Source: an uncultured Bacteroidota bacterium (lineage in GTDB: Bacteria > Bacteroidota > Bacteroidia > Flavobacteriales_D > Sanyastnellaceae). From it: 64,000 nucleotides of DNA. The position numbers and the translations under genes are program-made. Below the pieces are notes generated by a model. The model was given only the letters and a program-made list of their open reading frames with translations, had not been told where the DNA came from and made no database searches. Positions within the stretch are counted from its first letter, which is position 1. Every line of letters begins with the position of its first letter. Location of the stretch: positions 1 to 64,000 of the forward strand of contig CAIZGX010000012.1 of the NCBI GenBank assembly GCA_903932685.1, read 5' to 3'. This document shows positions 1 through 64,000 of the stretch, in pieces.

Positions 1-1218
1 AATCCTTTTGAATTTTGGAGCTTATTCCAGTTGAAATCACGAATCAATTACTTCCGAAAAAAGAAAGCGAATTTCATTCTACAAAAAAGTGAAAGTATTT
101 TGTTTTTGGAAGGAAGAAGGAAGTTGAAACTCCCTTCTGGAGAAGAGATTTCGCCCATTACTCATCTGCTTCGTGAGACAATCTTAAGTACTGAATATTC
201 CTGGTGGGACACGACGGGAGCCTTCGAAAAAGAAGCCGATTTTTCGGTGAAGGAAATATCGAATTGGTTTCCACCTACAAATGAAATTCAGAAAGAAATT
301 TATTTTGAATTGAAAGAAGTACTTCGACGAATTAAAAGTGCAAACGTGCTTTCAAAAATTGAGTTTCGATATGTTGAAAGTGCGTTTTATGTATTCTTCA
401 AGTCATTTCGTAGATGGTATGAGCTGCTTTCTATCGCTAAGCCGAAAACGTTGGTTGGTATTACTCATTACCACAATGAGGGTTGCCTTGCTGCCGCAAA
501 AATGCTGGGAATTAAAACAGTTGAACTTCAACACGGATTAATCTCAAGACATGACTTGTATTACGTCTATCCAGAAATGTATCGTGGGGCTTTAGCGAAA
601 GGCATGTTCCCCAATGAAATTTGGTTGTTTGGTAAATTTTGGAAGGATGTGTTACAAAGAGGGGCTGAGTCTGAATTTATGATTCCAGTGGTTGTCGGTG
701 ATTTTACAACAGATTCAACGGTGAGTCCTGAAAAAATTAATAAAGAGAATCGAGTTTTGTTGTGCGCTCAAAAAAACTTGTCGGCGCCATACATTGAGTG
801 GATTCGTTTTATGCGAGATCATGTTTTACCGAATCACCCCGATTGGAAACTGATTGTAAAACTTCATCCACTTGAATCGGAAGAGAAAAAGTACATGAAT
901 GAGGCAAGCGATTGCGTCGAGGTTCTTCCGATTTCAGCTTCGCTGAATGAAGAATTGGTTCGAGCAAAGATTCAAGTTAGCATATACAGCACAACGTTTT
1001 TCGATGCGCTTGGCATGAATGTCAAGAATTATTCATTGAATGAAATTGAATATTCTAGCGATTACGCGGCGGAAATGGTAGAGTTGGGAGTCGCGGAGTC
1101 GCTGAAAAACTTAGAGGATGTGATTGCGAAATATGAGCGTTCCCCGAATGTGTTGGATTATTTGACGAGGCAGGATGTGTTTTCTTCTTTTCAGCCAGGG
1201 ATGCTGAATTTCATTTGA
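1..1218 (+). CDS. GT-B-like surface glycan transferase, 5' end cut by window edge
   Basis: The reading frame is open to base 1, so the true start probably lies outside the window; the first internal start-like codon is TTG at 31. Counting from there (395 residues), the pattern resembles GT-B type capsule or lipopolysaccharide transferases: a Q-H-G motif at 167-169 in the context VELQHG, then a second Rossmann-like half with KLHP at 277-280 and IYSTTF at 318-323, a spacing seen in polysialyltransferase, CDP-glycerol-transferase and related surface-carbohydrate families. No signal peptide or membrane segment is visible, so a cytoplasmic enzyme acting at the membrane face is inferred. Donor and acceptor cannot be named. 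The gene ends 24 bases from the convergent mlaF-like gene. A non-catalytic GT-B fold protein remains possible. Confidence 0.6.
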   Translation, partial: NPFEFWSLFQLKSRINYFRKKKANFILQKSESILFLEGRRKLKLPSGEEISPITHLLRETILSTEYSWWDTTGAFEKEADFSVKEISNWFPPTNEIQKEIYFELKEVLRRIKSANVLSKIEFRYVESAFYVFFKSFRRWYELLSIAKPKTLVGITHYHNEGCLAAAKMLGIKTVELQHGLISRHDLYYVYPEMYRGALAKGMFPNEIWLFGKFWKDVLQRGAESEFMIPVVVGDFTTDSTVSPEKINKENRVLLCAQKNLSAPYIEWIRFMRDHVLPNHPDWKLIVKLHPLESEEKKYMNEASDCVEVLPISASLNEELVRAKIQVSIYSTTFFDALGMNVKNYSLNEIEYSSDYAAEMVELGVAESLKNLEDVIAKYERSPNVLDYLTRQDVFSSFQPGMLNFI

Positions 1219-1242
1219 CCCCTTTACCTTCAATAAGAAAGA

Positions 1243-2001
1243 TTATCGTTTAAGGTTCTCCTTAATCTCTTGCATAAACTCAGAGGCAAAAACGAAATTG
1301 TTTAAGGCCGTGTTGTTTGATTTTAAAAGTTCATGCTTGTCTCCTTTCCATTCTAATTTTCCACCACTGATGAAATTGATGTTGTCTCCGATTTCCATTA
1401 CCGAGTTCATATCATGACTTACCACAATGGTTGTTGAGCCTAAATCATAAGTAATACTTCGAATGAGGTTGTCTATGACGATGGAAGTTTCCGGATCTAA
1501 TCCAGAGTTGGGTTCGTCGACAAATAAGAATTTTGGATTCATGATAATTGCTCGAGCAATTCCAGTTCTCTTTTTCATACCTCCCGAAAGTTCGGCGGGA
1601 TATAATTTGTTTTTGCCAACAAGATTTACGCGTTCGAGGCATTCATTCACCCGGACTAATTTTTCTTCAAAGCTCAGGTTACTATACATGGTAAGCGGAA
1701 ACATAACGTTTTCCTCAAGGGTCATAGAATCGAAAAGAGCTGCTCCTTGAAATAACATTCCTACTTCTTGACGAATAGCTTTGTGCTGATCTTCGTTCAT
1801 GTTGAGGAAATCAACACCGTCGTACAAAACACTTCCAGCGTTTGGCTCTAATAATCCAACCATGCATTTCAGCAAGACACTTTTCCCTTGACCACTTCTG
1901 CCAATAATGAAATTAACTTTTCCTGGAAAGAAGTCGATGTTAATGTCTGTGAGTACTTGAACATCTTTGAATGCTTTTGATATGTTCTGTACCTGAATCA
2001 C
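1243..2001 (-). CDS. mlaF: MlaF-type ABC transporter ATPase
   Basis: Cytoplasmic ATPase of an MCE/Mla-type transporter that moves phospholipids between inner and outer membrane. Visible motifs: Walker A GRSGQGKS at 34-41 (the Q before GK is normal for MlaF/Ttg2A), Q-loop near 85, signature LSGGM at 138-142 followed by KKR, Walker B FLFVDEP at 158-164 and H-loop His196. 252 residues is the usual length. The start is GTG and overlaps the mlaE stop by four bases, so the two are co-translated. No MlaD (MCE domain) gene follows; the next gene is convergent. Assignment to the Mla branch rests on the ATPase sequence plus the DUF140-type permease neighbour; substrate is inferred from the family. Confidence 0.87.
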   Translation of the reverse strand: MIQVQNISKAFKDVQVLTDINIDFFPGKVNFIIGRSGQGKSVLLKCMVGLLEPNAGSVLYDGVDFLNMNEDQHKAIRQEVGMLFQGAALFDSMTLEENVMFPLTMYSNLSFEEKLVRVNECLERVNLVGKNKLYPAELSGGMKKRTGIARAIIMNPKFLFVDEPNSGLDPETSIVIDNLIRSITYDLGSTTIVVSHDMNSVMEIGDNINFISGGKLEWKGDKHELLKSNNTALNNFVFASEFMQEIKENLKR

Positions 2002-2741
2002 AGCAGTAATATTTGAGTAAGCAAATAATTTGCAACCATTACGGCAACCATGCTGTAGACCACACCTTTCGTGCTTGATTTTCCAACTTCCAATGCGCCG
2101 CCGCTAGCATAATAGCCATGGTAAGCGGGAATGGTCGAAAGAATGAAGGCGAAGAAAATAGTTTTAATAAGCGAATAGATAATTCCATAACTATCAAAGT
2201 CGTACTGAATGCCGTAAATGAAATCGTTGAGCGAAACCGCTTTGGTCATGGTTCCTACAAGCGCGCCTGAACAAATACCTACGCTCATTGCCATTAGAAC
2301 CAAGAAAGGGAACATAACCGTCGATGCTATTAATTTCGGAAGAATTAGATAACTCGCAGAGTTCACACCCATAATATCCAACGCGTCTATTTGCTCTGAA
2401 ATGCGCATAGTACCTATCTCTGAGGCGATGTTACTTCCGACCTTTCCGGCCAATACGAGGGCTACAATGGTGGAAGAAAATTCATAAATCATGGTTTGTC
2501 TGGTGGTGTAACCAACCGTCCATTTCGGAATCCATCCGCTTTCAATATTCGCTGCTGTTTGAAGGGTAACTACAGCACCCATAAAAAAAGAGAGTAAAGC
2601 CACAATGCCAACAGATTGGACCCCAATCTTAATCATTTCATCGGTAATCAAAGGACGGTATATTTTCTTTTTTTCAGCACGCGAAAAAACCCTTCGCATG
2701 AGCAAAAAATACCGTCCGAAATTTCCTAAGATTCCTGTCAT
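1998..2741 (-). CDS. mlaE: MlaE-type (DUF140) ABC permease
   Basis: Inner-membrane permease of the MlaFE transporter. The 247-residue protein is strongly hydrophobic, with membrane segments around 45-65, 85-105, 140-170, 190-210 and 220-245, and the family pattern EFSST..ALVLAGKVGS near 87-105 followed by IGTMRISEQIDALD, which is diagnostic for MlaE/YrbE permeases. The N-terminus is a cytoplasmic basic segment. It is the first gene of the mlaE-mlaF pair and diverges from a small lipoprotein gene, with 96 bases between the two starts holding a variant -7 element on this strand. The cognate MCE protein must be elsewhere or be replaced by another partner. Confidence 0.87.
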   Translation of the reverse strand: MTGILGNFGRYFLLMRRVFSRAEKKKIYRPLITDEMIKIGVQSVGIVALLSFFMGAVVTLQTAANIESGWIPKWTVGYTTRQTMIYEFSSTIVALVLAGKVGSNIASEIGTMRISEQIDALDIMGVNSASYLILPKLIASTVMFPFLVLMAMSVGICSGALVGTMTKAVSLNDFIYGIQYDFDSYGIIYSLIKTIFFAFILSTIPAYHGYYASGGALEVGKSSTKGVVYSMVAVMVANYLLTQILLL

Positions 2742-2756
2742 GATTTAAACTTAGGC

Positions 2757-2764
2757 CGAAGGTA
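2757..2764 (-). promoter_or_regulatory. possible variant -7 element for mlaEF
   Basis: TACCTTCG on the minus strand, one base off the Bacteroidota consensus TAnnTTTG, 15 bases before the mlaE ATG. No clear -33 element. The same TTCG form recurs before several other genes here. Confidence 0.3.
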
Positions 2765-2825
2765 GTTTATTTTTTTTTGAGTGTAATAATTTTTCAATCG
2801 AGAGCTATTCTTGCCTGATATTCTG

Positions 2826-2833
2826 TATTTTCG
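2826..2833 (+). promoter_or_regulatory. variant -7 element, 4 bases before ATG of small lipoprotein
   Basis: TATTTTCG followed by AGGC and then ATG at 2838. The four-base gap matches the spacing seen before several other genes of this window and would place the transcription start at or next to the start codon. Confidence 0.4.
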
Positions 2834-2837
2834 AGGC

Positions 2838-2960
2838 ATGAAGAAATTATTCTATTTGTTCGTTGCAGCGATTTTAGTAGTGGGTGTTGCTTCATGCAAC
2901 AATCCTAAACGCGCGATGAAGCGTGCGCATAAAAATTGCAACTGTCCTACTTGGGATTAA
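2838..2960 (+). CDS. 40-residue lipoprotein
   Basis: ATG at 2838 opens a 40-codon frame ending TAA at 2958-2960. The product begins with two lysines and a hydrophobic stretch, then a lipobox ending VASC at Cys20, leaving a mature peptide of only 21 residues that is basic (KRAMKRAHK) and ends with two further cysteines (CNC). This is the layout of very small outer-membrane lipoproteins common in Bacteroidota. It lies 11 bases upstream of the SprT-like gene and probably shares its message. Function is unknown; the length makes the call less secure, but the clean signal peptide, lipobox and promoter-like element support a real gene. Confidence 0.62.
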   Translation: MKKLFYLFVAAILVVGVASCNNPKRAMKRAHKNCNCPTWD

Positions 2961-2971
2961 GTTCATAAAGC

Positions 2972-3592
2972 ATGGCTAAATCCAATGATTTAGAAACTGC
3001 GTTAAATCCATTCTTACCCGGTGGTTCAGTAGTGAAGGTGTGTGAAATGTTGCGGGCTTATCCGCACGACTTGGTCATTACCAAAGGTCGCAGCACCAAG
3101 CATGGCGATTTCCGATATGCACCTGGCGAGCGATACAAAATCACGGTCAATCACAATCTCAATCGATACGCGTTCTTAATTACACTCATGCACGAATTGG
3201 CACATTTGGTTTGTCATGTGCGTTACGGTCATTTCGTTAAGCCACACGGAGCGGAATGGAAGCAATGCTTCAAAGAAACACTTGCTCCTTTTGTGAATGT
3301 GAATTTGTTTCCACTCGATCTAGAGAAAGCCATTCAGCGCTACTTGAATAACCCTGCTGCTGCGACATGCAGCGATGTAGATTTATCTAAAACGCTTGCG
3401 CTTTACGACAGATCAAGTCACGAAAATATTATCATGGTCGATGATCTTCCAGATGGGGCGAGATTTTTATATGGAAAAGAAAAGCGTGAATTCGTTCGCT
3501 TAAACAAACGTCGTCAACGTATTTTGTGCAAAGAGTTGAAAACAGGAAGTGACTATTTGTTTTCTCCGCTCACCAAAATCTGGAAGTTGTAA
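2972..3592 (+). CDS. SprT-like zinc metallopeptidase-domain protein
   Basis: 206-residue cytoplasmic protein with the gluzincin motif HELAH at 74-78 and a downstream PHG.EW at 91-96 that can supply the third zinc ligand, the arrangement of SprT/Spartan-like domains. A conserved ITVNHNLN strand precedes the motif. The C-terminal third (about 140-206) is basic, with KRREF/KRRQR-type stretches, and may bind nucleic acid. Family members are thought to act as proteases or as proteins linked to DNA and stress, but bacterial SprT function is poorly known. The gene follows the small lipoprotein gene by 11 bases and its stop codon abuts the stop of the convergent proline dehydrogenase gene with no base between. 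Confidence 0.75.
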   Translation: MAKSNDLETALNPFLPGGSVVKVCEMLRAYPHDLVITKGRSTKHGDFRYAPGERYKITVNHNLNRYAFLITLMHELAHLVCHVRYGHFVKPHGAEWKQCFKETLAPFVNVNLFPLDLEKAIQRYLNNPAAATCSDVDLSKTLALYDRSSHENIIMVDDLPDGARFLYGKEKREFVRLNKRRQRILCKELKTGSDYLFSPLTKIWKL

Positions 3593-4765
3593 TTAAGCTT
3601 TTTTTCTTCTTTGAATTTCTTTTTCAATCAGAGACAACTCTCTTCCTGTCTGTCCTTTAACCGAAGTATTCTCTTGTGCTCTGCGAAGCAGGTATGGCAT
3701 AACTTCTTTGATTGGCCCGTAAGGAAGGTATTTCGCGACGTTGTAATTCGCGTGACTTAGGTTGTAGCTGATGTGGTCACTCATGCCGAACAATTGCGCG
3801 AAATAGATGCGCTTATCGTTGCTTGCAATTCCGCGAGCATTCATTTTTTCAACGAGCAAAGCAGAGCTTTCTTCGTTGTGCGAACCGCAGCAAATAGCTA
3901 CATCTTCAATATGATCCAAGCAATAATCAATTGCTAAATTGAAATCACGATCTGTATTTTCTTTTGTAGATTGAATCGGATCTAGATAGCCCATTTCAGC
4001 AGCACGCTTGCGTTCCTTTTCCATATAGGCCCCGCGAACCAACTTCACCGCAGTCTTTGCGCCCTTTTCGCGCAAGCGGGTGTGCATAGCTTTTAAATAC
4101 GTAAGACGGTCGTGGCGATACAACTGAATCGTGTTGTATACGATGAAATCTTTCTGGTTGAATTGAACCATCATGTTTTCAGCAAGCTCATCAATGGCAT
4201 CTTGAATCCATGAATCTTCGGCATCTATGAACAACGCCACATTTTTCTTGTGCGCATGCTCGCAGATGCTGAACACGCGTCCAGCAGCGCGTTCCCACTC
4301 AACTTCTTCATTGGCTGAAAGTGCTTGCTTTGCATTCACTTTTTCCAACAATGAAAAACGACAAATTCCGGTTACTTTAAAAACACTAAAAGGAATGTCG
4401 TTGTTGTCCTGCGCTGCATCAATGGTGCGCTTAATTTCATCTGCCGTAAAATCGAAATCTTTTTCGTTCTCCTTTCCTTCAACACTATAATCGAGAATAG
4501 ATCCAATGCCACTTTTCGCGAGGTGATGAGCGGCTTTTTTACTTTCGGAAATATTCACTCCTCCGCAGAACTGAGAAAAAATATTTTTCTTAATCGCCCA
4601 ACCGATTGGAATTCCCAGCCCAACTGCAAGATTCGTTAAATAACTTCCCAATTTAACCAAAGCAGGTGAAGCAATTATTTTGAAGAGCCAGAAAGAGCGC
4701 TTCAATTGGCCATTGTTTTTATGTTGAAACGCTACCGCGGTATTTTCGAAATTTACGCTACTCAT
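3593..4765 (-). CDS. proline dehydrogenase
   Basis: FAD-dependent PRODH that oxidises proline to pyrroline-5-carboxylate at the inner membrane face. The 390-residue single-domain protein carries the family motifs FIDAEDSW near 179-186, YNTIQLY near 210, KLVRGAYM at 241-248 (flavin/substrate Lys and Arg), and RRAQENTS at 361-368, whose RRxxEN binds the substrate carboxylate. It lacks the DNA-binding and P5C dehydrogenase parts of PutA, so the second step must be encoded elsewhere. It is divergent from a dipeptidase gene, which would fit peptide and proline use, although that link is inference. A -7 element lies 5 bases before the ATG. Confidence 0.92.
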   Translation of the reverse strand: MSSVNFENTAVAFQHKNNGQLKRSFWLFKIIASPALVKLGSYLTNLAVGLGIPIGWAIKKNIFSQFCGGVNISESKKAAHHLAKSGIGSILDYSVEGKENEKDFDFTADEIKRTIDAAQDNNDIPFSVFKVTGICRFSLLEKVNAKQALSANEEVEWERAAGRVFSICEHAHKKNVALFIDAEDSWIQDAIDELAENMMVQFNQKDFIVYNTIQLYRHDRLTYLKAMHTRLREKGAKTAVKLVRGAYMEKERKRAAEMGYLDPIQSTKENTDRDFNLAIDYCLDHIEDVAICCGSHNEESSALLVEKMNARGIASNDKRIYFAQLFGMSDHISYNLSHANYNVAKYLPYGPIKEVMPYLLRRAQENTSVKGQTGRELSLIEKEIQRRKKA

Positions 4766-4770
4766 TGCTG

Positions 4771-4778
4771 CAAAGATA
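4771..4778 (-). promoter_or_regulatory. -7 element for proline dehydrogenase
   Basis: TATCTTTG on the minus strand matches TAnnTTTG and ends 5 bases before the ATG at 4765, implying an almost absent 5' leader. No -33 TTTG is clear. Confidence 0.5.
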
Positions 4779-4849
4779 TTCGTCTTCGTTGGTTTTTCAT
4801 TCTGAATTTAAAAGGTTCCATCGTATCTTTCGACCACAAATTAAAAGTC

Positions 4850-6229
4850 ATGAAAGCAGCACAAGATTTTATCAACGAAAATAAAGATCGTTTCTTAGAC
4901 GAGTTGTTCGAACTACTACGTATTCCAAGCATTAGCGCTGATATGGCCTACAAAGAAGAAGTAGCAAAATGCGCAGATTTGGTGGCGAAGCATCTTCGCG
5001 ACGCAGGAGCAGATAACGTAGAAGTTTGCGTTACGAAAGGACACCCAATCATATACGGAGAGAAGTTAATTGATCCAAGTAAGCCAACGGTATTGGTATA
5101 CGGACACTATGATGTTCAGCCTGCGGATCCTATTGAATTGTGGCATACGCCTCCGTTCGAGCCAACGATTAAGAAAACGGAGATACACCCTGAAGGAGCA
5201 ATTTTCGCGCGAGGATCTTGCGACGATAAAGGACAAATGTTCATGCACGTGAAGGCGTTTGAAGCGATGTGGAAAACGAATTTACTTCCATGTAATGTGA
5301 AGTTCATGATTGAAGGAGAGGAGGAAGCAGGTTCAACCAACCTTGGACCTTTTTGTATGGCGAATAAAGATAGATTGAAGGCAGATGTGGTATTGATTTC
5401 AGATACGAGCATTATCGCCAACGACGTTCCAAGCATCGACTGTGGATTAAGAGGGTTAAGTTATGTTGAAGTGGAAGTAACGGGTTCGAATCGCGATTTA
5501 CACAGTGGTGTATACGGCGGTGGGGTTGCTAATCCGATTAACGTTTTGGCGAAGATGATTGCTTCCTTGCATGACGAGAATAATCACATTACCATTCCAG
5601 GATTCTACGATAGCGTTCAGGAATTATCTGATGCAGAGCGCACAGCTTTGAATGCTGCTCCTTTTGATGAAGAGGCCTACAAGAAAGATTTAGATATAGA
5701 TGCGTTATACGGCGAAAAAGGATATTCTACCATTGAGCGCACTGGAGTTCGTCCAACGTTGGATTGCAACGGTATTTGGGGCGGATACATTGGCGAAGGA
5801 TCGAAGACTGTTCTTCCATCAAAAGCATTTGCGAAAATCTCTATGCGTTTGGTACCTCATCAGACGACTGATCAAATCACTGAAATGTTTTCGAATCACT
5901 TCAAGGCTATTGCACCTGCGGGTGTTCGTGTTGAAGTTCGTCCGCACCACGGTGGTGAGCCGGTTGTTACACCAACAGACAGCAAAGCATACATTGCAGC
6001 ATCAGATGCCATGGAGAAGACCTATGGCAAAAAGCCAATTCCAACAAGAGGTGGCGGATCTATTCCTATTGTTGCGATGTTCGAATCTGAATTGAACCTA
6101 AAGTCTGTTTTAATGGGCTTTGGATTGGATACAGATGCGTTGCATTCACCAAATGAGCATTACGGGTTAGTTAACTACTACAAGGGTATTGAGACGATTC
6201 CGTATTTCTTCGATAATTTCTCGAAGTAA
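4850..6229 (+). CDS. M20 family dipeptidase
   Basis: 459-residue zinc peptidase of the M20 (CNDP-like dipeptidase) family, which cleaves dipeptides, probably in the cytoplasm. Metal-site motifs: VYGHYDVQP with His86 and Asp88, GSCDDKG at 122-128, EGEEEAGS at 155-162, and a late DTDALHSPNE containing the last His ligand. Between 210 and 390 lies the dimerisation lid. The frame runs upstream to 4706, but that part is antisense to the proline dehydrogenase N-terminus, so ATG 4850 (MKAAQDF), which fits the family N-terminus, is chosen. It stands alone, followed 37 bases later by an LEA-type lipoprotein gene. Confidence 0.93.
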   Translation: MKAAQDFINENKDRFLDELFELLRIPSISADMAYKEEVAKCADLVAKHLRDAGADNVEVCVTKGHPIIYGEKLIDPSKPTVLVYGHYDVQPADPIELWHTPPFEPTIKKTEIHPEGAIFARGSCDDKGQMFMHVKAFEAMWKTNLLPCNVKFMIEGEEEAGSTNLGPFCMANKDRLKADVVLISDTSIIANDVPSIDCGLRGLSYVEVEVTGSNRDLHSGVYGGGVANPINVLAKMIASLHDENNHITIPGFYDSVQELSDAERTALNAAPFDEEAYKKDLDIDALYGEKGYSTIERTGVRPTLDCNGIWGGYIGEGSKTVLPSKAFAKISMRLVPHQTTDQITEMFSNHFKAIAPAGVRVEVRPHHGGEPVVTPTDSKAYIAASDAMEKTYGKKPIPTRGGGSIPIVAMFESELNLKSVLMGFGLDTDALHSPNEHYGLVNYYKGIETIPYFFDNFSK

Positions 6230-6266
6230 TTTTCGTTCCGAGTTGAATTAGATTAGTGAGGGTGTT

Positions 6267-6749
6267 ATGAAAGCAAAAGTTATTTCAATTCAATTGGCGT
6301 GTCTTCTATTTTTAATAGTTGGACTTACGTCTTGTGAAATTTACAAGGATGTTAAAGTTAAGCGCGTGGAAGAGTTTGATCTTTCAGAGTTAACGAATAG
6401 CAAGGTCAGTGCGGTTTTGCGCATTGGCTTGGAAAATCCCAATCCGTACAAGATTACGTTGTTCGAATCTGATTTGGAATTGCGTATCGACGGTAATCTG
6501 GCGGGGTCACTTGCATTAGCAGAGCCGGTTGTCCTTGCGCCGAAATCTTCTAAAGTCTACGATGTAAAGGTCTATACGAATATTACCGATGTGGAAGGGT
6601 TGTTGGGCAACGCTTTAAGTCTTATGTTCAAAGATGAAATTGAACTTCAAGCTTCGGGATATGTTCAAGCGAAAGGTTTGGGTGTTAAGAAAATGGTACC
6701 GCTGTCGTTCACGAAACCCATCAGTAAAAAGGCCTTCAAATTAAATTAG
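6267..6749 (+). CDS. LEA type-2 (WHy-like) domain lipoprotein
   Basis: 160-residue exported protein with a lipobox ending LTSC at Cys23, so probably lipid-anchored in the cell envelope. The mature part is one beta-sandwich of the LEA14/water-stress type: the ENPNPYKI segment near 54-61 followed by strands with VVLAPKSSKVYDVKV is the family pattern. Such lipoproteins are common in Bacteroidota; their role is not established. The last nine bases overlap the end of the convergent HAD phosphatase gene. Confidence 0.75.
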   Translation: MKAKVISIQLACLLFLIVGLTSCEIYKDVKVKRVEEFDLSELTNSKVSAVLRIGLENPNPYKITLFESDLELRIDGNLAGSLALAEPVVLAPKSSKVYDVKVYTNITDVEGLLGNALSLMFKDEIELQASGYVQAKGLGVKKMVPLSFTKPISKKAFKLN

Positions 6750-7361
6750 AGGGTCTATTAATTCTGCTGGTGTTTGGTGAGGAAGAAGATGCAAGCCTTT
6801 CAATCCGGCTTTAATTGAACCTTGAACATGCTGAATGGAGTCATCGATAAAGATTGTCTTTTCGGGCGTAAGACCATGAATGCGACAAATTTCCAAAAAG
6901 GATTCAGGGTTGGGTTTGCGCATTCCAAGCACATTGCTGTAATGAACGAATTCAAAAGCCGATTTGAATTTTTCAAGGCCGTAAGTGTTCTCAATCATGC
7001 GCTCGAAAACTTCAACATGCAATTCATTTGTGTTGCTGAAGATGAATGTTCGAATGCCTTTTTCTTTCAACGTGAAAATATAGTCAACGCGTTCTGGAAG
7101 CAGATGAAGTAAGATGCTGTTCCAAGCGTCTTCCAATTCATGACGTGAAGCATTGGGAAGGTGATTTGAAATCCAATCGTAAAAAGAAGATCCTGGAATT
7201 TTTCCAGTTTCTAATAAATCGAAAATCTCATCCTGTTGAGCTTGGGAATAGACCGCTTTAAAAGAGTCCATTCCCAAAGCTTCGAAAGCGAGCACAGGGG
7301 CGTTGTAATCTATTTCAAATAGCACGCCTCCGAAATCGAAAATTACCGCTTCATAATTCAT
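6741..7361 (-). CDS. HAD superfamily phosphatase (YihX-like)
   Basis: 206-residue HAD-IA hydrolase. Motif I is FDFGGVLFEID with the nucleophile Asp9; the second motif-I Asp is replaced by Gly, as is usual in the YihX/epoxide-hydrolase-N branch. Motif II is FSNTNE near 108, motif III the Lys of RKPNP near 148, and motif IV IFIDDS near 171. An alpha-helical cap lies at about 20-90. YihX-type members dephosphorylate sugar phosphates such as glucose-1-phosphate; substrate here is unknown. It may share a leftward message with no gene upstream, since the HTH gene lies 21 bases upstream in the same direction. Confidence 0.82.
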   Translation of the reverse strand: MNYEAVIFDFGGVLFEIDYNAPVLAFEALGMDSFKAVYSQAQQDEIFDLLETGKIPGSSFYDWISNHLPNASRHELEDAWNSILLHLLPERVDYIFTLKEKGIRTFIFSNTNELHVEVFERMIENTYGLEKFKSAFEFVHYSNVLGMRKPNPESFLEICRIHGLTPEKTIFIDDSIQHVQGSIKAGLKGLHLLPHQTPAELIDPLI

Positions 7362-7382
7362 GAAGCTAAAGGTAAGAAAGGA

Positions 7383-7739
7383 TTAGAAATTCGGCAATTT
7401 CTCTCCGGTTTTTGCTTCGAACAAGGCGCGAAGTAAAGCATACTTTTCACGAAGATCGGTAAGTTCTTTTTTCACCGCAACGATGTCATTTTCTAAACTT
7501 TCTGCCTTCACTTCATTTGCTTCTTCTAAGGAAGAACCATTTGAAAGAATTTTCGAGTAAAGCGAAAAGAAATCGGTGTCTAAGGCCTTCGACAAATCGA
7601 ATAAAAGTTTAGAGTCAACAGAATCTCTTCTGTAAATTCCGTAAACGTTTTGCTTAGATGTGTTGATGATCTTAGCCAATTCTGTTGGTCCAAGACGCAA
7701 ATCTTTAGCTCTGTTCTTAATACGTTCTCCTATGCGCAT
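7383..7739 (-). CDS. small helix-turn-helix regulator with C-terminal coiled coil
   Basis: 118 residues from ATG at 7739; a TTG codon eight residues earlier is possible but less likely. Residues about 3-58 look like a Cro/XRE-type HTH (two helices joined in LGPTELAKIINTSKQNVYGI), and about 75-110 is a charged coiled coil (ENDIVAVKKELTDLREKYALL) that could mediate dimerisation. Proteins of this layout are frequent in Bacteroidota and usually called XRE-family regulators. Targets are unknown. It sits in a leftward run between the HU/SPOR protein gene and the HAD gene. Confidence 0.68.
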   Translation of the reverse strand: MRIGERIKNRAKDLRLGPTELAKIINTSKQNVYGIYRRDSVDSKLLFDLSKALDTDFFSLYSKILSNGSSLEEANEVKAESLENDIVAVKKELTDLREKYALLRALFEAKTGEKLPNF

Positions 7740-7802
7740 AATTAGGTTTTGATTGGACCTCAAAACAAGACTAAAGCATTGTAAACGTATCTAAATAAAG
7801 TG

Positions 7803-8789
7803 TTAATTTTCTTTCAACCAAGAAGAAGGACTAATCTCGGTTTTTGCTTGATCCAATTGTTGAAGAGCTGCTTCGTAATTGTCTTCGCTACCTGATGAAA
7901 CCAATTGAAGGTTTCCTTTCTTAGAAGATAGTGTGGCACTGTACCCCTTTTTCTTCAAGTCACGAACCAAACGTTTTGCGTTATCCGAAACGGAGAATGC
8001 GCCAACAATAATTTCGTATTTCTTTTTTCCTACTGAAACCACCTCAGTTTTTTCTACTTGAGTAGGAACGCTTTCAGTTGTCGCGCTAATCGCAGGCGCA
8101 GGCGCAATGTCTGTTTCTTCCTTTACGATGTATGTAGGAATAGCTCGGGTTACAGCTGGAGTGTATTCAGCAACGCGACTTTTCGTTCCAAAAAATTTGA
8201 ACGAGGCGTATTGCCAATCCGTCGATTCAATCTTATGTGAAAGAGCGAATATGCCAACACCTAAAATAGGCAGTGCGAGCACTGCAGCAGCTTTCCATAT
8301 CCATTTAGATCCTTGAGCAGCACGCTTCTCAAGAACGGAAACGTCGGCAGTTAAAGGCTCTTCTATTTTCCTTTCAACAGGAACAAGAATAATCTTTTCT
8401 AATCCGAATGATTCAAGTGAGAAATTTCCTTTGCTGTCTGGAATGAATTGAATTTTTCCTAGACGATCTTGAAACAGAATTCCAATCCCTTTCCAAGAAA
8501 TTTTTTCACCACGAAGTAAAGTGTTCGATTGCTCTTTTACCCAAGCCTCAAGTTCTATTTTTCCTTCCGAATAAGAACAATTGTTCAACGCGCAAAGAGC
8601 CGAAACCAACAGGCCGTCGTTTTCTTTAATTTGAGGATTGAATCCGATTGTTTTTTGAGGAGGGTAGACCGTATGCAGGCTCGTATTCAAAGCTGCACCT
8701 CTGTATTTTGCAATGAATCCGCCCAAGCCTGGAAGGACCACACAATCGTTGGAGTATAACAAATCTTTGATTAGGTTTTCGAACTGCAT
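7803..8789 (-). CDS. membrane-anchored HU-like (CCDC81-type) and SPOR domain protein
   Basis: 328 residues in three parts. Residues 1-138 match the Bacteroidota HU-CCDC81 tandem domain (LLYSNDCVVLPGLGGFI at the start, KISWKGIGILF around 96-106), a divergent HU-fold on the cytoplasmic side. A single membrane segment follows at about 164-184, then a low-complexity linker, and a SPOR domain at about 256-326 (KKYEIIVGAFS...AKRLVRDLKKKGY) that in other proteins binds denuded septal peptidoglycan. The topology implies a protein joining something in the cytoplasm, perhaps DNA, to the division site. Cellular role is not established. A -7-like element stands 4 bases before the ATG. Confidence 0.82.
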   Translation of the reverse strand: MQFENLIKDLLYSNDCVVLPGLGGFIAKYRGAALNTSLHTVYPPQKTIGFNPQIKENDGLLVSALCALNNCSYSEGKIELEAWVKEQSNTLLRGEKISWKGIGILFQDRLGKIQFIPDSKGNFSLESFGLEKIILVPVERKIEEPLTADVSVLEKRAAQGSKWIWKAAAVLALPILGVGIFALSHKIESTDWQYASFKFFGTKSRVAEYTPAVTRAIPTYIVKEETDIAPAPAISATTESVPTQVEKTEVVSVGKKKYEIIVGAFSVSDNAKRLVRDLKKKGYSATLSSKKGNLQLVSSGSEDNYEAALQQLDQAKTEISPSSWLKEN

Positions 8790-8793
8790 AATG

Positions 8794-8801
8794 CGAAAAT
8801 A
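8794..8801 (-). promoter_or_regulatory. variant -7 element, 4 bases before HU/SPOR ATG
   Basis: TATTTTCG on the minus strand, then CATT, then ATG at 8789. TTCG variant with the same four-base gap as other genes here. Confidence 0.4.
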
Positions 8802-8825
8802 CGGATTTTTATTGGTCTTACAAGC

Positions 8826-9536
8826 CTAGGCCTGATATTTCAGCAAATCATCTGGAGTGTCTATTCCCGTTGAGTCGTGCGAAGTCACTACTATCGAAAT
8901 AGTTAGGTCATGCTCTAACCAGCGAAGTTGTTCGAGTGATTCGGTCAGTTCCAAAGACGAAGGTTTAAGCAATTTTATTTGTTGAAGTGCATGGGTGGTG
9001 TATGCATAAACGCCTAAATGTTTGAAATAATTGGGTTCTGCGTTGCGAGCAAAGGGTATGGTTGATCTTGAAAAATACATTGCTCTTCCAGAAGTGCTGA
9101 ATACAACCTTAACTCGGTTCGAATCGTTTGCTTCTTCGCTGTTATCTATCTCAACCGCCAAGGTTGCTATGTCGGTTTTGGAAGCCATAAGCGCATTCGA
9201 AAGCTCTTCCAAAGACTCGACATGAACAAAAGGCTCATCGCCTTGAATGTTCAACACAAAATCGAATTGCCCCTCAATTTTGGGAAGGAGTTCGCAAATG
9301 CGTTCAGTCCCGCTGTTGCAATCCTCGGAAGTGTAAAATGCTTTGCATCCGTATTCTTCCACATGCTTGAATATTCGCTCGTCATCAGTGGCCACCCAAA
9401 CATCTTGGAGCGATTGACACTTTTTCGCTTGATCAATTACCCTTCGAATCATGGATTTCCCGCTGATATCAATCAATGGCTTTCCAGGAAAGCGAGTGCT
9501 TCCGAATCGAGCGGGAATAATACCAAGACCTTTCAT
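8826..9536 (-). CDS. kdsB: 3-deoxy-manno-octulosonate cytidylyltransferase
   Basis: CMP-Kdo synthetase of the lipopolysaccharide inner-core pathway: activates Kdo with CTP in the cytoplasm. The 236-residue protein starts with the nucleotide-binding signature IPARFGSTRFPGKPL at 7-21, followed by VWVATDDERI near 47, NIQGDEPF near 98-105, and LGVYAYT near 173, all typical of KdsB. Length is normal. It lies one base upstream-adjacent to the TonB receptor stop, so its promoter must sit in the end of that gene, and a perfect TAnnTTTG element is found there. Confidence 0.95.
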   Translation of the reverse strand: MKGLGIIPARFGSTRFPGKPLIDISGKSMIRRVIDQAKKCQSLQDVWVATDDERIFKHVEEYGCKAFYTSEDCNSGTERICELLPKIEGQFDFVLNIQGDEPFVHVESLEELSNALMASKTDIATLAVEIDNSEEANDSNRVKVVFSTSGRAMYFSRSTIPFARNAEPNYFKHLGVYAYTTHALQQIKLLKPSSLELTESLEQLRWLEHDLTISIVVTSHDSTGIDTPDDLLKYQA

Positions 9537-9537
9537 G

Positions 9538-11973
9538 TTACAAACTTAAGGTGTATTGCACCACAGTTACCCGAGGTTCTTCAATTGCAAGCGGACGAAT
9601 AGCATATTCGCGATTGAGCACGTTGTTCATGATGAGTGCAATCTTATGTTTTTTTGAAAAGGTATATCCAACGCGTGTATCGAAAACGAAATCGCCTTTG
9701 GTGTGATTGTTTCTCCATGAAATAATTCCGGGATTGAAAAGATCAGGGAACAATTCTTCTAAGCGGTTGAAAGCTTGATCTAGGTTTTGCATGTGTGAAT
9801 TCGCCCGGAAGCTTAATCCGGCATTGAAATTTCCGCGAGTTGCTCCAACATCTATACGCACTAAATTTTGCATACGATATTTCAAAATGTTATTGGAGTT
9901 GTTTTCGCTGGTATTCAAATAAGTTGCCTGTGAGAACTCGCTGATTACAATGGTTCCCGGAGTTTGAATAGTTCTAGCATAAACATAATCTGGTGTGGTG
10001 CTAACGGGCTTAGTGTAGGTGTAACCGGCCAAGACATCGAATCTTGTTTTGCGGATATTTCCTGTACCCATGATGCTAATTTCTGCACCCTGCACTTTAG
10101 CCCCGCCTGTGTTCAAGCTTTTAAATCCGATAGCGCTGGTAAGTTCGTTCAAGTTTGTAACAGGCACCGGCACCCATTGGCCAAATGTGAACTCAATGAA
10201 ATTTCTGAATTCTTGTTGAAAGGCAGCTATGTCTATAAATCCTTTGAATTCCCCAATTTTAAATCCTTGTTTAATTCCTATTTCAGCATTGTATGAAGTC
10301 TCGGGCTTCAAGTCTGGATTGGCAAAAACCTGAATGGCACCCAACCCCGTTACAATGAATTTTTCAGCAATACTTGGGAAACGATATCCTTGTCCGTATG
10401 AAGCGCGCAGGTAAGTCGCTTGACCCAATTTGTAATTTGCTCCTGCACGAAATACAGGTTTGCCGTTTTTTTCACTGTTCAAAACAAATTGCTCGTAGCG
10501 AACACCACCGGAAAGATTCAAGCGCTCGCCAATTTTTTTATCGACTTGAAAATATGCAGCTGTGTTTCTTGCTTGGTTGTGTCCGTCTGGATTTCCACCC
10601 ACAAACAATTCTCCTCGTGCATCGGTCTTCGTATTAACCACTCCCGCTGTAGTTGTGAGATTTTTAATCTTGTTCAACTCCCAGTTTTTCTGCACTTGAT
10701 ATTCGGTGTAGAAGACATCCGAGAAATTTCCTTGATTGTTGTCGTTGTTGTTGTCTAACGATTGCCATCTCGATTTCAACGAGTGAACAGCACCTTTTTT
10801 ACTGGTGTATTGAATGGAAGGATCTACGGTATATAACTGCTGAATCGTGCGTGTGGCGCTGCCTGAGTATGCACCATACAAATCTGTTGAACTGTTGCCC
10901 CAAATTAAAGTAGACAGCGAATTACTGGTAGAATAAATTCCGGCAAGACCAATGTAAAGGCGATCGGTTAAGCGATAGCGAAGGTTCAAATTCAAACGCG
11001 CTCGGTTTCCTGCGCTGTAACGATCGACTTTCAAGGGGTTATATCCGCCATTTGAAAAACTACCGTCTGCTGTGTCTTTAATTGGACCCAAGTGCCCATC
11101 ATCATATTGCACGCTGGAAGCAAGCACAAAATCAAGTTTTCCAAATTTTTCTGAATGAAGAAAATTAATACCGCTTTTCATTCCTTGTCTGTTCCAATAC
11201 ACGGCTGAATCTGATTGTGGTTTCGAATAAAATCCGTGGTAAACAGAAACGGTTGTTTTTGGTTTTAAAGTGGGGTAGGCAGTTCTGAAGTTGATTACAC
11301 CACTTAATGCAGAACTTCCATAAAGCACACTGCTCGCACCTTTGATGATTTCAACTTGCGATACATTTTCTGTAGGAAGAAATCCCCAACTCGGCTTGCC
11401 CGCATCACCGCTTAGAATGGGAATGTTATCTACCAACACTTGCACCCGACTGCCCGCTCCGAAGCTATATCCGCTTCCGCTGCGGATTTGAGGCTCATCA
11501 TCTACAATGGCAACACCGGGAGTTTGTTGCAAGATTTCAGCGATGTTCACAGCGTTTTTATCTTGAATTAATTTCGGCTGAATAACTTCCATACTCACAG
11601 TAACCTCACCAATGTTCTGCTCATATCTTCCAGCAGAAACAACTACCAGATTCATTTGGTTGTCGTTCGATATGAGTTCAATGTTGAAGTCTTGATTTGC
11701 CGTTAGACTAATTTCTTTTTTGAATGTCTGATGGGTGAGGTATGCGGCAATAAGAGTGTAGTTTCCTACAGGAGCTTCAATGCTGAAGTTTCCTTCAGGC
11801 GTAGAACTCATACCATAAGAAGTGTTTTCGAAATACACCAACACCGCGCCCAGTGGTTTTTGTGTTTGCGAATCGGTGATTTTACCTGAAAATTTTACAG
11901 TTCCGGCTTGTGCCCAAGTTGTAACGCACAACAATAAACCCAAAAGGGTCAGGAGGTTTTGCTTAAGGTTCAT
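9538..11973 (-). CDS. TonB-dependent outer-membrane receptor
   Basis: 811 residues. A signal peptide ends near AQA (about 23); residues about 27-110 form a CarboxypepD-regulatory-like domain (SGKITDSQTQKPLGAVLVY); about 130-235 is the plug (ILQQTPGV, then VDNIPIL, VEIIKGASSVLYGSSALSGVINFRT), and the rest a 22-strand barrel ending in a beta strand. The layout fits transport of iron complexes, cobalamin or another small ligand rather than the larger SusC type, but no SusD is adjacent and the ligand is unknown. Downstream is kdsB; upstream, 39 bases away, is the deacetylase gene in the same direction. Confidence 0.9.
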   Translation of the reverse strand: MNLKQNLLTLLGLLLCVTTWAQAGTVKFSGKITDSQTQKPLGAVLVYFENTSYGMSSTPEGNFSIEAPVGNYTLIAAYLTHQTFKKEISLTANQDFNIELISNDNQMNLVVVSAGRYEQNIGEVTVSMEVIQPKLIQDKNAVNIAEILQQTPGVAIVDDEPQIRSGSGYSFGAGSRVQVLVDNIPILSGDAGKPSWGFLPTENVSQVEIIKGASSVLYGSSALSGVINFRTAYPTLKPKTTVSVYHGFYSKPQSDSAVYWNRQGMKSGINFLHSEKFGKLDFVLASSVQYDDGHLGPIKDTADGSFSNGGYNPLKVDRYSAGNRARLNLNLRYRLTDRLYIGLAGIYSTSNSLSTLIWGNSSTDLYGAYSGSATRTIQQLYTVDPSIQYTSKKGAVHSLKSRWQSLDNNNDNNQGNFSDVFYTEYQVQKNWELNKIKNLTTTAGVVNTKTDARGELFVGGNPDGHNQARNTAAYFQVDKKIGERLNLSGGVRYEQFVLNSEKNGKPVFRAGANYKLGQATYLRASYGQGYRFPSIAEKFIVTGLGAIQVFANPDLKPETSYNAEIGIKQGFKIGEFKGFIDIAAFQQEFRNFIEFTFGQWVPVPVTNLNELTSAIGFKSLNTGGAKVQGAEISIMGTGNIRKTRFDVLAGYTYTKPVSTTPDYVYARTIQTPGTIVISEFSQATYLNTSENNSNNILKYRMQNLVRIDVGATRGNFNAGLSFRANSHMQNLDQAFNRLEELFPDLFNPGIISWRNNHTKGDFVFDTRVGYTFSKKHKIALIMNNVLNREYAIRPLAIEEPRVTVVQYTLSL
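9541..9548 (-). promoter_or_regulatory. -7 element inside preceding gene's end, 4 bases before kdsB ATG
   Basis: TAAGTTTG on the minus strand, then TAAC and ATG at 9536. It overlaps the last codons of the TonB receptor gene. It would give a leaderless kdsB message. Confidence 0.5.
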
Positions 11974-12012
11974 ATAGCAATAATAAGAAATACTTTTTAA
12001 AAAGATACAACC

Positions 12013-12603
12013 CTACAATTTCTCAAAAGAAATAGTAGAAGTTTGTTCGAAATATGCTTCAAGCAACGCAATTGTTTGCGGAAGTTCGTGCAACACAACA
12101 ATATCTCCGCACTTTGCCGATTTCAGATTGTTTAATTGCGCCTCGAATTTTTTATTCGCATCGAAATCACCGGGCATTAATGTCCATCCAATCAATGGAA
12201 ATTTATTTTTTAAATAGTTGTATTGCCAAACCCTCAGCTTTCCGTAAGGAGGTCTATATAGCAGTGTTGAAGGAAAAGTATTGGGCAGTTTGAAATTCTT
12301 TAACAATTCAACACGATTGAGCTTTCGCGAATTCAAGTGTTCGTTGCAGTGAAAACCAATGGAATGATTTTCTTCTAGAATTCGCTGCACGAGTTCAGGA
12401 TATTTCTTAGCATTCTTTCCCAGCAAAAAAAATGTTGCGCGTGCATTATTCTTTTTTAGAATTTCAAGTAATGGAATTGTAACTGCCGGATTCGGACCAT
12501 CGTCGAAGGTGAGGTATACCGCGTTAGTATGTTCAATGCGCCAAGTGACTTTGTTGAAGAGCCAATGAACAAAACGCGGGGTGCGAACGAAATACCGGCT
12601 CAT
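12013..12603 (-). CDS. NodB-type polysaccharide deacetylase family protein
   Basis: 196 residues, the size of a single NodB homology domain. Motif 1 is TFDDGP at 32-37 with catalytic and metal aspartates, motif 2 supplies His85 and His89 (HCNEH in place of the commoner HSxxH), motif 3 is RPPYG at 117-121, and a late VLHE supplies the last His. The family removes N- or O-acetyl groups from peptidoglycan, chitin-like or exopolysaccharide chains. There is no signal peptide, though the first 25 residues are basic and may associate with the membrane. It overlaps the stop of the large lamin-tail protein gene by four bases, so the two are co-translated. Confidence 0.85.
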   Translation of the reverse strand: MSRYFVRTPRFVHWLFNKVTWRIEHTNAVYLTFDDGPNPAVTIPLLEILKKNNARATFFLLGKNAKKYPELVQRILEENHSIGFHCNEHLNSRKLNRVELLKNFKLPNTFPSTLLYRPPYGKLRVWQYNYLKNKFPLIGWTLMPGDFDANKKFEAQLNNLKSAKCGDIVVLHELPQTIALLEAYFEQTSTISFEKL

Positions 12604-15600
12604 AGTTTTCGGGCTAAAATAAAATCACGTTTGTAGTTGACCTGCATTCCATCTTCGTTGAATGCCTCAAAGGTAGCAATGTAAATGCCTATTGCAAGTG
12701 CTTCGCCATTATCAGAAAGACCATCCCAAATGGCATTTCCTTCAGGACCTAAATATTCATTTCGAACCAAACGCTTTACGCGAATACCACGCTCGTTGTA
12801 AATAGTCAAATTACCTACACAACCTGATTTCATTTCTGAAAAATGAAATTGAATAACATCATCCATTCCATCATTATCTGGAGAGAATATCGATGTCGAA
12901 AGTTCGAAGACTCCGCTCATGTTTTCGATGGAGAGGAATTGTGAATTTTCTGCTCCTGGTGTCGCGAGTCCCGATGACTCAGAGGCGCTGTGCCAATTGC
13001 TAACTTGCGAACTAGGCAGAGCAGGTGACAGTCGTTCAAGTGATACACCTTCGAATGAATTGAGCAATTGAAAATGCATGGATTCGTCATAATTCAATTC
13101 ATCTATGATTTCATTTTGATAGGAATACAGGATACAGCTGCCGTCTGAATCATTGAAGGATGGCAAGTCGTTTACGCGCAAAATATTCAAAGGATGTGTG
13201 TTAGAATAAAGCGCAATTAGATCTGTACCATCCTCTGTAAAAACAAAATGTTGATGCGGAAGAATGATTCGTCCTTCGAGCGTTGCCGTTTCGCTTTCAG
13301 AACCTGTATTGAGATATCCATTGGCAATGGATAGATTCTGAATACAAACCGCATTTGATGAAGTGTTCAAGACCTCTACAAAATCGGAACCGTTTATAAA
13401 CGGATTGAATAGAATTTCGTTGATGACTAAATTTTCAGAGGAGGCATTTTCCGGATAACCCCATTCAAAAGATAAGAATGTGCTATTCCCGCTGCAATCT
13501 GAAATTCCATGAAGGGTGTATGTGAATATTTCGGAGTTGAGCAACGCAGAGACATTCAGAATGAGTTGTGTAAAAGGATTTTCGACAGTGAAATTTCCAA
13601 CTAAGTTTTCTTCTTGAAATAAATCTCCGTGAATTGTTACGGGCTCATTGAAATGAAGAGCCGCTGTGCTGTCTTCAAGCGAGATGTATAGCAATTCAGG
13701 CGCTAAAGTGTCCGGTGAAGTTGAAAATACTGAGTTTTGAAATGCTGGCGTATTTCCCATTTCGAATTCACATGGCTTCCAATTGTTGGCGTTGCTGCAG
13801 GGCAAATTCGGATTCACCAATTCGAGCGACCATCCGCCATTGGCTTTGAAACTGTTGTTGAACCAATCTAGGCTATAGCGTATGCTGTCTAAGTGCATTC
13901 CGTTCATGCTTAGTTTCAAAAGCATTCCAGAATTGGTTAATGTTGGAAAGGAAGTAATTAATAGTTTGTTCGATACTAAGAGAAACGAAAGACTTTCAGT
14001 AACATCTCCAAGAACAAGATATTCATTCGGAAGAAGCAATTGGCTTCCTTCAAAGACGCAGCTGTTTATGGAGAGTCCATGCAGTTCAAGTGTGTGCGAA
14101 CTTTTATTATACACTTCAATAAACTCTGAAGGTATTCCTTGAACAACAGGATCAGGATCGGCAAGAATTTCAGTGATTATGAGGTCTCCGAGTTCAGGTG
14201 TTTTTCCTTGATAAATATCGAACGTAATACTCGAAGAATTCCCTTCACAATCTTCAAGATTCGTCTGCGAAAGGGTATATGTTGTTTCGGGTTGAAGGTT
14301 GGACGAGAACGTTATTACAACCAAGGTATTTCCTTCCAAATATTGAACATCAGAAATCTGAATATTACCACAAGAAAAACTACTTGAATTATCAACGTTA
14401 ATGCTCTCATTGAATTGTAGAGTAAGCTGATTGGATTGATTCAAATTCCAACTCATCAATTGCGGACCCTCCGTATCCAGAGAATTATTATAGATGCTGT
14501 TTTGAAATCCGGGAGTTCCTCCAGTGGCATTATTCGATGCCGACCAATTGAATTTCCCACTGCAGATTTTAAACGGATTGATTTGCTCTAAACTCCATCC
14601 GCCGTCAGTTTTGTCAGAGCTGTTGTACCACTCAGCAGTATATGAAACGATGTCTACGGCGTTGTTGTTGAAGTCGAGTAATGTTAAACTGTCTCCAGAA
14701 TTGGTAAGGGCTGTTAACGATGCTATTCCAAATGAATTGGGAAATAGTGACGTATAGTTAGCATCACAGATAATCACGTATTCCTGTGGATTAAGCAAGA
14801 ATGGAGGAAGTGTTTTTTCAGTTGAGGAATTCACCAATTTCCATCCCGATAATTCAAAGGGAATGGAATCTGCGTTGAACAGTTCAATGTATTCAGAATC
14901 GGGTAATCCATTCGATGGAGTAGGATCTACGTAGAGTTCATTGATGACAACCGAACGAACATTGTGTGTATTTGTCACTATAGGTGGAATTTCATTTCCG
15001 AAGTAAATATTGTCGAAGTAAAACTTAGTTGCATTGGAAGATGTATAAATACAACTTACGCCAATGAAGGAAGTTTGATTGTACGTGTTGTCGAAAATGG
15101 AAATTTCATTGTTGAAGTTTGTCCCGCCAGTTGGGTCAACGTTAATGCTCCAATTTCCTACATTGTCTCTTAGAACTTGAATGTTCAGGTTGAAGGAAGA
15201 AGCTACCAACCCTGCTGTTCCGGCAGCAAGTTCAACAATCCCCAAAGGGCCATCATCTCGAAAAAACTTGATGGCGTCTGTTGAACCGGCCTCTCCGAGT
15301 TTTAGAAAATAGCCGGTGCCGTTAGAACCCGATGTTACATTGGAAAAGGAAAGGTCAGAGCCATTCGCAACTAGATAGATTCTGCTGTGGTTGTTGTCGC
15401 TTCCGGCGAATGTTTGTTTCACTGAAATGCGCCATTCCTTGTTGTCAATGGAGGTGTTAACTGTTTGTGCACAGAGATTGCTCTGCCCGCCGACTGAATT
15501 GAACAACTGCAGTTCTTGACTTGCATTCACGACGAATACATCAGTGGAGCCGATCCATGTGGGATTCAAGTTGAAGTCGCCATCGCTGAAATTATCGTTG

Positions 15601-15668
15601 ATTTGAGCGGGTACTGGAGAGCACGAATAAAGTGCAAACGCCAATGGGAGAAATTTTTTGTAGTGCAT
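12600..15668 (-). CDS. secreted multi-domain lamin-tail protein with type-B T9SS C-terminal domain
   Basis: 1022 residues with an N-terminal signal peptide (to about PAQ22). Residues about 25-225 look like a laminin-G/LTD-associated beta sandwich; lamin-tail domains recur near 238-340 (INELYVDPTP..EYIELFN), 495-600 (ITEILADPDP..EFIEVYN) and 755-850 (INEILFNPF..DFVEVLN), separated by Ig-like modules with conserved Cys. The end (about 930-1022), beginning with IFSPDNDGMDD and containing WDGLSDNGEALAIGIYIA, is the gliding-motility-associated (CHU_C, type B) sorting domain. It is therefore exported and displayed or released by T9SS. Function is unknown; adhesion or a scaffold is plausible. A NodB deacetylase gene is translationally coupled. 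Confidence 0.86.
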   Translation of the reverse strand: MHYKKFLPLAFALYSCSPVPAQINDNFSDGDFNLNPTWIGSTDVFVVNASQELQLFNSVGGQSNLCAQTVNTSIDNKEWRISVKQTFAGSDNNHSRIYLVANGSDLSFSNVTSGSNGTGYFLKLGEAGSTDAIKFFRDDGPLGIVELAAGTAGLVASSFNLNIQVLRDNVGNWSINVDPTGGTNFNNEISIFDNTYNQTSFIGVSCIYTSSNATKFYFDNIYFGNEIPPIVTNTHNVRSVVINELYVDPTPSNGLPDSEYIELFNADSIPFELSGWKLVNSSTEKTLPPFLLNPQEYVIICDANYTSLFPNSFGIASLTALTNSGDSLTLLDFNNNAVDIVSYTAEWYNSSDKTDGGWSLEQINPFKICSGKFNWSASNNATGGTPGFQNSIYNNSLDTEGPQLMSWNLNQSNQLTLQFNESINVDNSSSFSCGNIQISDVQYLEGNTLVVITFSSNLQPETTYTLSQTNLEDCEGNSSSITFDIYQGKTPELGDLIITEILADPDPVVQGIPSEFIEVYNKSSHTLELHGLSINSCVFEGSQLLLPNEYLVLGDVTESLSFLLVSNKLLITSFPTLTNSGMLLKLSMNGMHLDSIRYSLDWFNNSFKANGGWSLELVNPNLPCSNANNWKPCEFEMGNTPAFQNSVFSTSPDTLAPELLYISLEDSTAALHFNEPVTIHGDLFQEENLVGNFTVENPFTQLILNVSALLNSEIFTYTLHGISDCSGNSTFLSFEWGYPENASSENLVINEILFNPFINGSDFVEVLNTSSNAVCIQNLSIANGYLNTGSESETATLEGRIILPHQHFVFTEDGTDLIALYSNTHPLNILRVNDLPSFNDSDGSCILYSYQNEIIDELNYDESMHFQLLNSFEGVSLERLSPALPSSQVSNWHSASESSGLATPGAENSQFLSIENMSGVFELSTSIFSPDNDGMDDVIQFHFSEMKSGCVGNLTIYNERGIRVKRLVRNEYLGPEGNAIWDGLSDNGEALAIGIYIATFEAFNEDGMQVNYKRDFILARKL

Positions 15669-15715
15669 GAGATATGTTTTGTAATTATTCTTTCGAAACT
15701 AAAATGCACAAGTAG

Positions 15716-15723
15716 TAATTTCG
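15716..15723 (+). promoter_or_regulatory. possible variant -7 element for asd
   Basis: TAATTTCG 14 bases before the asd ATG. It carries the TTCG ending seen elsewhere in the window; no clear -33 element. Confidence 0.3.
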
Positions 15724-15737
15724 TGAAAAACATATGT

Positions 15738-16730
15738 ATGCGAATTGCAGTTGTGGGAGCTACCGGATTGGTTGGAAAAAAGATGCTTCAAATCCTTGAA
15801 GAGCGAAAATTTCCTTACGATGAAATCATTCCAGTTGCCTCTGAAAAGAGCGTTGGACAAATCGTTTCTTGTTGTGGAAAAGAATGGTCGGTGGTTTCTC
15901 TAGCTACCGCAGTTGCTGCTTCTCCGGATATCGCCTTGTTTTCGGCTGGTGGAGAAACAAGTTTAGAGTGGGCACCGAAGTTTGCAGCAACCGGATGTGT
16001 AGTCATAGACAACAGCAGTGCTTGGAGAATGACCGAAGGAGTGCCATTGGTAGTGCCAGAAATTAATGCAAGCAGCATAAACGCGCATAACAAGATTATC
16101 GCAAACCCGAACTGCAGCACCATTCAAATGGTTATGGTGTTAAAGCCGCTGCACGACTTATATAAGATCAAACGAGTAGTTGTTTCAACCTATCAAAGTG
16201 TTACAGGAACTGGAAAAGTGGCTGTTGATCAATTGATGAACGAGCGTGTTGGAAAGGAAGGCGAAAAGGCATATGCGCACACCATAGATATGAATCTCAT
16301 TCCTCAAATAGATGTGTTTCAATCGAACGGATACACGAAAGAGGAGATGAAGATGATTCTCGAAACGAAGAAAATTATGGAAGACGAATCAATCGCTGTT
16401 ACCGCTACAGCAGTGCGTGTTCCTGTTATGGGCGGACACTCAGAATCGGTAAACATTGAATTCGAAAATGCTCCTGATATTACTAAAGTGAAAGAGGTTC
16501 TTAGTGCCTTCCCAGGAATTGAAGTGGTAGATAATATTGAACAAAAACTTTACCCAATGCCGTTGATTCACGCTGCGGAAAGTGATCAAGTTTTTGTTGG
16601 ACGCATTCGCATCGATGAGTCGCAAGCGAACACATTGAATTGCTGGATAGTGAGCGACAACCTTCGCAAGGGAGCTGCTACAAACGCTGTTCAAATTGCG
16701 GAATACCTTGTTGCGAACAAATTGGTTTAA
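15738..16730 (+). CDS. asd: aspartate-semialdehyde dehydrogenase
   Basis: Makes aspartate semialdehyde from aspartyl phosphate with NADPH, feeding lysine/diaminopimelate, threonine and methionine synthesis. The 330-residue protein begins with the nucleotide fold GATGLVGKK at 7-15, has SAGGETS near 69-75, and the catalytic Cys126 in NPNCSTIQM; PVMGGHSE near 230 contains the conserved His. The frame is open upstream to 15516, but that stretch is antisense to the preceding gene and the ATG at 15738 gives the normal N-terminus. It ends four bases inside the convergent folB gene. Confidence 0.96.
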   Translation: MRIAVVGATGLVGKKMLQILEERKFPYDEIIPVASEKSVGQIVSCCGKEWSVVSLATAVAASPDIALFSAGGETSLEWAPKFAATGCVVIDNSSAWRMTEGVPLVVPEINASSINAHNKIIANPNCSTIQMVMVLKPLHDLYKIKRVVVSTYQSVTGTGKVAVDQLMNERVGKEGEKAYAHTIDMNLIPQIDVFQSNGYTKEEMKMILETKKIMEDESIAVTATAVRVPVMGGHSESVNIEFENAPDITKVKEVLSAFPGIEVVDNIEQKLYPMPLIHAAESDQVFVGRIRIDESQANTLNCWIVSDNLRKGAATNAVQIAEYLVANKLV

Positions 16731-17074
16731 CCTTCCATTTCAACACTAACGCTTTCCACCTGGTGTCCCATGGGTGCGTTAATCTTCGTCAAACGAATTC
16801 CAACCGAATGAGCATTCGGGAAGCGTACTTTCATGGCCCCGTGCATGCGCACGAGGACTGTTTCAATAAGCTTGGCGCGTACTTTCATTTCGGCATAAAC
16901 CAATTCTTTTACCGCAACGTAGTCTATTGTTTTTTCTAGATCGTCGGTTTCAGCCGACACCTCGAAGGCGCCCTCAATCCACACATCTACTCGGTAATCG
17001 CCACCAATCAATTCCTCCTCTTTCCAACATCCATGATGTGCATGAACCTGAATATTGTTTAATTGAATTTTCAT
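16727..17074 (-). CDS. folB: dihydroneopterin aldolase
   Basis: Folate pathway enzyme converting dihydroneopterin to 6-hydroxymethyl-dihydropterin and glycolaldehyde. The 115-residue length is typical. The N-terminus reads QVHAHHGCWKEEE (about 9-21), containing the Glu that anchors the pterin, followed by DYRVDVWIEG and TIDYVAVKELV, and the family ending with IRLTKINAPMGHQVESVSVE. It lies one base after the gltX stop, so it is the last gene of a gltX-folB message, and converges on asd. Confidence 0.93.
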   Translation of the reverse strand: MKIQLNNIQVHAHHGCWKEEELIGGDYRVDVWIEGAFEVSAETDDLEKTIDYVAVKELVYAEMKVRAKLIETVLVRMHGAMKVRFPNAHSVGIRLTKINAPMGHQVESVSVEMEG

Positions 17075-17075
17075 T

Positions 17076-18599
17076 TTATCCTAAAGTGTCAATGCATTTT
17101 TGAATACGTGGTAGAACGAATTCTTTTCCAACCAACGCAGCAACATGCGATGCGCCGGGTCCTGTAAGAACTCCTGTTAGCGCAAGTCTAAATAATGGCA
17201 TCACAGCGCCCATTCCCAATGAGTTGTCGGCTAAGAATTGCTTCATAGCAGCGTCAATGGATTCTACTGTGAAAGGCTCAAGTGTTTCTAAAACAGCTGA
17301 CCATTTTTGAAGGATAGCGCCCGACTCACCTACTTTCCATTTTTTCGAAACTGCATCTTCGTCATAAGAAGTTGGATCTACGAACAAATACTCTCCGTCT
17401 AGTAAGTCTTTCGGAAATACTGCACGCTCAAGCATAAGTTCAATAACGCCTTCAACGTATTCGGCACATACTTCATATCCGCGTTCTTGAATGGCAGGCA
17501 TAATCATGTCTGCAAGCTCAGCGCGCGGCGTGTTGCGCATGTATTGTTGATTGAACCACTTCGTTTTTTCCGGATCGAATTTCGAACCGGACTTTCCAAC
17601 GCGTTCAATGGTGAAAGCTTCAACCATTTCATCCATTGTGAAAATTTCTTGGTTGTTGCTAGGCGCCCATCCCAACAAAAGCAACATGTTAATGAAGGCA
17701 TTTGGCAGGTATCCGCTTTCGCGGTATCCGCTTGAAATATTTCCCGTTTCAGGATCGGTCCATTGAAGCGGGAACACCGGAAATCCTAAACGATCTCCAT
17801 CGCGCTTGCTCAATTTTCCATTTCCGTCTGGTTTCAAGATCAACGGCAAATGCGCGAACAACGGTGCTTCCCATTCGAACGCTCTGTACATCATCACGTG
17901 CAACGGTGCAGATGGCAACCATTCTTCACCACGAATAACGTGACTAATTTCCATGGTGTGATCATCTACAATATTAGCCAAGTGATAGGTTGGCATTCCA
18001 TCTGACTTATAAAGCACTTTGTCGTCGAGTTCGTTTGTCGAGAAAACCACCCACCCGCGAATAATATCTTGAAATCTCACTTCTTCGTTTCGAGGCATTT
18101 TGAAACGCACAACGAAAGGATCTCCTTTTTCCAATCGAGCAGCAACTTCGTCTGCAGGAAGGGTCAATGAGTTCTTCAAGGTCATGCGTGAAATGCTGTT
18201 GTATTGCCAGTTAGGCATCTTCGCTAATTCGGCTTGTTTGCGAATATTGTCTAATTCTTCAGGGGTGTCGAATGCGTAATACGCCCATCCTTTTTCAATC
18301 AAATCCAAAGCATAGGCTTTGTACATAGGCTTTCTTTCGCTCTGACGGTAAGGTTCGTGTTTTCCGCCATAACCAACACCTTCAGTGGGTTCAATGCCGC
18401 ACCACTTCAAAGAATCTAAAATGTATTGTTCAGCACCCGGAACATAACGTGTTTGGTCGGTGTCTTCAATTCGAATGATAAAATCTCCGCCGTGTTTCTT
18501 GGCGAAAAGATAATTGTATAACGCAGTGCGAACACCACCCATGTGCAATGGGCCAGTGGGACTGGGAGCGAAACGAACACGAACTCTAGGTAATGTCAT
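17076..18599 (-). CDS. gltX: glutamyl-tRNA synthetase
   Basis: Charges tRNA-Glu; class I synthetase. The 507-residue protein has the HIGH-type motif as PLHMGG at 18-22 after RFAPSPTG, RIEDTDQ near 43-49, and the KMSKS-type loop KLSKRDGD near 265-272. Length and domain order (Rossmann fold, stem-contact, helical anticodon part) are normal. A -33/-7 promoter lies in the 45-base gap after mfd, so gltX-folB can be transcribed separately from mfd. Confidence 0.97.
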   Translation of the reverse strand: MTLPRVRVRFAPSPTGPLHMGGVRTALYNYLFAKKHGGDFIIRIEDTDQTRYVPGAEQYILDSLKWCGIEPTEGVGYGGKHEPYRQSERKPMYKAYALDLIEKGWAYYAFDTPEELDNIRKQAELAKMPNWQYNSISRMTLKNSLTLPADEVAARLEKGDPFVVRFKMPRNEEVRFQDIIRGWVVFSTNELDDKVLYKSDGMPTYHLANIVDDHTMEISHVIRGEEWLPSAPLHVMMYRAFEWEAPLFAHLPLILKPDGNGKLSKRDGDRLGFPVFPLQWTDPETGNISSGYRESGYLPNAFINMLLLLGWAPSNNQEIFTMDEMVEAFTIERVGKSGSKFDPEKTKWFNQQYMRNTPRAELADMIMPAIQERGYEVCAEYVEGVIELMLERAVFPKDLLDGEYLFVDPTSYDEDAVSKKWKVGESGAILQKWSAVLETLEPFTVESIDAAMKQFLADNSLGMGAVMPLFRLALTGVLTGPGASHVAALVGKEFVLPRIQKCIDTLG

Positions 18600-18618
18600 A
18601 ATAGTCTTTGAAAGTGTG

Positions 18619-18650
18619 CAAATTTACGATAATAGTGGGCTTGATTACAA
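18619..18650 (-). promoter_or_regulatory. promoter of gltX-folB
   Basis: Minus strand TTG at 18650-18648, 21-base spacer, then TAAATTTG at 18626-18619, the Bacteroidota sigma factor pattern. The -33 part overlaps the mfd stop region; the ATG of gltX follows 19 bases after the -7 element. Confidence 0.55.
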
Positions 18651-21600
18651 TTTAGAACCTTCCGTTAGTGCGTTAAGTAAGCGATTGGCTTTATCCATGT
18701 TTGTTACATCTAGAAATGCAATGCGAAGGGTGTCGTCTTTCTCATACATTTTTCCAGCAATTGGATTGAGTTTAATGAAGTTCAAGATGCGCGTGAAGGC
18801 ATCGCTTTGGTAAAATGGCGAGTCTTGTTTCGAAATGAAATAACCAATCATTTTGCCACTCTTCAACACCAGTTTTTCGAAGCCAATTTCCCTCGCTTTC
18901 CAACGTAAGCGCATGGTGTCTATCAATTGAATAACAGGCTTCGGAATTGGACCGAATCGGTCTTCCAGATCTTTTGAGAATTTCTGAATTTCTTCTTCCT
19001 TCTCCATATCATCGAGCGCTTTGTATAGCGCAATTCGTTCAGAAATATTTCCAACATATTCATCCGGTATAAGCAACTCGAAGTCGGTTTCAAGCACTGT
19101 GTCCTTAACGAATGTTGCATTCTTCTTCATTTCCTCTTCGTACAATTCTTGGAAATGTTCTTGCTTCAATTCTTGAAGGGCTTCGTCTAAAATTTTCTGA
19201 TACGTCTCGAATCCCAATTCATTGATGAATCCGCTTTGTTCTCCGCCTAACAAATTACCTGCGCCGCGAATGTCCAGGTCGCGCATGGCAATGTGCATTC
19301 CCGACCCAAGATCAGAGAATTGCTCAATCGCACTCAAGCGTTTTTTCGCGTCGTCGGTAAGCATGTGGGTAGGCGGACTTAACAGATAACAAAATGCTTG
19401 CTTGTTGTTTCGTCCAACGCGACCACGCAATTGATGAAGATCGCTCATTCCAAAATGATGCGCATCGTTAATGATAATCGTATTTGCATTCGGAATATCA
19501 ATTCCACTTTCAACAATGGAAGTTGAAACGAGCACGTCGAATTCACCTTCAATAAATTTGTTCATTACCTCTTCCATGTCTTCACCACTCAGCTGTCCGT
19601 GGCCAATGCCAATGCGCACGTCTGGACAAACGCGTTGAATCAATCCAGCCATTTCGCGAAGGTTCTGAACGCGGTTGTGCACGAAGAAAACTTGACCTCC
19701 GCGTTGCACTTCATAGCTAATGGCATCGCGAACAATCTCTTCTCCAAAAGGAATTAATTCAGTGCGAATCGGAACACGATTCGGTGGTGCTGTTTGAATG
19801 ATACTTAAGTCGCGTGCGCCCATTAAAGAGAACTGCAACGTTCTTGGAATAGGCGTCGCAGTAAGCGTTAGCGCATCTACATTCGCACGAAGTAATTTCA
19901 ATTTGTCTTTCGCCGCTACTCCGAATTTCTGTTCTTCGTCAATAATCATCAATCCAAGGTCGTTGAAGACCACACGTTTCCCAAGAATAGCGTGTGTCCC
20001 AATGAGTATGTCTACTTTTCCATTCTTCACTTTTTCAAGCGTCTCTGAAATTTGTTTTGCTGATTTAAAGCGATTGATGTAGTCGATGGTTATTGGAAAA
20101 TCCTTTAAGCGCGCGCTGAAACTTTTGTAATGTTGAATAGAGAGAATGGTTGTAGGAACGAGCACAGCGACCTGCTTTCCATCGGCAACGGATTTGCAAG
20201 CTGCACGAATGGCAATCTCTGTTTTTCCAAACCCAACGTCTCCGCAAACTAAACGATCCATTGGGAATTCTGCTTCCATGTCTTCTTTCACCGCAACAGA
20301 AGCCTTGTATTGATCGGGAGTGTCTTCATAGATAAAAGATGCCTCCAGCTCTGTCTGCATGTATGTATCGGGTTGAAAGGCGTATCCTTTTGTTGACTTC
20401 CGTTTCGCGTAGAGCTTAATTAAATCGAAGGCAATTTCTTTCACCTTCGTTTTTGTTTTGCGCTTTAGGTTTTGCCACGCGTTGCTTCCGAGCTTGTCCA
20501 TGGAAGGTGCCGTTCCTTCTTTCCCGGAAAACTTGCTTATGCGATGCAACGAGTGAATGCTTACGTAAAGAATATCTCCGCCTTTGTAAGTTAGACGAAT
20601 GGCTTCTTGTTCTTTTCCATTCACATCTATTTTTTGTAACCCACTGAATTGTCCTACTCCATGATCAATGTGTACAACGAAGTCTCCCGGTTGAAGCGCA
20701 AGAATTTCTTTCAGCGTTAATGCTTCTTTGTTTTTCTTGAATCCTTCTTTCAGTTTGAAGCGGTGGTAACGTTGAAAAATTTGATGGTCGGTGTAATACA
20801 GAATTCTTTTATTCTGATCTATGAACCCTTCACTTATTTCAAGGATCTCTTGAATGTAGGCGATGTCTTTTTTCTTGTCTTGAAATATTTGATCGAGCCT
20901 TTCCAATTGTTTCGATTGTCCTGCAACAATGTGTGCCTTGTATCCTTGTTGAATTAAATTCTCTAAATGCTCGGCAAGCATTTCGAAATTTTTATTGAAG
21001 GAAGGTTGAGGCGTGCAATGAAAATCTTCTGTTTCTCCAAGGAACTGACGCTTGCTTCCGAATTCAATGACACGCTTAGCTTCGAGCTGTTTAAGCCATT
21101 CGTTTTTCGAAGTGAAAAGTTCTTCGGGTTTGTCGTGTGAAATGTTTTCCGAAAGTCTGTCGAATCGTTCTTCAGCTTTTTCCATTTCAGCGTGAAATTG
21201 CGCAAGTGAAGATTCCGTATTGCTCATCCAAACAACAGTGTTTGAAGGAAGGAAATCGAGAAGGCCGATGCGCACTTCTTCTGAATGTTTAGAATGGGTA
21301 TTCGGAACAATAATGGCTTTCGTCATTTTGTTCACCGACAACTGTGTAGCCGGATCGAAGTTTCGAATGCTTTCTACTTCTTCATCGAAAAATTCGATGC
21401 GGTAGGGATATTCATAACTGAAAGAGAAAACATCGACAATACCTCCGCGCACGGCGTATTGTCCGGGTTCGTATACGTAATCTACTTTTTCAAATTGAAA
21501 TTCAATGAATACTTCATCAATGAAATCCATCGAGTACGATTGTCCCACATCTATGCTGAAGGTGTTTTTCTCGAGCTCTTGATGGGTGACTACCTTTTCG

Positions 21601-22001
21601 AAAAGTGCTTCAGGATAGGATACAACAATGTAGTTTTTTCTGTTCTTCTGAAGTTTGTTCAGCACCTCTGTGCGAATAGCAATATTCGCATTTTGAGTAG
21701 TCTCGACATCGTAGGCGAGTCTGGCAGTTCGAGGAAAAAAGAGCACAGGAGTTTTCTCTTGTTCTTTTTCATCGGAACCAATTTCAAGAATGGCCTCAAG
21801 GTCGTTGAGGAAATAGGCTGCTTTTTCTTTGTCGTCGAGCACCACCAATTGAGTAACTGGAGAAGAGGAATAAAAGGCACTGCAAATGAACGCAGGTGCA
21901 CTTCCAGCTAAACCTCTTAAATGAAGTTTGCTTTTCTCTTCAGCGATCTTATTTTCAATCGATGCTATTTCTTTTTCCCAAATGGAAAGACGTGGTTTCA
22001 T
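18645..22001 (-). CDS. mfd: transcription-repair coupling factor
   Basis: Displaces RNA polymerase stalled at DNA lesions and recruits UvrA. The 1118-residue protein has the full domain order: N-terminal UvrB-like domains, the CarD-like RNA-polymerase-interaction domain about 427-493 (GDFVVHIDHGVGQF), the superfamily-2 translocase with Walker A GDVGFGKT at about 585-592, DEEQ near 687, TATPIPRT, and the second RecA domain with VSTSIVESGIDIPN and QLRGRVGR, then the C-terminal autoinhibitory domain. Length is slightly short of E. coli Mfd but complete. Confidence 0.97.
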   Translation of the reverse strand: MKPRLSIWEKEIASIENKIAEEKSKLHLRGLAGSAPAFICSAFYSSSPVTQLVVLDDKEKAAYFLNDLEAILEIGSDEKEQEKTPVLFFPRTARLAYDVETTQNANIAIRTEVLNKLQKNRKNYIVVSYPEALFEKVVTHQELEKNTFSIDVGQSYSMDFIDEVFIEFQFEKVDYVYEPGQYAVRGGIVDVFSFSYEYPYRIEFFDEEVESIRNFDPATQLSVNKMTKAIIVPNTHSKHSEEVRIGLLDFLPSNTVVWMSNTESSLAQFHAEMEKAEERFDRLSENISHDKPEELFTSKNEWLKQLEAKRVIEFGSKRQFLGETEDFHCTPQPSFNKNFEMLAEHLENLIQQGYKAHIVAGQSKQLERLDQIFQDKKKDIAYIQEILEISEGFIDQNKRILYYTDHQIFQRYHRFKLKEGFKKNKEALTLKEILALQPGDFVVHIDHGVGQFSGLQKIDVNGKEQEAIRLTYKGGDILYVSIHSLHRISKFSGKEGTAPSMDKLGSNAWQNLKRKTKTKVKEIAFDLIKLYAKRKSTKGYAFQPDTYMQTELEASFIYEDTPDQYKASVAVKEDMEAEFPMDRLVCGDVGFGKTEIAIRAACKSVADGKQVAVLVPTTILSIQHYKSFSARLKDFPITIDYINRFKSAKQISETLEKVKNGKVDILIGTHAILGKRVVFNDLGLMIIDEEQKFGVAAKDKLKLLRANVDALTLTATPIPRTLQFSLMGARDLSIIQTAPPNRVPIRTELIPFGEEIVRDAISYEVQRGGQVFFVHNRVQNLREMAGLIQRVCPDVRIGIGHGQLSGEDMEEVMNKFIEGEFDVLVSTSIVESGIDIPNANTIIINDAHHFGMSDLHQLRGRVGRNNKQAFCYLLSPPTHMLTDDAKKRLSAIEQFSDLGSGMHIAMRDLDIRGAGNLLGGEQSGFINELGFETYQKILDEALQELKQEHFQELYEEEMKKNATFVKDTVLETDFELLIPDEYVGNISERIALYKALDDMEKEEEIQKFSKDLEDRFGPIPKPVIQLIDTMRLRWKAREIGFEKLVLKSGKMIGYFISKQDSPFYQSDAFTRILNFIKLNPIAGKMYEKDDTLRIAFLDVTNMDKANRLLNALTEGSKL

Positions 22002-22024
22002 AGGTGCTTCATCAAACGAGTAAA

Positions 22025-22052
22025 CCCCGAGATTGCTTTCTCGGGGAATTTT
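22025..22052 (-). terminator. hairpin downstream of sensor kinase gene
   Basis: An 8-bp perfect stem, CCCCGAGA at 22025-22032 against TCTCGGGG at 22039-22046, with a 6-base loop, lies between the kinase stop and the mfd start. On the minus strand it is followed by only TTTA, so termination may be weak; it would insulate mfd from the two-component operon. Confidence 0.55.
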
Positions 22053-22091
22053 GTTTCAACAAAAGTAAAGTATGCTAAGCGCTACAAAAAG

Positions 22092-23135
22092 TTAATTCGC
22101 TTTTTTAATGGTAAAGCCGAATGTACTTCCCACTTCTTCTGTACTTCTAACGCTAATGGTTTGTTGGTGATTTTCGATGATGTGTTTGCAAATGGCAAGA
22201 CCTAAACCTGAGCCACCCTCGTGACGAGACCGGCTTTTGTCAACGCGATAGAATCGTTCGAAAAGACGCGCTAAATGTTCTTTTCCAATTCCAATTCCGT
22301 TGTCTGCAACTTCAACAAGAACATTGTCATTCATGTCGTAAAAACGAATGCGTGTTTCTCCGCCTTCAATGCCGTAGTTTATGCTGTTCACAACGAGGTT
22401 AATGAGCACCTGTTCAATCTTATTGCGATCGGCTTCAACCCAAAGTTCATTGAAAGGTCCATCTTTTACAAATAGCTTCACGTTTTTTTCAGTGGCAAAA
22501 TTCTCAAGAGAGTCACTGACTTCATGAGCTAGTTGCAGAATATCGAAGCGAACAATTTTTAGTGGAACGGCACCGCTTTCAAGTCTCGAAATTTCATCTA
22601 AGTCTGAAACCAAATGCTCCAATCGCTCGCAACTTGAAATGGCTCTTTCCAAAAATTTCTTTCGAAGTTCTGGATCCATTTCGTCGTTTTCGGCAAGGGT
22701 GTCTAAATATCCTTGTATGTTGAAGATCGGCGTCTTGAGCTCGTGAGCGAGATTTCCTACAAACTCTTTTCGGAAGTTATCGGCCTTTTGAAGGTCTTTA
22801 ATTTTTTCAATTTTTTCTTCGGCCCAATGCGCAACATCTTGATTGACTTCGGCCAAAATATCAGTGCCCATTTCTAAGCTTTTTTTTTCGCTTTGTGTTT
22901 TAAAGGAGTGAATGGTCTTGTAAATGACTTTCACTTTGCTGTATAGGAATCTTTCGATGAATGTGTACACCACGAAATAGGTGATGGACATACCGAGCGT
23001 TATGAATAGCAACAGTAATTCAATTTCGAAATCGCGTTCAAGAAAATAGACCAGGAGAAAGTAAACCGTTGCTAGAGGCAACACAACAAATAGAGCAGAT
23101 ACTAGTGCAACTTGTTTTGGAGTTCGAATATTCAC
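22092..23135 (-). CDS. PhoR-like sensor histidine kinase
   Basis: 347 residues starting at GTG. Two membrane segments at about 10-30 and 38-60 leave almost no periplasmic domain, so it probably senses within the membrane or through partners, as PhoR does. Residues about 61-120 are a linker/HAMP-like helix; the H-box FVGNLAHELKTP places the phosphoacceptor at His131; the N-box is VLINLVVNSINYG near 252, and the G boxes DNGIGIG and GGSGLGLAI follow. It lies 18 bases after the response regulator gene and is co-transcribed with it. A phosphate-sensing role is suggested by family likeness only. Confidence 0.87.
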   Translation of the reverse strand: MNIRTPKQVALVSALFVVLPLATVYFLLVYFLERDFEIELLLLFITLGMSITYFVVYTFIERFLYSKVKVIYKTIHSFKTQSEKKSLEMGTDILAEVNQDVAHWAEEKIEKIKDLQKADNFRKEFVGNLAHELKTPIFNIQGYLDTLAENDEMDPELRKKFLERAISSCERLEHLVSDLDEISRLESGAVPLKIVRFDILQLAHEVSDSLENFATEKNVKLFVKDGPFNELWVEADRNKIEQVLINLVVNSINYGIEGGETRIRFYDMNDNVLVEVADNGIGIGKEHLARLFERFYRVDKSRSRHEGGSGLGLAICKHIIENHQQTISVRSTEEVGSTFGFTIKKAN

Positions 23136-23153
23136 GATTCGAATTTAGGACAT

Positions 23154-23831
23154 TCAGGCTTCAAATTTATAACCAACTCCCTTAATTGTCTTAAAGTTTT
23201 CGTCACCTAATTTTTCACGAAGCTTGCGAATATGAACGTCAATGGTTCTGTCACCCACAATCACATCATTTCCCCAAATAGAATTTAATATGTTCTCTCT
23301 AGTAAATACGCGTCCTGGCGCACTAGACAGTAAAACTAAAAGTTCGAATTCTTTTTTTGGCAGTTGAATATGAACGCCGTCTTTAGTCACTAAATATTTT
23401 TCACGATCAATTTCAATTCCACCAATACTCATCTCTTTTTTCACATCACTAGGAGCGGATCTGCGAAGCAATGCTTTTATCTTGGATATGAGCAAACGTT
23501 GACGAATAGGCTTGGTTATGAAATCATCTGCTCCGGCTTCGAATCCGGCAATTTGACTGTAGTCTTCGTTTCGTGCTGTTAAGAATGTGATAACTACGCT
23601 CTGCAGTGCGGGAATCTCTCTAATTTCTCTGCATGTTTCCATACCATCCATTTCGGGCATCATAACATCCAAAATAATTAAGTCGGGCAATTCTCTTTTC
23701 GCAACTTCAAGACCTTTTCTTCCATTCAGGGCGGTGCAGACGTCATACCCCTCTTTTTCCAAATTAAATGTGAGCAAGTCAAGAATGTCTTGTTCATCAT
23801 CTACACAAAGTATTTTTGGTTTTTTTGCCAT
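23154..23831 (-). CDS. PhoB/OmpR family response regulator
   Basis: 225 residues. Receiver domain 5-120 with acidic pair Asp11/Asp12, phosphoacceptor Asp55 in LIILDVMMPEMDG and Lys107 in FITKPI; winged-helix DNA-binding domain about 130-225 (FELLVLLSSAPGRVFTRENIL, RTIDVHIRKLREKLG). It is the first gene of the two-component operon. In Bacteroidota a PhoB-like regulator next to a short PhoR-like kinase is common; without a pst or pho gene nearby the signal cannot be confirmed. Confidence 0.92.
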   Translation of the reverse strand: MAKKPKILCVDDEQDILDLLTFNLEKEGYDVCTALNGRKGLEVAKRELPDLIILDVMMPEMDGMETCREIREIPALQSVVITFLTARNEDYSQIAGFEAGADDFITKPIRQRLLISKIKALLRRSAPSDVKKEMSIGGIEIDREKYLVTKDGVHIQLPKKEFELLVLLSSAPGRVFTRENILNSIWGNDVIVGDRTIDVHIRKLREKLGDENFKTIKGVGYKFEA

Positions 23832-23948
23832 TCTATTGCAATCTTTGAATCGAATTATTCACCACGAAGGTAGGAGTGTTTTATTGATTTGCACACCGCC
23901 TAAGGTTAACCTAAAGTTAAGTTTTCTTAACGCGGAAATGATATAAAA

Positions 23949-24740
23949 ATGGGACAATTTCAGAATAAGGTGGTTTGGATTACCGGCGCTAGCAGTGGCA
24001 TTGGTGAAGCTGTTGCAAAGGCTTTCAATGCCGCTGGTGCGACAGTTCTTGTTTCTTCGCGAAGAAGAGAAGAATTGGAACGCGTAAAGGAAACTTGTGC
24101 TTTTCCTGAAAAGGTTCATGTTTTTCCATTGGATTTAACTCAAGCGTCTTCAATTGAAACGGTTTCGAATGAAGTGCTTTCAAAGTTTGAAATTGACGTG
24201 TTGTTCAACAACGGCGGAATTAGTCAGCGGTCTTTAACGGCAGAAACGTCTATTGACAACGATAGAAAAATCTTTGAAGTGAATTACTTCGGTCATGTGC
24301 AAATGACCAAGGCGGTATTGCCTCAAATGCTCAAGAGAAGAACAGGACACATTGTAACCATATCAAGTTTAACCGGGAAGTGGGGATTTTATTTACGCTC
24401 TGCTTATTCTGCATCGAAGCATGCGCTGCATGGATTCTTCGATTCGCTGCGGATGGAGGTTGAAGATGAAGGCATTCAGGTTACCTTGGTAACACCCGGA
24501 TTTATTGCTACTGAAATTTCGAAACACGCCTTGGATAATTCAGGAAATCCAACAGGAGAAATGGATAACAATCAGGCACAAGGCATTTCTTCTGAAGCAT
24601 GCGCCAATCAAATATTAGCCGGCATTGCTGCTGGAAAAAGAGAGTTTGGTGTTGGAGGAAAGGAGCTGCGCGCTTTATTCCTGCACAGGTATTTCCCTAA
24701 GGTGTTTAGAAAAATATTAAAACGACAAGCAGCGCGTTAG
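23949..24740 (+). CDS. short-chain dehydrogenase/reductase
   Basis: 263-residue NAD(P)-dependent oxidoreductase of the classical SDR type, similar in pattern to the DHRS7-like group. Cofactor motif GASSGIGEAVA at 13-23, NNGGISQ (for the usual NAGG) near 91, catalytic Ser near 143, and YSASK near 156-160. A C-terminal extension (about 235-263) is basic and hydrophobic, FLHRYFPKVFRKILKR, and could touch the membrane. Substrate is unknown. Its stop overlaps the stop of the convergent VOC gene by four bases. Confidence 0.82.
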   Translation: MGQFQNKVVWITGASSGIGEAVAKAFNAAGATVLVSSRRREELERVKETCAFPEKVHVFPLDLTQASSIETVSNEVLSKFEIDVLFNNGGISQRSLTAETSIDNDRKIFEVNYFGHVQMTKAVLPQMLKRRTGHIVTISSLTGKWGFYLRSAYSASKHALHGFFDSLRMEVEDEGIQVTLVTPGFIATEISKHALDNSGNPTGEMDNNQAQGISSEACANQILAGIAAGKREFGVGGKELRALFLHRYFPKVFRKILKRQAAR

Positions 24741-25792
24741 TCTTTGATACGAGAGAAGCGCAGCGCATTCAACATAAAGTTGGGAAGCGGCTTTAACGGA
24801 TCACGTTTTTCTACATTCAAGAAGATTCCCCATTTTTCCACGATTGGAACTTTGTATACTTCGATTAACTCGATAAGTGTTCCATTTGGATCATCTATGT
24901 ATGTGCAATGAACTTTTGTTTGTCCCATGCTTAGTGCATCGTTGCTGTCGCATCTGAATGCAAATCCTTGTTCTGCTAAGTTTGCTCCGAGTTTTTTCAT
25001 GCCCTTCACATCGAGACCCAAGTGAACGAACCCAGAATCGCCCCAAATACGCCCCTTGAAGGTTCTTGCAGGAACGCGGTCTAGCGCTTGAACCAACTCG
25101 ATAAAAGTTTCGCCCATCACGCGTGCAAAGCCACCTCCTGTTGGAGCCGATTGCTTCAAGCGAACACGACGGTACTGTTCTTTTCCTCCAGGTAAATGTC
25201 CCCAATCGTTGAACGTTCCTGTCCGGTCGAAAACAACTTCATCGTATCCCAATAAGTTTGAATAAAGATTCATTGCAGCTTCCATATTGGTAACACCAAT
25301 GCTGCAACCCGCGACACCGTTGCTCGGATGACCCATGTCTCTGTAGCACTCTTTCGTTGGTTCAACACGGAAGAAATTTCCGTCAATATCCGTTAAATCG
25401 AATACTTGTTGTTGAGCAGGGTTGAGTTGAATTTCGCTCACGTTGTGCGCGCCATTATGCGTACAATACGCATGCATGTTTTTCACGTCGCGCGACTTCA
25501 TGTGTATTTGGAAAATATGAAGATCGCCTACCTTGATTTGAAAATCTGCCTTGCGAGGTTCGAAGGTTGTAGGACGAATAACTTCCATTGCGCAACCACC
25601 TTGTAAGTTCATGATCATGCTTGCGCGTTTGGTAATGGTCTTACCGTGTGTGTAGCAGTCCATCAGCGGTGCCGGTTGAACACTATCGAAAAAAGGAATG
25701 TTCATTCCGAAAATTTTACGGTAATATTTCAAAGAAGCGTCTATATCCTGAACCGCAACACCAATGTGTTGAATGCTATTAATTCTGTTCAT
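24737..25792 (-). CDS. two-domain VOC (glyoxalase-fold) protein
   Basis: 351 residues made of two vicinal-oxygen-chelate modules, about 5-150 and 160-320. Metal-ligand candidates are His9 in IQHIGVAVQDI, His near 250 in VHLGLDV, and Glu in GTLIELIEVY near 315, the arrangement of 4-hydroxyphenylpyruvate dioxygenase and related two-domain dioxygenases or isomerases. It lacks the C-terminal family signature that would make a firm HPPD call, so only the fold is assigned. Its ATG lies 14 bases inside the end of the acyltransferase gene, showing coupled translation. Confidence 0.72.
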   Translation of the reverse strand: MNRINSIQHIGVAVQDIDASLKYYRKIFGMNIPFFDSVQPAPLMDCYTHGKTITKRASMIMNLQGGCAMEVIRPTTFEPRKADFQIKVGDLHIFQIHMKSRDVKNMHAYCTHNGAHNVSEIQLNPAQQQVFDLTDIDGNFFRVEPTKECYRDMGHPSNGVAGCSIGVTNMEAAMNLYSNLLGYDEVVFDRTGTFNDWGHLPGGKEQYRRVRLKQSAPTGGGFARVMGETFIELVQALDRVPARTFKGRIWGDSGFVHLGLDVKGMKKLGANLAEQGFAFRCDSNDALSMGQTKVHCTYIDDPNGTLIELIEVYKVPIVEKWGIFLNVEKRDPLKPLPNFMLNALRFSRIKD

Positions 25793-27071
25793 TGCAAATT
25801 TCTTTTAGTTGAGCAATACAATTTGTTTGCGCAGATTTCCATTTTGCGTATTCTTCCTTTCGATTTGTACAATCTTTTTTGTGTTGAATAATCTTTTTTA
25901 TTAGATCAAAGCGCATGCGCGCTCTCACTTCGAAAGTTCCGGTAATAACCAAAAGCAGCACGGCAAGAAAATAATTCACTCCAAGGAATGGAAAGACAAT
26001 AGCTAAAATTAAGATGTACGGAATTCCAAAGAAGAGCTTGAACGTTATTCGAATGGAGTTTTGAAAGAGAGGGTCTTTGACTTTTGTGCGAACAAAATTT
26101 TCTGTGAAATTTGAAATGGGGAAGAAAATAATTTTTCCAATCAACGCTAATGGAAGAGTCATGAACACGCGAAGCGTGTTCCAGAAGCGCCATTGCTTAG
26201 ATTCGAGCTCAAGCTTATTTGAAAATGAAAGCTCCTTGGTTAATTGGTTGAACGATTTCAGTTCGTTTAGGAAATTAGGATTTTCAAAGCGATTGGCATT
26301 TACAAGGTCTTGGTAGATTACCACGTTCTCTTGCCAATCGTTATATGGATTTACGAAATGAATGAGGTCTTGAATAGTTATGTACTCGTCGTAATAATCA
26401 TCGTTGCGAATGTCTGTCATGACGGCTTGCAACTGGGCACTTATATCAGCAACCAATTCATTTGCCCAAATGGCTTTATTCGCTATTGTATAATCTTCTT
26501 TCGAAAGGACAATGGGCTTTCCAATGCGCAACATGAAATTTCCGTCTTTTTCAAAGAATTCAGAATACTCGAGCCCCAGTGGTAAGATTCTAATTTTTTG
26601 CAAATTCGGATTCGCTTCAAAAGTGCCAATGATTAATCTTCCAACACCTTTCTTTAGGGGTGTGTTAAGCGATTTTTTTCCTTTGTGTGTTCCTTCAGGA
26701 AACAAGCTAATCCACTGTCCTCGGTTCAAGCGCTTGTGACATTCTCTAAAAATGGCGTCGTTACGGTCACGAAGATCTCCAACGTTATCTTTTTCACGAT
26801 AAACAGGAAGCATATTTGCTTTCCGAAGGAAGGCAGAAATAAGACCGGGTTTAAAAACATCGGAGCGCGTGAGCCAATGGAGTTCTTGGGTAATCACCGA
26901 GCAGCAAAGGATAGGGTCAAGTAAGGCGTTTTGATGATTGCCAACGACGATGGTTGGAATTTCGCTTCCCTTTAAATTTTCATACCCTACAACACGAAAC
27001 TTTTTGTGGAAGAGTCTCAACCCAAACACCAAAAAGAATCGAAAAATCTCATAAACCAAGGATGTGCGCAT
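25779..27071 (-). CDS. PlsC-type glycerolipid acyltransferase
   Basis: 430 residues; the N-terminal 220 carry the acyltransferase motifs: block I NHQNALLDP near 44-52 (H-x4-x-D), block II around YREKDNVGDL, and block III FPEGTHKGKKSL near 122-133. The C-terminal part has two or three membrane segments (about 305-330 and 350-385), so it is a membrane enzyme of phospholipid or glycolipid acylation larger than plain PlsC. Acceptor is unknown. It is followed by the overlapping VOC gene; a possible variant -7 element (TATCTTCG) lies 12 bases upstream. Confidence 0.83.
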   Translation of the reverse strand: MRTSLVYEIFRFFLVFGLRLFHKKFRVVGYENLKGSEIPTIVVGNHQNALLDPILCCSVITQELHWLTRSDVFKPGLISAFLRKANMLPVYREKDNVGDLRDRNDAIFRECHKRLNRGQWISLFPEGTHKGKKSLNTPLKKGVGRLIIGTFEANPNLQKIRILPLGLEYSEFFEKDGNFMLRIGKPIVLSKEDYTIANKAIWANELVADISAQLQAVMTDIRNDDYYDEYITIQDLIHFVNPYNDWQENVVIYQDLVNANRFENPNFLNELKSFNQLTKELSFSNKLELESKQWRFWNTLRVFMTLPLALIGKIIFFPISNFTENFVRTKVKDPLFQNSIRITFKLFFGIPYILILAIVFPFLGVNYFLAVLLLVITGTFEVRARMRFDLIKKIIQHKKDCTNRKEEYAKWKSAQTNCIAQLKEICNEQN

Positions 27072-27083
27072 AACAAAAAGAAA

Positions 27084-27091
27084 CGAAGATA
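27084..27091 (-). promoter_or_regulatory. possible variant -7 element for acyltransferase-VOC operon
   Basis: TATCTTCG on the minus strand, 12 bases before the acyltransferase ATG; TTCG in place of TTTG. Confidence 0.3.
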
Positions 27092-27094
27092 ACT

Positions 27095-28924
27095 TTATTT
27101 TGCTCTGTCTTGCAATTCAACCATCTTCAAATAGGCACTGTCTTTTTGCATCAGTTCTTCGTGTGTGCCAGTTTCAACAATACTACCCCCATCTAAAACA
27201 ATAATTTTTGATGCGTTTCGAATAGTTGAAAGTCGATGGGCAATAACCAACGATGTTCTGTTTTTCATGAGTTCGTCGAGAGCCAGTTGAACCGCTCTTT
27301 CGTTCTCTGAATCCAATGCCGAAGTAGCTTCGTCTAAGATGAGAAGTTTCGGGTCTTTCAGAATGGCTCGGGCAATTGCAATGCGCTGACGTTGTCCACC
27401 CGAAAGTTGAATTCCACGATCTCCCACAATGGTATCCCACCCATCTGTGAATTGTTCAATGAATTCCCACGCGTTAGCGCGAACAGCTGCAGACTTTATT
27501 TCGTCGTCATTGGCCGAGGGCTTTCCGTAGGCAATGTTCTCGCGTATACTTCCACCAAATAACAAGACTTCTTGCGGCACGTAAGCCATGCTCTTACGTA
27601 GGTCGTGTAATTTCCAATTTGAAAACGAAATTCCATCGTACAGTATATCTCCTTCAGTAGCGTCGTAAAAGCGAAGCAGTAGATTTGCGATGGTCGATTT
27701 TCCTGATCCGGAAGAACCGACGAGTGCAATCTGCTCTCCTTCTTTCACTTCAAAAGAAACATCTTTCAGCACGGCCATTTCTGCTCTGCTTGCGTAGTTG
27801 AACGAAACGTTTTTAAATTCAAAAGTTCCTTTGAATTGTTTTTCTACTGCCGTTTCTTCTTCTGGAATGTTCTCAGGATCCATGGCAAGGATTTCCATTA
27901 CCGAGTCTATAATTCCTAAGCTCCGTTGAAGAGAGCCCATTTGCGCTGCGAGCCCGCCTATCGATCCTGCAATTAATCCGGTAAGCATAATGAACTGCGG
28001 CAACACCTCAACAGGCAATTGTCCGGTTTGCTGCAAGTGTGCACCAACCCCAATAACAAGTCCCAATGTTCCGAACAAGAAAATAATAATGAATGTGCCA
28101 AACATGCCTCGCCATATAGCGCTCTTCATGGCGTTGGCGCGAACATCTAAAATGCGTTTGTAATATCTTGAAATTTCAAACGGCTCATTGCTGTAACTCT
28201 TCACACTGACTACACCGGTAAATGTTTCATTCAACACCACGCCAGATTCGGCAACTTTATCTTGCGTTTCCTTACTTAATTTTTTAATGTATCGTCCGAA
28301 AAACACCATGACAACAATGATCACCGGAAGTGTGCCTAGCATGACCAAAGTAAGGTAAGGCGAATACGAAACGAGCCAACCCACGCCGACGAATATGATA
28401 ACAGATTGACGAAGGAATTCTGCAAGTGTGGTTGTTAATGTTTCTTGAATAGCCGTAATATCTGAAGTAATTCGACTGCTTAAATCTCCAACTCGTCGTT
28501 CATTAAAAAACTGAATGGGCATACGAATGATGCGTGAATACGTGTCTTTGCGTAGGGCAAGCATTGCATTTTCCGAAACGTATGAAAATAGATAAACACG
28601 GAAGAAAGAGAATACGCCTTGTATAATTAACAAGCCAACCAAAGCTACCAGTGTTTTCGAAGTCATGCCTTCCCCTTCCCAATGGATAGCAGATAGAATC
28701 GATTGCGTAAGTGCTCCTCCAGGCAACGCCGCTTGAGCATTTGGAGTTAATAGGAATCCGAGTAATGCGGTAATAACAATAACCAATAACCCTGAAACAA
28801 CTAGCAGAAGCATTCCGATAAAAAAGGAGAATGCATAAGGACGTAAATAACGAAACAACCCCATGGCACTGGAGATTGTTGCTTTTGAAATTTTCTTTTT
28901 TGGAGGAGTCGCGCTTTCTTTCAC
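27095..28924 (-). CDS. MsbA-like ABC exporter (half transporter)
   Basis: 609-residue fused membrane-plus-ATPase protein that works as a homodimer in the inner membrane. Six membrane helices lie in about 30-340; the nucleotide-binding domain has Walker A GSSGSGKST near 408, Q-loop YVPQEVLLF, signature LSGGQRQR near 507, Walker B LLILDEATSALD, and H-loop AHR. Sequence type fits MsbA-like lipid A or drug exporters; substrate cannot be told. The start is GTG. It is transcribed on its own or with the acyltransferase 23 bases downstream, which would fit a lipid role. Confidence 0.87.
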   Translation of the reverse strand: MKESATPPKKKISKATISSAMGLFRYLRPYAFSFFIGMLLLVVSGLLVIVITALLGFLLTPNAQAALPGGALTQSILSAIHWEGEGMTSKTLVALVGLLIIQGVFSFFRVYLFSYVSENAMLALRKDTYSRIIRMPIQFFNERRVGDLSSRITSDITAIQETLTTTLAEFLRQSVIIFVGVGWLVSYSPYLTLVMLGTLPVIIVVMVFFGRYIKKLSKETQDKVAESGVVLNETFTGVVSVKSYSNEPFEISRYYKRILDVRANAMKSAIWRGMFGTFIIIFLFGTLGLVIGVGAHLQQTGQLPVEVLPQFIMLTGLIAGSIGGLAAQMGSLQRSLGIIDSVMEILAMDPENIPEEETAVEKQFKGTFEFKNVSFNYASRAEMAVLKDVSFEVKEGEQIALVGSSGSGKSTIANLLLRFYDATEGDILYDGISFSNWKLHDLRKSMAYVPQEVLLFGGSIRENIAYGKPSANDDEIKSAAVRANAWEFIEQFTDGWDTIVGDRGIQLSGGQRQRIAIARAILKDPKLLILDEATSALDSENERAVQLALDELMKNRTSLVIAHRLSTIRNASKIIVLDGGSIVETGTHEELMQKDSAYLKMVELQDRAK

Positions 28925-28939
28925 CTTAAAATCTTTCGG

Positions 28940-28947
28940 CGAATTTA
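28940..28947 (-). promoter_or_regulatory. possible variant -7 element for ABC exporter
   Basis: TAAATTCG on the minus strand, 15 bases before the GTG start of the exporter gene. Confidence 0.28.
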
Positions 28948-28962
28948 CTGCGCTTTCAATGT

Positions 28963-29493
28963 TTACAACACCGATTTTGTAACACGAGCTTTACTTATTT
29001 CTTTTCGAATGCGCTCTTGCATGGCATAGTTGTAATCGACATCCCAAATTATATTCTCTTTTCTGCGAAGAACTTTTGCCTTAGCAACAGGTACATCGTT
29101 GAGAAAACTGAAATCGCACGCCGAATTTTCCTTAAACATTGAAATATCTATGGTTAACATAAGTCGAACGGCTGTTTCCTCGCGCTTGATCGATTTAGTT
29201 TCTAGTGCAACAATCTTGGTCACATAGCCATCTTGAACATATTTTATCTCGTAATTTTCCTTAAAAGGAGCCTCCATTCTGTATTTGCCTCGGTGGGCTG
29301 ATTTTATTTCAGCAACCAACTTCTTATTCGACCATATCTGAATGGAAACCTTGTCTAACGGCTTTTCTGTGCTGTCTGCAAGAAACAATTCGGTCACTTT
29401 ACCTTGTAAAACAATTTTTGATTTACCAAACGTTTGGGCTTGAGTAACTTGACACAAACAGAAGAAAACTAAGAGTGAGAGTAAATTTTTCAT
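28963..29493 (-). CDS. exported protein of unknown function, CarboxypepD-like fold likely
   Basis: 176 residues with a clear signal peptide ending at TQAQ (about 19). The mature part starts with an Ig-like/regulatory segment (VLQGKVTELFLADSTEKPLDKVSIQIW..RGKYRMEAP) resembling the carboxypeptidase-regulatory beta sandwich found in many Bacteroidota envelope proteins, followed by a basic C-terminal third containing RRKENIIWDVDYNYAMQER. No family was recognised. It lies 38 bases upstream of the ABC exporter start in the same direction, and is probably periplasmic or outer-membrane associated. Confidence 0.62.
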   Translation of the reverse strand: MKNLLSLLVFFCLCQVTQAQTFGKSKIVLQGKVTELFLADSTEKPLDKVSIQIWSNKKLVAEIKSAHRGKYRMEAPFKENYEIKYVQDGYVTKIVALETKSIKREETAVRLMLTIDISMFKENSACDFSFLNDVPVAKAKVLRRKENIIWDVDYNYAMQERIRKEISKARVTKSVL

Positions 29494-29562
29494 ATGGCTT
29501 TAATACCCCAAAGAAAGAGAAAAAGTCTGAGTTAGGAAAAAAAACTTAATAAAAGATGTAGG

Positions 29563-29583
29563 TACATTTAATGTATGTACATA
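29563..29583. promoter_or_regulatory. overlapping palindromes, candidate MarR operator
   Basis: TACATT-T-AATGTA at 29563-29575 is a perfect inverted repeat, and TATGTACATA at 29574-29583 is a second perfect palindrome that runs into the -7 element of the marR-like gene. Two overlapping symmetric sites at the promoter of a MarR gene suggest autoregulation. Confidence 0.5.
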
Positions 29584-29589
29584 TATTTG
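29582..29589 (+). promoter_or_regulatory. -7 element, 4 bases before GTG of marR-like gene
   Basis: TATATTTG, then CAGA, then the GTG start at 29594. It implies a leaderless message and overlaps the candidate operator. Confidence 0.55.
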
Positions 29590-29593
29590 CAGA

Positions 29594-30055
29594 GTGAAAT
29601 CAATCGGAGAAGAGATACAACAATCAGAATTCAGCGATGTCTATCAAGAGTTAGGCATTAATATTCTCTTTACGGCTGCATGGTTCGGGGAGAGGAATAG
29701 GTTGGCTTTAAAGGATTACGATATTTCCTTGCCGCAATTCAACGTTCTACGGATTTTGCGTGGACAAAAAGGTCAGCCCATCTCTGTAGCAGGTTTGTGT
29801 GATCGAATGATTGACAAAAGCAGCAATGCTTCGCGCATAGTTGATAAGCTAGAAGCAAGAAAACTTGTTTCAAGAAGAGTTTGTGACAAAGACAGAAGGC
29901 AAGTGGATGTTGTAATTACGGATAAGGGAACCTCTATCTTGGAAGAATTAAATGAAAAGGTGCCCTCATTTAAAACAATTATGGCAAAACAATTGTCTAC
30001 TAAAGACGCCGAGGTGTTGAATTTCGCTCTCGATCAAATTAGAAATCAGAAATAA
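29594..30055 (+). CDS. MarR family transcriptional regulator
   Basis: 153 residues from a GTG codon. The winged helix lies at about 35-115: YDISLPQFNVLRIL helix, GLCDRMIDKSSNASRIVDKLEARKLVSR recognition region, and the wing DKDRRQVDVVITDKG, all characteristic of MarR. Flanking helices form the dimer interface. It is followed 22 bases later by a YceI gene, a pairing that recurs in Bacteroidota; the regulator probably controls its own operon through the palindromes at its start. Effector is unknown. Confidence 0.92.
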   Translation: MKSIGEEIQQSEFSDVYQELGINILFTAAWFGERNRLALKDYDISLPQFNVLRILRGQKGQPISVAGLCDRMIDKSSNASRIVDKLEARKLVSRRVCDKDRRQVDVVITDKGTSILEELNEKVPSFKTIMAKQLSTKDAEVLNFALDQIRNQK

Positions 30056-30077
30056 ATAAACAATAAAAATCAATCAA

Positions 30078-30689
30078 ATGAAAAAGGCAATTTTAGCATT
30101 AATCGTAGCAATCGCCTCAGCTGCGGGAGTTCAAGCACAATTAGCAGATGGAAAGTACATCTTAGACTTCAACAAGAGTTCAATTGTTTGGAGCGCAAAG
30201 AAAGTTACGGGTAGCGGACACACAGGAACGGTTCGTGTTTCAAGCGGTGTAATATATGTAAAAGGAAATGCAGGTATAACTGGAAAAGTGAAAATTGATA
30301 TGAACGCAATGGCTATTACAGACATTACAGATCCAGGAACAAACGCTAACTTCTTGAATCACCTGAAGAATGATGATTTCTTTAACACAGTTGCTTTTCC
30401 AGACGCCATGTTTGAAGTGACAAGTGTTCAAGTTGCTAAAGGAAACAACGGAACTACTCACAACGTGACTGGTAACATGACTATTAAAGGAATTACAAAA
30501 GCACTTTCATTCCCAGCGAAAATCACCGGTGGTGGAAATCAAGTTTTTGTTGAGGGTAGCGTGGCTGTTGATCGTTCTCAGTTCGACGTGAAGTACGGTT
30601 CTACTGCATTTTTTGATAACCTCGGAGACAAGGCAATCGACAACATCTTCACCTTAAACGTGAAGTTGGTAGGCGATTTGAAGAAATAA
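30078..30689 (+). CDS. YceI family periplasmic protein
   Basis: 203 residues with a signal peptide ending at VQAQ (about 20). The mature lipocalin-like barrel matches YceI: YILDFNKSSIVWSAKKVTGSGHTGTV near the start, then NHLKNDDFFNTVAFPDAMFEVTSV, NVTGNMTIKGITKALSFPA and VDRSQFDVKYGS. YceI barrels bind isoprenoid-like lipids in their cavity; the physiological role is unclear and sometimes stress related. It is the second gene of the marR-yceI unit and ends just before a strong hairpin. Confidence 0.93.
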   Translation: MKKAILALIVAIASAAGVQAQLADGKYILDFNKSSIVWSAKKVTGSGHTGTVRVSSGVIYVKGNAGITGKVKIDMNAMAITDITDPGTNANFLNHLKNDDFFNTVAFPDAMFEVTSVQVAKGNNGTTHNVTGNMTIKGITKALSFPAKITGGGNQVFVEGSVAVDRSQFDVKYGSTAFFDNLGDKAIDNIFTLNVKLVGDLKK

Positions 30690-30710
30690 GTTTAGATTAG
30701 TTTAGGTCAG

Positions 30711-30741
30711 AAAAGGTCGTCATTCAGTGACGGCCTTTTTT
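30711..30741 (+). terminator. intrinsic terminator after yceI
   Basis: AAAAGGTCGTCA at 30711-30722 pairs with TGACGGCCTTTT at 30728-30739 (12 bp with one T-G pair, 5-base loop), followed by T-rich sequence. Its 3' part overlaps the last codons of the convergent outer-membrane protein gene, so it may serve both directions. Confidence 0.8.
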
Positions 30742-31481
30742 GTTTTGTACTTGTCGTATAAAAAATACTTCAGGTCAATAGAGAAATAGCTTCCCGATAA
30801 ACTCAACCACAAACGCTCTGAACCGGAAGTAGTTTCCACCAAGCCTTGCGAGCCTGCTATTCTTCCAAATGGACGGTGGAAGGAAGCGCCGATGTAATAA
30901 TAGCCCTTCTTTTCGGTTCGATATTCAAATCCCAAATTGGATTGTGCGGCTAAAGCGCTCCATTTGATGCGGTATGTTTTTTGACTGAAATCGTAGTACG
31001 TCGAATCTACTTTTTCCGAGCTGAATGTCTCTGTTTCACTGGGGAAAAAGTCAATAGAAATTCCAGCGCTAGCATTCATGTACCAAGACTTTCCAAGCCT
31101 CACATAGATCAATGCTTGAATAGGGATTTCATAGGCAATGAATGTCATGTTTTGTTTCGAACTTACTTGAACACTGTCGTTTAAATCGAAACTAAGTGTA
31201 TAACTTCTTTTCACGAAATTTAAACCCGTTTCCAGATTCCAAAACTTTCCCAGTGGTTTGCGAATGATTGATCCAAAGCTTATTCCAACATTTGATTTTG
31301 CGCTGTATGAAAAATTAGGAAGACTTGCTGTTTCTATGTCGGTATTCAAATAAGCATTGGGAACTATGGGTCTCAGTTGAAATCCAAATAAAATTTCATT
31401 CGCATTGGTCTTTTGTCCGAATACATTTTCAGACAAAAACATCAAACAAAAAATGAAAACTATTTTTTTTCTGAATTCCAT
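30720..31481 (-). CDS. predicted outer-membrane beta-barrel protein
   Basis: 253 residues. A signal peptide (FCLMFLSENVFGQ, ending near 23) precedes a sequence of alternating strands with aromatic residues (ETGLNFVKRSYTLSF, WYMNASAGISIDFF, YYYIGASFHRPFGRI), typical of small porin-like or PorT-like outer-membrane proteins of Bacteroidota. No specific function is evident. Its start overlaps the end of the nitroreductase gene by 22 bases, and the last codons form part of the shared terminator hairpin. Confidence 0.66.
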   Translation of the reverse strand: MEFRKKIVFIFCLMFLSENVFGQKTNANEILFGFQLRPIVPNAYLNTDIETASLPNFSYSAKSNVGISFGSIIRKPLGKFWNLETGLNFVKRSYTLSFDLNDSVQVSSKQNMTFIAYEIPIQALIYVRLGKSWYMNASAGISIDFFPSETETFSSEKVDSTYYDFSQKTYRIKWSALAAQSNLGFEYRTEKKGYYYIGASFHRPFGRIAGSQGLVETTSGSERLWLSLSGSYFSIDLKYFLYDKYKTKKAVTE

Positions 31482-32029
31482 TCGGTAACGTATTCAAGTG
31501 GTTTGCGATGATTCGTCGGCCATTCGCCTTCAACATAACCTAAATATACGATGCCTAGGCAACGTTGTTGTGTTGGCAGATTTAATGTTTGATTGAATTT
31601 TTCCGTTCTAATGAATCCGGGAGTGGCCCAAAAACTTCCGATTCCGTAGGCGGTAGCGGTGAGCATAAGATTTTGTATTGCACAAGCCACGGCGTATTCT
31701 TCTTCATGCAGGGCAGCATTTTCAGAGGATTCCATGCAGACCACAACCACCGCTGAAGTGCGGTTCAATCGCGATGCAATTCGTTCTCTCTTTACAGGCT
31801 GATCTTCAGGCATAAGTAAAGGAATATTTTCGCGCAGAGTCTCCATTCCCTCTTCCAAATAAACATGAAAACGCCAAGGTTGCGTAAGCTTGTGATTTGG
31901 CGCCCACACTGCGTTCTGAAGCATTTTTTCAATTTGCTCTTTGTGCACTTTACGTGTAGTGTAATGCTCGGGTGTTACGGTTCTTCTACTTTGAATGAGT
32001 CCGGTTATTTCGCTTAGATTGAATTTCAT
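31460..32029 (-). CDS. nitroreductase family flavoprotein
   Basis: 189-residue FMN-dependent oxidoreductase. Family features: N-terminal SRRTVTP (FMN phosphate contact), WAPNHKLTQPWRFHVY near 42-57, and a C-terminal GIGSFWATPGF with the later CLGIVYLGY. Length and pattern resemble the small YdjA-like group, which work as homodimers. Natural substrate is unknown. It is divergent from an SDR gene; the downstream outer-membrane protein gene overlaps it. Confidence 0.87.
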   Translation of the reverse strand: MKFNLSEITGLIQSRRTVTPEHYTTRKVHKEQIEKMLQNAVWAPNHKLTQPWRFHVYLEEGMETLRENIPLLMPEDQPVKRERIASRLNRTSAVVVVCMESSENAALHEEEYAVACAIQNLMLTATAYGIGSFWATPGFIRTEKFNQTLNLPTQQRCLGIVYLGYVEGEWPTNHRKPLEYVTEWNSEKK

Positions 32030-32032
32030 GTC

Positions 32033-32061
32033 TTGTTATGAATCGTGTTCCGCTATTTTTG
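32033..32061 (+). promoter_or_regulatory. promoter of SDR-M28 peptidase unit
   Basis: TTG at 32033-32035, an 18-base spacer, then TATTTTTG at 32054-32061, fitting the TTG-N17-23-TAnnTTTG pattern. The ATG at 32075 follows 13 bases later. Confidence 0.55.
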
Positions 32062-32074
32062 TTCAAACTTAATC

Positions 32075-32836
32075 ATGAAAACAATACTCATAACAGGAGC
32101 AGGCAGCGGAATTGGTGCCGCAGCGGCACATTCTCTTGCAGAAGAAGGAAACAACCGTTTAATTTTAGTGGGAAGGAACATAGAAAAACTGAATGCAGTG
32201 TTAGTAGAATTGCCGCATTCAGAGAATCACTGCATGCTTGCCGCCGACGTGCGAAATGCTTCCGCATTTCGCGAAGGACTCAAAAATATTTTAGGCGATG
32301 GAAGTTTAGAATGCGTTTTCGCTAACGCAGGCATCGGCGGAGAAAACGCCTACGGCGTAGATGATCGTTGGGACGAAATTGTTTCAATCAATCTTACCGG
32401 AACATACGTCACCATCATGGAATGCCTGCCATACCTCAGAAAATCAACGGCCACCTACAAACACATTCTTCTTACAAGCTCAATCCTCGCGCGTTTCGGT
32501 GTGCCGAATCACAGCGCCTACATTGCTTCCAAAACAGCAGTACTCGGACTCACTCGCGCTTGGGCCGTTGAATGGGCACGTGAACAAATTTTAGTCAACG
32601 CCATTACACCCGGATGGGTAGAAACGCAAATGTCGAAAGACAGCATTCAACGTCATGCAGATCGAAATCAATCGACCTATGATGCTGCCTACCAAGAACA
32701 AATGAACTACGTACCCACCGGAAGAATGGCGCAACCCGAAGAGGTAGGAAATTTTGTTGCGTTTCTTTTTTCAGGAAAACAAAATTCAATAACCGGACAA
32801 GCACTCGACATTAACAACGGAGCATACATGCAATGA
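32075..32836 (+). CDS. short-chain dehydrogenase/reductase
   Basis: 253 residues from ATG 32075 (an in-frame ATG at 32045 lies before the -7 element and is rejected). Classical SDR motifs: TGAGSGIGAAAA at 7-18, NAGIGG near 86-91, catalytic Ser in LLTSSILA, and YIASK near 147-151. It ends with the usual LDINNGAYM. The next gene, an M28 peptidase, starts inside its stop region (4-base overlap). Substrate is unknown; the pattern is of the FabG-like, 3-oxoacyl or sugar-alcohol type. Confidence 0.85.
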   Translation: MKTILITGAGSGIGAAAAHSLAEEGNNRLILVGRNIEKLNAVLVELPHSENHCMLAADVRNASAFREGLKNILGDGSLECVFANAGIGGENAYGVDDRWDEIVSINLTGTYVTIMECLPYLRKSTATYKHILLTSSILARFGVPNHSAYIASKTAVLGLTRAWAVEWAREQILVNAITPGWVETQMSKDSIQRHADRNQSTYDAAYQEQMNYVPTGRMAQPEEVGNFVAFLFSGKQNSITGQALDINNGAYMQ

Positions 32837-34221
32837 AGAAGATTTCATTACTCACTTTAGCACTTGTTATTCTTGTTTCAAAGACTAACGCGCAATTCAC
32901 TAAGCAAGATTCTACTGTGGTGAAAGGCTTTTATTCAGAGGCACTTTCAACAGCGCAAGCCTACAACGACTTGTACTACTTGTGCAAGAAAATCGGACAC
33001 CGCATTGCGGGTTCAGAGGCTGCTGACAAGGCCATTCTATGGGGAGATTCAGTAATGAAATCAATTCCAGCAGATAATGTATTTCTCATGCCCGTAAAGG
33101 TTCCAAAATGGAAACGCGGTAAAAAAGAATACGCCGCCATTTACGTTGGTAAAAAGAAAACCGAAATTCCACTGCGCGCTTTGGGCGGTTCCGTAGGAAC
33201 AAACGGCACCTTAAAAGCAGAGGTGGTTGAAGTGAAAGACTTCGATGACCTGAAAGCGAAAGGCGATCAAGTAAAAGGAAAAATAGTATTCATTAATAAG
33301 GCCTTTGATCCTGCTATCATCAACACCGGTTCTGCCTACGGAAATACTTCACCTATTCGTACGAACGGTGCTTCTGAAGCCGCGAAATACGGAGCAGTCG
33401 GATGCATCATTCGTTCATTGACTTCGGCCGACGATAAGTTTCCGCATACGGGAGCCATGCGCTACAAAGACGATGTGACAAAGATTCCAGCGGCTGCATT
33501 GAGCAGCCTCGATGCACATTTCCTTCACGAAGCGCTTCAATCAAATAAAAAAGTGCTCTTCGAAATGCGCATGGAATGCGAGCGTTTCGACAGCGTCATG
33601 CAATCGAACGTAATCGGAGAAATAAAGGGAAGTGTTTATCCTGAAAAAATTATTGTCGTGGGTGGACACCTCGATTCTTGGGATGTGGGTGAAGGCGCAC
33701 ACGACGATGGAACCGGTATTGTGCAAAGCATGGAAGTGTTGCGCATTATGAAGGCAACAGGATACAAGCCAGCATGCACCATTCGCGCGGTGCTATACAT
33801 CAACGAAGAGTTCGGTAACGACGGTGGAGAGACCTATGCAAAAGTTGCGAAAGAAAAAGGATGGGAACACGTGGCTGCCATTGAAAGCGACGGAGGTGGG
33901 TTCACCCCGAAAGGCTTTAGTTGCGATGCGCAAGATGGTCAAGTTGAATGGGCGAAATCACTCATGCCGTTCTTTGAACCATACAACTTGTATTCCTTCA
34001 AAAGAGGATGGAGCGGAGTAGACATTGGTCCGTTGAAAAACGGAAGCACTATGCTCTTTGCGTTAATGGTAGACGGACAACGTTACTTCGATTTTCATCA
34101 CACAGACAACGACCGTTTCGAAAACGTAAACAAACGCGAATTGGAATTGGGCGCAGCGTCAATGGCTTCGCTTGTTTACTTCATTGATCAGAAAGTTCAG
34201 AAAGAAACAACGCAGAAATAA
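32833..34221 (+). CDS. secreted M28 family (carboxypeptidase Q-like) zinc peptidase
   Basis: 462 residues with a signal peptide ending at TNAQ (about 20). PA-type insert about 110-220 and a zinc peptidase domain with GGHLDSWDVGEGAHDDGTG near 276-294 (His and bridging Asp ligands), NEEFGNDGG near 325, ESDGGGF near 350 and a terminal HHTDND His ligand near 430. Layout is that of plasma glutamate carboxypeptidase/carboxypeptidase Q. It likely degrades peptides outside the cytoplasm. It is co-translated with the SDR gene and its stop abuts that of the convergent gene with no gap. Confidence 0.88.
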   Translation: MKKISLLTLALVILVSKTNAQFTKQDSTVVKGFYSEALSTAQAYNDLYYLCKKIGHRIAGSEAADKAILWGDSVMKSIPADNVFLMPVKVPKWKRGKKEYAAIYVGKKKTEIPLRALGGSVGTNGTLKAEVVEVKDFDDLKAKGDQVKGKIVFINKAFDPAIINTGSAYGNTSPIRTNGASEAAKYGAVGCIIRSLTSADDKFPHTGAMRYKDDVTKIPAAALSSLDAHFLHEALQSNKKVLFEMRMECERFDSVMQSNVIGEIKGSVYPEKIIVVGGHLDSWDVGEGAHDDGTGIVQSMEVLRIMKATGYKPACTIRAVLYINEEFGNDGGETYAKVAKEKGWEHVAAIESDGGGFTPKGFSCDAQDGQVEWAKSLMPFFEPYNLYSFKRGWSGVDIGPLKNGSTMLFALMVDGQRYFDFHHTDNDRFENVNKRELELGAASMASLVYFIDQKVQKETTQK

Positions 34222-34701
34222 TTATCTGCCGTACATGTCTTTGTGCCAAGTATTGGCAAATGGTTTCCATTTGGAAGATTCCCATTCGCCAAAAGAAGCC
34301 ACTGATGTATCAAGAACTAAGGTCTCATCGGTTAAACGATTTGCTTTTCGAAGCGCCCAAAAATGGGCTATGCTTTCCGTTTGAATCTCTTCATTCTCTT
34401 GGAACAATACTGTTAATCGATCGAATAGGTTTACGCCTAAGGCATCTCCTAGGCGAAGAATTTCTCTATTCAATTTATCTATGCTGCATCCGGAAGCGAG
34501 CATAATGTTTTCATCGGCAGCAACAACCAAAATTCGATTCATTTCAACCCAAGCTTTTCCAGCCATAGCTTTTCCATGATTGTTCCAACCTTGAAGAAAT
34601 TTCCCCATTTCAGATTCAATGAAAACACATTGTTCCGAAGATAGAATTTTGTTTGAGGTGAACACCCAAAGTCGCGCGTGAGAAGCAAGTTGATTTTCCA
34701 T
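34222..34701 (-). CDS. conserved protein of unknown function in exosortase operon
   Basis: 159 residues, no signal peptide or membrane segment. The pattern (LWVFTSNKILSSEQCVFIESEMGKFLQGWNNHGKAMAGKAWV, MLASGCSIDKLNREI, FAHFWALRKANRL-like middle) is that of a small conserved Bacteroidota family sometimes labelled ABC transporter ATPase in databases, a label I do not accept because there is no Walker A, signature or Walker B motif. It is the last gene of the leftward run from the PID-tail protein through xrtF, starting 2 bases after the previous stop, which ties it to that operon. Confidence 0.62.
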   Translation of the reverse strand: MENQLASHARLWVFTSNKILSSEQCVFIESEMGKFLQGWNNHGKAMAGKAWVEMNRILVVAADENIMLASGCSIDKLNREILRLGDALGVNLFDRLTVLFQENEEIQTESIAHFWALRKANRLTDETLVLDTSVASFGEWESSKWKPFANTWHKDMYGR

Positions 34702-34703
34702 AA

Positions 34704-35246
34704 TTAGAAAGATCGATTAAACAATTTTTTTGCAGGAATGAAAATGAGCACCAACACGGGAGACTGCACAATGCCCATGATTCCGCGAACTGCCGGATAT
34801 AAGGCTTCATTCTGATGGGTGATCTTCCCGAGAATGAACGCCAGCACAGCGAGAATTAGACAGACCCCTTCCACCAATAAAAACAATTGAATTTCTTTTT
34901 TATTGAATTGAAGAAAATACAGCGCGAGAATATTGAGCAAGGTGAATGAAGCTATGGAAACGAAGGTGATGACCCACTTCAATTTAGAAAGTTCCCCTTG
35001 GTTGAATGAGTAGAGTACCTCAATGGTTTCGTGGCTGTAATAATAATCGAAATTCGATTTGCTTTTTTCCGCAGTGAGCAAATCAATTTTTGTTTCAGCA
35101 TTCTGGTTGAAAAATCCGGGAATTTGTGCGCCCTTTTCAAGAATGAAATTCACGTTCACCTTGGCTTGCTCTTGGTAAAAGCCAAGAGCAATCATTGCGA
35201 TGGCTATCGCAACGAGTATGAATTTATTTTTCTTCGGGATTGCCAT
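34704..35246 (-). CDS. exosortase F-associated membrane protein
   Basis: 180 residues from ATG 35246; a longer frame to 35393 is open but that region is inside the exosortase gene. An N-terminal membrane anchor (about 9-25) is followed by an extracytoplasmic loop of about 60 residues rich in Asn/Gln/Tyr, then three membrane segments at about 88-110, 118-140 and 155-175. Small membrane partners of this size directly follow XrtF in flavobacteria and are thought to belong to the same system. The start overlaps xrtF by 23 bases, so production is coupled. Function is unknown. Confidence 0.7.
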   Translation of the reverse strand: MAIPKKNKFILVAIAIAMIALGFYQEQAKVNVNFILEKGAQIPGFFNQNAETKIDLLTAEKSKSNFDYYYSHETIEVLYSFNQGELSKLKWVITFVSIASFTLLNILALYFLQFNKKEIQLFLLVEGVCLILAVLAFILGKITHQNEALYPAVRGIMGIVQSPVLVLIFIPAKKLFNRSF

Positions 35247-35751
35247 GTGCAGGGACATACATCTTCGACCACCACCACCAGAAGGCAAATACAACGGCAT
35301 AAACCAAAGCGGTGAACGTGTAGTCGTGATTGAATGCGAGATAGTCTTCGTTCCAATAAACAATGAAAGCAAGCGCCATAATGCGCAGAACATTCATGAA
35401 CTGGATTACGAACAGGCCTAGCGGAATGAACCAGAGTCTATTTTTGTTGGTTCCCGGATAGGCCGACACGAATATGATGAACAGGGCCATGAGTATCATT
35501 CCATCGCATGGAGCGCCCACCGTCACGCCTGCTGTGCCGTCAATGGCAATGTGGTTGCGGTAAAGTCCATCATCGAAAACGCGTAAATCGAAATTCAAAA
35601 GTCTTAAAAATGATTCTGCTCCGCGAACCAAAAGGTCTACAAGCATTTCATCAATAGCCGTTGAAGGAAGTAAATACAACTCATAAAAAAAATACCATCC
35701 GAAATAAAGGATGGTACCAATGACAAAAAATCGAATGAGTGGATTTTTCAC
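35224..35751 (-). CDS. xrtF: exosortase, XrtF type
   Basis: 175-residue integral membrane transpeptidase-like enzyme, starting at GTG. Exosortases have a Cys-Arg-His catalytic set: here Cys82 in GAPCDGM, Arg123 in NVLRIMAL and His142 in FNHDYTF, each next to membrane segments (about 8-25, 85-97, 107-130, 145-162). The short form without long N-terminal membrane region matches the XrtF group of flavobacteria. Exosortases cut exported proteins at a C-terminal sorting signal and hand them to a surface carrier. Upstream is a candidate substrate with such a tail; the whole unit faces away from a Wzc-like kinase gene. Confidence 0.85.
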   Translation of the reverse strand: MKNPLIRFFVIGTILYFGWYFFYELYLLPSTAIDEMLVDLLVRGAESFLRLLNFDLRVFDDGLYRNHIAIDGTAGVTVGAPCDGMILMALFIIFVSAYPGTNKNRLWFIPLGLFVIQFMNVLRIMALAFIVYWNEDYLAFNHDYTFTALVYAVVFAFWWWWSKMYVPAHGNPEEK

Positions 35752-35759
35752 TGAATGGG

Positions 35760-35987
35760 TTAAGAAGCTTTTTTCTTTTTAAGGTCGAAGGCTTTTTTTC
35801 CTCCAAGGGCTGCTCCAGCAGCTATTAAAAGACTAACTCCGCCATCGATTGGACAAACTGTTCCGAAGGGGCCACCACATGGCGCAGCTCCACCACTAGT
35901 CGGAGGGGGAGGAGGCTGACAAGTTCCGATCGCTGCTATGCAGAAAAGGAAAATTGACAAAACGAGTAATTTTCTAAAACGGTTCAT
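35760..35987 (-). CDS. 75-residue proline-rich protein with exosortase-type tail (PID motif)
   Basis: ATG at 35987, 4 bases after a -7 element. The product has a signal peptide (about 1-23), a run of five prolines, two Cys (37, 45), then PIDGG at 46-50, a hydrophobic stretch 51-62 (VSLLIAAGAALG) and a basic tail with six lysines. This is the order of exosortase C-terminal sorting signals, with PID in place of PEP; I recall similar short flavobacterial proteins called PID-CTERM, but could not check. It is the first gene of the xrtF operon, 8 bases before xrtF, so a substrate or system component is likely. Confidence 0.72.
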   Translation of the reverse strand: MNRFRKLLVLSIFLFCIAAIGTCQPPPPPTSGGAAPCGGPFGTVCPIDGGVSLLIAAGAALGGKKAFDLKKKKAS

Positions 35988-35991
35988 GTCA

Positions 35992-35999
35992 CAAATATA
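35992..35999 (-). promoter_or_regulatory. -7 element of xrtF operon, 4 bases before ATG
   Basis: TATATTTG on the minus strand, then TGAC, then ATG at 35987. It is back to back with the -7 element of the wzc-like gene, 62 bases away. Confidence 0.5.
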
Positions 36000-36061
36000 A
36001 CAGACTTTAATTATTTCCACGCCCATTTGGGTTAAAATCTTCATTATTGCTTCGCTTCCTT

Positions 36062-36069
36062 TATATTTG
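36062..36069 (+). promoter_or_regulatory. -7 element of wzc-like gene
   Basis: TATATTTG, 19 bases before the ATG at 36089. A -33 TTTG at the usual distance is not clear. The nearby AGGAG at 36078-36082 is one of the few Shine-Dalgarno-like sequences in this window. Confidence 0.5.
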
Positions 36070-36088
36070 TCACTCTCAGGAGAACCCC

Positions 36089-38509
36089 ATGGCAGAAACT
36101 AAATCGAATTTTCTAGACGCTGACGACCTCAGGCCGATAATGCGGTTCCTGAACAAAAGTTGGTTTTGGATTGTGGGGTGTGCGCTTATTGCATTCGTAG
36201 CTGCCTACTTTTATACACACAGACTTCCAAGTATTTACGCGTCGAAAACTGAGATTCTTTTACGCTCTTCAGAAACATACGATTATCAAAAAAGTATGTA
36301 CAGTGAATTGGGCTACATCTCGCTTATGCAGGACGTTACGAACCAAAAGAGAATTATTGCCTCTTACGACATCGTAGAAAAAAGTCTGGAAAAGTTAGAT
36401 TACACCATTTCGTATTATCTCGTTGGAAGGGTAAAAACCTTACAAGTAGACGAGTTCGATGCTGTAAAAGTTAAATGCGACTGGAAAAAAATGGCTTCCG
36501 GCATGTACAATGTTCCCATGAACATTAAAGTTTTAGACATGGGGCATTATGAGCTGAGTTATGAATATGCTGGTAAACTAACTTCAGCTTCTTACGAATT
36601 TGGCAAGGAGTATATGGAGCAGTTATTTACCATTCAATTGGATCTTGCTCAGCATGTAGATGAATCAAGACTGTCAACAGTTACAGATCAAAGCTTCCAG
36701 ATTCGCGTAAGGCCAATGAAGCAGCTGGTAGACAAATACATGGGAGCTCTGGTCATAGAGAATGTGGAGTATACAAGTATTCTTACCCTGACCTGTCAAG
36801 ACGAGCTGCCTACACGAGCAAAAACATTTTTAGATACGCTTGCAAAAGTGTACATCGATTATACGTTGTACAACGAAATTGCCATTAATGAAAATACTCA
36901 AGCGTACATTGACATTCAAATCAATAAAATCGTTAAGATTATTGATTCCTTGGAATTGGCAATGGAGCTGTTCAAAGACGCTCGAGATATTCTTGATTTA
37001 AGTAAAGAGCAAGATGCGGCATTTGCGGCATTGACTAGCTCAGACGTGACTCTGCGCGATTTACAATTGAGAAGGGAGTCTATTCAAGGACTGGAGAATT
37101 TCTTGTTGAAGGAACCTGACCGTGCTGTTATTCCTCCAATGAATTATTTACGTGAAGAAGACATAACCTTAACAGAATTGGTGAAGGATCTTTTCCAACT
37201 GAAACAAAAAAGGAGCTCCTTATTAGTAGATGTTAAATCACCTGACAAACGTGTTCAACGGGTAGATTCAACGCTTCAAACCATTCGAAATAGTATTTTC
37301 AAATACACGAAGGACACCAAGGTGGCCATTGATCAGCGAATTGCAGATTTGAAATTGCAGATTTTAGATTTGGAGGCTGAGTTAGCAAACATTCCTAAAA
37401 GTGAGCGGGACTTGATGTCTATAGAGCGTAAGTTGAAAGTCAACGAAGAGCTCTATACATTTTTATTGGAAAAGAAAGCCAATACTGTCATTGCTCGCGC
37501 CGCAATCATTCCTCAAACAAGTGTTATTGAAGCAGCTCGGAACATGGGAGTTGTGGGTCCAGACCGCCAGAGTATTATTTACCTTTGGATTGGAGTCGGA
37601 ATATTAATTTCGCTACTGATTGGTCTTATTCGCATGGTGTTTTTCGAGCACATCGAGCACTTGCGTGAGTTGAAACAATTGACGAAACTTCCTGTCATAA
37701 GTGGTATTCCGAATTACGAAGAAATTGAAAGAGACCCTATCGCCATCGATGCTAACCCACGTGGAAATGTAAGTGAGGCTTTCCGAACCCTTCGAACGAA
37801 TTTGCAATACCTTCTTCCCGATAGCGGACACAGTCTTATTCTTATTTCATCGCTCCATCCCGGAGAAGGAAAAACATTTGTTTCAACAAACCTTGCCGCC
37901 ACTTTGGCGAAAGCATCGAAGAAGGTGCTGCTTTTAGACTTTGACTTGCACAAGCCGAAAGTCCATAAGATGTTCCGCACCACCAACATGCAAGGGGTGA
38001 GTACCTTTCTTATTGGAAAGGCAACCTTAGAAGATTTGATTTTTCAGTCAGATATCGAAAATTTAGATGTTGTACTTGCGGGCCCCGTTCCTCCAAATGC
38101 TTCCGAGCTTTTGCTTAATTCAAGAGTAGATGAGCTCTTAGCAGAAGGATTGAAACGTTATGACTACGTAATTATTGATACTCCGCCGATCATGCTTATT
38201 ACAGACAGCTTGGTGCTCTTGTCTAAAGTTGACCGAGGTATTTTGGTAATGAATACGCTCAAGGCCACGAAACAAGGGGTCAGCTATTTGGAAGATGTAC
38301 TCACGCAGAACAGTATATCAAACACCAGTATTCTTTTGAATAACATTAAGCAAAAGCGCTGGAGATACTACTATGGCAAGTATGCCTACCGTTACGGATA
38401 TGGCTACGGATATGGTTATGGATATGGCTATGGATACGGTTATGGATACGGTTATGGTGGTTATGGTGAAGAAGGAAAGGCCAAGGGTAAGAAGAAGAAA
38501 GATAAATAA
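36089..38509 (+). CDS. Wzc-like chain-length regulator/tyrosine autokinase
   Basis: 806 residues from ATG 36089. The N-terminal Wzz part has membrane segments at about 22-45 and 500-520 enclosing a large periplasmic coiled-coil region (IADLKLQILDLEAELA). The cytoplasmic BY-kinase holds Walker A HPGEGKT near 595, Walker A' LLLDFDLHKP near 624 and Walker B VIIDTPPI near 705. The C-terminus is an extreme tyrosine cluster: 11 consecutive Tyr-Gly dipeptides plus another, then a lysine-rich end. In this family cyclic phosphorylation of such tails controls polymer export. It opens the polysaccharide region, divergent from xrtF. Confidence 0.9.
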   Translation: MAETKSNFLDADDLRPIMRFLNKSWFWIVGCALIAFVAAYFYTHRLPSIYASKTEILLRSSETYDYQKSMYSELGYISLMQDVTNQKRIIASYDIVEKSLEKLDYTISYYLVGRVKTLQVDEFDAVKVKCDWKKMASGMYNVPMNIKVLDMGHYELSYEYAGKLTSASYEFGKEYMEQLFTIQLDLAQHVDESRLSTVTDQSFQIRVRPMKQLVDKYMGALVIENVEYTSILTLTCQDELPTRAKTFLDTLAKVYIDYTLYNEIAINENTQAYIDIQINKIVKIIDSLELAMELFKDARDILDLSKEQDAAFAALTSSDVTLRDLQLRRESIQGLENFLLKEPDRAVIPPMNYLREEDITLTELVKDLFQLKQKRSSLLVDVKSPDKRVQRVDSTLQTIRNSIFKYTKDTKVAIDQRIADLKLQILDLEAELANIPKSERDLMSIERKLKVNEELYTFLLEKKANTVIARAAIIPQTSVIEAARNMGVVGPDRQSIIYLWIGVGILISLLIGLIRMVFFEHIEHLRELKQLTKLPVISGIPNYEEIERDPIAIDANPRGNVSEAFRTLRTNLQYLLPDSGHSLILISSLHPGEGKTFVSTNLAATLAKASKKVLLLDFDLHKPKVHKMFRTTNMQGVSTFLIGKATLEDLIFQSDIENLDVVLAGPVPPNASELLLNSRVDELLAEGLKRYDYVIIDTPPIMLITDSLVLLSKVDRGILVMNTLKATKQGVSYLEDVLTQNSISNTSILLNNIKQKRWRYYYGKYAYRYGYGYGYGYGYGYGYGYGYGYGGYGEEGKAKGKKKKDK
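38393..38467 (+). repeat. 12-base tandem repeat encoding Tyr-Gly tail
   Basis: Five and a half copies of a TAYGGATAYGGY unit (hexamer period TAYGGN) from 38393, ending in TATGGTGGTTATGGT. It is in frame and encodes (YG)11-G-YG. The copies differ at synonymous third positions, and the C/T changes keep long perfect repeats short. Confidence 0.9.
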
Positions 38510-38520
38510 TAGCGTAAGCC

Positions 38521-39165
38521 ATGGTATCGCTCATTATTACGACCTACAATTATGCCCATTATATCGAACGCGCTATTCGCAGTGCGCTTGATCAATCGCT
38601 CGCAAAATCGGAATACGAAATCATTGTTGTCGATGATGCCTCAACAGATGCTACTTCCCAGATCCTGGAGAACTATTCTGACGTTGTAAGGGTATTTAAT
38701 CTAAGTGAGAATTTGGGTTTAGCAGGTGCTCGGAATTATGGAATTCGCAAGGCACGTGGACAGTTCGTTGCATTTTTAGATGCAGACGATTACCTGCATT
38801 CGGAAGCGCTTCGCGTACAGAATTTATTCCTCAACGAGAACAACGCCTTCGATGCGGTGGCAATAGATTATTTTGTGGTGAATGAAAGAGGGCAGCACCT
38901 TGAACACATTTCTTCGAGCGAGAAACCTATTGCTTGTGGAATAATGTTTCGAAAAGACTATCTCTTCAACATTGGACTCTACGACGAGAATTTCACGGCG
39001 CGTGAAGAGGAGGATTTAAGGATTAGGTGGGAGCAAGCGGGTTATGGAATCTATCACATTCCAGTGCCGTTGTACAGATATCGCATGCACGAAAATAACC
39101 TCACGAAAGACAATCAGAAAATGACTGACTCTCAACTGAAATTAAATCAGAAGCACAACAGATGA
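38521..39165 (+). CDS. family 2 glycosyltransferase
   Basis: 214-residue cytoplasmic GT-A enzyme transferring a sugar from a nucleotide donor to a growing glycan. Motifs: VSLIITTYNYAHYIERAI at the start, VVDDASTD near 35-42, DADDY near 81-85 (metal-binding DxD) and REEEDLRIRWEQAGYG near 160-175 (catalytic base region). It is rather short and lacks a C-terminal membrane part. It follows the wzc-like gene by 11 bases and overlaps the GNAT gene by four, so the cassette to about 43.9 kb is one transcript. Confidence 0.9.
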   Translation: MVSLIITTYNYAHYIERAIRSALDQSLAKSEYEIIVVDDASTDATSQILENYSDVVRVFNLSENLGLAGARNYGIRKARGQFVAFLDADDYLHSEALRVQNLFLNENNAFDAVAIDYFVVNERGQHLEHISSSEKPIACGIMFRKDYLFNIGLYDENFTAREEEDLRIRWEQAGYGIYHIPVPLYRYRMHENNLTKDNQKMTDSQLKLNQKHNR

Positions 39166-39695
39166 TTAAATTTTTAGAGGGAAATCAAGTCTATCTGCGT
39201 CCGCTGACCATTGAAGATGCAAACGAGATTTATCTGAAATGGTTAAACAACGCGGAAGTAACGCGGGGTTTGGCTTCTGGTTATTTTCCAATCACACAAC
39301 AAGAGCTTATCAATTATGTAAACGGTGCCCTGGGGGATCAGAATACAATCTTTTTTGCGCTGTGCGAAAAAGAGAGCAATCGGCATATCGGAAATGTGAA
39401 AGTAGACCGCATCGATTGGATGGCTCGGAACTGTGAACTCGGTTTAATCATTGGTGAAGATTCTGCACGCGGAAGAGGCTTGGGATTTGAGTCCATGAAC
39501 CTTGTTATTCAATACATATTTGAAGACTTAAACTTGAATAAAATCACCCTTGCCGTTTTTGAGAACAATCCGAGTGCTTTGAAATTGTATGAAAAACTTG
39601 GCTTTCAAGTTGAAGGAAGATTTGTGAATCACGTGTTTAAAGAGGGTAGGCTTTGGGATAAAATCTACCTTTCATTATTCAATCCGAAAAAATAA
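39162..39695 (+). CDS. GNAT family N-acetyltransferase
   Basis: 177 residues with the RimJ/RimL-like pattern: VYLRPLTIEDANEIYLKWLNN at the start, acetyl-CoA loop IGEDSARGRGLGFESMNL near 104-121, and the family end NPSALKLYEKLGFQVEG near 143-159. In a glycan cassette it probably acetylates an amino sugar intermediate made by the aminotransferase two genes on. It overlaps both neighbours (4 bases upstream, 1 base downstream). Confidence 0.87.
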   Translation: MIKFLEGNQVYLRPLTIEDANEIYLKWLNNAEVTRGLASGYFPITQQELINYVNGALGDQNTIFFALCEKESNRHIGNVKVDRIDWMARNCELGLIIGEDSARGRGLGFESMNLVIQYIFEDLNLNKITLAVFENNPSALKLYEKLGFQVEGRFVNHVFKEGRLWDKIYLSLFNPKK

Positions 39696-40456
39696 TGAAT
39701 CTCGCGCTGCTTCAAGCCCGAATGGGTTCCACCCGGTTACCCGGAAAAGTGTTGAAGGAAATAAACGGTATTCCAATTATTCAGATTCTTATCAATCGCG
39801 TTTCTCAAGCGAAGTGTATCGATAAAATTGCAGTGGTAACATCGACGAATGATGAAGACGATGAACTTGAAAATTATTGCAATCAAAACAACATTTTAGT
39901 TTTTGGAGGTTCAGATTGGGATGTCCTCGATCGTTTCTATTCAGCAGCGAAATTTTTCGGAGCGAAGGAAGGCGACAATATCATAAGATTAACGAGCGAC
40001 TGCCCAACCCATCATGGAAGCACCGTGGATTGGGTCTTTGAGCAATTTTTTAAATTCGGAGTAGATCTGTTTTCCAACAGTAACGAAGCCCCCCTTTTCT
40101 TAGAAGATGGATTCGATGTGGAAGTGGTAAGATTCGCCGTTTTAGAAAATGCATTTCAAAACGCGAAACTTCACAGTGAACGTGAGCATGTTATTCCATA
40201 TGTGAAAAATTCAAAAAAATTCACCTTGGGTTTCCGCAAGATGAATGACAATTGTAACTACAAGCTATCTGTTGATACTCCAGCTGATTTTTCTTTTGTT
40301 GAAGCAATTTTTTCCGAATTTGGAACCCGCGATTTTGACATTCACGATGTTGTACATTTGTTAGAATCGAAACCGGAATTATTAAAGATTAACGAAGAAA
40401 GCATTATCAATGCTGGCTACGCGAAATCATTACGAGAAGATAAAATTGTGAAATGA
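39695..40456 (+). CDS. SpsF-like cytidylyltransferase
   Basis: 253 residues. The N-terminus LLQARMGSTRLPGKVLKEI (4-22) is the nucleotide-binding signature of the NTP transferase family shared with CMP-Kdo/CMP-sialate synthetases; then DNIIRLTSDCP near 94-104 and the LDRFY segment match SpsF-type proteins. They are thought to activate a sugar acid or sugar with CTP for surface glycans. The product is unknown. It overlaps the aminotransferase start by four bases. Confidence 0.83.
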   Translation: MNLALLQARMGSTRLPGKVLKEINGIPIIQILINRVSQAKCIDKIAVVTSTNDEDDELENYCNQNNILVFGGSDWDVLDRFYSAAKFFGAKEGDNIIRLTSDCPTHHGSTVDWVFEQFFKFGVDLFSNSNEAPLFLEDGFDVEVVRFAVLENAFQNAKLHSEREHVIPYVKNSKKFTLGFRKMNDNCNYKLSVDTPADFSFVEAIFSEFGTRDFDIHDVVHLLESKPELLKINEESIINAGYAKSLREDKIVK

Positions 40457-41793
40457 AAACGATCACCCTTCCACACATTACCAACTTCGCCAAGAGCGAT
40501 GAGTACAGAAATAAAATTCATGATTTAATTCCTGGGGGGGCACATACTTATTCCAAAGGTGACGATCAATTCCCCATTAAATCACCAGCTGCTATTACTC
40601 ACGCCAAAGGTGTTTATTGCTGGGATTTAGATGGAAACAAATATCTAGATACCCTTATGGGTTTGTATTCTGTTTCTTTGGGACATGCCTACGAGCCTGT
40701 TTTAGAGGCGGTGAAAAAGCAACTCGAGAAGGGTGTAAACTTTACACGTCCGAGCGTTATTGAAATGGAAATGGCAGAGAAGTTTCTCTCGCTTGTTCCC
40801 CAGCACGACATGATCAAGTTCGCGAAGAACGGTTCTGTTGCTACAACAGCGGCCATTAAACTTTCTCGCGCATACACTGGAAAACATTTGATTGCTCGCC
40901 CTGCTGAACACCCGTTCTACAGCTACGACGATTGGTTCATTGGCTCTACCGCATGTGACTTCGGTATTCCCAAAGAAATTAAGCAGTTCACCATTACGTA
41001 CAAGCAAGATTCGTTGGAAGACTTGGAACGCATGTTCAATGAATATCCGGGACAAATAGCCTGTGTCATTTCAGAACCTGAAAAATGGAATGTTCTAGAA
41101 CCTGATTTTTATAAGAAGGCCATTGACCTTGCTCACAAGAACGGTGCAATGTGGATCATGGATGAAATGATTACGGGATTCAAATCTGATTTTCCAGGAT
41201 CCATAAAAAAATTCAATGCAGAACCCGATTTCTGCACATGGGGAAAAGGCATTGCAAACGGATTTTCTTTCTGCGCCCTTACGGGCAAAAAGGAGATTAT
41301 GGAATACGGCGGTATTCGAAGAAAAGGCGAACCAAAAGTATTTTTAGTAAGCACCACACACGGTGGTGAAACGCATGGAATTGCCGCTGCTCTAGCCACA
41401 ATTAATGTGTTTGAAAACAATCCAGTTATTCAACACAACCACGCCATTGGAGATTACTTCATGAACGGTGTGAAAGGAATTTTATCTCGAAGAAAATTGG
41501 AAGATTATTTCGAGTTAACCGGATTCAATTGGTGTGTAGGATTGGTGGTGAAGAATCAGAAGAAAGAACCTTGCATGTTCTACAGAACCCTGTTCATGCA
41601 GGAAATGATTCAACGCGGTGTTCTTTATCAGGGAATTCTTTCTCCAAGTTTCTCGCATACACAAGACGATATAGATTTTATGTTAGCTGCTTTCGATGAA
41701 AGTTGCGAAGTGTTTGAACGCGCGTTGGAAGACGGCGTAGAGAAGTATTTAGTGGGTGAAGAAATTAAGCCTGTTTTCCGAAAAATTAATTAA
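40453..41793 (+). CDS. class-III PLP aminotransferase (GSA-aminomutase-like) of glycan cassette
   Basis: 446 residues. PLP motifs: KNGSVATTAAIKLSRAYTG near 122-140, MDEMITGFK near 236-244 (Asp contacting the pyridine N) and the Schiff-base Lys in TWGKGIANGFSF near 272. The sequence type is that of glutamate-1-semialdehyde aminomutase, but the insertion pattern and the neighbours argue against a haem role. It likely transaminates a keto-sugar intermediate. Ends one base before the next start. Confidence 0.83.
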   Translation: MKTITLPHITNFAKSDEYRNKIHDLIPGGAHTYSKGDDQFPIKSPAAITHAKGVYCWDLDGNKYLDTLMGLYSVSLGHAYEPVLEAVKKQLEKGVNFTRPSVIEMEMAEKFLSLVPQHDMIKFAKNGSVATTAAIKLSRAYTGKHLIARPAEHPFYSYDDWFIGSTACDFGIPKEIKQFTITYKQDSLEDLERMFNEYPGQIACVISEPEKWNVLEPDFYKKAIDLAHKNGAMWIMDEMITGFKSDFPGSIKKFNAEPDFCTWGKGIANGFSFCALTGKKEIMEYGGIRRKGEPKVFLVSTTHGGETHGIAAALATINVFENNPVIQHNHAIGDYFMNGVKGILSRRKLEDYFELTGFNWCVGLVVKNQKKEPCMFYRTLFMQEMIQRGVLYQGILSPSFSHTQDDIDFMLAAFDESCEVFERALEDGVEKYLVGEEIKPVFRKIN

Positions 41794-41794
41794 C

Positions 41795-42619
41795 ATGGAA
41801 CCACTTCGAACAACAGACGCAACGCAAATCGACTTCAAGAAAAAATTCGATTTAACGGACAAAGTTATTGTCATTACCGGTGCATGCGGATTGGTGGGAA
41901 GAGCCTTCTGCGAAGCTGTTGCGCAATTCGGAGGAATAGTTGTTGCGGCTGATATTGAATTAGCGAATCCGGTTCAATTTGCGAGTGAGGTTGCTGCACG
42001 CAACAATACAAAAGCACTTGGTTTTGTCCTCGATGTGGCCAACAGATCTTCTGTTGAAGCGTTGAAAGAAAGCGTACTGTCTTCTTTCGGAAGAATTGAC
42101 GGATTGGTGAATGCGCATCAGAATAAGACGCATTTGAAATTCGAGCCGTTTGAAAGTGTGTCCGATGAAAATTGGGACACTGTTGTAGATGTGAATTTGA
42201 AAGGCACGTTTTTAATGTGTCAAATTATTGGCTGCCACATGGCAGAGAACGGCGGCGGAAGTGTTGTGAATATTCCTTCCACCTACAGCGTCGTTGCACC
42301 GAATCAGAATTTATACAAAGGAACATCCTTGGGTTGTCCCGCCGCTTATAGCGCCTCGAAAGGCGGTATTGACGCACTTTCCAGATACTTGGCTTCATAC
42401 TGGGCAACGAAGAAAGTGCGTGTAAATATGATTACTCCACACGGTGTGTGGAACAATCATGAAGTGCAATTCGAAGAAAATTTCGCGCGCTTCTCTCCCA
42501 TGGAAAGATTGAGTTACAATCACGAAGTGGCAAGCGCGCTCATTTATTTACTCAGCGATGCTTCCTCGTATGTTACCGGAGATAACATGAAGGTTGAAGG
42601 CGGTTGGACCGTTTGGTGA
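41795..42619 (+). CDS. short-chain dehydrogenase of glycan cassette
   Basis: 274 residues from ATG 41795. The first 25 residues are an extra N-terminal stretch; the cofactor motif is TGACGLVGRAF near 34-44, followed by a catalytic YSASKGG near 188-194 and the C-terminal DNMKVEGGWTVW typical of SDR enzymes. It probably reduces or oxidises a sugar ring or its nucleotide form. It is followed by the DUF4910 gene one base away. Confidence 0.85.
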   Translation: MEPLRTTDATQIDFKKKFDLTDKVIVITGACGLVGRAFCEAVAQFGGIVVAADIELANPVQFASEVAARNNTKALGFVLDVANRSSVEALKESVLSSFGRIDGLVNAHQNKTHLKFEPFESVSDENWDTVVDVNLKGTFLMCQIIGCHMAENGGGSVVNIPSTYSVVAPNQNLYKGTSLGCPAAYSASKGGIDALSRYLASYWATKKVRVNMITPHGVWNNHEVQFEENFARFSPMERLSYNHEVASALIYLLSDASSYVTGDNMKVEGGWTVW

Positions 42620-42620
42620 T

Positions 42621-43901
42621 ATGCAGGAAAAATTAGCGACATATTTTGAAAAGCTTTGGCCCATTTGCCGAAGCATCACAGGAAACGGATTGCGCGAATC
42701 GTTTCGCACTCTGCAAGAAATTGTTCCGTTCGAATTAACCGAAGTTCCAACCGGAACCCAAGTGCACGATTGGGAAATTCCGAAAGAATGGAACATTCAA
42801 GACGCATTCATCCTTACCCCAGATGGAAGGAAAGTTGCCGATTTCAAATTGAATAATCTACACGTGTTGAATTATTCAACTCCTGTCGACATGGAAGTCA
42901 CTCACGAAGAACTTTCGAAACACATCTTCACACTTCCAGAACAGCCAACAGCCATTCCATATGTGACTTCATACTACGAAGAGAAGTGGGGATTCTGCCT
43001 TTCGCACAACGAGTGGATTTCCCTTCCAAAAGAAGGAATGTATCGCGTGGTTATTCAATCGGAATTAACTCAAGGTAGCCTTACATATGGTGAAGCAATA
43101 CTTAAAGGCGATTCAGAAAAAGAAATTCTTTTTTATTCTTATTTGTGTCATCCAAGCATGGCGAACAACGAGCTCAGCGGTCCTTTGGTCTTAGCCATGC
43201 TCTATGAAAAACTGGCCGCCCTTCCACAAAGAAAATATACCTATCGATTTGTTCTTGCGCCGGAAACCATTGGTTCAATTGCATACTTGTCGAAGAACGG
43301 ACAAGCGTTGAAAGAAAAGCTTCAAGCAGGTTGGGTACTCACGTGCTGCGGCGATGCTGGAAAAATTCATTACAAGAATTCACGCCAAGGAAACGCATTG
43401 GTAGACCGCATTAGCAAACACATTTTAAATCAACTCCCACTGCAGTGGAACGATTTAGAATTTTCTGTGGGAGGAAGCGACGAGCGTCAGTTTTGTTCTC
43501 CAGGCTACAATTTGCCTGTGGGTTCATTCATGCGCTCGCCTTACCAGCGTTATGCGCAATACCACACATCTTTGGACAACCGCGATTTCATTTCCATTCC
43601 TGCTATGGAAGAGGGAGTAGAAATTTTATTCCAAATGGTATTGGCCCTTGAAATAAACGAAACCTACGAAGCAGTTGTTCAATACGGAGAACCGCAATTG
43701 GGTAAGCGCGGATTGTATCCGACTTCGAACATGCCGAACACAGACCAGCGACAAATGATTCACAACATGATGCACCTCATCAATTGGTCAGACGGTGAAC
43801 ACGATTTGTTAAGCATAGCTGAAAAAAAAGGCACTGCTATGTTTTATTTTGCCCCTTTGGCTAAACTTTGCGAAGAGAAGGGTGTTCTTAGAAGGAAGTA
43901 A
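42621..43901 (+). CDS. DUF4910-type aminopeptidase-like hydrolase
   Basis: 426 residues from ATG 42621. The N-terminus ITGNGLRESF..VPTGTQVHDWEIP and the M28-like core CHPSMANNELSGP (His177; Asn183 where M28 enzymes usually have Asp) with APETIGS (Glu215), then GGSDERQFCSPG near 290, match the DUF4910/DUF2172 family found in surface-glycan gene clusters. No signal peptide, so it works in the cytoplasm. Its substrate is unknown; hydrolysis of an amide on a sugar or cofactor is possible, since peptide cleavage makes little sense here. Confidence 0.78.
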   Translation: MQEKLATYFEKLWPICRSITGNGLRESFRTLQEIVPFELTEVPTGTQVHDWEIPKEWNIQDAFILTPDGRKVADFKLNNLHVLNYSTPVDMEVTHEELSKHIFTLPEQPTAIPYVTSYYEEKWGFCLSHNEWISLPKEGMYRVVIQSELTQGSLTYGEAILKGDSEKEILFYSYLCHPSMANNELSGPLVLAMLYEKLAALPQRKYTYRFVLAPETIGSIAYLSKNGQALKEKLQAGWVLTCCGDAGKIHYKNSRQGNALVDRISKHILNQLPLQWNDLEFSVGGSDERQFCSPGYNLPVGSFMRSPYQRYAQYHTSLDNRDFISIPAMEEGVEILFQMVLALEINETYEAVVQYGEPQLGKRGLYPTSNMPNTDQRQMIHNMMHLINWSDGEHDLLSIAEKKGTAMFYFAPLAKLCEEKGVLRRK

Positions 43902-43914
43902 CCCGTTTGAATTG

Positions 43915-43922
43915 TACATTTG
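43915..43922 (+). promoter_or_regulatory. -7 element for pgi/pmi-like gene
   Basis: TACATTTG, 18 bases before the ATG at 43941, just after the DUF4910 stop. It suggests that the isomerase-lipB pair has its own start of transcription. Confidence 0.45.
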
Positions 43923-43940
43923 CATCTTAAATTTTTTAAA

Positions 43941-44924
43941 ATGAAATCATTAGTAGAAGCTTTTCCAACACATTTGAAAGAAGCCTTGGCAATAGGTCAA
44001 AGCGCGACATTCACAAACACCGACAAACAATTTGAGAACATTGTTATCTCTGGTTTAGGAGGTTCAGGTATCGGCGGAAAGATTGTTTCTCAATTGGTAG
44101 CAGACGATTGCTGCCTGCCTATTCTTTGCACGAACGACTACGTTCTTCCTGCATTCGTAGGCCCTAAGACATTGGTTATTATTTCTAGTTATAGCGGTGA
44201 AACAGAAGAAACTGTTGCAGCATACAACGAAGCGAAAGCAAAAGGCGCAACCATTTCTTGTATCACAAGTGGGGGTAAAATTGCAGCAGCAGCGGCAGCA
44301 GACGGATACAACTGCATCATTATTCCGGGTGGACAACCGCCAAGAAGTATGTTCGGTTATAGCTCTGTTCAAGTGTTATTCACTTTAAAGGCATACGGAA
44401 TTTACAACGGAAATTTCGAAGCGGAAATCAGCAATTCAATCGATTTGATTCACGCTGAAATCGCGAACATTCGCACCGAGACGAAATCAATCGCAGAGAA
44501 AATTGTTTCTCGCATCCCTGTATTGTACAGCGAAGCGAGCTACGAAGGCGTTGCTATTCGTTGGAGACAACAGATCAACGAGAACTCGAAAATGCTTTGC
44601 TGGCACCACGTTTTCCCAGAGATGAATCACAACGAGTTGGTGGGCTGGACAGGCGGAGACAACCGCGTTGCGGTGTTAATGCTTCGCACAGAAGATGATC
44701 ACAAGCGTTCACAAATTCGCATGGACATCTGTAAAAAATTAATGGCTGAAAAGTGCGATACGATTATTGAAATCCACGCGAAAGGTTCAAGCAGACTTGA
44801 AAGAGCTTACTACTTGATTCACTTAGGTGACTGGTTAACAATAGATCTTGCTGAATTGCGTAACGAAGACGCTACGGCTATTCCAGCAATTATTTTCTTG
44901 AAAAACGAGCTTTCGAAAATATGA
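43941..44924 (+). CDS. bifunctional phosphoglucose/phosphomannose isomerase
   Basis: 327 residues from ATG 43941 (a TTG seven codons earlier is less likely). SIS domain motif [15 protein letters not shown] near 35-49, SYSGETEET near 83-91, and the family C-terminus [31 protein letters not shown] near 285-315. Such proteins interconvert fructose-6-P with glucose-6-P or mannose-6-P and here could supply sugar precursors to the polysaccharide genes upstream. lipB follows with a four-base overlap. Confidence 0.9.
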
Positions 44925-45637
44925 GTAAACCCGTTGTTTCCTTCAGAGATTTAGGTCTTGCGCCCTACAAGGAAACATGGGATTTTCAGGAAGAGTTGTT
45001 TGAACGAAATGTTCAACGAAAACTTCAAAACAGATTAGAAGGAAAAGCCGACGGAGAGGGAACAGAAGATGTTCTTCTCTTCGTTGAGCATCCTCATGTA
45101 TACACCTTGGGAAAAAGCGGAGACGCATTTCATTTGCTCGTTTCTGAAGAGAAACTTAAGGAGATCGGTGCAACCTACTATCCCATCAACAGAGGCGGAG
45201 ACATTACCTACCACGGACCAGGACAAATAGTGGGATATCCGCTTTTAGATCTCGAACACTTTTTCACTGACATACACAAGTACATGCGTTACTTGGAAGA
45301 AGCAATCATTCGAACCATTGCACATTACGGACTTGAAGGTGGAAGAATTGATGGATTGACTGGTGTTTGGCTCGATATCGATGATCCAAAGAAATCTCGA
45401 AAAATTGCAGCGCTCGGAGTAAAGTGCAGCCGTTGGTTAACTATGCACGGATTCGCCTTCAACGTGAATACAGACTTGAATTACTTCAACCACATTGTGC
45501 CTTGTGGAATTACAGATAAAAAAGTAACCAGCCTTTCAAACGAATTGGGTCGAGAAATGGACATGGAAGAGGTGAAGCGAATTCTACTTCAAGAATTGGC
45601 GGATGTTTTTCAATTCGAAACACAAATTCAACAATAA
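44921..45637 (+). CDS. lipB: octanoyltransferase (lipoate synthesis)
   Basis: Transfers octanoyl from acyl carrier protein to lipoyl domains. 238 residues with the family motifs: [14 protein letters not shown] near 51-64, [18 protein letters not shown] near 90-107 (catalytic region), and [22 protein letters not shown] near 156-177 containing the conserved Lys. Length is normal. Its ATG overlaps the stop of the isomerase gene, so the two are co-transcribed although unrelated in pathway. Confidence 0.96.
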
Positions 45638-45699
45638 GTATTAAAATTTCAAAGTGAATATCGTACGCTCTAGGGCAGCGCTTTTCGTATTCAAAACCT

Positions 45700-45707
45700 T
45701 ACATTTG
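45700..45707 (+). promoter_or_regulatory. -7 element, 4 bases before terC ATG
   Basis: TACATTTG, then TGTT, then ATG at 45712. Near-leaderless arrangement; no clear -33 element. Confidence 0.5.
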
Positions 45708-45711
45708 TGTT

Positions 45712-46479
45712 ATGGAATCATTTTTCGCTGCATTTACAACCGTGCAAGGTTGGATAGACTTGTTGACCTTGGTCATTATGGAAATTGTCTTGGGTATAGA
45801 CAACATCATTTTCATTGCCATTGTAACAGGATTTCTTTCGTCTAAATCAGATCAAACAAAAGCGCGGAGAATAGGACTTTCATTCGCACTTATATTTAGA
45901 ATTGCACTGTTGTTCACGCTCTCTTATTTAGCGCATTTACAAGAGCCGTTCTTCACCTTGGGTGGTTATCCTGTTTCGGGAAGAGGCATTGTGTTGTTAG
46001 CGGGAGGAATGTTTTTAATCATTAAGACCTTCAATGAAATTCGACATAAATTCTTAATCGCAGATAACGAAGAATCTGAGAAGTCTAGAAAAATCAATTT
46101 GTTTCAAGCCATTATTCAAATTACCATTATAGACATTGTGTTTTCATTCGATTCCATCATTACTGCTGTGGGCTTGGTAGAGCACGTGCCAATTATGGTT
46201 GTGGCCGTTATCATAGCCATGTTCGTCATGTTGGCATTCGCGCCTTACGTGAGTGCATTCATTGAGAAGTATCCAACATTGAAAATGTTGGCGCTGGTGT
46301 TCTTAGTTGTTATCGGATTGAATCTAGTGGCTGAAGCTTGCGAAAGCGCGCATTTGATTCACATTCCTGAATATGTCAATGTGAAAATGTATTCTTATGT
46401 TGCCTTTGCTTTCGCTCTAACGGTTGAGTTGTTGAACATTCGTCTTCATCACGTAAAAGAGCGTAAGAGCAACGCATGA
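45712..46479 (+). CDS. TerC family integral membrane protein
   Basis: 255-residue protein with about seven membrane segments. Family signature LVIMEIVLGIDNIIFIAIVT near 19-38 and the repeat IDIVFSFDSIITAVGL near 140-155 contain the acidic residues in the membrane thought to take part in metal (manganese) export. It likely sits in the inner membrane and helps metal homeostasis. It overlaps the DUF3109 gene by four bases. Confidence 0.92.
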   Translation: MESFFAAFTTVQGWIDLLTLVIMEIVLGIDNIIFIAIVTGFLSSKSDQTKARRIGLSFALIFRIALLFTLSYLAHLQEPFFTLGGYPVSGRGIVLLAGGMFLIIKTFNEIRHKFLIADNEESEKSRKINLFQAIIQITIIDIVFSFDSIITAVGLVEHVPIMVVAVIIAMFVMLAFAPYVSAFIEKYPTLKMLALVFLVVIGLNLVAEACESAHLIHIPEYVNVKMYSYVAFAFALTVELLNIRLHHVKERKSNA

Positions 46480-47060
46480 TAATCATTGAAAACACTCTTG
46501 TAAGCGAAGACTTATTCGAAGAACATTTTGTTTGCGATCTGTCTGCGTGCAAAGGAGTATGTTGTGTGGAAGGAGACAGCGGAGCTCCTATTGGGGAAGA
46601 CGAAATTCCAATTTTGGAACAGGAGTGGGAAAGCGCAAAACCCTACATGGTTCCTGAAGGAATAGCGGCTATTGAACGCGAAGGACTTTATCAAGTAGAC
46701 GAAGATGGTGACATCGTTACCACCTTAGTATCTGACAAGGGAGCTTGTTCTTTTGTTCATTACAGCCAAGATGGGACAGCGTTGTGCGCTTTGGAGACGG
46801 CGTGGAAAGCGGGCGAATCGAAATTCAGAAAACCAATCTCGTGTCATTTGTATCCCATTCGCTTAACGAAGTTGGCCGATTATGTTGGATTGAATTATCA
46901 CCGCTGGCCCATTTGCGCGCCAGCGTGCGAGTGCGGATCGAAGTTGCAAGTGCCGGTGTACAGATTTCTAAAAGATGCAATAACAACAAAGTTTGGTGAA
47001 GCGTATTTTCAAGAATTAGACGAACACTACAAGGCATGGAAAGCACAAAGAGAAGCATAA
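46476..47060 (+). CDS. DUF3109 cysteine-rich protein
   Basis: 194 residues, no signal peptide. Cysteine cluster CDLSACKGVCC near 20-30, then single cysteines in DKGACSF, ALCALE, ISCHLYP, ICAPACECGS, the DUF3109 pattern. The clustered cysteines suggest a metal or Fe-S centre. The function of the family is not known. Translationally coupled to terC upstream and overlaps the OmpA-like gene by 25 bases downstream, forming a terC-DUF3109-ompA-like unit. Confidence 0.82.
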   Translation: MIIIENTLVSEDLFEEHFVCDLSACKGVCCVEGDSGAPIGEDEIPILEQEWESAKPYMVPEGIAAIEREGLYQVDEDGDIVTTLVSDKGACSFVHYSQDGTALCALETAWKAGESKFRKPISCHLYPIRLTKLADYVGLNYHRWPICAPACECGSKLQVPVYRFLKDAITTKFGEAYFQELDEHYKAWKAQREA

Positions 47061-48589
47061 TTCTTTTTTTTCTATTCTTATTTGTCGCCCCCGTTTTTTC
47101 GCAAGAATGGGTGAAAGTCAACTGCGTTTTCAATACTGAAGACGGTGATATCGTTTCCGATTTCAGGGAAGGAACAGCGCTTGTGGTGAGTGCACGATTA
47201 AAGCAATCTTACGGACAGGGCACCATGCAAACCACGCGCATCAATCGATTGCATAAAATAGATTTGTACACTGAACGCGAAGAAACATTCTTTCCAAAAG
47301 ATTGGAACTTCGACGAAGGGGTTTCATGCTTTGGAGACAACAAGAATGAACTGTTTTTTCAGACTGAATTAGACGAACGAGGAACACTTTCAAATTCGTA
47401 TAAAATATTTCTTTGGGATTCTACATTAACCTTTAAAAGTGTTGGCGCTCCTGTTGAAATGGCAGGAAATACAGGTGAAGGTAGTTTTGATAATATTAAC
47501 CCCACATACGATCCCATTGAAAAATTACTCGTTTTTTCAAGCAATCGCTCAGGTGGATTTGGAGCGCATGATTTGTATGGATGTTATCGAATGGAAAAAG
47601 GTTGGGGTCCTGTTTTCAATTTAGGACCCGGTGTAAATACTTCTGACAATGAATTGGGTGCAACACTCTTTCAAGGCAGTCTGTATTTTTCAAGAATGGG
47701 GTTGGAAGATAATTTGAAAATGACCTTGTATTCGGCTTTGCAAAAAGAAGCTTTTCATAATGCAACGAAGCTGCTTGCTCCCTTCAACAACGAAAATGGA
47801 GACGCCTGGAAAATCGTATTCGTTTCAAATAATGAAGCCTATGTTTCGCGCGAAAAGCAAATTGAACATTACATACTTCCACAAAAAAGTAAAGAGGTTC
47901 AATTTAGATTGAAGGAAGGAACGCGGGTATTACCAAACATTGGCCTTTCCGTTGTTTCTATTGGAAGTGGAGAACGTTCCGATTTGAAATCGAATGCCGA
48001 AGGATTAACAGCTTTATTCAGCCTTTCATTGGAAACGAAATACAAAGTCAGTATTCAGGAGAAAGATTGGGAAATTCTGAAAGCAACGGGTAATGGAAAG
48101 GGCTACAGGGCAGAGCTTATCGATGAATTCGGAAATATCATTCGTGTGTTTAAGTTCGATTCGAATGGAAATTTTCAATTTGAATTACTCGATTTTGTAT
48201 ACACGAATTTGACTTTGTTGGAAGAAGTTGATCGAAGTAGATTGAATGTATCAAAGGTGGAAGCATCAGTCCACACAAGCGTTTCAACAAAGAAATATTT
48301 CTTCCCGGTGAATGAAAGTTCACTGAATGAAATTCAGAAAATAGATCTTCGCAATTGGTTGAGAGATCAAGCCAATTCAACATTTACCATTAGCGGATTC
48401 GCAAGTTCAGATGGAAGTTCAAGGCGAAATAAGGAATTGGCTAATAATAGAATTCAAGCGACCAAGCAATGGCTAATTGCAAATGGAATTCCAGAAAAAA
48501 ACATAAAAATTAAGGTCTTAGGTATTAACGAAAACGGAGAAAAAGGACGTCGCGTAGAGCTTGAGGCGATTCCATTATCTTCGCATTAA
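47036..48589 (+). CDS. OmpA-family outer-membrane protein with WD40-like repeats
   Basis: 517 residues with a signal peptide (IILFFLFLFVAPVFSQ, ending near 23). Residues about 30-240 contain PD40/WD40-like beta-propeller segments (NPTYDPIEKLLVFSSNRSGGFGAHDLYGCYRM), then a CarboxypepD-like module about 300-360 and a C-terminal OmpA domain about 410-515 (ISGFASSDGSSRRNKELANNRIQATKQWL), which binds peptidoglycan. This domain set is common among gliding or T9SS-associated outer-membrane proteins. Exact role is unknown. Confidence 0.82.
   Translation: MESTKRSIILFFLFLFVAPVFSQEWVKVNCVFNTEDGDIVSDFREGTALVVSARLKQSYGQGTMQTTRINRLHKIDLYTEREETFFPKDWNFDEGVSCFGDNKNELFFQTELDERGTLSNSYKIFLWDSTLTFKSVGAPVEMAGNTGEGSFDNINPTYDPIEKLLVFSSNRSGGFGAHDLYGCYRMEKGWGPVFNLGPGVNTSDNELGATLFQGSLYFSRMGLEDNLKMTLYSALQKEAFHNATKLLAPFNNENGDAWKIVFVSNNEAYVSREKQIEHYILPQKSKEVQFRLKEGTRVLPNIGLSVVSIGSGERSDLKSNAEGLTALFSLSLETKYKVSIQEKDWEILKATGNGKGYRAELIDEFGNIIRVFKFDSNGNFQFELLDFVYTNLTLLEEVDRSRLNVSKVEASVHTSVSTKKYFFPVNESSLNEIQKIDLRNWLRDQANSTFTISGFASSDGSSRRNKELANNRIQATKQWLIANGIPEKNIKIKVLGINENGEKGRRVELEAIPLSSH
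48576..48583 (+). promoter_or_regulatory. possible variant -7 element for membrane-protein gene
   Basis: TATCTTCG, 20 bases before the ATG at 48604; it lies at the end of the preceding coding region. Confidence 0.28.
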
Positions 48590-48603
48590 CAACACAAAAC
48601 ATC

Positions 48604-49152
48604 ATGTTTGAAAAACTATTTCCAAACCGCGAATTAAGAATAGTAAAAGGTAAACTTGTTCAAAGCGGAACTTCGCATATAGATGGACAAGAAGATAGAG
48701 GTGCCCAGCGTTGGGTGAAGGTGAATGAAGAAGTTATTACGCGGGTTAGCGATGGCTTGTATCATGCGCAATGGGACGATGAAGTGGTGGTGGTTTGCGA
48801 TAAATACAACTATATGGTTGGATATTGGAATTTGACAAAGACTTCGGGTAGTGATCCGAATTATTCTGCTTCCATTGGATCAACGGCATTGGTTACGCTA
48901 GTTGTTTTAGCGTCGATGCTTTTCAATTTCATTCCAATGAAAGATCCTCTGAAAGGTGATATCATTACTTCCTTCTACAATTACATTTGGAAGGATGAGT
49001 TTTTTGTAACCAATTGGTGGGCGACCGCAACTATTATTGGAGTATTCGGATTGTACGGATTTATTTGGACGCCGATTTATGCAATTGGTCACGTGAGGCG
49101 AGAGCGTCAGGCTGCAGCCATGTTAGCTCCGCATAGAAACAATATCGGGTGA
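48604..49152 (+). CDS. membrane protein of unknown function
   Basis: 182 residues. The N-terminal 80 residues look soluble (a beta-rich stretch, LVQSGTSHIDGQEDRGAQRWV, EVITRVSDGLYHAQWDDEVVVVCDK), followed by two membrane segments at about 95-117 and 140-165 and a short basic end. No family was recognised. The next gene (DUF72) starts with GTG inside the stop codon region (GTGA), so the two are co-translated. Confidence 0.6.
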   Translation: MFEKLFPNRELRIVKGKLVQSGTSHIDGQEDRGAQRWVKVNEEVITRVSDGLYHAQWDDEVVVVCDKYNYMVGYWNLTKTSGSDPNYSASIGSTALVTLVVLASMLFNFIPMKDPLKGDIITSFYNYIWKDEFFVTNWWATATIIGVFGLYGFIWTPIYAIGHVRRERQAAAMLAPHRNNIG

Positions 49153-49991
49153 AATTCGGGAAATTAGATAGCGTAGATCATCTTAATTTTTCACTTGAGG
49201 TTCCACTTCAAGACTATTCTTTTCTACCGAACGTTCATTCGGTTAATCTGGAAATAATTGTTGGAGGAACGGTTTGGGGAGTTCCGCAGTGGAAGGGGAC
49301 ACACTTTCCCGCCAAGACGAAGCCAACAGAGTTTCTTCACTACTATTCAAGACTTTTTCCGTGTATTGAATTCAACGGTTCGCACTATCGTATTCCTACA
49401 GTTGCGCAGGTAGAGAAGTGGGTTGGGCAAGTCCCCGAGAATTTTTTATTCTGTCCGAAATTTCCACAAAGTATTTCGCACTGGCGACAATTTCAAAATT
49501 GCGAACGCGAGTCCGATCAATTTATGGAAGCACTTTTTGCTTTTGGGAATAATTTGGGAACGACATTCATTCAGCTCCCTCCGCATTACAGTCCTGCAAA
49601 GGCAGAACCTCTATTACGTTATCTGGAAAAACTTCCAACAGATGTTCGCTATTCTATTGAAATGCGTCACCCTGATTGGTTCGTTGGAAATGTATTGGAA
49701 GAGTATGCCGAAGAATTTAAAAAGCTGAATGTTGGATTAATAGTGTGCGACACCGCTGGACGAAGAGATGCTGTGCACATGCGATTGACCAGTGATGAGT
49801 TGGTGATTCGTTTTGGTGGAAATGATTTGCATGCGAGCGATGAGGTTCGCATGAACCAATGGGCGCAGCAGCTTCGAGATTGGGAAAAGATTGGATTGAA
49901 GAAATGCTATTTCTGGATTCATCAGCCCGACAGTTTACACACCATAGAATCGATGAATGAATTCAAGGAAGTACTTTCCAATTACAAATAG
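49149..49991 (+). CDS. DUF72 (YecE-like) TIM-barrel protein
   Basis: 280 residues starting at GTG. DUF72 pattern: GVPQWKGTHFPAKTKPTEFLHYYSRLFPCIEFNGSHYRIP near 45-84 and FLFCPKFPQSISH near 100-112, then YSIEMRHPDWF. The family resembles a TIM barrel; its substrate is unknown. The first 40 residues are an extra N-terminal segment. Its last ten bases overlap the end of the convergent anmK gene. Confidence 0.85.
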   Translation: MKFGKLDSVDHLNFSLEVPLQDYSFLPNVHSVNLEIIVGGTVWGVPQWKGTHFPAKTKPTEFLHYYSRLFPCIEFNGSHYRIPTVAQVEKWVGQVPENFLFCPKFPQSISHWRQFQNCERESDQFMEALFAFGNNLGTTFIQLPPHYSPAKAEPLLRYLEKLPTDVRYSIEMRHPDWFVGNVLEEYAEEFKKLNVGLIVCDTAGRRDAVHMRLTSDELVIRFGGNDLHASDEVRMNQWAQQLRDWEKIGLKKCYFWIHQPDSLHTIESMNEFKEVLSNYK

Positions 49992-51034
49992 ATACAGCCG
50001 CCACACGTGTCTTTAGAAGCGCCTGTAACTTCTGAGAGTGCTGTCGGCTGCTCCAAGAGTCGAAGGGCGCCTAATAGGGCGAAAATGAGCGCTTCTTTGT
50101 ATTGCACTGTGTCGGTGTCGGGAACAACCACAGAAAGATCGGTCTTTGCCTGAATAGACTCGATAAGAAATTCGTTGAAAGCGCCTCCTCCAGTAACTAA
50201 AACACTTCCTGTCCAACCTTCAAAAATTTGGGCTATTTGCACCGACATGTGTTCGGTGCATGTCGCTAATAAATCACGGATGGTTAATTGCGATGAGCCA
50301 AGCAAAGGAAGGAAGTGACGTTCGAACCATTCTTTTCCCAATGACTTCGGAAGTTCTTGTGAGTAGTAAGAAAGTGAATTTAGTTTTTCAAGAAGTTCAA
50401 TATTCACAACACCGCGTCTTGCCATTTCGCCGTTGGCATCGAACGGATATCCGGTTTGCTCAGCCAATAAATTCAAGGCCATATTCGCCACACACACATC
50501 GAAGGCATTGAGGTCGCCCATAAGTGTGTAAGAGACATTTGCAATTCCGCCAATATTCAAACAAAAATCGTATTCACTGAATAACAAGCGGTCGCCAATC
50601 GGAACCAACGGAGCGCCTTGTCCGCCGTGGGCAACATCTGTTGTTCTAAAATCACAAACGGTTTTAATTCCTGAATTTGCAGCAATGTGTGCGCCGCTTC
50701 CGATTTGAACGGTTAGCGATTCACCGGGCTGATGGAAAATAGTATGTCCGTGAGAGGCTACGGCGTCGGCAGTTAGATTACGTTCAGTTAGAAATCGCTT
50801 GACTTGCTTTCCAGAATAAATACCGAAATCAACGTTCAGTTGCGCCAATTCAAGCGCAGACATTTTATGAGCTCTGCGGAAAATATCTCTCCATGATGCG
50901 TCGTAAACCACTGTTTCAGCGGCAACAATTTCGTAATCCCATTTTCCTTCGTTGAAGGAAAGATCGCACAATGCAATGTCCAATCCATCGAGACTGGTTC
51001 CGCTCATGAGTCCAACAATTCGAAAGGTTTCCAT
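49982..51034 (-). CDS. anmK: anhydro-N-acetylmuramic acid kinase
   Basis: Peptidoglycan recycling enzyme that phosphorylates and opens 1,6-anhydro-MurNAc. 350 residues from ATG 51034; a TTG three codons upstream would overlap the -7 element and is rejected. Motifs: GLMSGTSLDGLD near 8-19 (ATP site), ASHGHTIFHQP near 92-102, DFRTTDVAHGGQGAPLVP near 129-146 (catalytic Asp/His region), LVTGGGAFNEFLI near 280. Length fits the family. Promoter and upstream terminator are fused (see the hairpin at 51049). Confidence 0.95.
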   Translation of the reverse strand: METFRIVGLMSGTSLDGLDIALCDLSFNEGKWDYEIVAAETVVYDASWRDIFRRAHKMSALELAQLNVDFGIYSGKQVKRFLTERNLTADAVASHGHTIFHQPGESLTVQIGSGAHIAANSGIKTVCDFRTTDVAHGGQGAPLVPIGDRLLFSEYDFCLNIGGIANVSYTLMGDLNAFDVCVANMALNLLAEQTGYPFDANGEMARRGVVNIELLEKLNSLSYYSQELPKSLGKEWFERHFLPLLGSSQLTIRDLLATCTEHMSVQIAQIFEGWTGSVLVTGGGAFNEFLIESIQAKTDLSVVVPDTDTVQYKEALIFALLGALRLLEQPTALSEVTGASKDTCGGCIYL

Positions 51035-51040
51035 AGGTTG

Positions 51041-51048
51041 CAAATATA
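51041..51048 (-). promoter_or_regulatory. -7 element of anmK, adjacent to terminator hairpin
   Basis: TATATTTG on the minus strand, then CAACCT and ATG at 51034. It begins immediately after the 10-bp hairpin of the preceding gene, so its T-rich start doubles as the terminator's T-tract. Confidence 0.5.
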
Positions 51049-51072
51049 AGAGGGCGGAATGATCCGCCCTCT
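51049..51072 (-). terminator. strong hairpin after phospholipase-D-like gene
   Basis: AGAGGGCGGA at 51049-51058 pairs perfectly with TCCGCCCTCT at 51063-51072 (10 bp, 4-base loop). On the minus strand it follows the stop at 51095 by 22 bases and is followed by TTATATTTG. Confidence 0.85.
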
Positions 51073-51094
51073 CAGTATCTAAATCAGAAGAAGA

Positions 51095-53989
51095 TTATTT
51101 GATAATGATCGTCTTTGTCCAAAGATTCGTGTCGTTTGAAACTTTACATACATAAGTTCCAACAGCCAATGAAGGTAAAGAAACTTGATTCATTCCTGCG
51201 TTCAAATATTCGGTGTGAACCAATTGTCCTTGCGCGCTGTAAATATTCAAAATTGATTTTCCAGATTGAACTGGAACACCTACCCAAAGGTTGTATGATG
51301 CAGGGTTCGGATAAACGCTCATGTCATTGTTCGTCTCATCTTCAACACCAACCAAACTCCATGTTGCCATGAATTCTTGAAGGTAAAGATTCGCAATGCG
51401 CGCATCGTGAACAACAACAGTGTTTTCGTCGTTAGTTGTTTGTGCTGCGCTGCTCCAGTTGTGACTTCCAGTAAGAACTGTAGGGTCTGAATCCAATGTG
51501 CTGTGATCGACAATGCAATACTTGTGGTGAAGATCATAAGGAATCGCTTCGTGTGAACGAATGTCTTGTCCTGCTGCTTGCAAGTATGCAAACTCTGAAG
51601 ATGGATCTGATGTTTGCTCCATCATACCTCTTACTAAAACAAGGAATAAATCATCTTCAGCGATAATAGCATCGGCAATATCTGCGCGTGTGAAAGCAAG
51701 AATTGCGTAATCTAAATTGGTATCTGTCGTTTGCATGGTCTTGATAATTGCACCGTTTGCGTTGTCGGTAGGAGAGAAATAACTTTCAACTTTAATGTCG
51801 TTAGGACCCATTACGTATTGCAATGGCGTGTTGTTTGTTTTACTAGCACCAAATACCCCATTCGGATTTCCCGGCTGTGCGCCAGATCCACCCCACATCT
51901 CTTCAAACTCTAAGCGATATCCGCGGGCAATACTTTGGTCTTGGAAGATGATAATGTTGTTGAAGTCGTTATACATGTTGTTGTCTGTCCAGTTGGTAGA
52001 CCCTGTAAACACCCATGAATTCGCAGCTGAATCTGGATCAACAACAATGAATTTGTTGTGCATGATTCCGGTCCCAGAAGTGTTAATTCGCTCAACAATA
52101 GGAATATTTGGATCTAAAAGGGATTGACCTAGTTGAGCGGTAGAGCCATCGGCAACAATGCGCACTTGCACACCAGCGTTATATCTGTTGTTGATTGCAT
52201 TGGCAATAGTCACATCATCTGTGAAGTTATAGATTGCAATGTCAACGGCTTGTTGAGCGCGAAGAATGTATGCTGCGATAGTGTCGTTTGTTAACGTACC
52301 CAAAGAGATTGCGTTTTCGATTGTTGCATAACTATTATCTACTTGACGCGTGAAATAAGTACGAATTTCACCAGAACTTAAACTCTTTGTAGCGTATGGA
52401 CGAACACTGCTTGTGCTTGAACCATCAACGTTTGAAGAAGTTACAGATGCGTAGTAAATGGTTCCAGGCTGTAAGCCAGGGATATTCACAACGTGACTCG
52501 TTACACTTTCATTGATGTAAACTGTTTGACCCAATGAAGGTGTTAAACCATAATTCACTTCACTGTCTCCACCATTGTTGGTTGTCCAGTTTAAATCGAA
52601 AGACGACGTTGTGATATTGGTTTGCGTAACTGTGCCAATAATTGCAACACCTGGAGGAAGAATGAAATCATTTTCATCGCGAGGAAGGATTTGGTATCCA
52701 GCATCGAAAGGCGCAGTTGCGTCGAATTGCGAAACAATTCCGACTAGCGTAATTGCGCTTGCTGGAAGATTCGTTCCAACTAAAACACTTCCAGCGCGAA
52801 TGTAGATAACACCCGATTGTCCGTTAGCTAAATAAGTGTATGTAGAGTTTGCTGAGATTACAGAACCAGCCAAATCGAAAACAACGTTATCGACTGTTAC
52901 CAACTCACCCTCGTAATCTTCAGCAATCATATTTGGAGTAACCAATTGATTTGTAGGAAGAGTATTGTTTGATGAGTTTACAGATACAGCTGTTAGTGTT
53001 GGTCCTATTTCAAGTAGACCGTTGAATTCGGTTATTACACCTGAAACGGTAACGAGGTCTCCACGTAATGGAGCTGTTGGCCAAGCAGCCCAATCAACTC
53101 CTGGATAAACAGCAATACCTGCTTGGCTGTCTTGTATGTAACGTACAGAGCTGCCCATTTCAGTGCCATTCGTAACAATACCAGTTATCGATACAGCTGC
53201 TCCAACTCCTGCAATACGAGCGGCTGATATGGTACCTCCAGCAATTGGAGTTCCTGCGCAGTCGCAATTGGCATCGTACGTGTCACCCGTGGTAGTTGCA
53301 ATGTTATCATTACAAGCATCTCCAGGAAATGCACATGAACCATTGTCGGTAACTGCAAGCGAGTTGTAATTGCATGCAGTGTTGTCCATACATCCGGCAA
53401 TCGTTCCGCTATTCGAAGCACCTGGAGTAGGACTTTGAGCAACGTATGCTGAAGTATTGAATGGCGCACCACCGTCCGGAATGCGAGAAGAAGAGTTGTT
53501 TAATGCTGCTGTAGCAATCGTTTCGTCTGCCTGAGGCTGACCAGGAGTAAGCACAGTTATAAGGTTAGTTGCAGCAGCATCTGCTGTTCCGTATACCAAA
53601 GCATCTACCAATCCAGTTGCGCTAACTGCTGTGCCGTTTGGCCAAGCCGCCGCAGCAGCAGTGTATATAGCAATGCCGTCTGCTCCGTTTTGTAAAGTGT
53701 TACCGGTGAACGTAACATTCACATTAGCAACACCGGCATTTCCGACAACAAAATATCCCGAGGCAGGAATAACGTTTCCAGAAAGGTCAATGGTTTTGTA
53801 AGAAGTAGCAGCGGCTCCGTTGAACCAAACCATAACCATTCCGTTCAATGATTGTCCTGGAGCACCATACAATTCAATGAATTCAGCAGCGTCGGTTCCA
53901 ACTTGATCGGCATCAACTTCGTTAATAACAACCTGTGCTTGAGTAGCTCCAAAGAGAAGCGCTAACAAGAGTGTATAGATGTATTTCAT
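51095..53989 (-). CDS. secreted phospholipase-D-fold protein with lamin-tail, DUF5689-like and T9SS type-A domains
   Basis: 964 residues from ATG 53989. Signal peptide to about 18 (TQAQ), lamin-tail domain about 19-130, cysteine-rich GCMDNTACNYNS repeat near 199, DUF5689-like OB-type region about 250-445, fibronectin type III about 450-535, then a two-lobed phospholipase D domain with HKD motifs at His644-Lys646-Asp651 and His821-Lys823-Asp828, and a T9SS type-A sorting domain about 890-964 (VYPNPASYNL). PLD enzymes cleave phosphodiesters of lipids or nucleic acids; the lamin-tail plus PLD layout recalls secreted nucleases. Downstream of a TonB receptor gene, probably in one transcript. Confidence 0.87.
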   Translation of the reverse strand: MKYIYTLLLALLFGATQAQVVINEVDADQVGTDAAEFIELYGAPGQSLNGMVMVWFNGAAATSYKTIDLSGNVIPASGYFVVGNAGVANVNVTFTGNTLQNGADGIAIYTAAAAAWPNGTAVSATGLVDALVYGTADAAATNLITVLTPGQPQADETIATAALNNSSSRIPDGGAPFNTSAYVAQSPTPGASNSGTIAGCMDNTACNYNSLAVTDNGSCAFPGDACNDNIATTTGDTYDANCDCAGTPIAGGTISAARIAGVGAAVSITGIVTNGTEMGSSVRYIQDSQAGIAVYPGVDWAAWPTAPLRGDLVTVSGVITEFNGLLEIGPTLTAVSVNSSNNTLPTNQLVTPNMIAEDYEGELVTVDNVVFDLAGSVISANSTYTYLANGQSGVIYIRAGSVLVGTNLPASAITLVGIVSQFDATAPFDAGYQILPRDENDFILPPGVAIIGTVTQTNITTSSFDLNWTTNNGGDSEVNYGLTPSLGQTVYINESVTSHVVNIPGLQPGTIYYASVTSSNVDGSSTSSVRPYATKSLSSGEIRTYFTRQVDNSYATIENAISLGTLTNDTIAAYILRAQQAVDIAIYNFTDDVTIANAINNRYNAGVQVRIVADGSTAQLGQSLLDPNIPIVERINTSGTGIMHNKFIVVDPDSAANSWVFTGSTNWTDNNMYNDFNNIIIFQDQSIARGYRLEFEEMWGGSGAQPGNPNGVFGASKTNNTPLQYVMGPNDIKVESYFSPTDNANGAIIKTMQTTDTNLDYAILAFTRADIADAIIAEDDLFLVLVRGMMEQTSDPSSEFAYLQAAGQDIRSHEAIPYDLHHKYCIVDHSTLDSDPTVLTGSHNWSSAAQTTNDENTVVVHDARIANLYLQEFMATWSLVGVEDETNNDMSVYPNPASYNLWVGVPVQSGKSILNIYSAQGQLVHTEYLNAGMNQVSLPSLAVGTYVCKVSNDTNLWTKTIIIK

Positions 53990-54032
53990 TTTTCTTTCTA
54001 TTATTCTTTTTTTAATTTTCTTAATTGCCTGA

Positions 54033-56909
54033 TTAGAATGTGGCTGATAAAGATACGTTGAACCATCTACCTTGCCCAAAGAAAACACCTGCGGAAGAGG
54101 AGTCGAAATTGTAAGCCTTGTTATTGTACAATGCATTCAAGTCGTTGTTTCTTGCATCTGTAATAAATACACTATTCAACACATTGAAAACGCTTCCTCT
54201 CAAATCCCAGCGCACGCCATTAAACTCTTTGCCATAACCAGCGTGAAATTCTAGCGTTCCGTATGAAGGAATTTCCCAAGACTCTCTTCCGGCATTTGCT
54301 CCTTTCAATTCGAAAGGATTCATATCAGAAAAATAGCGATCGAACCACGTATATCTGGTTTTTGCGTAAGCACCGTTTTTCCATTCATAACGTAACATGG
54401 CACCCAATTGCGTTTGAGCAGCATCACTCACGTGAACACCATTTGCATCGTATGTTACACTGTACTGCTCACTGTCAGGATTTCCAGGATCTGAATAAAC
54501 CGGATTTCCGTTGTCGTCAAAAACGAAAATAGTATCAGAAGACGTCCAGATCCAATCACCAAAAGAAGCCAAGCCTTCAAAAGTTATACGGTCATTTATT
54601 TTGTACGCAAAATCTAATTCAGCACCTTGGTGGCGAGCATTCATACCGCGAATATTCACCGTAATGTTTGAGGTCGGATCTTGCGGGTCAGGAACAGAAA
54701 GACCGTATGGAAATGGTTTGTTTTTCCAAGTCGTGTGATACAGATTGACGTTGAATGAAAACTTCTTCGACTTGTAATTCCATCCATTTTCAAAGCTAGA
54801 AATAACTTCGTTCTCAATGGCGTTGAAACGCTCATTCGCGTTGGTGTATATCTGACTGAATAAAGGAGCCTTATTCAAATAACCTGAGTTTAAAAAGACA
54901 GCTAAATCACGCGTTAGATTGTATTTTAATCCAGCTTTTACAGTTGCTGTTGGACGGTAATACCAACCCGTGCTTTGAAATTCTGATCCAGCCATGTTAC
55001 TCGTTAAAGTTTGCCCACCAACAATTGTAGTATCTGAAACAAGAGCAATGGCATTGCTCTGATATAAATATCCAACAGGAACATCAACCCCATCAACATT
55101 ATAAACTTTCGGGCGGAAATAATCTACTCGTTTGTAACCGGTAGTTGCTACTGAAGCACTGAAAAACCCAGAAATTTTTTCATCTTGATATTCCAGTTGC
55201 CCGAACACCCCACCCCAACGAATGAATGCGTCATTATTGAAATCTATAACATCGCCCTCTCGCTTAATCAAATTAGGATCATTGTAATTAACTGCTGTTC
55301 GCGCAATAATGTAATCGGCACCCATTAGGTCAATTATCTTTCTATAGTGAGAACCTTTGTATGTTCTTAAATCAACGCCACCGGCGAAATTCCAGTTATC
55401 GTTAAATTTTTTGTTGAAGGTGCTCAATGCGCCGTACCAAGAATGTTCATTCATGCTTGCTTTCACGTAATTGGAAACGGCATAGCGTTCGGTAGAACTA
55501 ACAAGTGTATTTACATTGTAATCAGGTCCTGAAAACAAGGGTGGTTTGGCACCTACGTTGGAGTCATAGAATGCCTGCATGTTCACACTTCCATCGGCCA
55601 AATAATCGTTGGCGGTAATGTTGTTGTTCCAGCGTGTTCCACCACCTCTTCCATAGGAGGCATAAACTACCGTGCTTATGAACGACTTTTCATTCAGTGT
55701 CCAAACATCTTTGAATGAGAATTGTGGCTTGTGATAAAAATTCACGCGTCCGTTAAATTGTTCTTCAGCTTGAATGTTTGTGCGTTGTCCGTTTACAAAA
55801 TCGTAGCGTGTTAAATTACCAACATCAGGGTTGTAATTAATGCCGCCGTTAAAAATCGATACTTCAGTATTTGGAGTCGGATTGTAAGTTGAAGGGGCTC
55901 CTACTGCAGAGGCAGTTTCGGCACTATAGAGGGAAATTGCTTCAGACCTTAAGCGCTGACCATGTTCTTGCGGTGCGCCCAATCCGTATAAACTCAAATG
56001 GTGATTGCCTGTCACTTTTTCAATTTTACCGTAATAGAAAAATCCTTTGGTGAAGGTTCCATCAACCCACCCACTGCCTGTTTTGAATGAAGTAGCCAAA
56101 GAAAAAGACCAACCTTTTTTTGTTTTACCTGAATTGAAAGCGAATGAAGTTCTTGAGAAAGCACCGTATGCATATTCTTGTCGAAGGCGTACGCTTCGCT
56201 TCGCATCAATTCCGCGCGTAATAATATTCATGGTTCCCCCAACTGCGGGAATAACCAATTTCGAAGCTCCTAATCCGCGTTGAATTTGTGTGGTCTGAGT
56301 AGCTAAATCCAAACCGAACCAATTGCTCCAATAGACTGTTCCGTTTTCCATATCGTTTACCGGAACACCGTCCAACATAACAGCAACGTTGTTTCCAGAA
56401 AATCCGCGAATGGTAACGCGCGCATCTCCGTCGCCACCACCTGCGCGTGTTGCGTAGGTTCCAGGTGTTGTGTTCGCTAGAGTGGCTAATTCTCTTCCCG
56501 CCAATTCTTCTTCAATTCGTTTTAATCCGATGTTCGAAAAAGCGACAGGAACCGCTCTTCCAACAGCAATGTCAGCAGAAATTACAATTTCTTTTTGTGT
56601 GGATTGAACAAGATCGAAATCTATCGAGTATTCTCTTTTCGTTACGGAGATTTTCTTTTTCACTTCTTCATAACCAACTGCGGTAATGATGAATTCATAT
56701 TCTCCAAATGGGAGTGAAACAGAGAACTTACCAGAAGGATCAACGGCCTGCCCCTTTTCTTTGTTCGCCCAAAGAACGAAGGCAGAAGGAAGAGTCTCTC
56801 CTGATAATGCATCGCGAACAGTTCCGCTTAAAACTCCTTCCTGCGCATGGCTTTCAGAGACAATGAAAAGAAGCGAAAGAATTAAAAAGAATGATTTTAA
56901 GATTCTCAT
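54033..56909 (-). CDS. TonB-dependent outer-membrane receptor
   Basis: 958 residues from ATG 56909 (the earlier TTG is less likely). Signal peptide to about 22 (SHAQ), CarboxypepD-regulatory-like domain about 25-105 (LSGTVRDALSGETLPSAFV), plug about 125-235 (LANTTPGTYATRAGG, IRGFSGNNVAVMLDGVPVND, KLVIPAVGGTMNIITRG), then a large barrel ending NVSLSATF with terminal Phe, as recognised by the barrel assembly machinery. It is neither SusC (no SusD) nor a clear siderophore type. Located 43 bases upstream of the PLD gene, which could produce its ligand. Confidence 0.9.
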   Translation of the reverse strand: MRILKSFFLILSLLFIVSESHAQEGVLSGTVRDALSGETLPSAFVLWANKEKGQAVDPSGKFSVSLPFGEYEFIITAVGYEEVKKKISVTKREYSIDFDLVQSTQKEIVISADIAVGRAVPVAFSNIGLKRIEEELAGRELATLANTTPGTYATRAGGGDGDARVTIRGFSGNNVAVMLDGVPVNDMENGTVYWSNWFGLDLATQTTQIQRGLGASKLVIPAVGGTMNIITRGIDAKRSVRLRQEYAYGAFSRTSFAFNSGKTKKGWSFSLATSFKTGSGWVDGTFTKGFFYYGKIEKVTGNHHLSLYGLGAPQEHGQRLRSEAISLYSAETASAVGAPSTYNPTPNTEVSIFNGGINYNPDVGNLTRYDFVNGQRTNIQAEEQFNGRVNFYHKPQFSFKDVWTLNEKSFISTVVYASYGRGGGTRWNNNITANDYLADGSVNMQAFYDSNVGAKPPLFSGPDYNVNTLVSSTERYAVSNYVKASMNEHSWYGALSTFNKKFNDNWNFAGGVDLRTYKGSHYRKIIDLMGADYIIARTAVNYNDPNLIKREGDVIDFNNDAFIRWGGVFGQLEYQDEKISGFFSASVATTGYKRVDYFRPKVYNVDGVDVPVGYLYQSNAIALVSDTTIVGGQTLTSNMAGSEFQSTGWYYRPTATVKAGLKYNLTRDLAVFLNSGYLNKAPLFSQIYTNANERFNAIENEVISSFENGWNYKSKKFSFNVNLYHTTWKNKPFPYGLSVPDPQDPTSNITVNIRGMNARHQGAELDFAYKINDRITFEGLASFGDWIWTSSDTIFVFDDNGNPVYSDPGNPDSEQYSVTYDANGVHVSDAAQTQLGAMLRYEWKNGAYAKTRYTWFDRYFSDMNPFELKGANAGRESWEIPSYGTLEFHAGYGKEFNGVRWDLRGSVFNVLNSVFITDARNNDLNALYNNKAYNFDSSSAGVFFGQGRWFNVSLSATF

Positions 56910-56941
56910 TAGATTGAAGCTAAGGTTTGACAATTATAGAT

Positions 56942-56974
56942 AAAAAAGGGGCTTTACCGAAGTGAGCCCCTTTT
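56942..56974. terminator. intrinsic terminator before TonB receptor gene
   Basis: GGGGCT at 56948-56953 with AGCCCC at 56965-56970, extended by A-rich/T-rich flanks and containing an inner AC-CGAA-GT hairpin with one bulged T. It follows the stop of the lamin-tail gene (56994) on the minus strand. The ACCGAAGTGAG core is identical to that of the hairpin after radA. Confidence 0.8.
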
Positions 56975-56993
56975 ATTGAATTAAAAAAAATAA

Positions 56994-57911
56994 TTACTTG
57001 ATGAAGTTTTGACGATTGATTGTTCCGTTTTCGGATATTACTTCAATCGTATACGCTCCTTTTGAAAGCATGTTTGTTTGAAGACGTGTCATGCGATCTA
57101 ATATTGTTCCGTTCATGAATACAACGCGACCGGTGTTGTCGAAAATACGTATTGAACGAATAATGCTTGGAGAAACTACATTCAAGATATCTCCAGTAAC
57201 TGGATTAGGATAAAGTGAAATTGAACGCTCTACGTTTTCAGTAACGCTTACGTTGCAATCGCACGTGTGCGCACCAAGAAAAGTGAATGTATTTGCAGGC
57301 AATGTATCGTATTGCGCGAAAACATCGAACGTAGATGGATTCATTGTAACACCAGAAGTCACGTTAGATTTTCTAATTTGAGTGTGGTCTGTTGTTGCGT
57401 ATAGAGTTGTTCCTGAAGCATCAGTTCCATAAGCGCTCCAACCACCGAAACCAGTTCCTTCGCCGATTCTACCGTAAAGGTCAATTAGCGTTTGACCATT
57501 ATCAGCAACAATAGCAATTGCGTCGTTTCCGTTGAAATACATTGGCCATACCCCATTGTCGTATGTTGGATTGATGAATACATCTGCAGCTGCAGCTAAT
57601 TCATCCCAAACAGGGGCTTCTAAGCCAGTACCTGCAGGGTCTTGTTTGTCAAGAACAACGACAAGAACATCATGCGCAGGAATAGAATATCCGTCTAATA
57701 ATGCAATGCTTCCATAAGAAGTACTTCCGTTTGAAAAACGAACCAAGCCTATTCCGTTAAGATTAACAGTGTTTGCAGTAGGGTTATAAATTTCAACCGC
57801 TTTGTTGTTGCTCCATCCTTCAATCACTTCAGATATGAAGATTTGATTGCATTGAGCTTGAGCAGCGAATAGAGATAGAACAGATAAAGAGAGGAGTAAA
57901 AGTTTTTTCAT
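56994..57911 (-). CDS. secreted lamin-tail protein with T9SS type-A sorting domain
   Basis: 305 residues. Signal peptide to about 19 (AAQAQ), then a lamin-tail-like domain about 22-215 (IFISEVIEGWSNNKAVEIYNPTANTVNLNGIGLVRFSNGSTSYG) and a T9SS type-A C-terminal domain about 228-305 starting SLYPNPVTGDILNVV. It is exported and cleaved or anchored at the surface. The lamin-tail domain type resembles that in the PLD protein of this region. A TAnnTTTG element stands 17 bases before the ATG. Confidence 0.88.
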   Translation of the reverse strand: MKKLLLLSLSVLSLFAAQAQCNQIFISEVIEGWSNNKAVEIYNPTANTVNLNGIGLVRFSNGSTSYGSIALLDGYSIPAHDVLVVVLDKQDPAGTGLEAPVWDELAAAADVFINPTYDNGVWPMYFNGNDAIAIVADNGQTLIDLYGRIGEGTGFGGWSAYGTDASGTTLYATTDHTQIRKSNVTSGVTMNPSTFDVFAQYDTLPANTFTFLGAHTCDCNVSVTENVERSISLYPNPVTGDILNVVSPSIIRSIRIFDNTGRVVFMNGTILDRMTRLQTNMLSKGAYTIEVISENGTINRQNFIK

Positions 57912-57928
57912 GCCATTTAATTTTGAGC

Positions 57929-57936
57929 CAAATATA
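57929..57936 (-). promoter_or_regulatory. -7 element of lamin-tail T9SS gene
   Basis: TATATTTG on the minus strand, 17 bases before the ATG at 57911. No -33 element at the usual distance was found. Confidence 0.45.
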
Positions 57937-58232
57937 TTCTACAATTCGCTTAAACATGTAAGAACAACATGAAAAGAATGTTAAAAGATTCGAACCCTTC
58001 CACTCGGATATTCTTGGTGTTTGATGAATTCAGGCTTCATCTTAGCTCAGCTCATGAATAATTACTTTTTTCGCCATGTTGAAATTCTTAGTATTTAATA
58101 ATGTTATTTAGTAAATTGCTGATATTGTTCAATGTAATAACCCAGCAGTGTTGAGATTGATAAGTTTTTCAGATAAAAAAGCATGTTCAGGCAACTTTCT
58201 GAAACAGAATGTTATCAATAAAACGATGAAGT
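57937..58232. other. intergenic stretch before ECF sigma gene
   Basis: With the promoter above, this is the only gap above 300 bases (57912-58232) in the window. I see no open frame with a credible start. It contains a small perfect hairpin, GATGAA 58023-58028 with TTCATC 58036-58041, and is AT-rich near 58080-58140. It separates divergent genes and probably holds regulatory sites of the sigma operon; nothing firmer can be said. Confidence 0.5.
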
Positions 58233-58757
58233 ATGAGCGATAGCGAATTGGTTTCAGAATGTCTCAAGGGAAAATCGTCCGCACAAAGGACCCTGTTTCA
58301 ATTGCATTCTGGAAAAATGTTCGCAGTCTGTCTGCGGTACATGGGAAGCACCATGGAAGCAGAGGAGGTATTGCAAGAAAGCTTCATTAAAGTTTTTGAA
58401 AAGCTAAAGCAATGGAAGGGCGACGGTCCTCTGGGGGGTTGGATTAGAACAATTGTTGTGAATACCGCGCTAACCCGTATAAAGAACAACAAGAAATTTC
58501 GACTCGACAAAAACATTGATGAAGCCGTATCACTTTCCGACAACGGAGAAGATCAATTGGAAGCCTTGCAGGCAGAAGATCTGATGAAGTTAATTGCGCA
58601 AATGCCCGATGGGTATAAGACGGTATTTAACTTGTTTGTTGTGGAAGGATATGGACACAAAGAAATTGCCGACCTAATGGAAATTTCCGAAAGCACTTCA
58701 AAAACACAATTTTTAAAAGGTAAAAACTGGTTAGTGAAAAGAATAAATGAGCAATAA
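58233..58757 (+). CDS. ECF-type RNA polymerase sigma factor
   Basis: 174 residues. Sigma region 2 about 10-85 (AEEVLQESFIKVFEKLKQWKGDGPLGGWIRTIVVN) and region 4 about 115-170 (LMKLIAQMPDGYKTVFNLFVVEGYGHKEIADLMEISESTSKTQFLKGK) with the HTH; regions 1 and 3 are missing, as in ECF factors. It would redirect RNA polymerase to a small regulon, likely its own operon. It overlaps the next gene by 11 bases, the position where an anti-sigma factor is usually found. Confidence 0.93.
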   Translation: MSDSELVSECLKGKSSAQRTLFQLHSGKMFAVCLRYMGSTMEAEEVLQESFIKVFEKLKQWKGDGPLGGWIRTIVVNTALTRIKNNKKFRLDKNIDEAVSLSDNGEDQLEALQAEDLMKLIAQMPDGYKTVFNLFVVEGYGHKEIADLMEISESTSKTQFLKGKNWLVKRINEQ

Positions 58758-59760
58758 GTGGAACAATATCATTCGTGAAAAGCTTGAATCTCATGAGGTT
58801 CCAGCAGACCACTTGTGGAATAACATTTCGCAAAATATTCCTCAATCTTCTTCTTTTTGGAAGCCTTGGATGACAAACGCTGCCATCGGAACTGCAGCAA
58901 TTGCAACTTCCGCAATCATTTATTTCAACTCTCCGAAATCACTTCAACCAATTGCACAGACAACTGAGCAGAAGAGCGAAGAGGTTGGATTAGATACTCT
59001 TTCAAGCACTACTCAACCTGTTGAGAATTCTTCTTCAGAAGTTAATCCTCAGATCATATTTGGAGGTATTCCTGACGACATCATATCGGGTTATGTTTGG
59101 GAATTTCCTGAACCGGATTCGACTAAGGCAGCTGAAGCCTCAATAAAGAGAAATTCAGAGATTGTTGCAACTATTGACGATACTCCCATTTCAAACCCTT
59201 CGGAAAACAGACATGTAACGGTTTTTACAGAAAAAGAAGAACTAACCAATTCATTCACCGCGGTTGTTTCGAATGCCGAGAGTCTGAGGTATTTCTTCTT
59301 TGGAGCCGCTGAAAATGCTGACTCGTACGTATGGAATTTCGGCGATGGATTCGACGGACAAGGACAGTCTATTGCTCACGAATTCACGGAAGAAGGAACA
59401 TATACAATAAAGTATTTAGTTTCAAGAGGTGAAGAAGTTATGGTTGAAGAGAAAACCATTGAGGTTTATCGTCCAGCAAAACTTTCACCAGTAACAGCGT
59501 TCGCACCTGGCTTTGATGGCAAGAACGATGTGTTCGATGTGTTATACAACGGACGAAACATTAGCGAAGTTGTCAATTTTGAAATCACAGATGCGAACGG
59601 TAGAAAGGTTTACCAATCAGGTGGACAATCAGTCTGGGATGGAAAAAACATGAATGGCGAATTATGTCAGCCTGCTTTTTACTACTGGCTCATCGAATTC
59701 AAGGACCGTCAAGGCAACTTGAAATCTCAAACAGGCTCTATTCGCATATTCGCCGAATAA
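58747..59760 (+). CDS. membrane protein with PKD and gliding-type C-terminal domains in anti-sigma position
   Basis: 337 residues. Residues 1-41 are cytoplasmic (KLESHEVPADHLWNNISQNIP, reminiscent of short anti-sigma N-termini of Bacteroidota), one membrane segment about 42-60, a disordered acidic linker, a PKD domain about 170-242 (WNFGDGFDGQGQSIAHEFTEEGTYTIKYLV), and a CHU_C/gliding-motility type-B domain about 250-337 (FAPGFDGKNDVF..WDGKNMNGELCQPAFYYWLIEF). There is no cleavable signal, so the C-terminal domain here may act as a tethered extracytoplasmic module. Coupled to the ECF gene. Confidence 0.78.
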   Translation: MSNKWNNIIREKLESHEVPADHLWNNISQNIPQSSSFWKPWMTNAAIGTAAIATSAIIYFNSPKSLQPIAQTTEQKSEEVGLDTLSSTTQPVENSSSEVNPQIIFGGIPDDIISGYVWEFPEPDSTKAAEASIKRNSEIVATIDDTPISNPSENRHVTVFTEKEELTNSFTAVVSNAESLRYFFFGAAENADSYVWNFGDGFDGQGQSIAHEFTEEGTYTIKYLVSRGEEVMVEEKTIEVYRPAKLSPVTAFAPGFDGKNDVFDVLYNGRNISEVVNFEITDANGRKVYQSGGQSVWDGKNMNGELCQPAFYYWLIEFKDRQGNLKSQTGSIRIFAE

Positions 59761-59801
59761 AAGACTTATAAACATACGCCTTCGTTCTCAATTCTTCTTC
59801 G

Positions 59802-59809
59802 CATTTTTG
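59802..59809 (+). promoter_or_regulatory. degenerate -7 element before radA
   Basis: CATTTTTG, one mismatch to TAnnTTTG, then GGGA and ATG at 59814. It keeps the four-base gap of other near-leaderless genes here. Confidence 0.3.
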
Positions 59810-59813
59810 GGGA

Positions 59814-61163
59814 ATGGCAAAGACTAAAACTTCATTTTTCTGTCAAAGTTGTGGTGCGCAAAGTCCGAAATGGCTTGGCAAATGCCCTTCTTGTAACGAA
59901 TGGAATACAATAGTGGAAGAGGTGGTGAACCGCGATTCGAACACTTCGAAAATTCGCATCAAACCCAACGCGCAACCGAAATCCATTTCAGACATTGAAA
60001 TTGAAGAACGCAAGCGCTTTCCTTTAATAGATGGTGAGTTGAATCGCGTGTTAGGTGGAGGAATAGTTCCGGGTTCTTTAATTCTTTTTGGAGGAGAGCC
60101 GGGCATTGGAAAGTCTACCTTGCTTTTGCAAATGGCCCTTCAACAATTAAACTTCACGGTCTTGTATGTATCGGGTGAAGAAAGCGAAGAGCAAATTCAA
60201 ATGCGCGCGCAACGTCTTGGGTTCGACAATCCGCGTTGCATGGTGCTTATGGAAACTTCCGTTGATCAAATTCTCCATCATTTGAATGAAATGAAACCGA
60301 ACATTGTGGTTATCGATTCCATTCAAACCCTTCAAAGCGAGAGCGTAGAAAGCGCGCCAGGTAGTGTTTCTCAAGTGCGCGAATGCACCTTGCAATTGAT
60401 GAAGTATGCGAAGGAAACGCATACCCCCATATTTTTAATCGGACACATTACGAAAGAAGGAAGCCTCGCAGGTCCGAAAGTGTTGGAGCACATGGTCGAT
60501 ACCGTTCTTCAGTTTGAAGGAGATCGTCACCACATCTATCGCATTTTGCGTTGCCATAAGAACCGCTTCGGTTCAACCCATGAATTGGGTATCTATGAAA
60601 TGTTAGGTTCAGGGCTCAAGGCCGTTGAAAATCCGAGCGATATACTTATCGATTCAAGCACCGAGCACCTCAGTGGTTCGGCCATTGCAGCCGCCATGGA
60701 AGGCGCACGCCCCATGATGATGGAAATACAAGCGCTCGTAAGTACAGCGGTGTATGGAACGCCTCAGCGAAGCACAACAGGATTCGATTTACGACGATTG
60801 AATATGTTACTTGCTGTATTGGAAAAGCGATGCGGATTCCGATTGGGAATGAAAGATGTGTTTTTGAATATAGCAGGTGGAATTAAGATTGAAGATCCCG
60901 CGTTGGATTTAGCTGTGATCTCTGCGATTCTTTCGAGCAACGAAGACATAGCCATTACCCGAAAGGCCTGTTTCTGTGGGGAAGTAGGACTAAGTGGTGA
61001 AATCCGTCCGGTTTCAAGATTGGATCAACGCATTCAAGAAGCGGCGAAATTGGGCTTCGAAAAAATCTATGTTTCTTCCTTCAATAAAATTCAAGCGTCC
61101 GCTGCAATTCAAGTTATTAAAGTTGGAAAAGTAGAGGAACTCTTTTCAGAAATATTCGCATAA
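59814..61163 (+). CDS. radA: DNA repair protein RadA
   Basis: Branch-migration helicase of recombination, 449 residues. N-terminal C4 zinc finger with Cys10, Cys13, Cys24 and Cys27; RecA-like ATPase with Walker A GGEPGIGKST at 93-102 and Walker B IVVIDSIQT near 165-173; the RadA-specific KNRFGST near 246-252; and a C-terminal Lon-protease-like domain without its active site. Length normal. It ends just before a strong hairpin shared with the convergent bacilliredoxin gene. Confidence 0.96.
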   Translation: MAKTKTSFFCQSCGAQSPKWLGKCPSCNEWNTIVEEVVNRDSNTSKIRIKPNAQPKSISDIEIEERKRFPLIDGELNRVLGGGIVPGSLILFGGEPGIGKSTLLLQMALQQLNFTVLYVSGEESEEQIQMRAQRLGFDNPRCMVLMETSVDQILHHLNEMKPNIVVIDSIQTLQSESVESAPGSVSQVRECTLQLMKYAKETHTPIFLIGHITKEGSLAGPKVLEHMVDTVLQFEGDRHHIYRILRCHKNRFGSTHELGIYEMLGSGLKAVENPSDILIDSSTEHLSGSAIAAAMEGARPMMMEIQALVSTAVYGTPQRSTTGFDLRRLNMLLAVLEKRCGFRLGMKDVFLNIAGGIKIEDPALDLAVISAILSSNEDIAITRKACFCGEVGLSGEIRPVSRLDQRIQEAAKLGFEKIYVSSFNKIQASAAIQVIKVGKVEELFSEIFA

Positions 61164-61193
61164 AAAAAAGCCTCACCGAAGTGAGGCTTTCTT
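61161..61193. terminator. bidirectional terminator between radA and bacilliredoxin genes
   Basis: AAAGCCTCAC at 61167-61176 pairs with GTGAGGCTTT at 61181-61190 around a CGAA tetraloop, flanked by A-tract and T-tract. It is 10 bp and perfect, and lies between two convergent stops (61163, 61208). Confidence 0.88.
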
Positions 61194-61207
61194 CAACTAA
61201 AATAATC

Positions 61208-61621
61208 TTAACAAAACTCTTCGAACATTCCGTTCAAGTGAGCGGCAATCATGTCTGCTGTGCGACCTTCAATGTGGTGACGTTCGATCATGTGTTGCAA
61301 CTTTCCGTCTTTGAAAAGAGCAATACACGGTGAAGATGGAGGGTAAGGTAACATGAACTTTCTAGCCATGTCAACTGCGTCTTTGTCTACACCTGCAAAC
61401 GATGAAGCCAATTTCGTTGGTTTCTTTCCTTCGGTTTGAATGGCTTTCTTAACACCTGGACGCATGCTGCCTGCTGCGCAACCGCATACAGAATTCAATA
61501 CCAAAAGAACGGTTCCTTCCGTGTTAATGGCATTGGTTACTAGGTCTGCTGAAGTTGCTTCTTCGAAGCCAATATTGGTTAATTCAGCGCGCATAGGCGC
61601 TACTAATTCTGGTGGATACAT
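61208..61621 (-). CDS. bacilliredoxin (BrxA/BrxB family)
   Basis: 137-residue thioredoxin-fold protein of the bacilliredoxin family (formerly DUF1094/YphP), with a CGC active site at Cys46-Gly47-Cys48 in NSVCGCAAGS and a PSSPCIALFKDGKL segment near 96-109. It is thought to reduce mixed disulphides of proteins with bacillithiol. Its bacillithiol-synthesis partners are not in the window. A TAnnTTTG element lies 14 bases before the ATG; selD ends 54 bases upstream. Confidence 0.9.
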   Translation of the reverse strand: MYPPELVAPMRAELTNIGFEEATSADLVTNAINTEGTVLLVLNSVCGCAAGSMRPGVKKAIQTEGKKPTKLASSFAGVDKDAVDMARKFMLPYPPSSPCIALFKDGKLQHMIERHHIEGRTADMIAAHLNGMFEEFC

Positions 61622-61635
61622 AATTAAATTTTTTG

Positions 61636-61643
61636 CAAAGTTA
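61636..61643 (-). promoter_or_regulatory. -7 element of bacilliredoxin gene
   Basis: TAACTTTG on the minus strand, 14 bases before the ATG at 61621, within the gap after selD. Confidence 0.45.
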
Positions 61644-61675
61644 TATCAAATTAACACCTATTGAAGTGACCTTGT

Positions 61676-62704
61676 TCACATTACTTCAAGATAAATTTCT
61701 TTGGCTTCTTGAAGCGAACCAATAACGGTAAGACTTTCGTTTTGAAGTGAGCAAAGTTTTTTCAATTCTTCTAACGCATCTGCTTGAAACGCTACGAGCA
61801 GTCCGCCTGATGTTTGCGGGTCACAAAGCACCAACAACTGCTCGCCGCTCAGTGCGCTCGACTTGGGTTGAATGTTTTGAAAGTTTTTTGTTGTTATATC
61901 TGGAAAGACAAACTGTGCCACCGCGCGTTTTGCAGATTCTAGAACAGGGATATTCTGATAGTCAATTTTCGAAGAGCAGCCACTGGCTTCGCACATTTCA
62001 ATGAGGTGTCCCGCTAGTCCAAATCCCGTAATATCTGTCATGGCATGAACCCCTTCAACCTTCGCGAATTCAGCGCCAATGGTATTGACGTGTTTCATGT
62101 GTTGAATGAATTCTGCCTTTTCTTCTTCCGACAACAACCCGCGCTTTCCCGCAGTGGAAGCGATTCCCAGACCAAGGGGTTTGGTTATCGCAACAAGATC
62201 ACCCGCTTTCGCGCCGTTGTTTTGTTTTAAGTTTTTGATCGGTGCAATGCCATTCACAGATAATCCAAAGAACGGTTCGGGACTTTCAACACTGTGTCCG
62301 CCTGCAATCTGAATTCCATTTTGAGCACACGTGTCTTTCGCTCCACGCATAACTTCTCCCGCAACTTCTGCTGGAAGTTTTTCCAAAGGCCATCCTAAAA
62401 TAGCCAAAGCCATGATGGGTTTTCCGCCCATGGCGTAAATGTCTGAAAGCGCATTGGCCGCCGCAATACAACCGAAGTCGTAAGCGTCGTCTACCATAGG
62501 CATGAAGAAGTCGGTGGTAGAAAGCAAAGCGTCTGTTTCATTCAACGCATAGGCTGCCGCATCGTCGTTGTTGCTGTTTCCAATCAGTAGATTCAAATCT
62601 ACTTGTGAAGTGCCGCAATGCGAAAGAATTTTTGTGAGTTCTGAAGGAGCGATTTTACAACCGCATCCAGATGCTTTGCTGAATTGTGTTAAAGGATAAT
62701 TCAT
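61676..62704 (-). CDS. selD: selenide, water dikinase (selenophosphate synthase)
   Basis: Makes selenophosphate from selenide and ATP. 342 residues; the catalytic loop is SGCGCKI at 12-18, with Cys14 and Lys17 in the positions of the E. coli catalytic pair, encoded by TGC (not the UGA selenocysteine form). Further motifs: DDAAAY near 48, TTDFFMP near 63-69, NALSDIYAMGGKP near 84-97, TDITGFGLAGHL near 221-232 and CDPQTSGGLLV near 296-306. Coupled by four bases to mnmH, its user. Confidence 0.95.
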   Translation of the reverse strand: MNYPLTQFSKASGCGCKIAPSELTKILSHCGTSQVDLNLLIGNSNNDDAAAYALNETDALLSTTDFFMPMVDDAYDFGCIAAANALSDIYAMGGKPIMALAILGWPLEKLPAEVAGEVMRGAKDTCAQNGIQIAGGHSVESPEPFFGLSVNGIAPIKNLKQNNGAKAGDLVAITKPLGLGIASTAGKRGLLSEEEKAEFIQHMKHVNTIGAEFAKVEGVHAMTDITGFGLAGHLIEMCEASGCSSKIDYQNIPVLESAKRAVAQFVFPDITTKNFQNIQPKSSALSGEQLLVLCDPQTSGGLLVAFQADALEELKKLCSLQNESLTVIGSLQEAKEIYLEVM

Positions 62705-63732
62705 GACAAGAGTATTTCTTTAGCCGCAATAATATCTGCAGATGTTGAATGTTCAGTTATTGTAAGTTGAATGGTTTTGGGTTGAACAGCTTGTTTCAAA
62801 CGCCCCTGTTCATAGGCTTTGTCGTAGTAATGCATGAGCAATGTTAACCACTCGTTTTTGTCGCCATTCTCAATCGCTTCAATGGATTTTTTATTTGCTT
62901 CAAGTCCCATGCGCTTGGTAAGAAGTTCTGTTTTTTCAATGAGTTCTTCGTTTGAAAAGCATCCGTAGTTTTCCATTAGGAAAGCAAATCGATTCTCAAA
63001 GCTGGGTTGAATTTCAATGCGCGGAGCATTAACGATTTTATCGAACAGAGGGTCAGGAATTCTTATTTTCCCAATGAGCCGACTCTCGTTTTCGTACCAA
63101 ACAGGAAGCTCTTTTTTCAACTCGAAAAATAGTGTGTGTGCTAATTTGTTTTCGAAGTGTTCTTGCGTGGGTTGTGCGGGCTGACCGAGAGCACCGAAGG
63201 CAGAGCCTTTGTGATGAGCGAGACCTTCTAAATCAATGACGGCTTCTCCCGCTTCATGCAGACCGAATAAACGTTCGGTTTTTTGTGAACCGGTTTTTCC
63301 TGACATTACAATCAGCTGATGTGGACGAGTGAATTTCTCTAGACACCAATTGCGGTAGCGCTTGTAGCCGTCTTTCAAACGCAAGACTTCAACGCCTTCT
63401 TTCGAAAGCAGATCGCTGAAAATTTGACTCCGCATTCCTCCGCGTGCGCAGTAAACAACGATTTTATTTTCTTTAACGTGTTTTTTTGCTTCAGCAATAA
63501 GCTGCGCAAACAAAGGAGATACAAGTTTGTATCCCAGTTCTTCAGCAGAATCTTTTCCTTCTTGTTTGTAGGATGTGCCTACGAGAATGCGGTGTTCGTT
63601 GTTGAGAATAGGAATGTTAATGGCACCTATAATATGTCCAGCCTCGAACTCACCTTCACTGCGAACATCAATCCAATTCAATTCAGAGAATGGAAGTTCG
63701 TTGTCTTCTAGCGGAAAGAGGGTGTGACTCAT
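62701..63732 (-). CDS. mnmH: tRNA 2-selenouridine synthase
   Basis: Replaces sulphur by selenium in wobble 2-thiouridine of tRNAs for Lys, Glu and Gln. 343 residues: rhodanese domain about 5-135 with the active-site Cys in VVYCARGGMRSQIF near 91-104, then a P-loop domain. Its Walker A reads GKTGSQKT near 145-152, with Gln at the position where the family normally has Gly, an oddity that could affect nucleotide binding. It is translated together with selD and overlaps the RNase R stop by four bases. Confidence 0.9.
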   Translation of the reverse strand: MSHTLFPLEDNELPFSELNWIDVRSEGEFEAGHIIGAINIPILNNEHRILVGTSYKQEGKDSAEELGYKLVSPLFAQLIAEAKKHVKENKIVVYCARGGMRSQIFSDLLSKEGVEVLRLKDGYKRYRNWCLEKFTRPHQLIVMSGKTGSQKTERLFGLHEAGEAVIDLEGLAHHKGSAFGALGQPAQPTQEHFENKLAHTLFFELKKELPVWYENESRLIGKIRIPDPLFDKIVNAPRIEIQPSFENRFAFLMENYGCFSNEELIEKTELLTKRMGLEANKKSIEAIENGDKNEWLTLLMHYYDKAYEQGRLKQAVQPKTIQLTITEHSTSADIIAAKEILLS

Positions 63733-64000
63733 TTATCTACCAAAATATAATCGAGGGTTCGTTGGTCAATGTTTCCATCTACCACAAGAATTTTTATTTG
63801 GTCGCCCAATCTAAATTCGTATTTGCGTTTCAGTCCGCGTACCACGTATTCTTCCGGTGAGAAGGTATATTGGTCGCCTGTCATGGTATCTAACGGAATC
63901 AATCCTTCGCAGCGTGTTTCGTTCACTTCCGCATACATACCCCAGTTTGCCAAACCAGAAATAGTGGCTTCGAAAATTTGTCCTTTGCGTTCAAGCATGT
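63729..64000 (-). CDS. rnr: ribonuclease R, C-terminal part only (gene runs off window)
   Basis: The frame is open to the window edge, so only the last 90 or so residues are visible. They read ERKGQIFEATISGLANWGMYAEVNETRCEGLIPLDTM, the S1 RNA-binding domain that ends RNase II/R proteins, and end LDYILVDK. RNase R is a 3'-5' exoribonuclease for structured RNA. The call to RNase R over RNase II rests on the S1 sequence and family distribution. It is the first visible gene of an rnr-mnmH-selD run with four-base overlaps. Confidence 0.82.
   Translation of the reverse strand, partial: MLERKGQIFEATISGLANWGMYAEVNETRCEGLIPLDTMTGDQYTFSPEEYVVRGLKRKYEFRLGDQIKILVVDGNIDQRTLDYILVDK

Follow-up and report, generated by a model that had tools for sequence, protein, structure and literature searches.

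Which sugar pathway is encoded by the six genes at positions 38,521 to 43,901 of the window (the whole stretch of 64,000 nucleotides analysed here, from an uncultured Bacteroidota bacterium), and is it complete within them? An earlier note, made from the sequence, had described six co-directional, tightly packed genes, and this description was borne out: all six ORFs are intact on the + strand, with junctions, in order, of -4, -1, -4, +1 and +1 bases. A Wzc-type autokinase gene ends 11 bases before the first of them and is counted in the same run. The features are as follows, the terms core and optional block being defined further below.

36089..38509, + strand: Wzc-like polysaccharide co-polymerase / tyrosine autokinase, first gene of the run (Pfam AAA_31 and Wzz; TIGR01007, 171 bits)
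38521..39165, + strand: GT2, short family-2 glycosyltransferase, core gene (PF00535, 122 bits)
39162..39695, + strand: GNAT N-acetyltransferase, optional block (PF13302; PseH model, 80 bits, below its cut-off of 93.1)
39695..40456, + strand: SpsF-like cytidylyltransferase (CTP_transf_3), core gene (PF02348, 90 bits)
40453..41793, + strand: class-III PLP aminotransferase (AT) of the HemL-like PRK06209 family, optional block (NF004856, 541 bits)
41795..42619, + strand: short-chain dehydrogenase/reductase (SDR), optional block (PF13561, 150 bits)
42621..43901, + strand: DUF4910/DUF2172/HTH_47 protein with an M28-like fold, core gene (PF16254, 315 bits)
43941..44924, + strand: bifunctional phosphoglucose/phosphomannose isomerase (PGI/PMI) (PF10432; NF006426, 320 bits)

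The family assignments of the six cassette genes lay far over the Pfam cut-offs, in agreement with NCBIfam. The AT exceeded the cut-off of PRK06209/NF004856 (541 versus 486 bits) and, aligned with HemL structures, has its PLP lysine at K265; its identity as the heme-synthesis enzyme HemL was ruled out by a TIGR00713 score of 178 of 527 bits. A search of the same genome for CTP_transf_3 detected two members only, KdsB and the cassette SpsF, and the DUF4910, DUF2172 and HTH_47 domains of the last cassette protein were all over their cut-offs. The Wzc gene occupies the same position in the relatives L043, L065, L067, L068, L071, L187, L188 and L192-L194. PGI/PMI starts 39 bases 3' of DUF4910 and is probably not a member of the pathway, because it adjoins the cassette only in the close relatives L065 and L067. 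Genes for exosortase X and a PID-CTERM protein lie on the opposite strand in the surroundings of the cassette. An Rfam search for regulatory RNA gave no match, and the counts of promoter and terminator patterns equalled the shuffled expectation.

With the AT alignment as query, 80 loci were detected in other genomes and were sorted by their neighbours into three types: type A, that of the window (24 loci); type B, pseudaminic acid clusters with PseB, PseC, NeuB, an aldo/keto reductase, SpsF and AT; and type C (Rhizobiales and others), with DUF4910, AT and PIG-L but without NeuB beside them. SpsF-AT-SDR was contiguous in 15 of the 80 loci and the order GT2-GNAT-SpsF-AT-SDR was found in 11, and the same numbers apply to the 24 loci of type A. 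Because these runs recur in the loci of other genomes, the gene arrangement is not due to chance. The SDR encoded beside the AT in relatives is 70-80% identical to the cassette SDR.

The cassette itself has no NeuB and no NeuC gene, and the earlier note had taken the pathway to be free of a NeuB-type enzyme. This was contradicted by the sister genome G045, of the same family, in which Wzc-GT2-GNAT-SpsF-AT-SDR-NeuB-DUF4910-Wzx form one cassette (identities to the window cassette: AT 76%, SDR 80%, DUF4910 57%). The G045 NeuB begins where the window DUF4910 begins, the SDR end GGTTGGACCGTTTGGTGATA being common to both, with divergence after it. The order of the first five genes was recovered in the 11 loci above, and in G045 NeuB lies between SDR and DUF4910. 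The window's genome contains two NeuB-family genes, on contigs C41 and C4. The C41 copy (C41:7421-8470; PF03102, 242 bits, plus a SAF domain), whose two His-containing motifs, SDHT and EKHFT, align with solved NeuB, is the orthologue of the G045 cassette NeuB, with 74% identity as against 29% for the C4 copy. The cassette-type NeuBs grouped together in a tree of 44 NeuBs (support 100/99), separate from the PseI-type and LegI-type rows, and across genomes this clade tracks the cassette. NeuB also lies outside the cassette in L065 (AT 98%, NeuB 95% identical) and L067 (AT 89%, NeuB 79%), where it adjoins the same membrane-protein gene as the C41 NeuB; the split of NeuB from the cassette is therefore not a single-genome assembly error. 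The C4 copy is a possible but disfavoured candidate for the pathway NeuB, given its 29% identity to the cassette NeuB and the location of its 61% identical relative with a KdsC-like phosphatase (L189). The presence of this second NeuB in the genome was counted against the reading with the C41 NeuB.

Linkage of NeuB to the cassette was also analysed across genomes, a C41-type NeuB being counted at an identity of at least 63%. It was present in 21 of the 24 type-A genomes (as partial genes in two) and in none of the six type-C genomes; the three cassette MAGs without an orthologue are perhaps incomplete. Among 299 genomes of the order, NeuB was detected in 42, AT in 30 and DUF4910 in 46. After two of the AT genomes were set aside as type-B SpsF-AT fusions, judged by length, the remaining 28 type-A genomes had NeuB in 27 cases and DUF4910 in all 28, the sole genome without NeuB being G532, a MAG that is 84% complete. 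Conversely, DUF4910 was found in 39 of the 42 NeuB genomes; as for the other three, the G379 contig stops straight after NeuB, and in G352 and G459 NeuB adjoins a PseF-PseG-like fusion. Fisher tests on these co-occurrences gave p values of 1e-24 to 1e-38, uncorrected for relatedness among genomes that are not independent. In split cassettes, the neighbour pairs NeuB-DUF4910, DUF4910-SpsF and GT2-NeuB recur, and DUF4910 is linked more tightly to NeuB than to AT. A NeuB-free pathway was ruled out by the NeuB genes inside the cassettes of relatives and by this genome co-occurrence.

The cassette divides into members of a core of four genes (GT2, SpsF, NeuB and DUF4910) and an optional block of three (GNAT, AT and SDR), and in this respect the 'compact cassette' of the earlier note gave way to a different unit. 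The minimal loci of G350 and G362 consist of Wzc-GT2-SpsF-DUF4910, with NeuB elsewhere in the genome, while G424, G427, G448, G454 and G568 have GT2-NeuB at one place and DUF4910-SpsF at another. GNAT, AT and SDR are jointly absent from the minimal loci read, and AT is missing from those whole genomes. The block is also variable in composition: GNAT, SDR, NeuB and DUF4910 are accompanied in G415 and G471 by another HemL-like aminotransferase, of 28-29% identity, and in L069 and L070 a formyltransferase occupies the GNAT slot (PF00551 in L069). The gene content, the synteny and the joint absence in minimal loci suggest a match to the block expected for successive oxidation, amination and acylation, through which the sugar would probably gain one more amino group, N-acylated.

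With respect to known routes, the two general components of CMP-nonulosonic acid (NulO, sialic-acid-like) synthesis were found: a NeuB-family enzyme with NeuB and SAF domains, linked to the cassette, and a predicted cytidylyltransferase of the CMP-NulO/Kdo family, the SpsF-like PF02348 protein. The enzyme set thus supports the earlier proposal of a CMP-linked N-acyl amino sugar acid. The sole Epimerase_2 protein of the window's genome is of the WecB type (243 bits; 54 of 236 bits with the NeuC model), and in the 22-genome set NeuC exceeded its cut-off in one genome only, L209, within a separate Leg-type cluster that has its own NeuB. The C41 NeuB scored below the cut-offs of both the NeuB_NnaB equivalog (316.9 bits; cut-off, 399.65) and the PseI model (227.5 of 340 bits). 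No dedicated PseB was detected in the window's genome, the best match being a 621-aa dehydratase of 35% identity; one of the 10 genomes tested, a different one, has this gene. As for the Campylobacter-type Leg pathway, the window's genome yielded neither a LegG/NeuC-type hydrolysing epimerase nor a LegI-clade NeuB. Since no NeuC over the cut-off is present in the window's genome, neither the known Neu nor the known Leg pathway is completed. The claims of a missing NeuC and of no complete known pathway both stood, even though one known-pathway gene, NeuB, turned up outside the window on C41.

The six genes very probably serve the synthesis of a sialic-acid-like surface sugar. We consider it reasonably probable that they belong to a split CMP-NulO pathway with an optional amino-tailoring block, and we infer all the reactions, their order and the modified position as follows. 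The C41 NeuB would condense phosphoenolpyruvate with an amino-sugar acceptor, yielding a 2-keto-3-deoxy sugar acid of nine carbons, which SpsF would activate with CTP. Points against this reading are that neither a NeuC over its cut-off nor a dedicated PseB was found as a source of the acceptor, and that three of the 24 cassette MAGs have no orthologue of this NeuB. GT2 would then move the activated NulO onto a surface glycan, for which the neighbouring Wzc or, in relatives, other exporters would be responsible; GT2 enzymes usually take NDP-sugars rather than CMP-sugars, which also counts against this reading. DUF4910, as a core member, may have an N-acyl or an activated sugar intermediate as its substrate. 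Within the block, SDR would oxidise a NulO hydroxyl, the class-III aminotransferase would turn the resulting ketone into an amine, and the new amine would be acetylated by GNAT or acylated by the formyltransferase in the two relatives that have it. A similar cluster in Legionella serogroup 6 includes an enzyme annotated as glutamate-1-semialdehyde aminomutase, and legionaminic acid has been reported for all Legionella serogroups, the latter counting against the amino-tailoring reading (PMC3694923).

The stage at which the block acts was assessed from the NeuB sequences. The NeuBs of minimal-locus genomes show 71-78% identity to that of the window's genome and are about as close to it as those of block-bearing genomes. 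This comparable closeness points to a block that probably comes into play once condensation has taken place. It is unlikely that SDR and AT instead act before NeuB to make an unusual amino-hexose acceptor, the later steps of condensation, activation and transfer then adding no amine to the NulO. Such an order would agree with the best score of the GNAT, to PseH (80 bits), an enzyme whose substrate is a UDP-amino sugar and whose step precedes that of NeuB, and with a genome having neither NeuC nor PseB as the standard acceptor source; nevertheless, same-clade NeuB relatives occur without SDR, AT and GNAT, and type-B pseudaminic acid clusters have a gene of the AT family in addition to a complete acceptor pathway and an aldo/keto reductase. 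A quite improbable variant takes the HemL-like AT as an aminomutase that shifts an existing amine from C7 to C8 after oxidation, with no third amine. Although its nearest solved structures are glutamate-1-semialdehyde 2,1-aminomutases, which carry out a vicinal amino shift, and an oxidoreductase partner is close by in types A and B, the superfamily also includes ordinary transaminases, such as sugar C-6' aminotransferases, and the exchange of GNAT for a formyltransferase hints at a newly made free amine. Action of SpsF and the block on an octulosonic acid (Kdo to 8-amino-Kdo), as in Shewanella, which uses an alcohol dehydrogenase and an aminotransferase for this conversion, with NeuB uninvolved, is very improbable: SpsF does score weakly against KdsB models, but NeuB is present in the cassettes of relatives with near-perfect co-occurrence, and the window's genome has a separate KdsB.

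For the split NulO pathway with tailoring after condensation, C8 is, tentatively, the most likely position of the added amino group; it is likely to be free, because in type B the amines at C5 and C7 are already put in place by the pathway to which the AT is added. An 8-amino NulO has been reported from a Bacteroidota O-antigen, that of Flexibacter (Tenacibaculum) maritimus, and 8-amino-Kdo has also been described (PMC3210612). In the literature on the aminotransferase or on 8-amino NulO biosynthesis, we found no pathway paper. In Acinetobacter, EpaA (CTP_transf plus aldo/keto reductase) and EpaB (SDR) alter C8 of pseudaminic acid (PMC12053666), which shows that action at C8 is within the reach of the partner enzyme families. 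The likeness of A. baumannii EpaA/EpaB and AciE to the cassette is at family level, namely a cytidylyltransferase domain with an oxidoreductase and an SDR acting on NulO C8, whereas there C8 is epimerised and no aminotransferase is involved (PMC12053666). In a search of phages for EpaA-like genes, the type-B aldo/keto reductase gave no match and the SDR only matches of about 30-39%, of unclear function; AT gave one 41% match, in an unannotated faecal record.

The remaining related systems compare with the cassette as follows. Chitinophaga/Flavobacterium pseudaminic acid clusters (L079, L086, L096, L106 and others) have the AT family (about 60% identical), SpsF and a NeuB-type synthase, but PseB and PseC are adjacent, an aldo/keto reductase replaces SDR and DUF4910 is mostly absent. 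The Bacillus subtilis sps legionaminic acid pathway likewise combines an SpsE-type NeuB with the SpsF cytidylyltransferase, but has SpsM, SpsC, SpsD and SpsG upstream in the pathway (PMC7439481); the window cassette adds DUF4910, AT and SDR, and SpsM/SpsC/SpsG-like genes are absent beside it. The Campylobacter/Plesiomonas CMP-legionaminic acid pathway shares a NeuB-type LegI, the cytidylyltransferase LegF and the SDR PtmA, and L040 has a cluster of this type with AT added; in the window's genome, however, no LegG/NeuC, PtmE or PtmF lies close to the cassette and the NeuB belongs to a different clade.

A solved homologue of the DUF4910 protein is Clostridium acetobutylicum CA_C2195 (structure 3k9t; 359 bits), which binds one Zn via His189, Asp195 and His324 and is missing the M28 catalytic residues (PMC4000134). 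Das et al. reported in 2014 that DUF4910 lies beside SpsE (NeuB), SpsF, glycosyltransferases and aminosugar N-acetyltransferases in the CA_C2195 neighbourhood, and proposed a sugar-modification role, with a modified surface sugar as product (PMC4000134). The earlier note was thus right to call the role of DUF4910 undefined, but its association with such sugar genes was already published. For that neighbourhood no class-III AT/SDR block is listed, and the window type further differs in that NeuB can be on another contig and that the Zn-ligand Asp195 is Asn. Both Zn-ligand His residues are kept in the window protein, with Asn183 in place of Asp195, the ligand trio being an observation on solved CA_C2195 and no requirement of the Pfam model. 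The motif CHPSMANNE, with Asn for Asp195, was found in 33 of 33 distinct type-A DUF4910 sequences, while six type-C sequences have CHPSLANDN; the type-A protein may possibly have a different metal site or activity. A speculative and rather unlikely extension is that DUF4910 is a metal-dependent hydrolase that replaces NeuC/PseG by releasing or deacylating the acceptor for the distinct NeuB clade, the optional block then adding an acylated amino group. If so, a DUF4910 hydrolase with a distinct NeuB clade would constitute a further route to sialic-acid-like sugars.

That DUF4910 occurs with sugar genes has been known since 2014; new are the link to NeuB in a locus that is split, the core and block structure with its acyltransferase swap, and the missing NeuC. 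An odd list of sugar genes becomes a pathway that can be tested and whose missing enzyme has a name, and the orphan DUF4910 family is placed in a core, next to a NeuB clade without the usual NeuC. Such sugars are surface antigens and often determine bacterial recognition. For amino-substituted NulOs, such as the 8-amino sugar of Flexibacter (Tenacibaculum) maritimus, candidate enzymes can now be proposed.

The PseF-like/PseG-like fusion was found in two genomes, both of which carry a NeuB of the same clade as that on contig C41 of the window's genome and are without DUF4910.
L190:7891-9510 and L191:5246-6874, PseF-like/PseG-like fusion, adjoining NeuB
This position beside a same-clade NeuB in two genomes without DUF4910 suggests that the fusion substitutes for SpsF plus DUF4910. 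In many Flavobacterium-type pseudaminic acid clusters, SpsF and the class-III aminotransferase (AT) form a single fused protein (L087, L096, L101, L103, L106, L108, L111 and L112), to which an aldo/keto reductase is added in the triple fusion of L103.

The window's genome encodes a second NeuB on contig C4, 29% identical to that of C41.
L037:9222-10271, standalone NeuB, adjoining an IspD-like gene
Its relative in L189 (61% identical) has a KdsC-like HAD phosphatase as a neighbour, which hints at a route through a phosphorylated intermediate.

DUF4910 and AT are accompanied by a PIG-L deacetylase, and not by a C41-type NeuB, in L136, L138, L139, L141-L144 and L039, the hosts being Rhizobiales, one cyanobacterium, Anaerolineae and one genome from the window's phylum; Rhizobium/Shinella megaplasmids also carry AT. 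In several genomes of the group studied here, DUF4910 is followed by a conserved protein without a Pfam match.
L181:9513-10937 and L089:13441-14841, also L205, L206 and L210, protein of 450-480 aa after DUF4910

The Wzc gene is adjoined by divergently oriented sorting genes, and similar small divergent genes likewise flank Wzc in relatives (L043, L192-L194).
35224-36044 of the window, (-) strand, exosortase X (174 bits, over the cut-off) and PID-CTERM protein

Finally, three transketolase-containing clusters (L047, L048 and L049) showed the order SpsF, transketolase halves, class-III AT (30-34% identity), SDR, KdsC-like phosphatase and NeuB, the last not being called in L049. This arrangement is another sugar-acid pathway layout, so far unexplored.

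Follow-up and report, generated by a model that had tools for sequence, protein, structure and literature searches.

A 64,000-nucleotide stretch of a Bacteroidota contig (the window) contains a gene for an ECF sigma factor whose 3' end overlaps a second gene, and the two form a real, conserved pair of the sigma/anti-sigma type rather than an isolated oddity. We consider it probable that the pair encodes an autoregulated ECF sigma factor and a tethered anti-sigma factor similar to those of the Dma (dual membrane-spanning anti-sigma) type, which are described as having an outer-membrane beta-barrel tail (PMC13088901), except that the barrel is replaced by a CHU_C domain, in this case together with a PKD domain, that docks at or near the outer membrane. 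The gene pairing, the domain order, the homology of the N-terminus, the conservation of the promoter and the purifying selection were all computed here, while we infer sigma binding, topology, docking partner, signal and release mechanism.

An ECF sigma factor gene and its overlapping partner

The features of the locus are as follows.

58190..58217, + strand: ECF promoter predicted to be autoregulated, GGCAACTTT-N15-ATCA; it begins 43 bp ahead of the start codon of the sigma gene
58233..58757, + strand: ECF sigma factor gene with regions 2 and 4, 174 aa (Pfam Sigma70_r2 and Sigma70_r4_2 over cut-off)
58747..59760, + strand: gene for a predicted tethered anti-sigma factor of Dma-like type, 337 aa, overlapping the sigma gene by 11 bp
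58747..58845, + strand: predicted cytoplasmic two-helix anti-sigma domain, residues 1-33 (AlphaFold2, alignment, profile match to barrel-type relatives)
58870..58926, + strand: single membrane segment, residues 42-60 (hydropathy)
58933..59241, + strand: disordered, fast-evolving tether, residues 63-165 (pLDDT, identity to G005, G006 and G008)
59242..59478, + strand: PKD domain, residues 166-244 (Pfam PKD_4; model matches solved PKD domains)
59479..59757, + strand: CHU_C domain, diverged and lacking the R[WY]G of cargo, residues 245-337 (Pfam, TIGR04131, motif and tree comparison)

Both regions of the sigma protein score above the curated Pfam cut-offs, Sigma70_r2 with 47.5 bits and Sigma70_r4_2 with 46.2. 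Among the NCBIfam matches listed, only the model of the ECF superfamily clears its cut-off, and identity to 26 relatives ranges from 46 to 96%. From N- to C-terminus, the second protein consists of a 41-residue stretch preceding the hydrophobic segment, one membrane segment, a disordered tether of ~100 residues, the PKD domain and the CHU_C domain. An earlier note on this DNA had described both the 11-base overlap, which the open reading frames at 58233-58757 and 58747-59760 bear out, and a short N-terminus with a single membrane segment and PKD and CHU_C domains outside, a layout confirmed by Pfam and hydropathy.

The second protein was searched for in 120 related genomes (E <= 1e-12), 41 of which had a match, and loci were built for the best 30 matches, including the window's own and leaving out the remaining 12 match rows. 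A homologous sigma gene is located directly upstream in 28 of these 30 best-match loci; the two genes overlap by 1-41 bp in 27 of the 28 and are 4 bp apart in the other. Of the two loci lacking an adjacent sigma gene, one (L039) is a fragment at the end of a contig and the other (L040) has a generic long CHU_C protein. Among the aligned second-gene proteins, CHU_C was found in 27/27 and PKD_4 in 26/27 (E up to 0.1). Compared with three genomes of the same genus (G005, G006 and G008), the sigma factor is 94% identical and the second protein 76-81% identical overall, with 94-100% identity in residues 1-33, 90-94% in the PKD domain, 88-89% in the CHU_C domain and 49-55% in the tether, while identity to the more distant G007 is lower in every part. 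Both the N-terminus and the CHU_C domain are under purifying selection.

CHU_C and PKD domains are typical of surface proteins. The presence of both would fit a second gene encoding an exported surface protein, one that overlaps the sigma gene by chance and has no regulatory role. This is highly improbable given that the overlap is conserved across genera and families, that the cytoplasmic two-helix region of the protein is conserved and includes an invariant Trp, that the protein is homologous to barrel-type proteins that likewise follow sigma genes, and that the cargo signature is absent. The anti-sigma role proposed in the earlier note is instead supported by the conserved overlap, by the two-helix N-terminus with its membrane segment and by a promoter of the autoregulatory type.

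The N-terminal domain, membrane segment and tether

In the AlphaFold2 model, the N-terminal helices span residues 2-15 and 20-30, and W24 within the second helix is invariant in the alignment of relatives. The predicted membrane segment at residues 42-60 is rich in Ala and Gly and has a best 19-residue Kyte-Doolittle mean of 1.34, which is modest yet the highest in the protein; AlphaFold2 does not draw it as a helix. The pLDDT is <50 across most of residues 35-164, and the tether has a median length of 111 aa in proteins with a PKD domain and 142 aa in those without. A search of the same genome gave no further copy of the N-terminus. The Hx3Cx2C motif of class I zinc anti-sigma (ZAS) domains is absent from the cytoplasmic domain, the sole Cys of the protein being residue 307, and no FecR domain was matched in Pfam and NCBIfam scans of the protein (E up to 1). 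No known anti-sigma fold appeared for the N-terminus in the fold-search lists, which are barely a test of this region.

Relatives ending in an outer-membrane barrel

Using the sigma alignment, we collected the 80 best named loci, nearly all of which are labelled Bacteroidota, with one record labelled Treponema. A downstream gene is available for 76 of these. Its product carries CHU_C in 39/76 cases (E < 1e-8), eight of which also have PKD, and the CHU_C-tailed variant is common in Flavobacteriales. The other 37 comprise 25 long proteins (350 aa or more) and 12 that are shorter or cut. OMP_b-brl_2 was matched by 21 of the 25 long proteins (E up to 0.01), the first member scoring below the curated cut-off, whereas the seven scanned of the 12 short or cut proteins yielded no convincing domain. 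Five Cytophagales-type loci (L134, L145, L150, L163 and L178) encode a similar N-terminus and membrane segment with no recognisable C-terminal domain.

When the N-termini of the CHU_C type (18 sequences) and the barrel type (20 sequences) were aligned as profiles, hhalign returned a probability of 98.2% and an E-value of 3.9e-14. The profile score on a rerun was 56.4; shuffling all columns 60 times gave at most 12.5, and 60 further shuffles in which the membrane part was left intact gave at most 22.7. By profile comparison, then, the two-helix N-terminus is homologous to the N-termini of Bacteroidota proteins with an outer-membrane beta-barrel at the other end. The predicted structure of one barrel-type relative (L131) has two helices, a membrane-type helix at residues 50-79, a disordered region and barrel-like strands. 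The barrel-type relatives compared are named Bacteroidota records, mostly derived from metagenomes, and we call their loci Dma-type by architecture alone, not by a match to the Dma1/2 sequences of B. thetaiotaomicron. With that definition, the closest known relatives of the second protein are best read as Dma-type anti-sigma factors, which changes the interpretation given in the earlier note.

The PKD and CHU_C tail

AlphaFold2 modelled the PKD and CHU_C domains as two beta-sandwiches with pLDDT mostly >90. PKD_4 is matched over residues 190-240 (37.2 bits, over the Pfam cut-off), and the model aligns with solved PKD domains at Z of about 10-11 in a fold search. Many beta-sandwiches that bind ligands are also among the matches of the PKD part, and the protein might be an ordinary single-membrane anti-sigma factor, in which the periplasmic Ig-like PKD and CHU_C domains bind a ligand such as a glycan, peptidoglycan or a misfolded protein and thereby trigger proteolytic release, with no outer-membrane docking. 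The shorter family members from Cytophagales and others, seven of which were scanned and have no recognisable C-terminal domain, would fit such an arrangement. However, the tethers are long, as their median lengths illustrate, and the barrel-type relatives imply a tail located at the outer membrane, and thus we regard the ordinary arrangement as a somewhat doubtful alternative to an outer-membrane-docked, Dma-like anti-sigma factor.

The CHU_C domain scores 38.1 bits over residues 251-333 against a Pfam cut-off of 27, whereas the protein reaches just 20.3 bits with TIGR04131, the NCBIfam model of type-B sorting domains, which has a cut-off of 35. A fold search with the CHU_C half returned matches to Ig-like folds in general, PorU (6za2) ranking 18th. 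A short signature, R[WY]G, which was defined in the present analysis and not taken from the literature, is present in 43/45 cargo CHU_C domains and in 0/66 anti-sigma CHU_C domains. The model used to gather the cargo domains was itself derived from the anti-sigma ones, so this sample is biased toward the most anti-sigma-like cargo. On a careful CHU_C tree, the cargo and anti-sigma labels change four times, compared with a mean of 35.1 when labels are shuffled. A quick tree had placed 61 of the 66 anti-sigma CHU_C domains in one group, which the careful tree did not keep. The anti-sigma labels are thus strongly clustered on the tree, and we do not assert monophyly; a single origin, which is compatible with the starred branches, was found in 0% of bootstrap trees and was not adopted. 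The CHU_C domain of the window protein is more likely a docking or sensing domain than an export signal. Elsewhere in the same genome, on contig C56, a 1195-aa open frame (L018) has a CHU_C-like C-terminus that also lacks R[WY]G and sits on a long branch of the tree; a match to an ECF-type sigma factor lies ~2 kb from it.

A predicted promoter is conserved upstream of the pair

The sequence CAAC[CT]TT-N15-[AG]TC is present upstream of the sigma gene in 26 of the 27 relative loci with a readable upstream region, and the strict form GRCAACTTT-N15-ATCA in 20 of the 27. This shared motif is indicative of autoregulation. Among the named loci, the looser of these two forms precedes 29/39 CHU_C-type pairs, compared with ~0 in shuffled sequence and with just 3/25 of the long non-CHU_C pairs. 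Across 71 genomes of the family, there are 43 exact sites, 19 of which are at the sigma locus (in 19 genomes); the 24 located elsewhere compare with 9 in reversed-pattern controls. In the window's own genome, the exact motif has a single site, at the sigma locus. Allowing up to one mismatch gave 5 sites versus 13 in reversed-pattern controls and revealed no further credible site, and another looser version gave 6 versus 8. Since no credible site was found in this genome beyond the pair's own, we claim no regulon beyond the operon, and a regulon defined by the promoter motif was rejected because the looser versions reach only the control level.

Gene neighbourhood and the type IX secretion system

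Same-family relatives often have the pair placed after a giant gene ending in CHU_C and/or before a gene of ~1180-1380 aa that also ends in CHU_C, after which comes radA. The latter CHU_C gene is missing from the pair's locus in the window's genus, and the giant gene, which is found ahead of the sigma gene in genus relatives, is additionally missing there in the window's species. The first 500 aa of the giant protein have no match in the window's own genome (96% complete) and do have matches in G001 and G004. In L056, the giant gene has a homologue (39% identity) of the window's lamin-tail gene upstream of it, which makes a deletion in the window's species likely. In the interval 56994-58232, the promoter region is now adjoined by a minus-strand lamin-tail-domain gene with a T9SS type A tail.

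The radA (sms) gene, at 59814-61163, directly follows the pair, and in many same-family relatives it comes after the pair itself or after the CHU_C gene downstream of it, a lineage-wide linkage without an obvious reason. In one relative, the gene just downstream of the pair (L054:5057-8707, minus strand), one of those of ~1180-1380 aa, encodes NIDO and CHU_C domains; its product is likely a surface protein, and it may be cotranscribed with the pair. Within the window, 51095-54136 (minus strand) encodes a large protein that is predicted to be secreted and has a T9SS type A tail; it matches PLD-like and fn3 domains and, weakly, the lamin-tail domain, and is possibly a surface nuclease.

Of 37 CHU_C-type named loci with readable neighbours, 6 have a cargo-type gene within two genes of the pair and 31 do not. 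For this reason, and because the window's species lacks both CHU_C genes at the locus, regulation dedicated to a cargo protein was not adopted as the main explanation. The genome encodes SprA, a core part of the T9SS, which makes a T9SS link feasible. No PorP/SprF-like gene was recognised by eye beside the pair among the listed open reading frames. The earlier note had proposed that an export-type domain became part of a surface- or T9SS-linked signal receptor. That a signalling protein has recruited a domain of the CHU_C type is supported, whereas the T9SS link is a possibility and not a finding, because the domain is diverged, lacks R[WY]G and falls short of the 35-bit cut-off. On this proposal, the CHU_C tail would act as a cargo mimic that enters the T9SS translocon or docks there, with secretion status controlling the sigma factor. 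Such a sensor would account for the CHU_C domain in all 27 aligned relatives, for the encoded SprA, and for the CHU_C-ending surface-protein genes that adjoin the pair in same-family relatives and occur within two genes in the six named loci, and it has a precedent in the reported influence of the CTD protein PorA upon PorXY-SigP (PMC7712824). Nevertheless, the complete absence of R[WY]G from the anti-sigma CHU_C domains, the low TIGR04131 score and the lack of an adjacent cargo gene at most CHU_C-type pairs elsewhere make it unlikely.

Proposed mechanism and significance

In the Dma-like arrangement that we favor, the short two-helix cytoplasmic domain of the anti-sigma factor would hold the sigma factor, the protein would cross the inner membrane once, its disordered tether would reach through the periplasm, and the PKD and CHU_C-type tail would dock at or near the outer membrane. 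If stress on the envelope or on surface assembly disturbed this dock, the sigma factor would be set free and would then transcribe its own operon. A CHU_C tail could plausibly replace a built-in barrel by docking in trans, because type-B CTD proteins are described as binding PorP-like outer-membrane barrels (PMC9143113). With R[WY]G missing, any partner or site of the tail should differ from that of cargo, and the idea that the tail uses the cargo docking site is weakened.

We tentatively suggest a broader scheme, in which Bacteroidota combine one conserved inner-membrane anti-sigma head with exchangeable outer-membrane tails, the CHU_C domain of Flavobacteriales clasping a separate barrel or the T9SS anchoring machinery. 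If true, the cell would read the state of surface-protein export or anchoring directly through an anti-sigma factor. The same head may also account for a large part of the anti-sigma class that seems "missing" from Bacteroidota, in which a class I partner is reported near only 6% of ECF sigma factors and other classes are suspected (PMC7406223). The Dma work provides one such further class, described by its barrel; the window locus and its relatives, having a Dma head with a different, export-related tail, would widen that class and point to a way, open to testing, in which the assembly of surface proteins could govern transcription. No description of an anti-sigma factor with a CHU_C domain was found in the openly licensed papers searched.

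Comparison with known systems

Class I anti-sigma domains are reported to average 101 residues, with zinc-binding members carrying Hx3Cx2C (PMC7406223); the N-terminus studied here is shorter and lacks this motif. Its short two-helix layout, as predicted from a single-chain model, resembles that of class II (CnrY) in the same account (PMC7406223), a likeness of helix layout. A T9SS-associated ECF/anti-sigma pair with SM6 promoters is described in F. psychrophilum (THC0290_1774/1773; PMC9723704), but its -10 box is CGT, versus ATC/GTC at promoters of the window type. In Porphyromonas gingivalis, PorXY-SigP is reported to control T9SS genes (PMC7712824, PMC4800418) and likewise brings an ECF sigma factor and a CTD protein into one signalling theme; there, however, SigP is activated by a two-component system, with PorA as a surface protein of its own (PMC7712824), whereas the window pair has the CHU_C domain inside the likely anti-sigma factor itself. 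T9SS type B CTD proteins such as SprB and PG1035 (PMC9143113) have in common with the window protein a Pfam CHU_C domain with FxPNxDGxND-like and WDG-like motifs, as read from the alignments made here. The window protein differs from them in lacking R[WY]G, in scoring below the TIGR04131 cut-off and in its anchor, a membrane segment near the N-terminus that is preceded by 41 residues.

Closer parallels come from barrel-tailed systems. In Phocaeicola vulgatus, a sigma gene is followed by that of a predicted periplasm-spanning anti-sigma factor, and the reported induction of this pair by the toxin BcpT hints at an envelope stress signal (PMC9308784); its anti-sigma factor ends in a barrel, unlike the window protein. 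For Dma itself, whose sigma partners belong to ECF21, the phenotype of a dma2 mutant is reported to depend on Das2 (PMC13088901). Judged against that description, the window protein is likewise encoded downstream of an ECF sigma gene, has an N-terminal anti-sigma domain homologous to that of barrel-type relatives, and combines one membrane helix with a long disordered tether and C-terminal extracytoplasmic beta-structure, which is PKD plus CHU_C instead of an outer-membrane beta-barrel. Thus, every testable feature of Dma other than the barrel is present, and we call the protein Dma-like rather than filing it as Dma.
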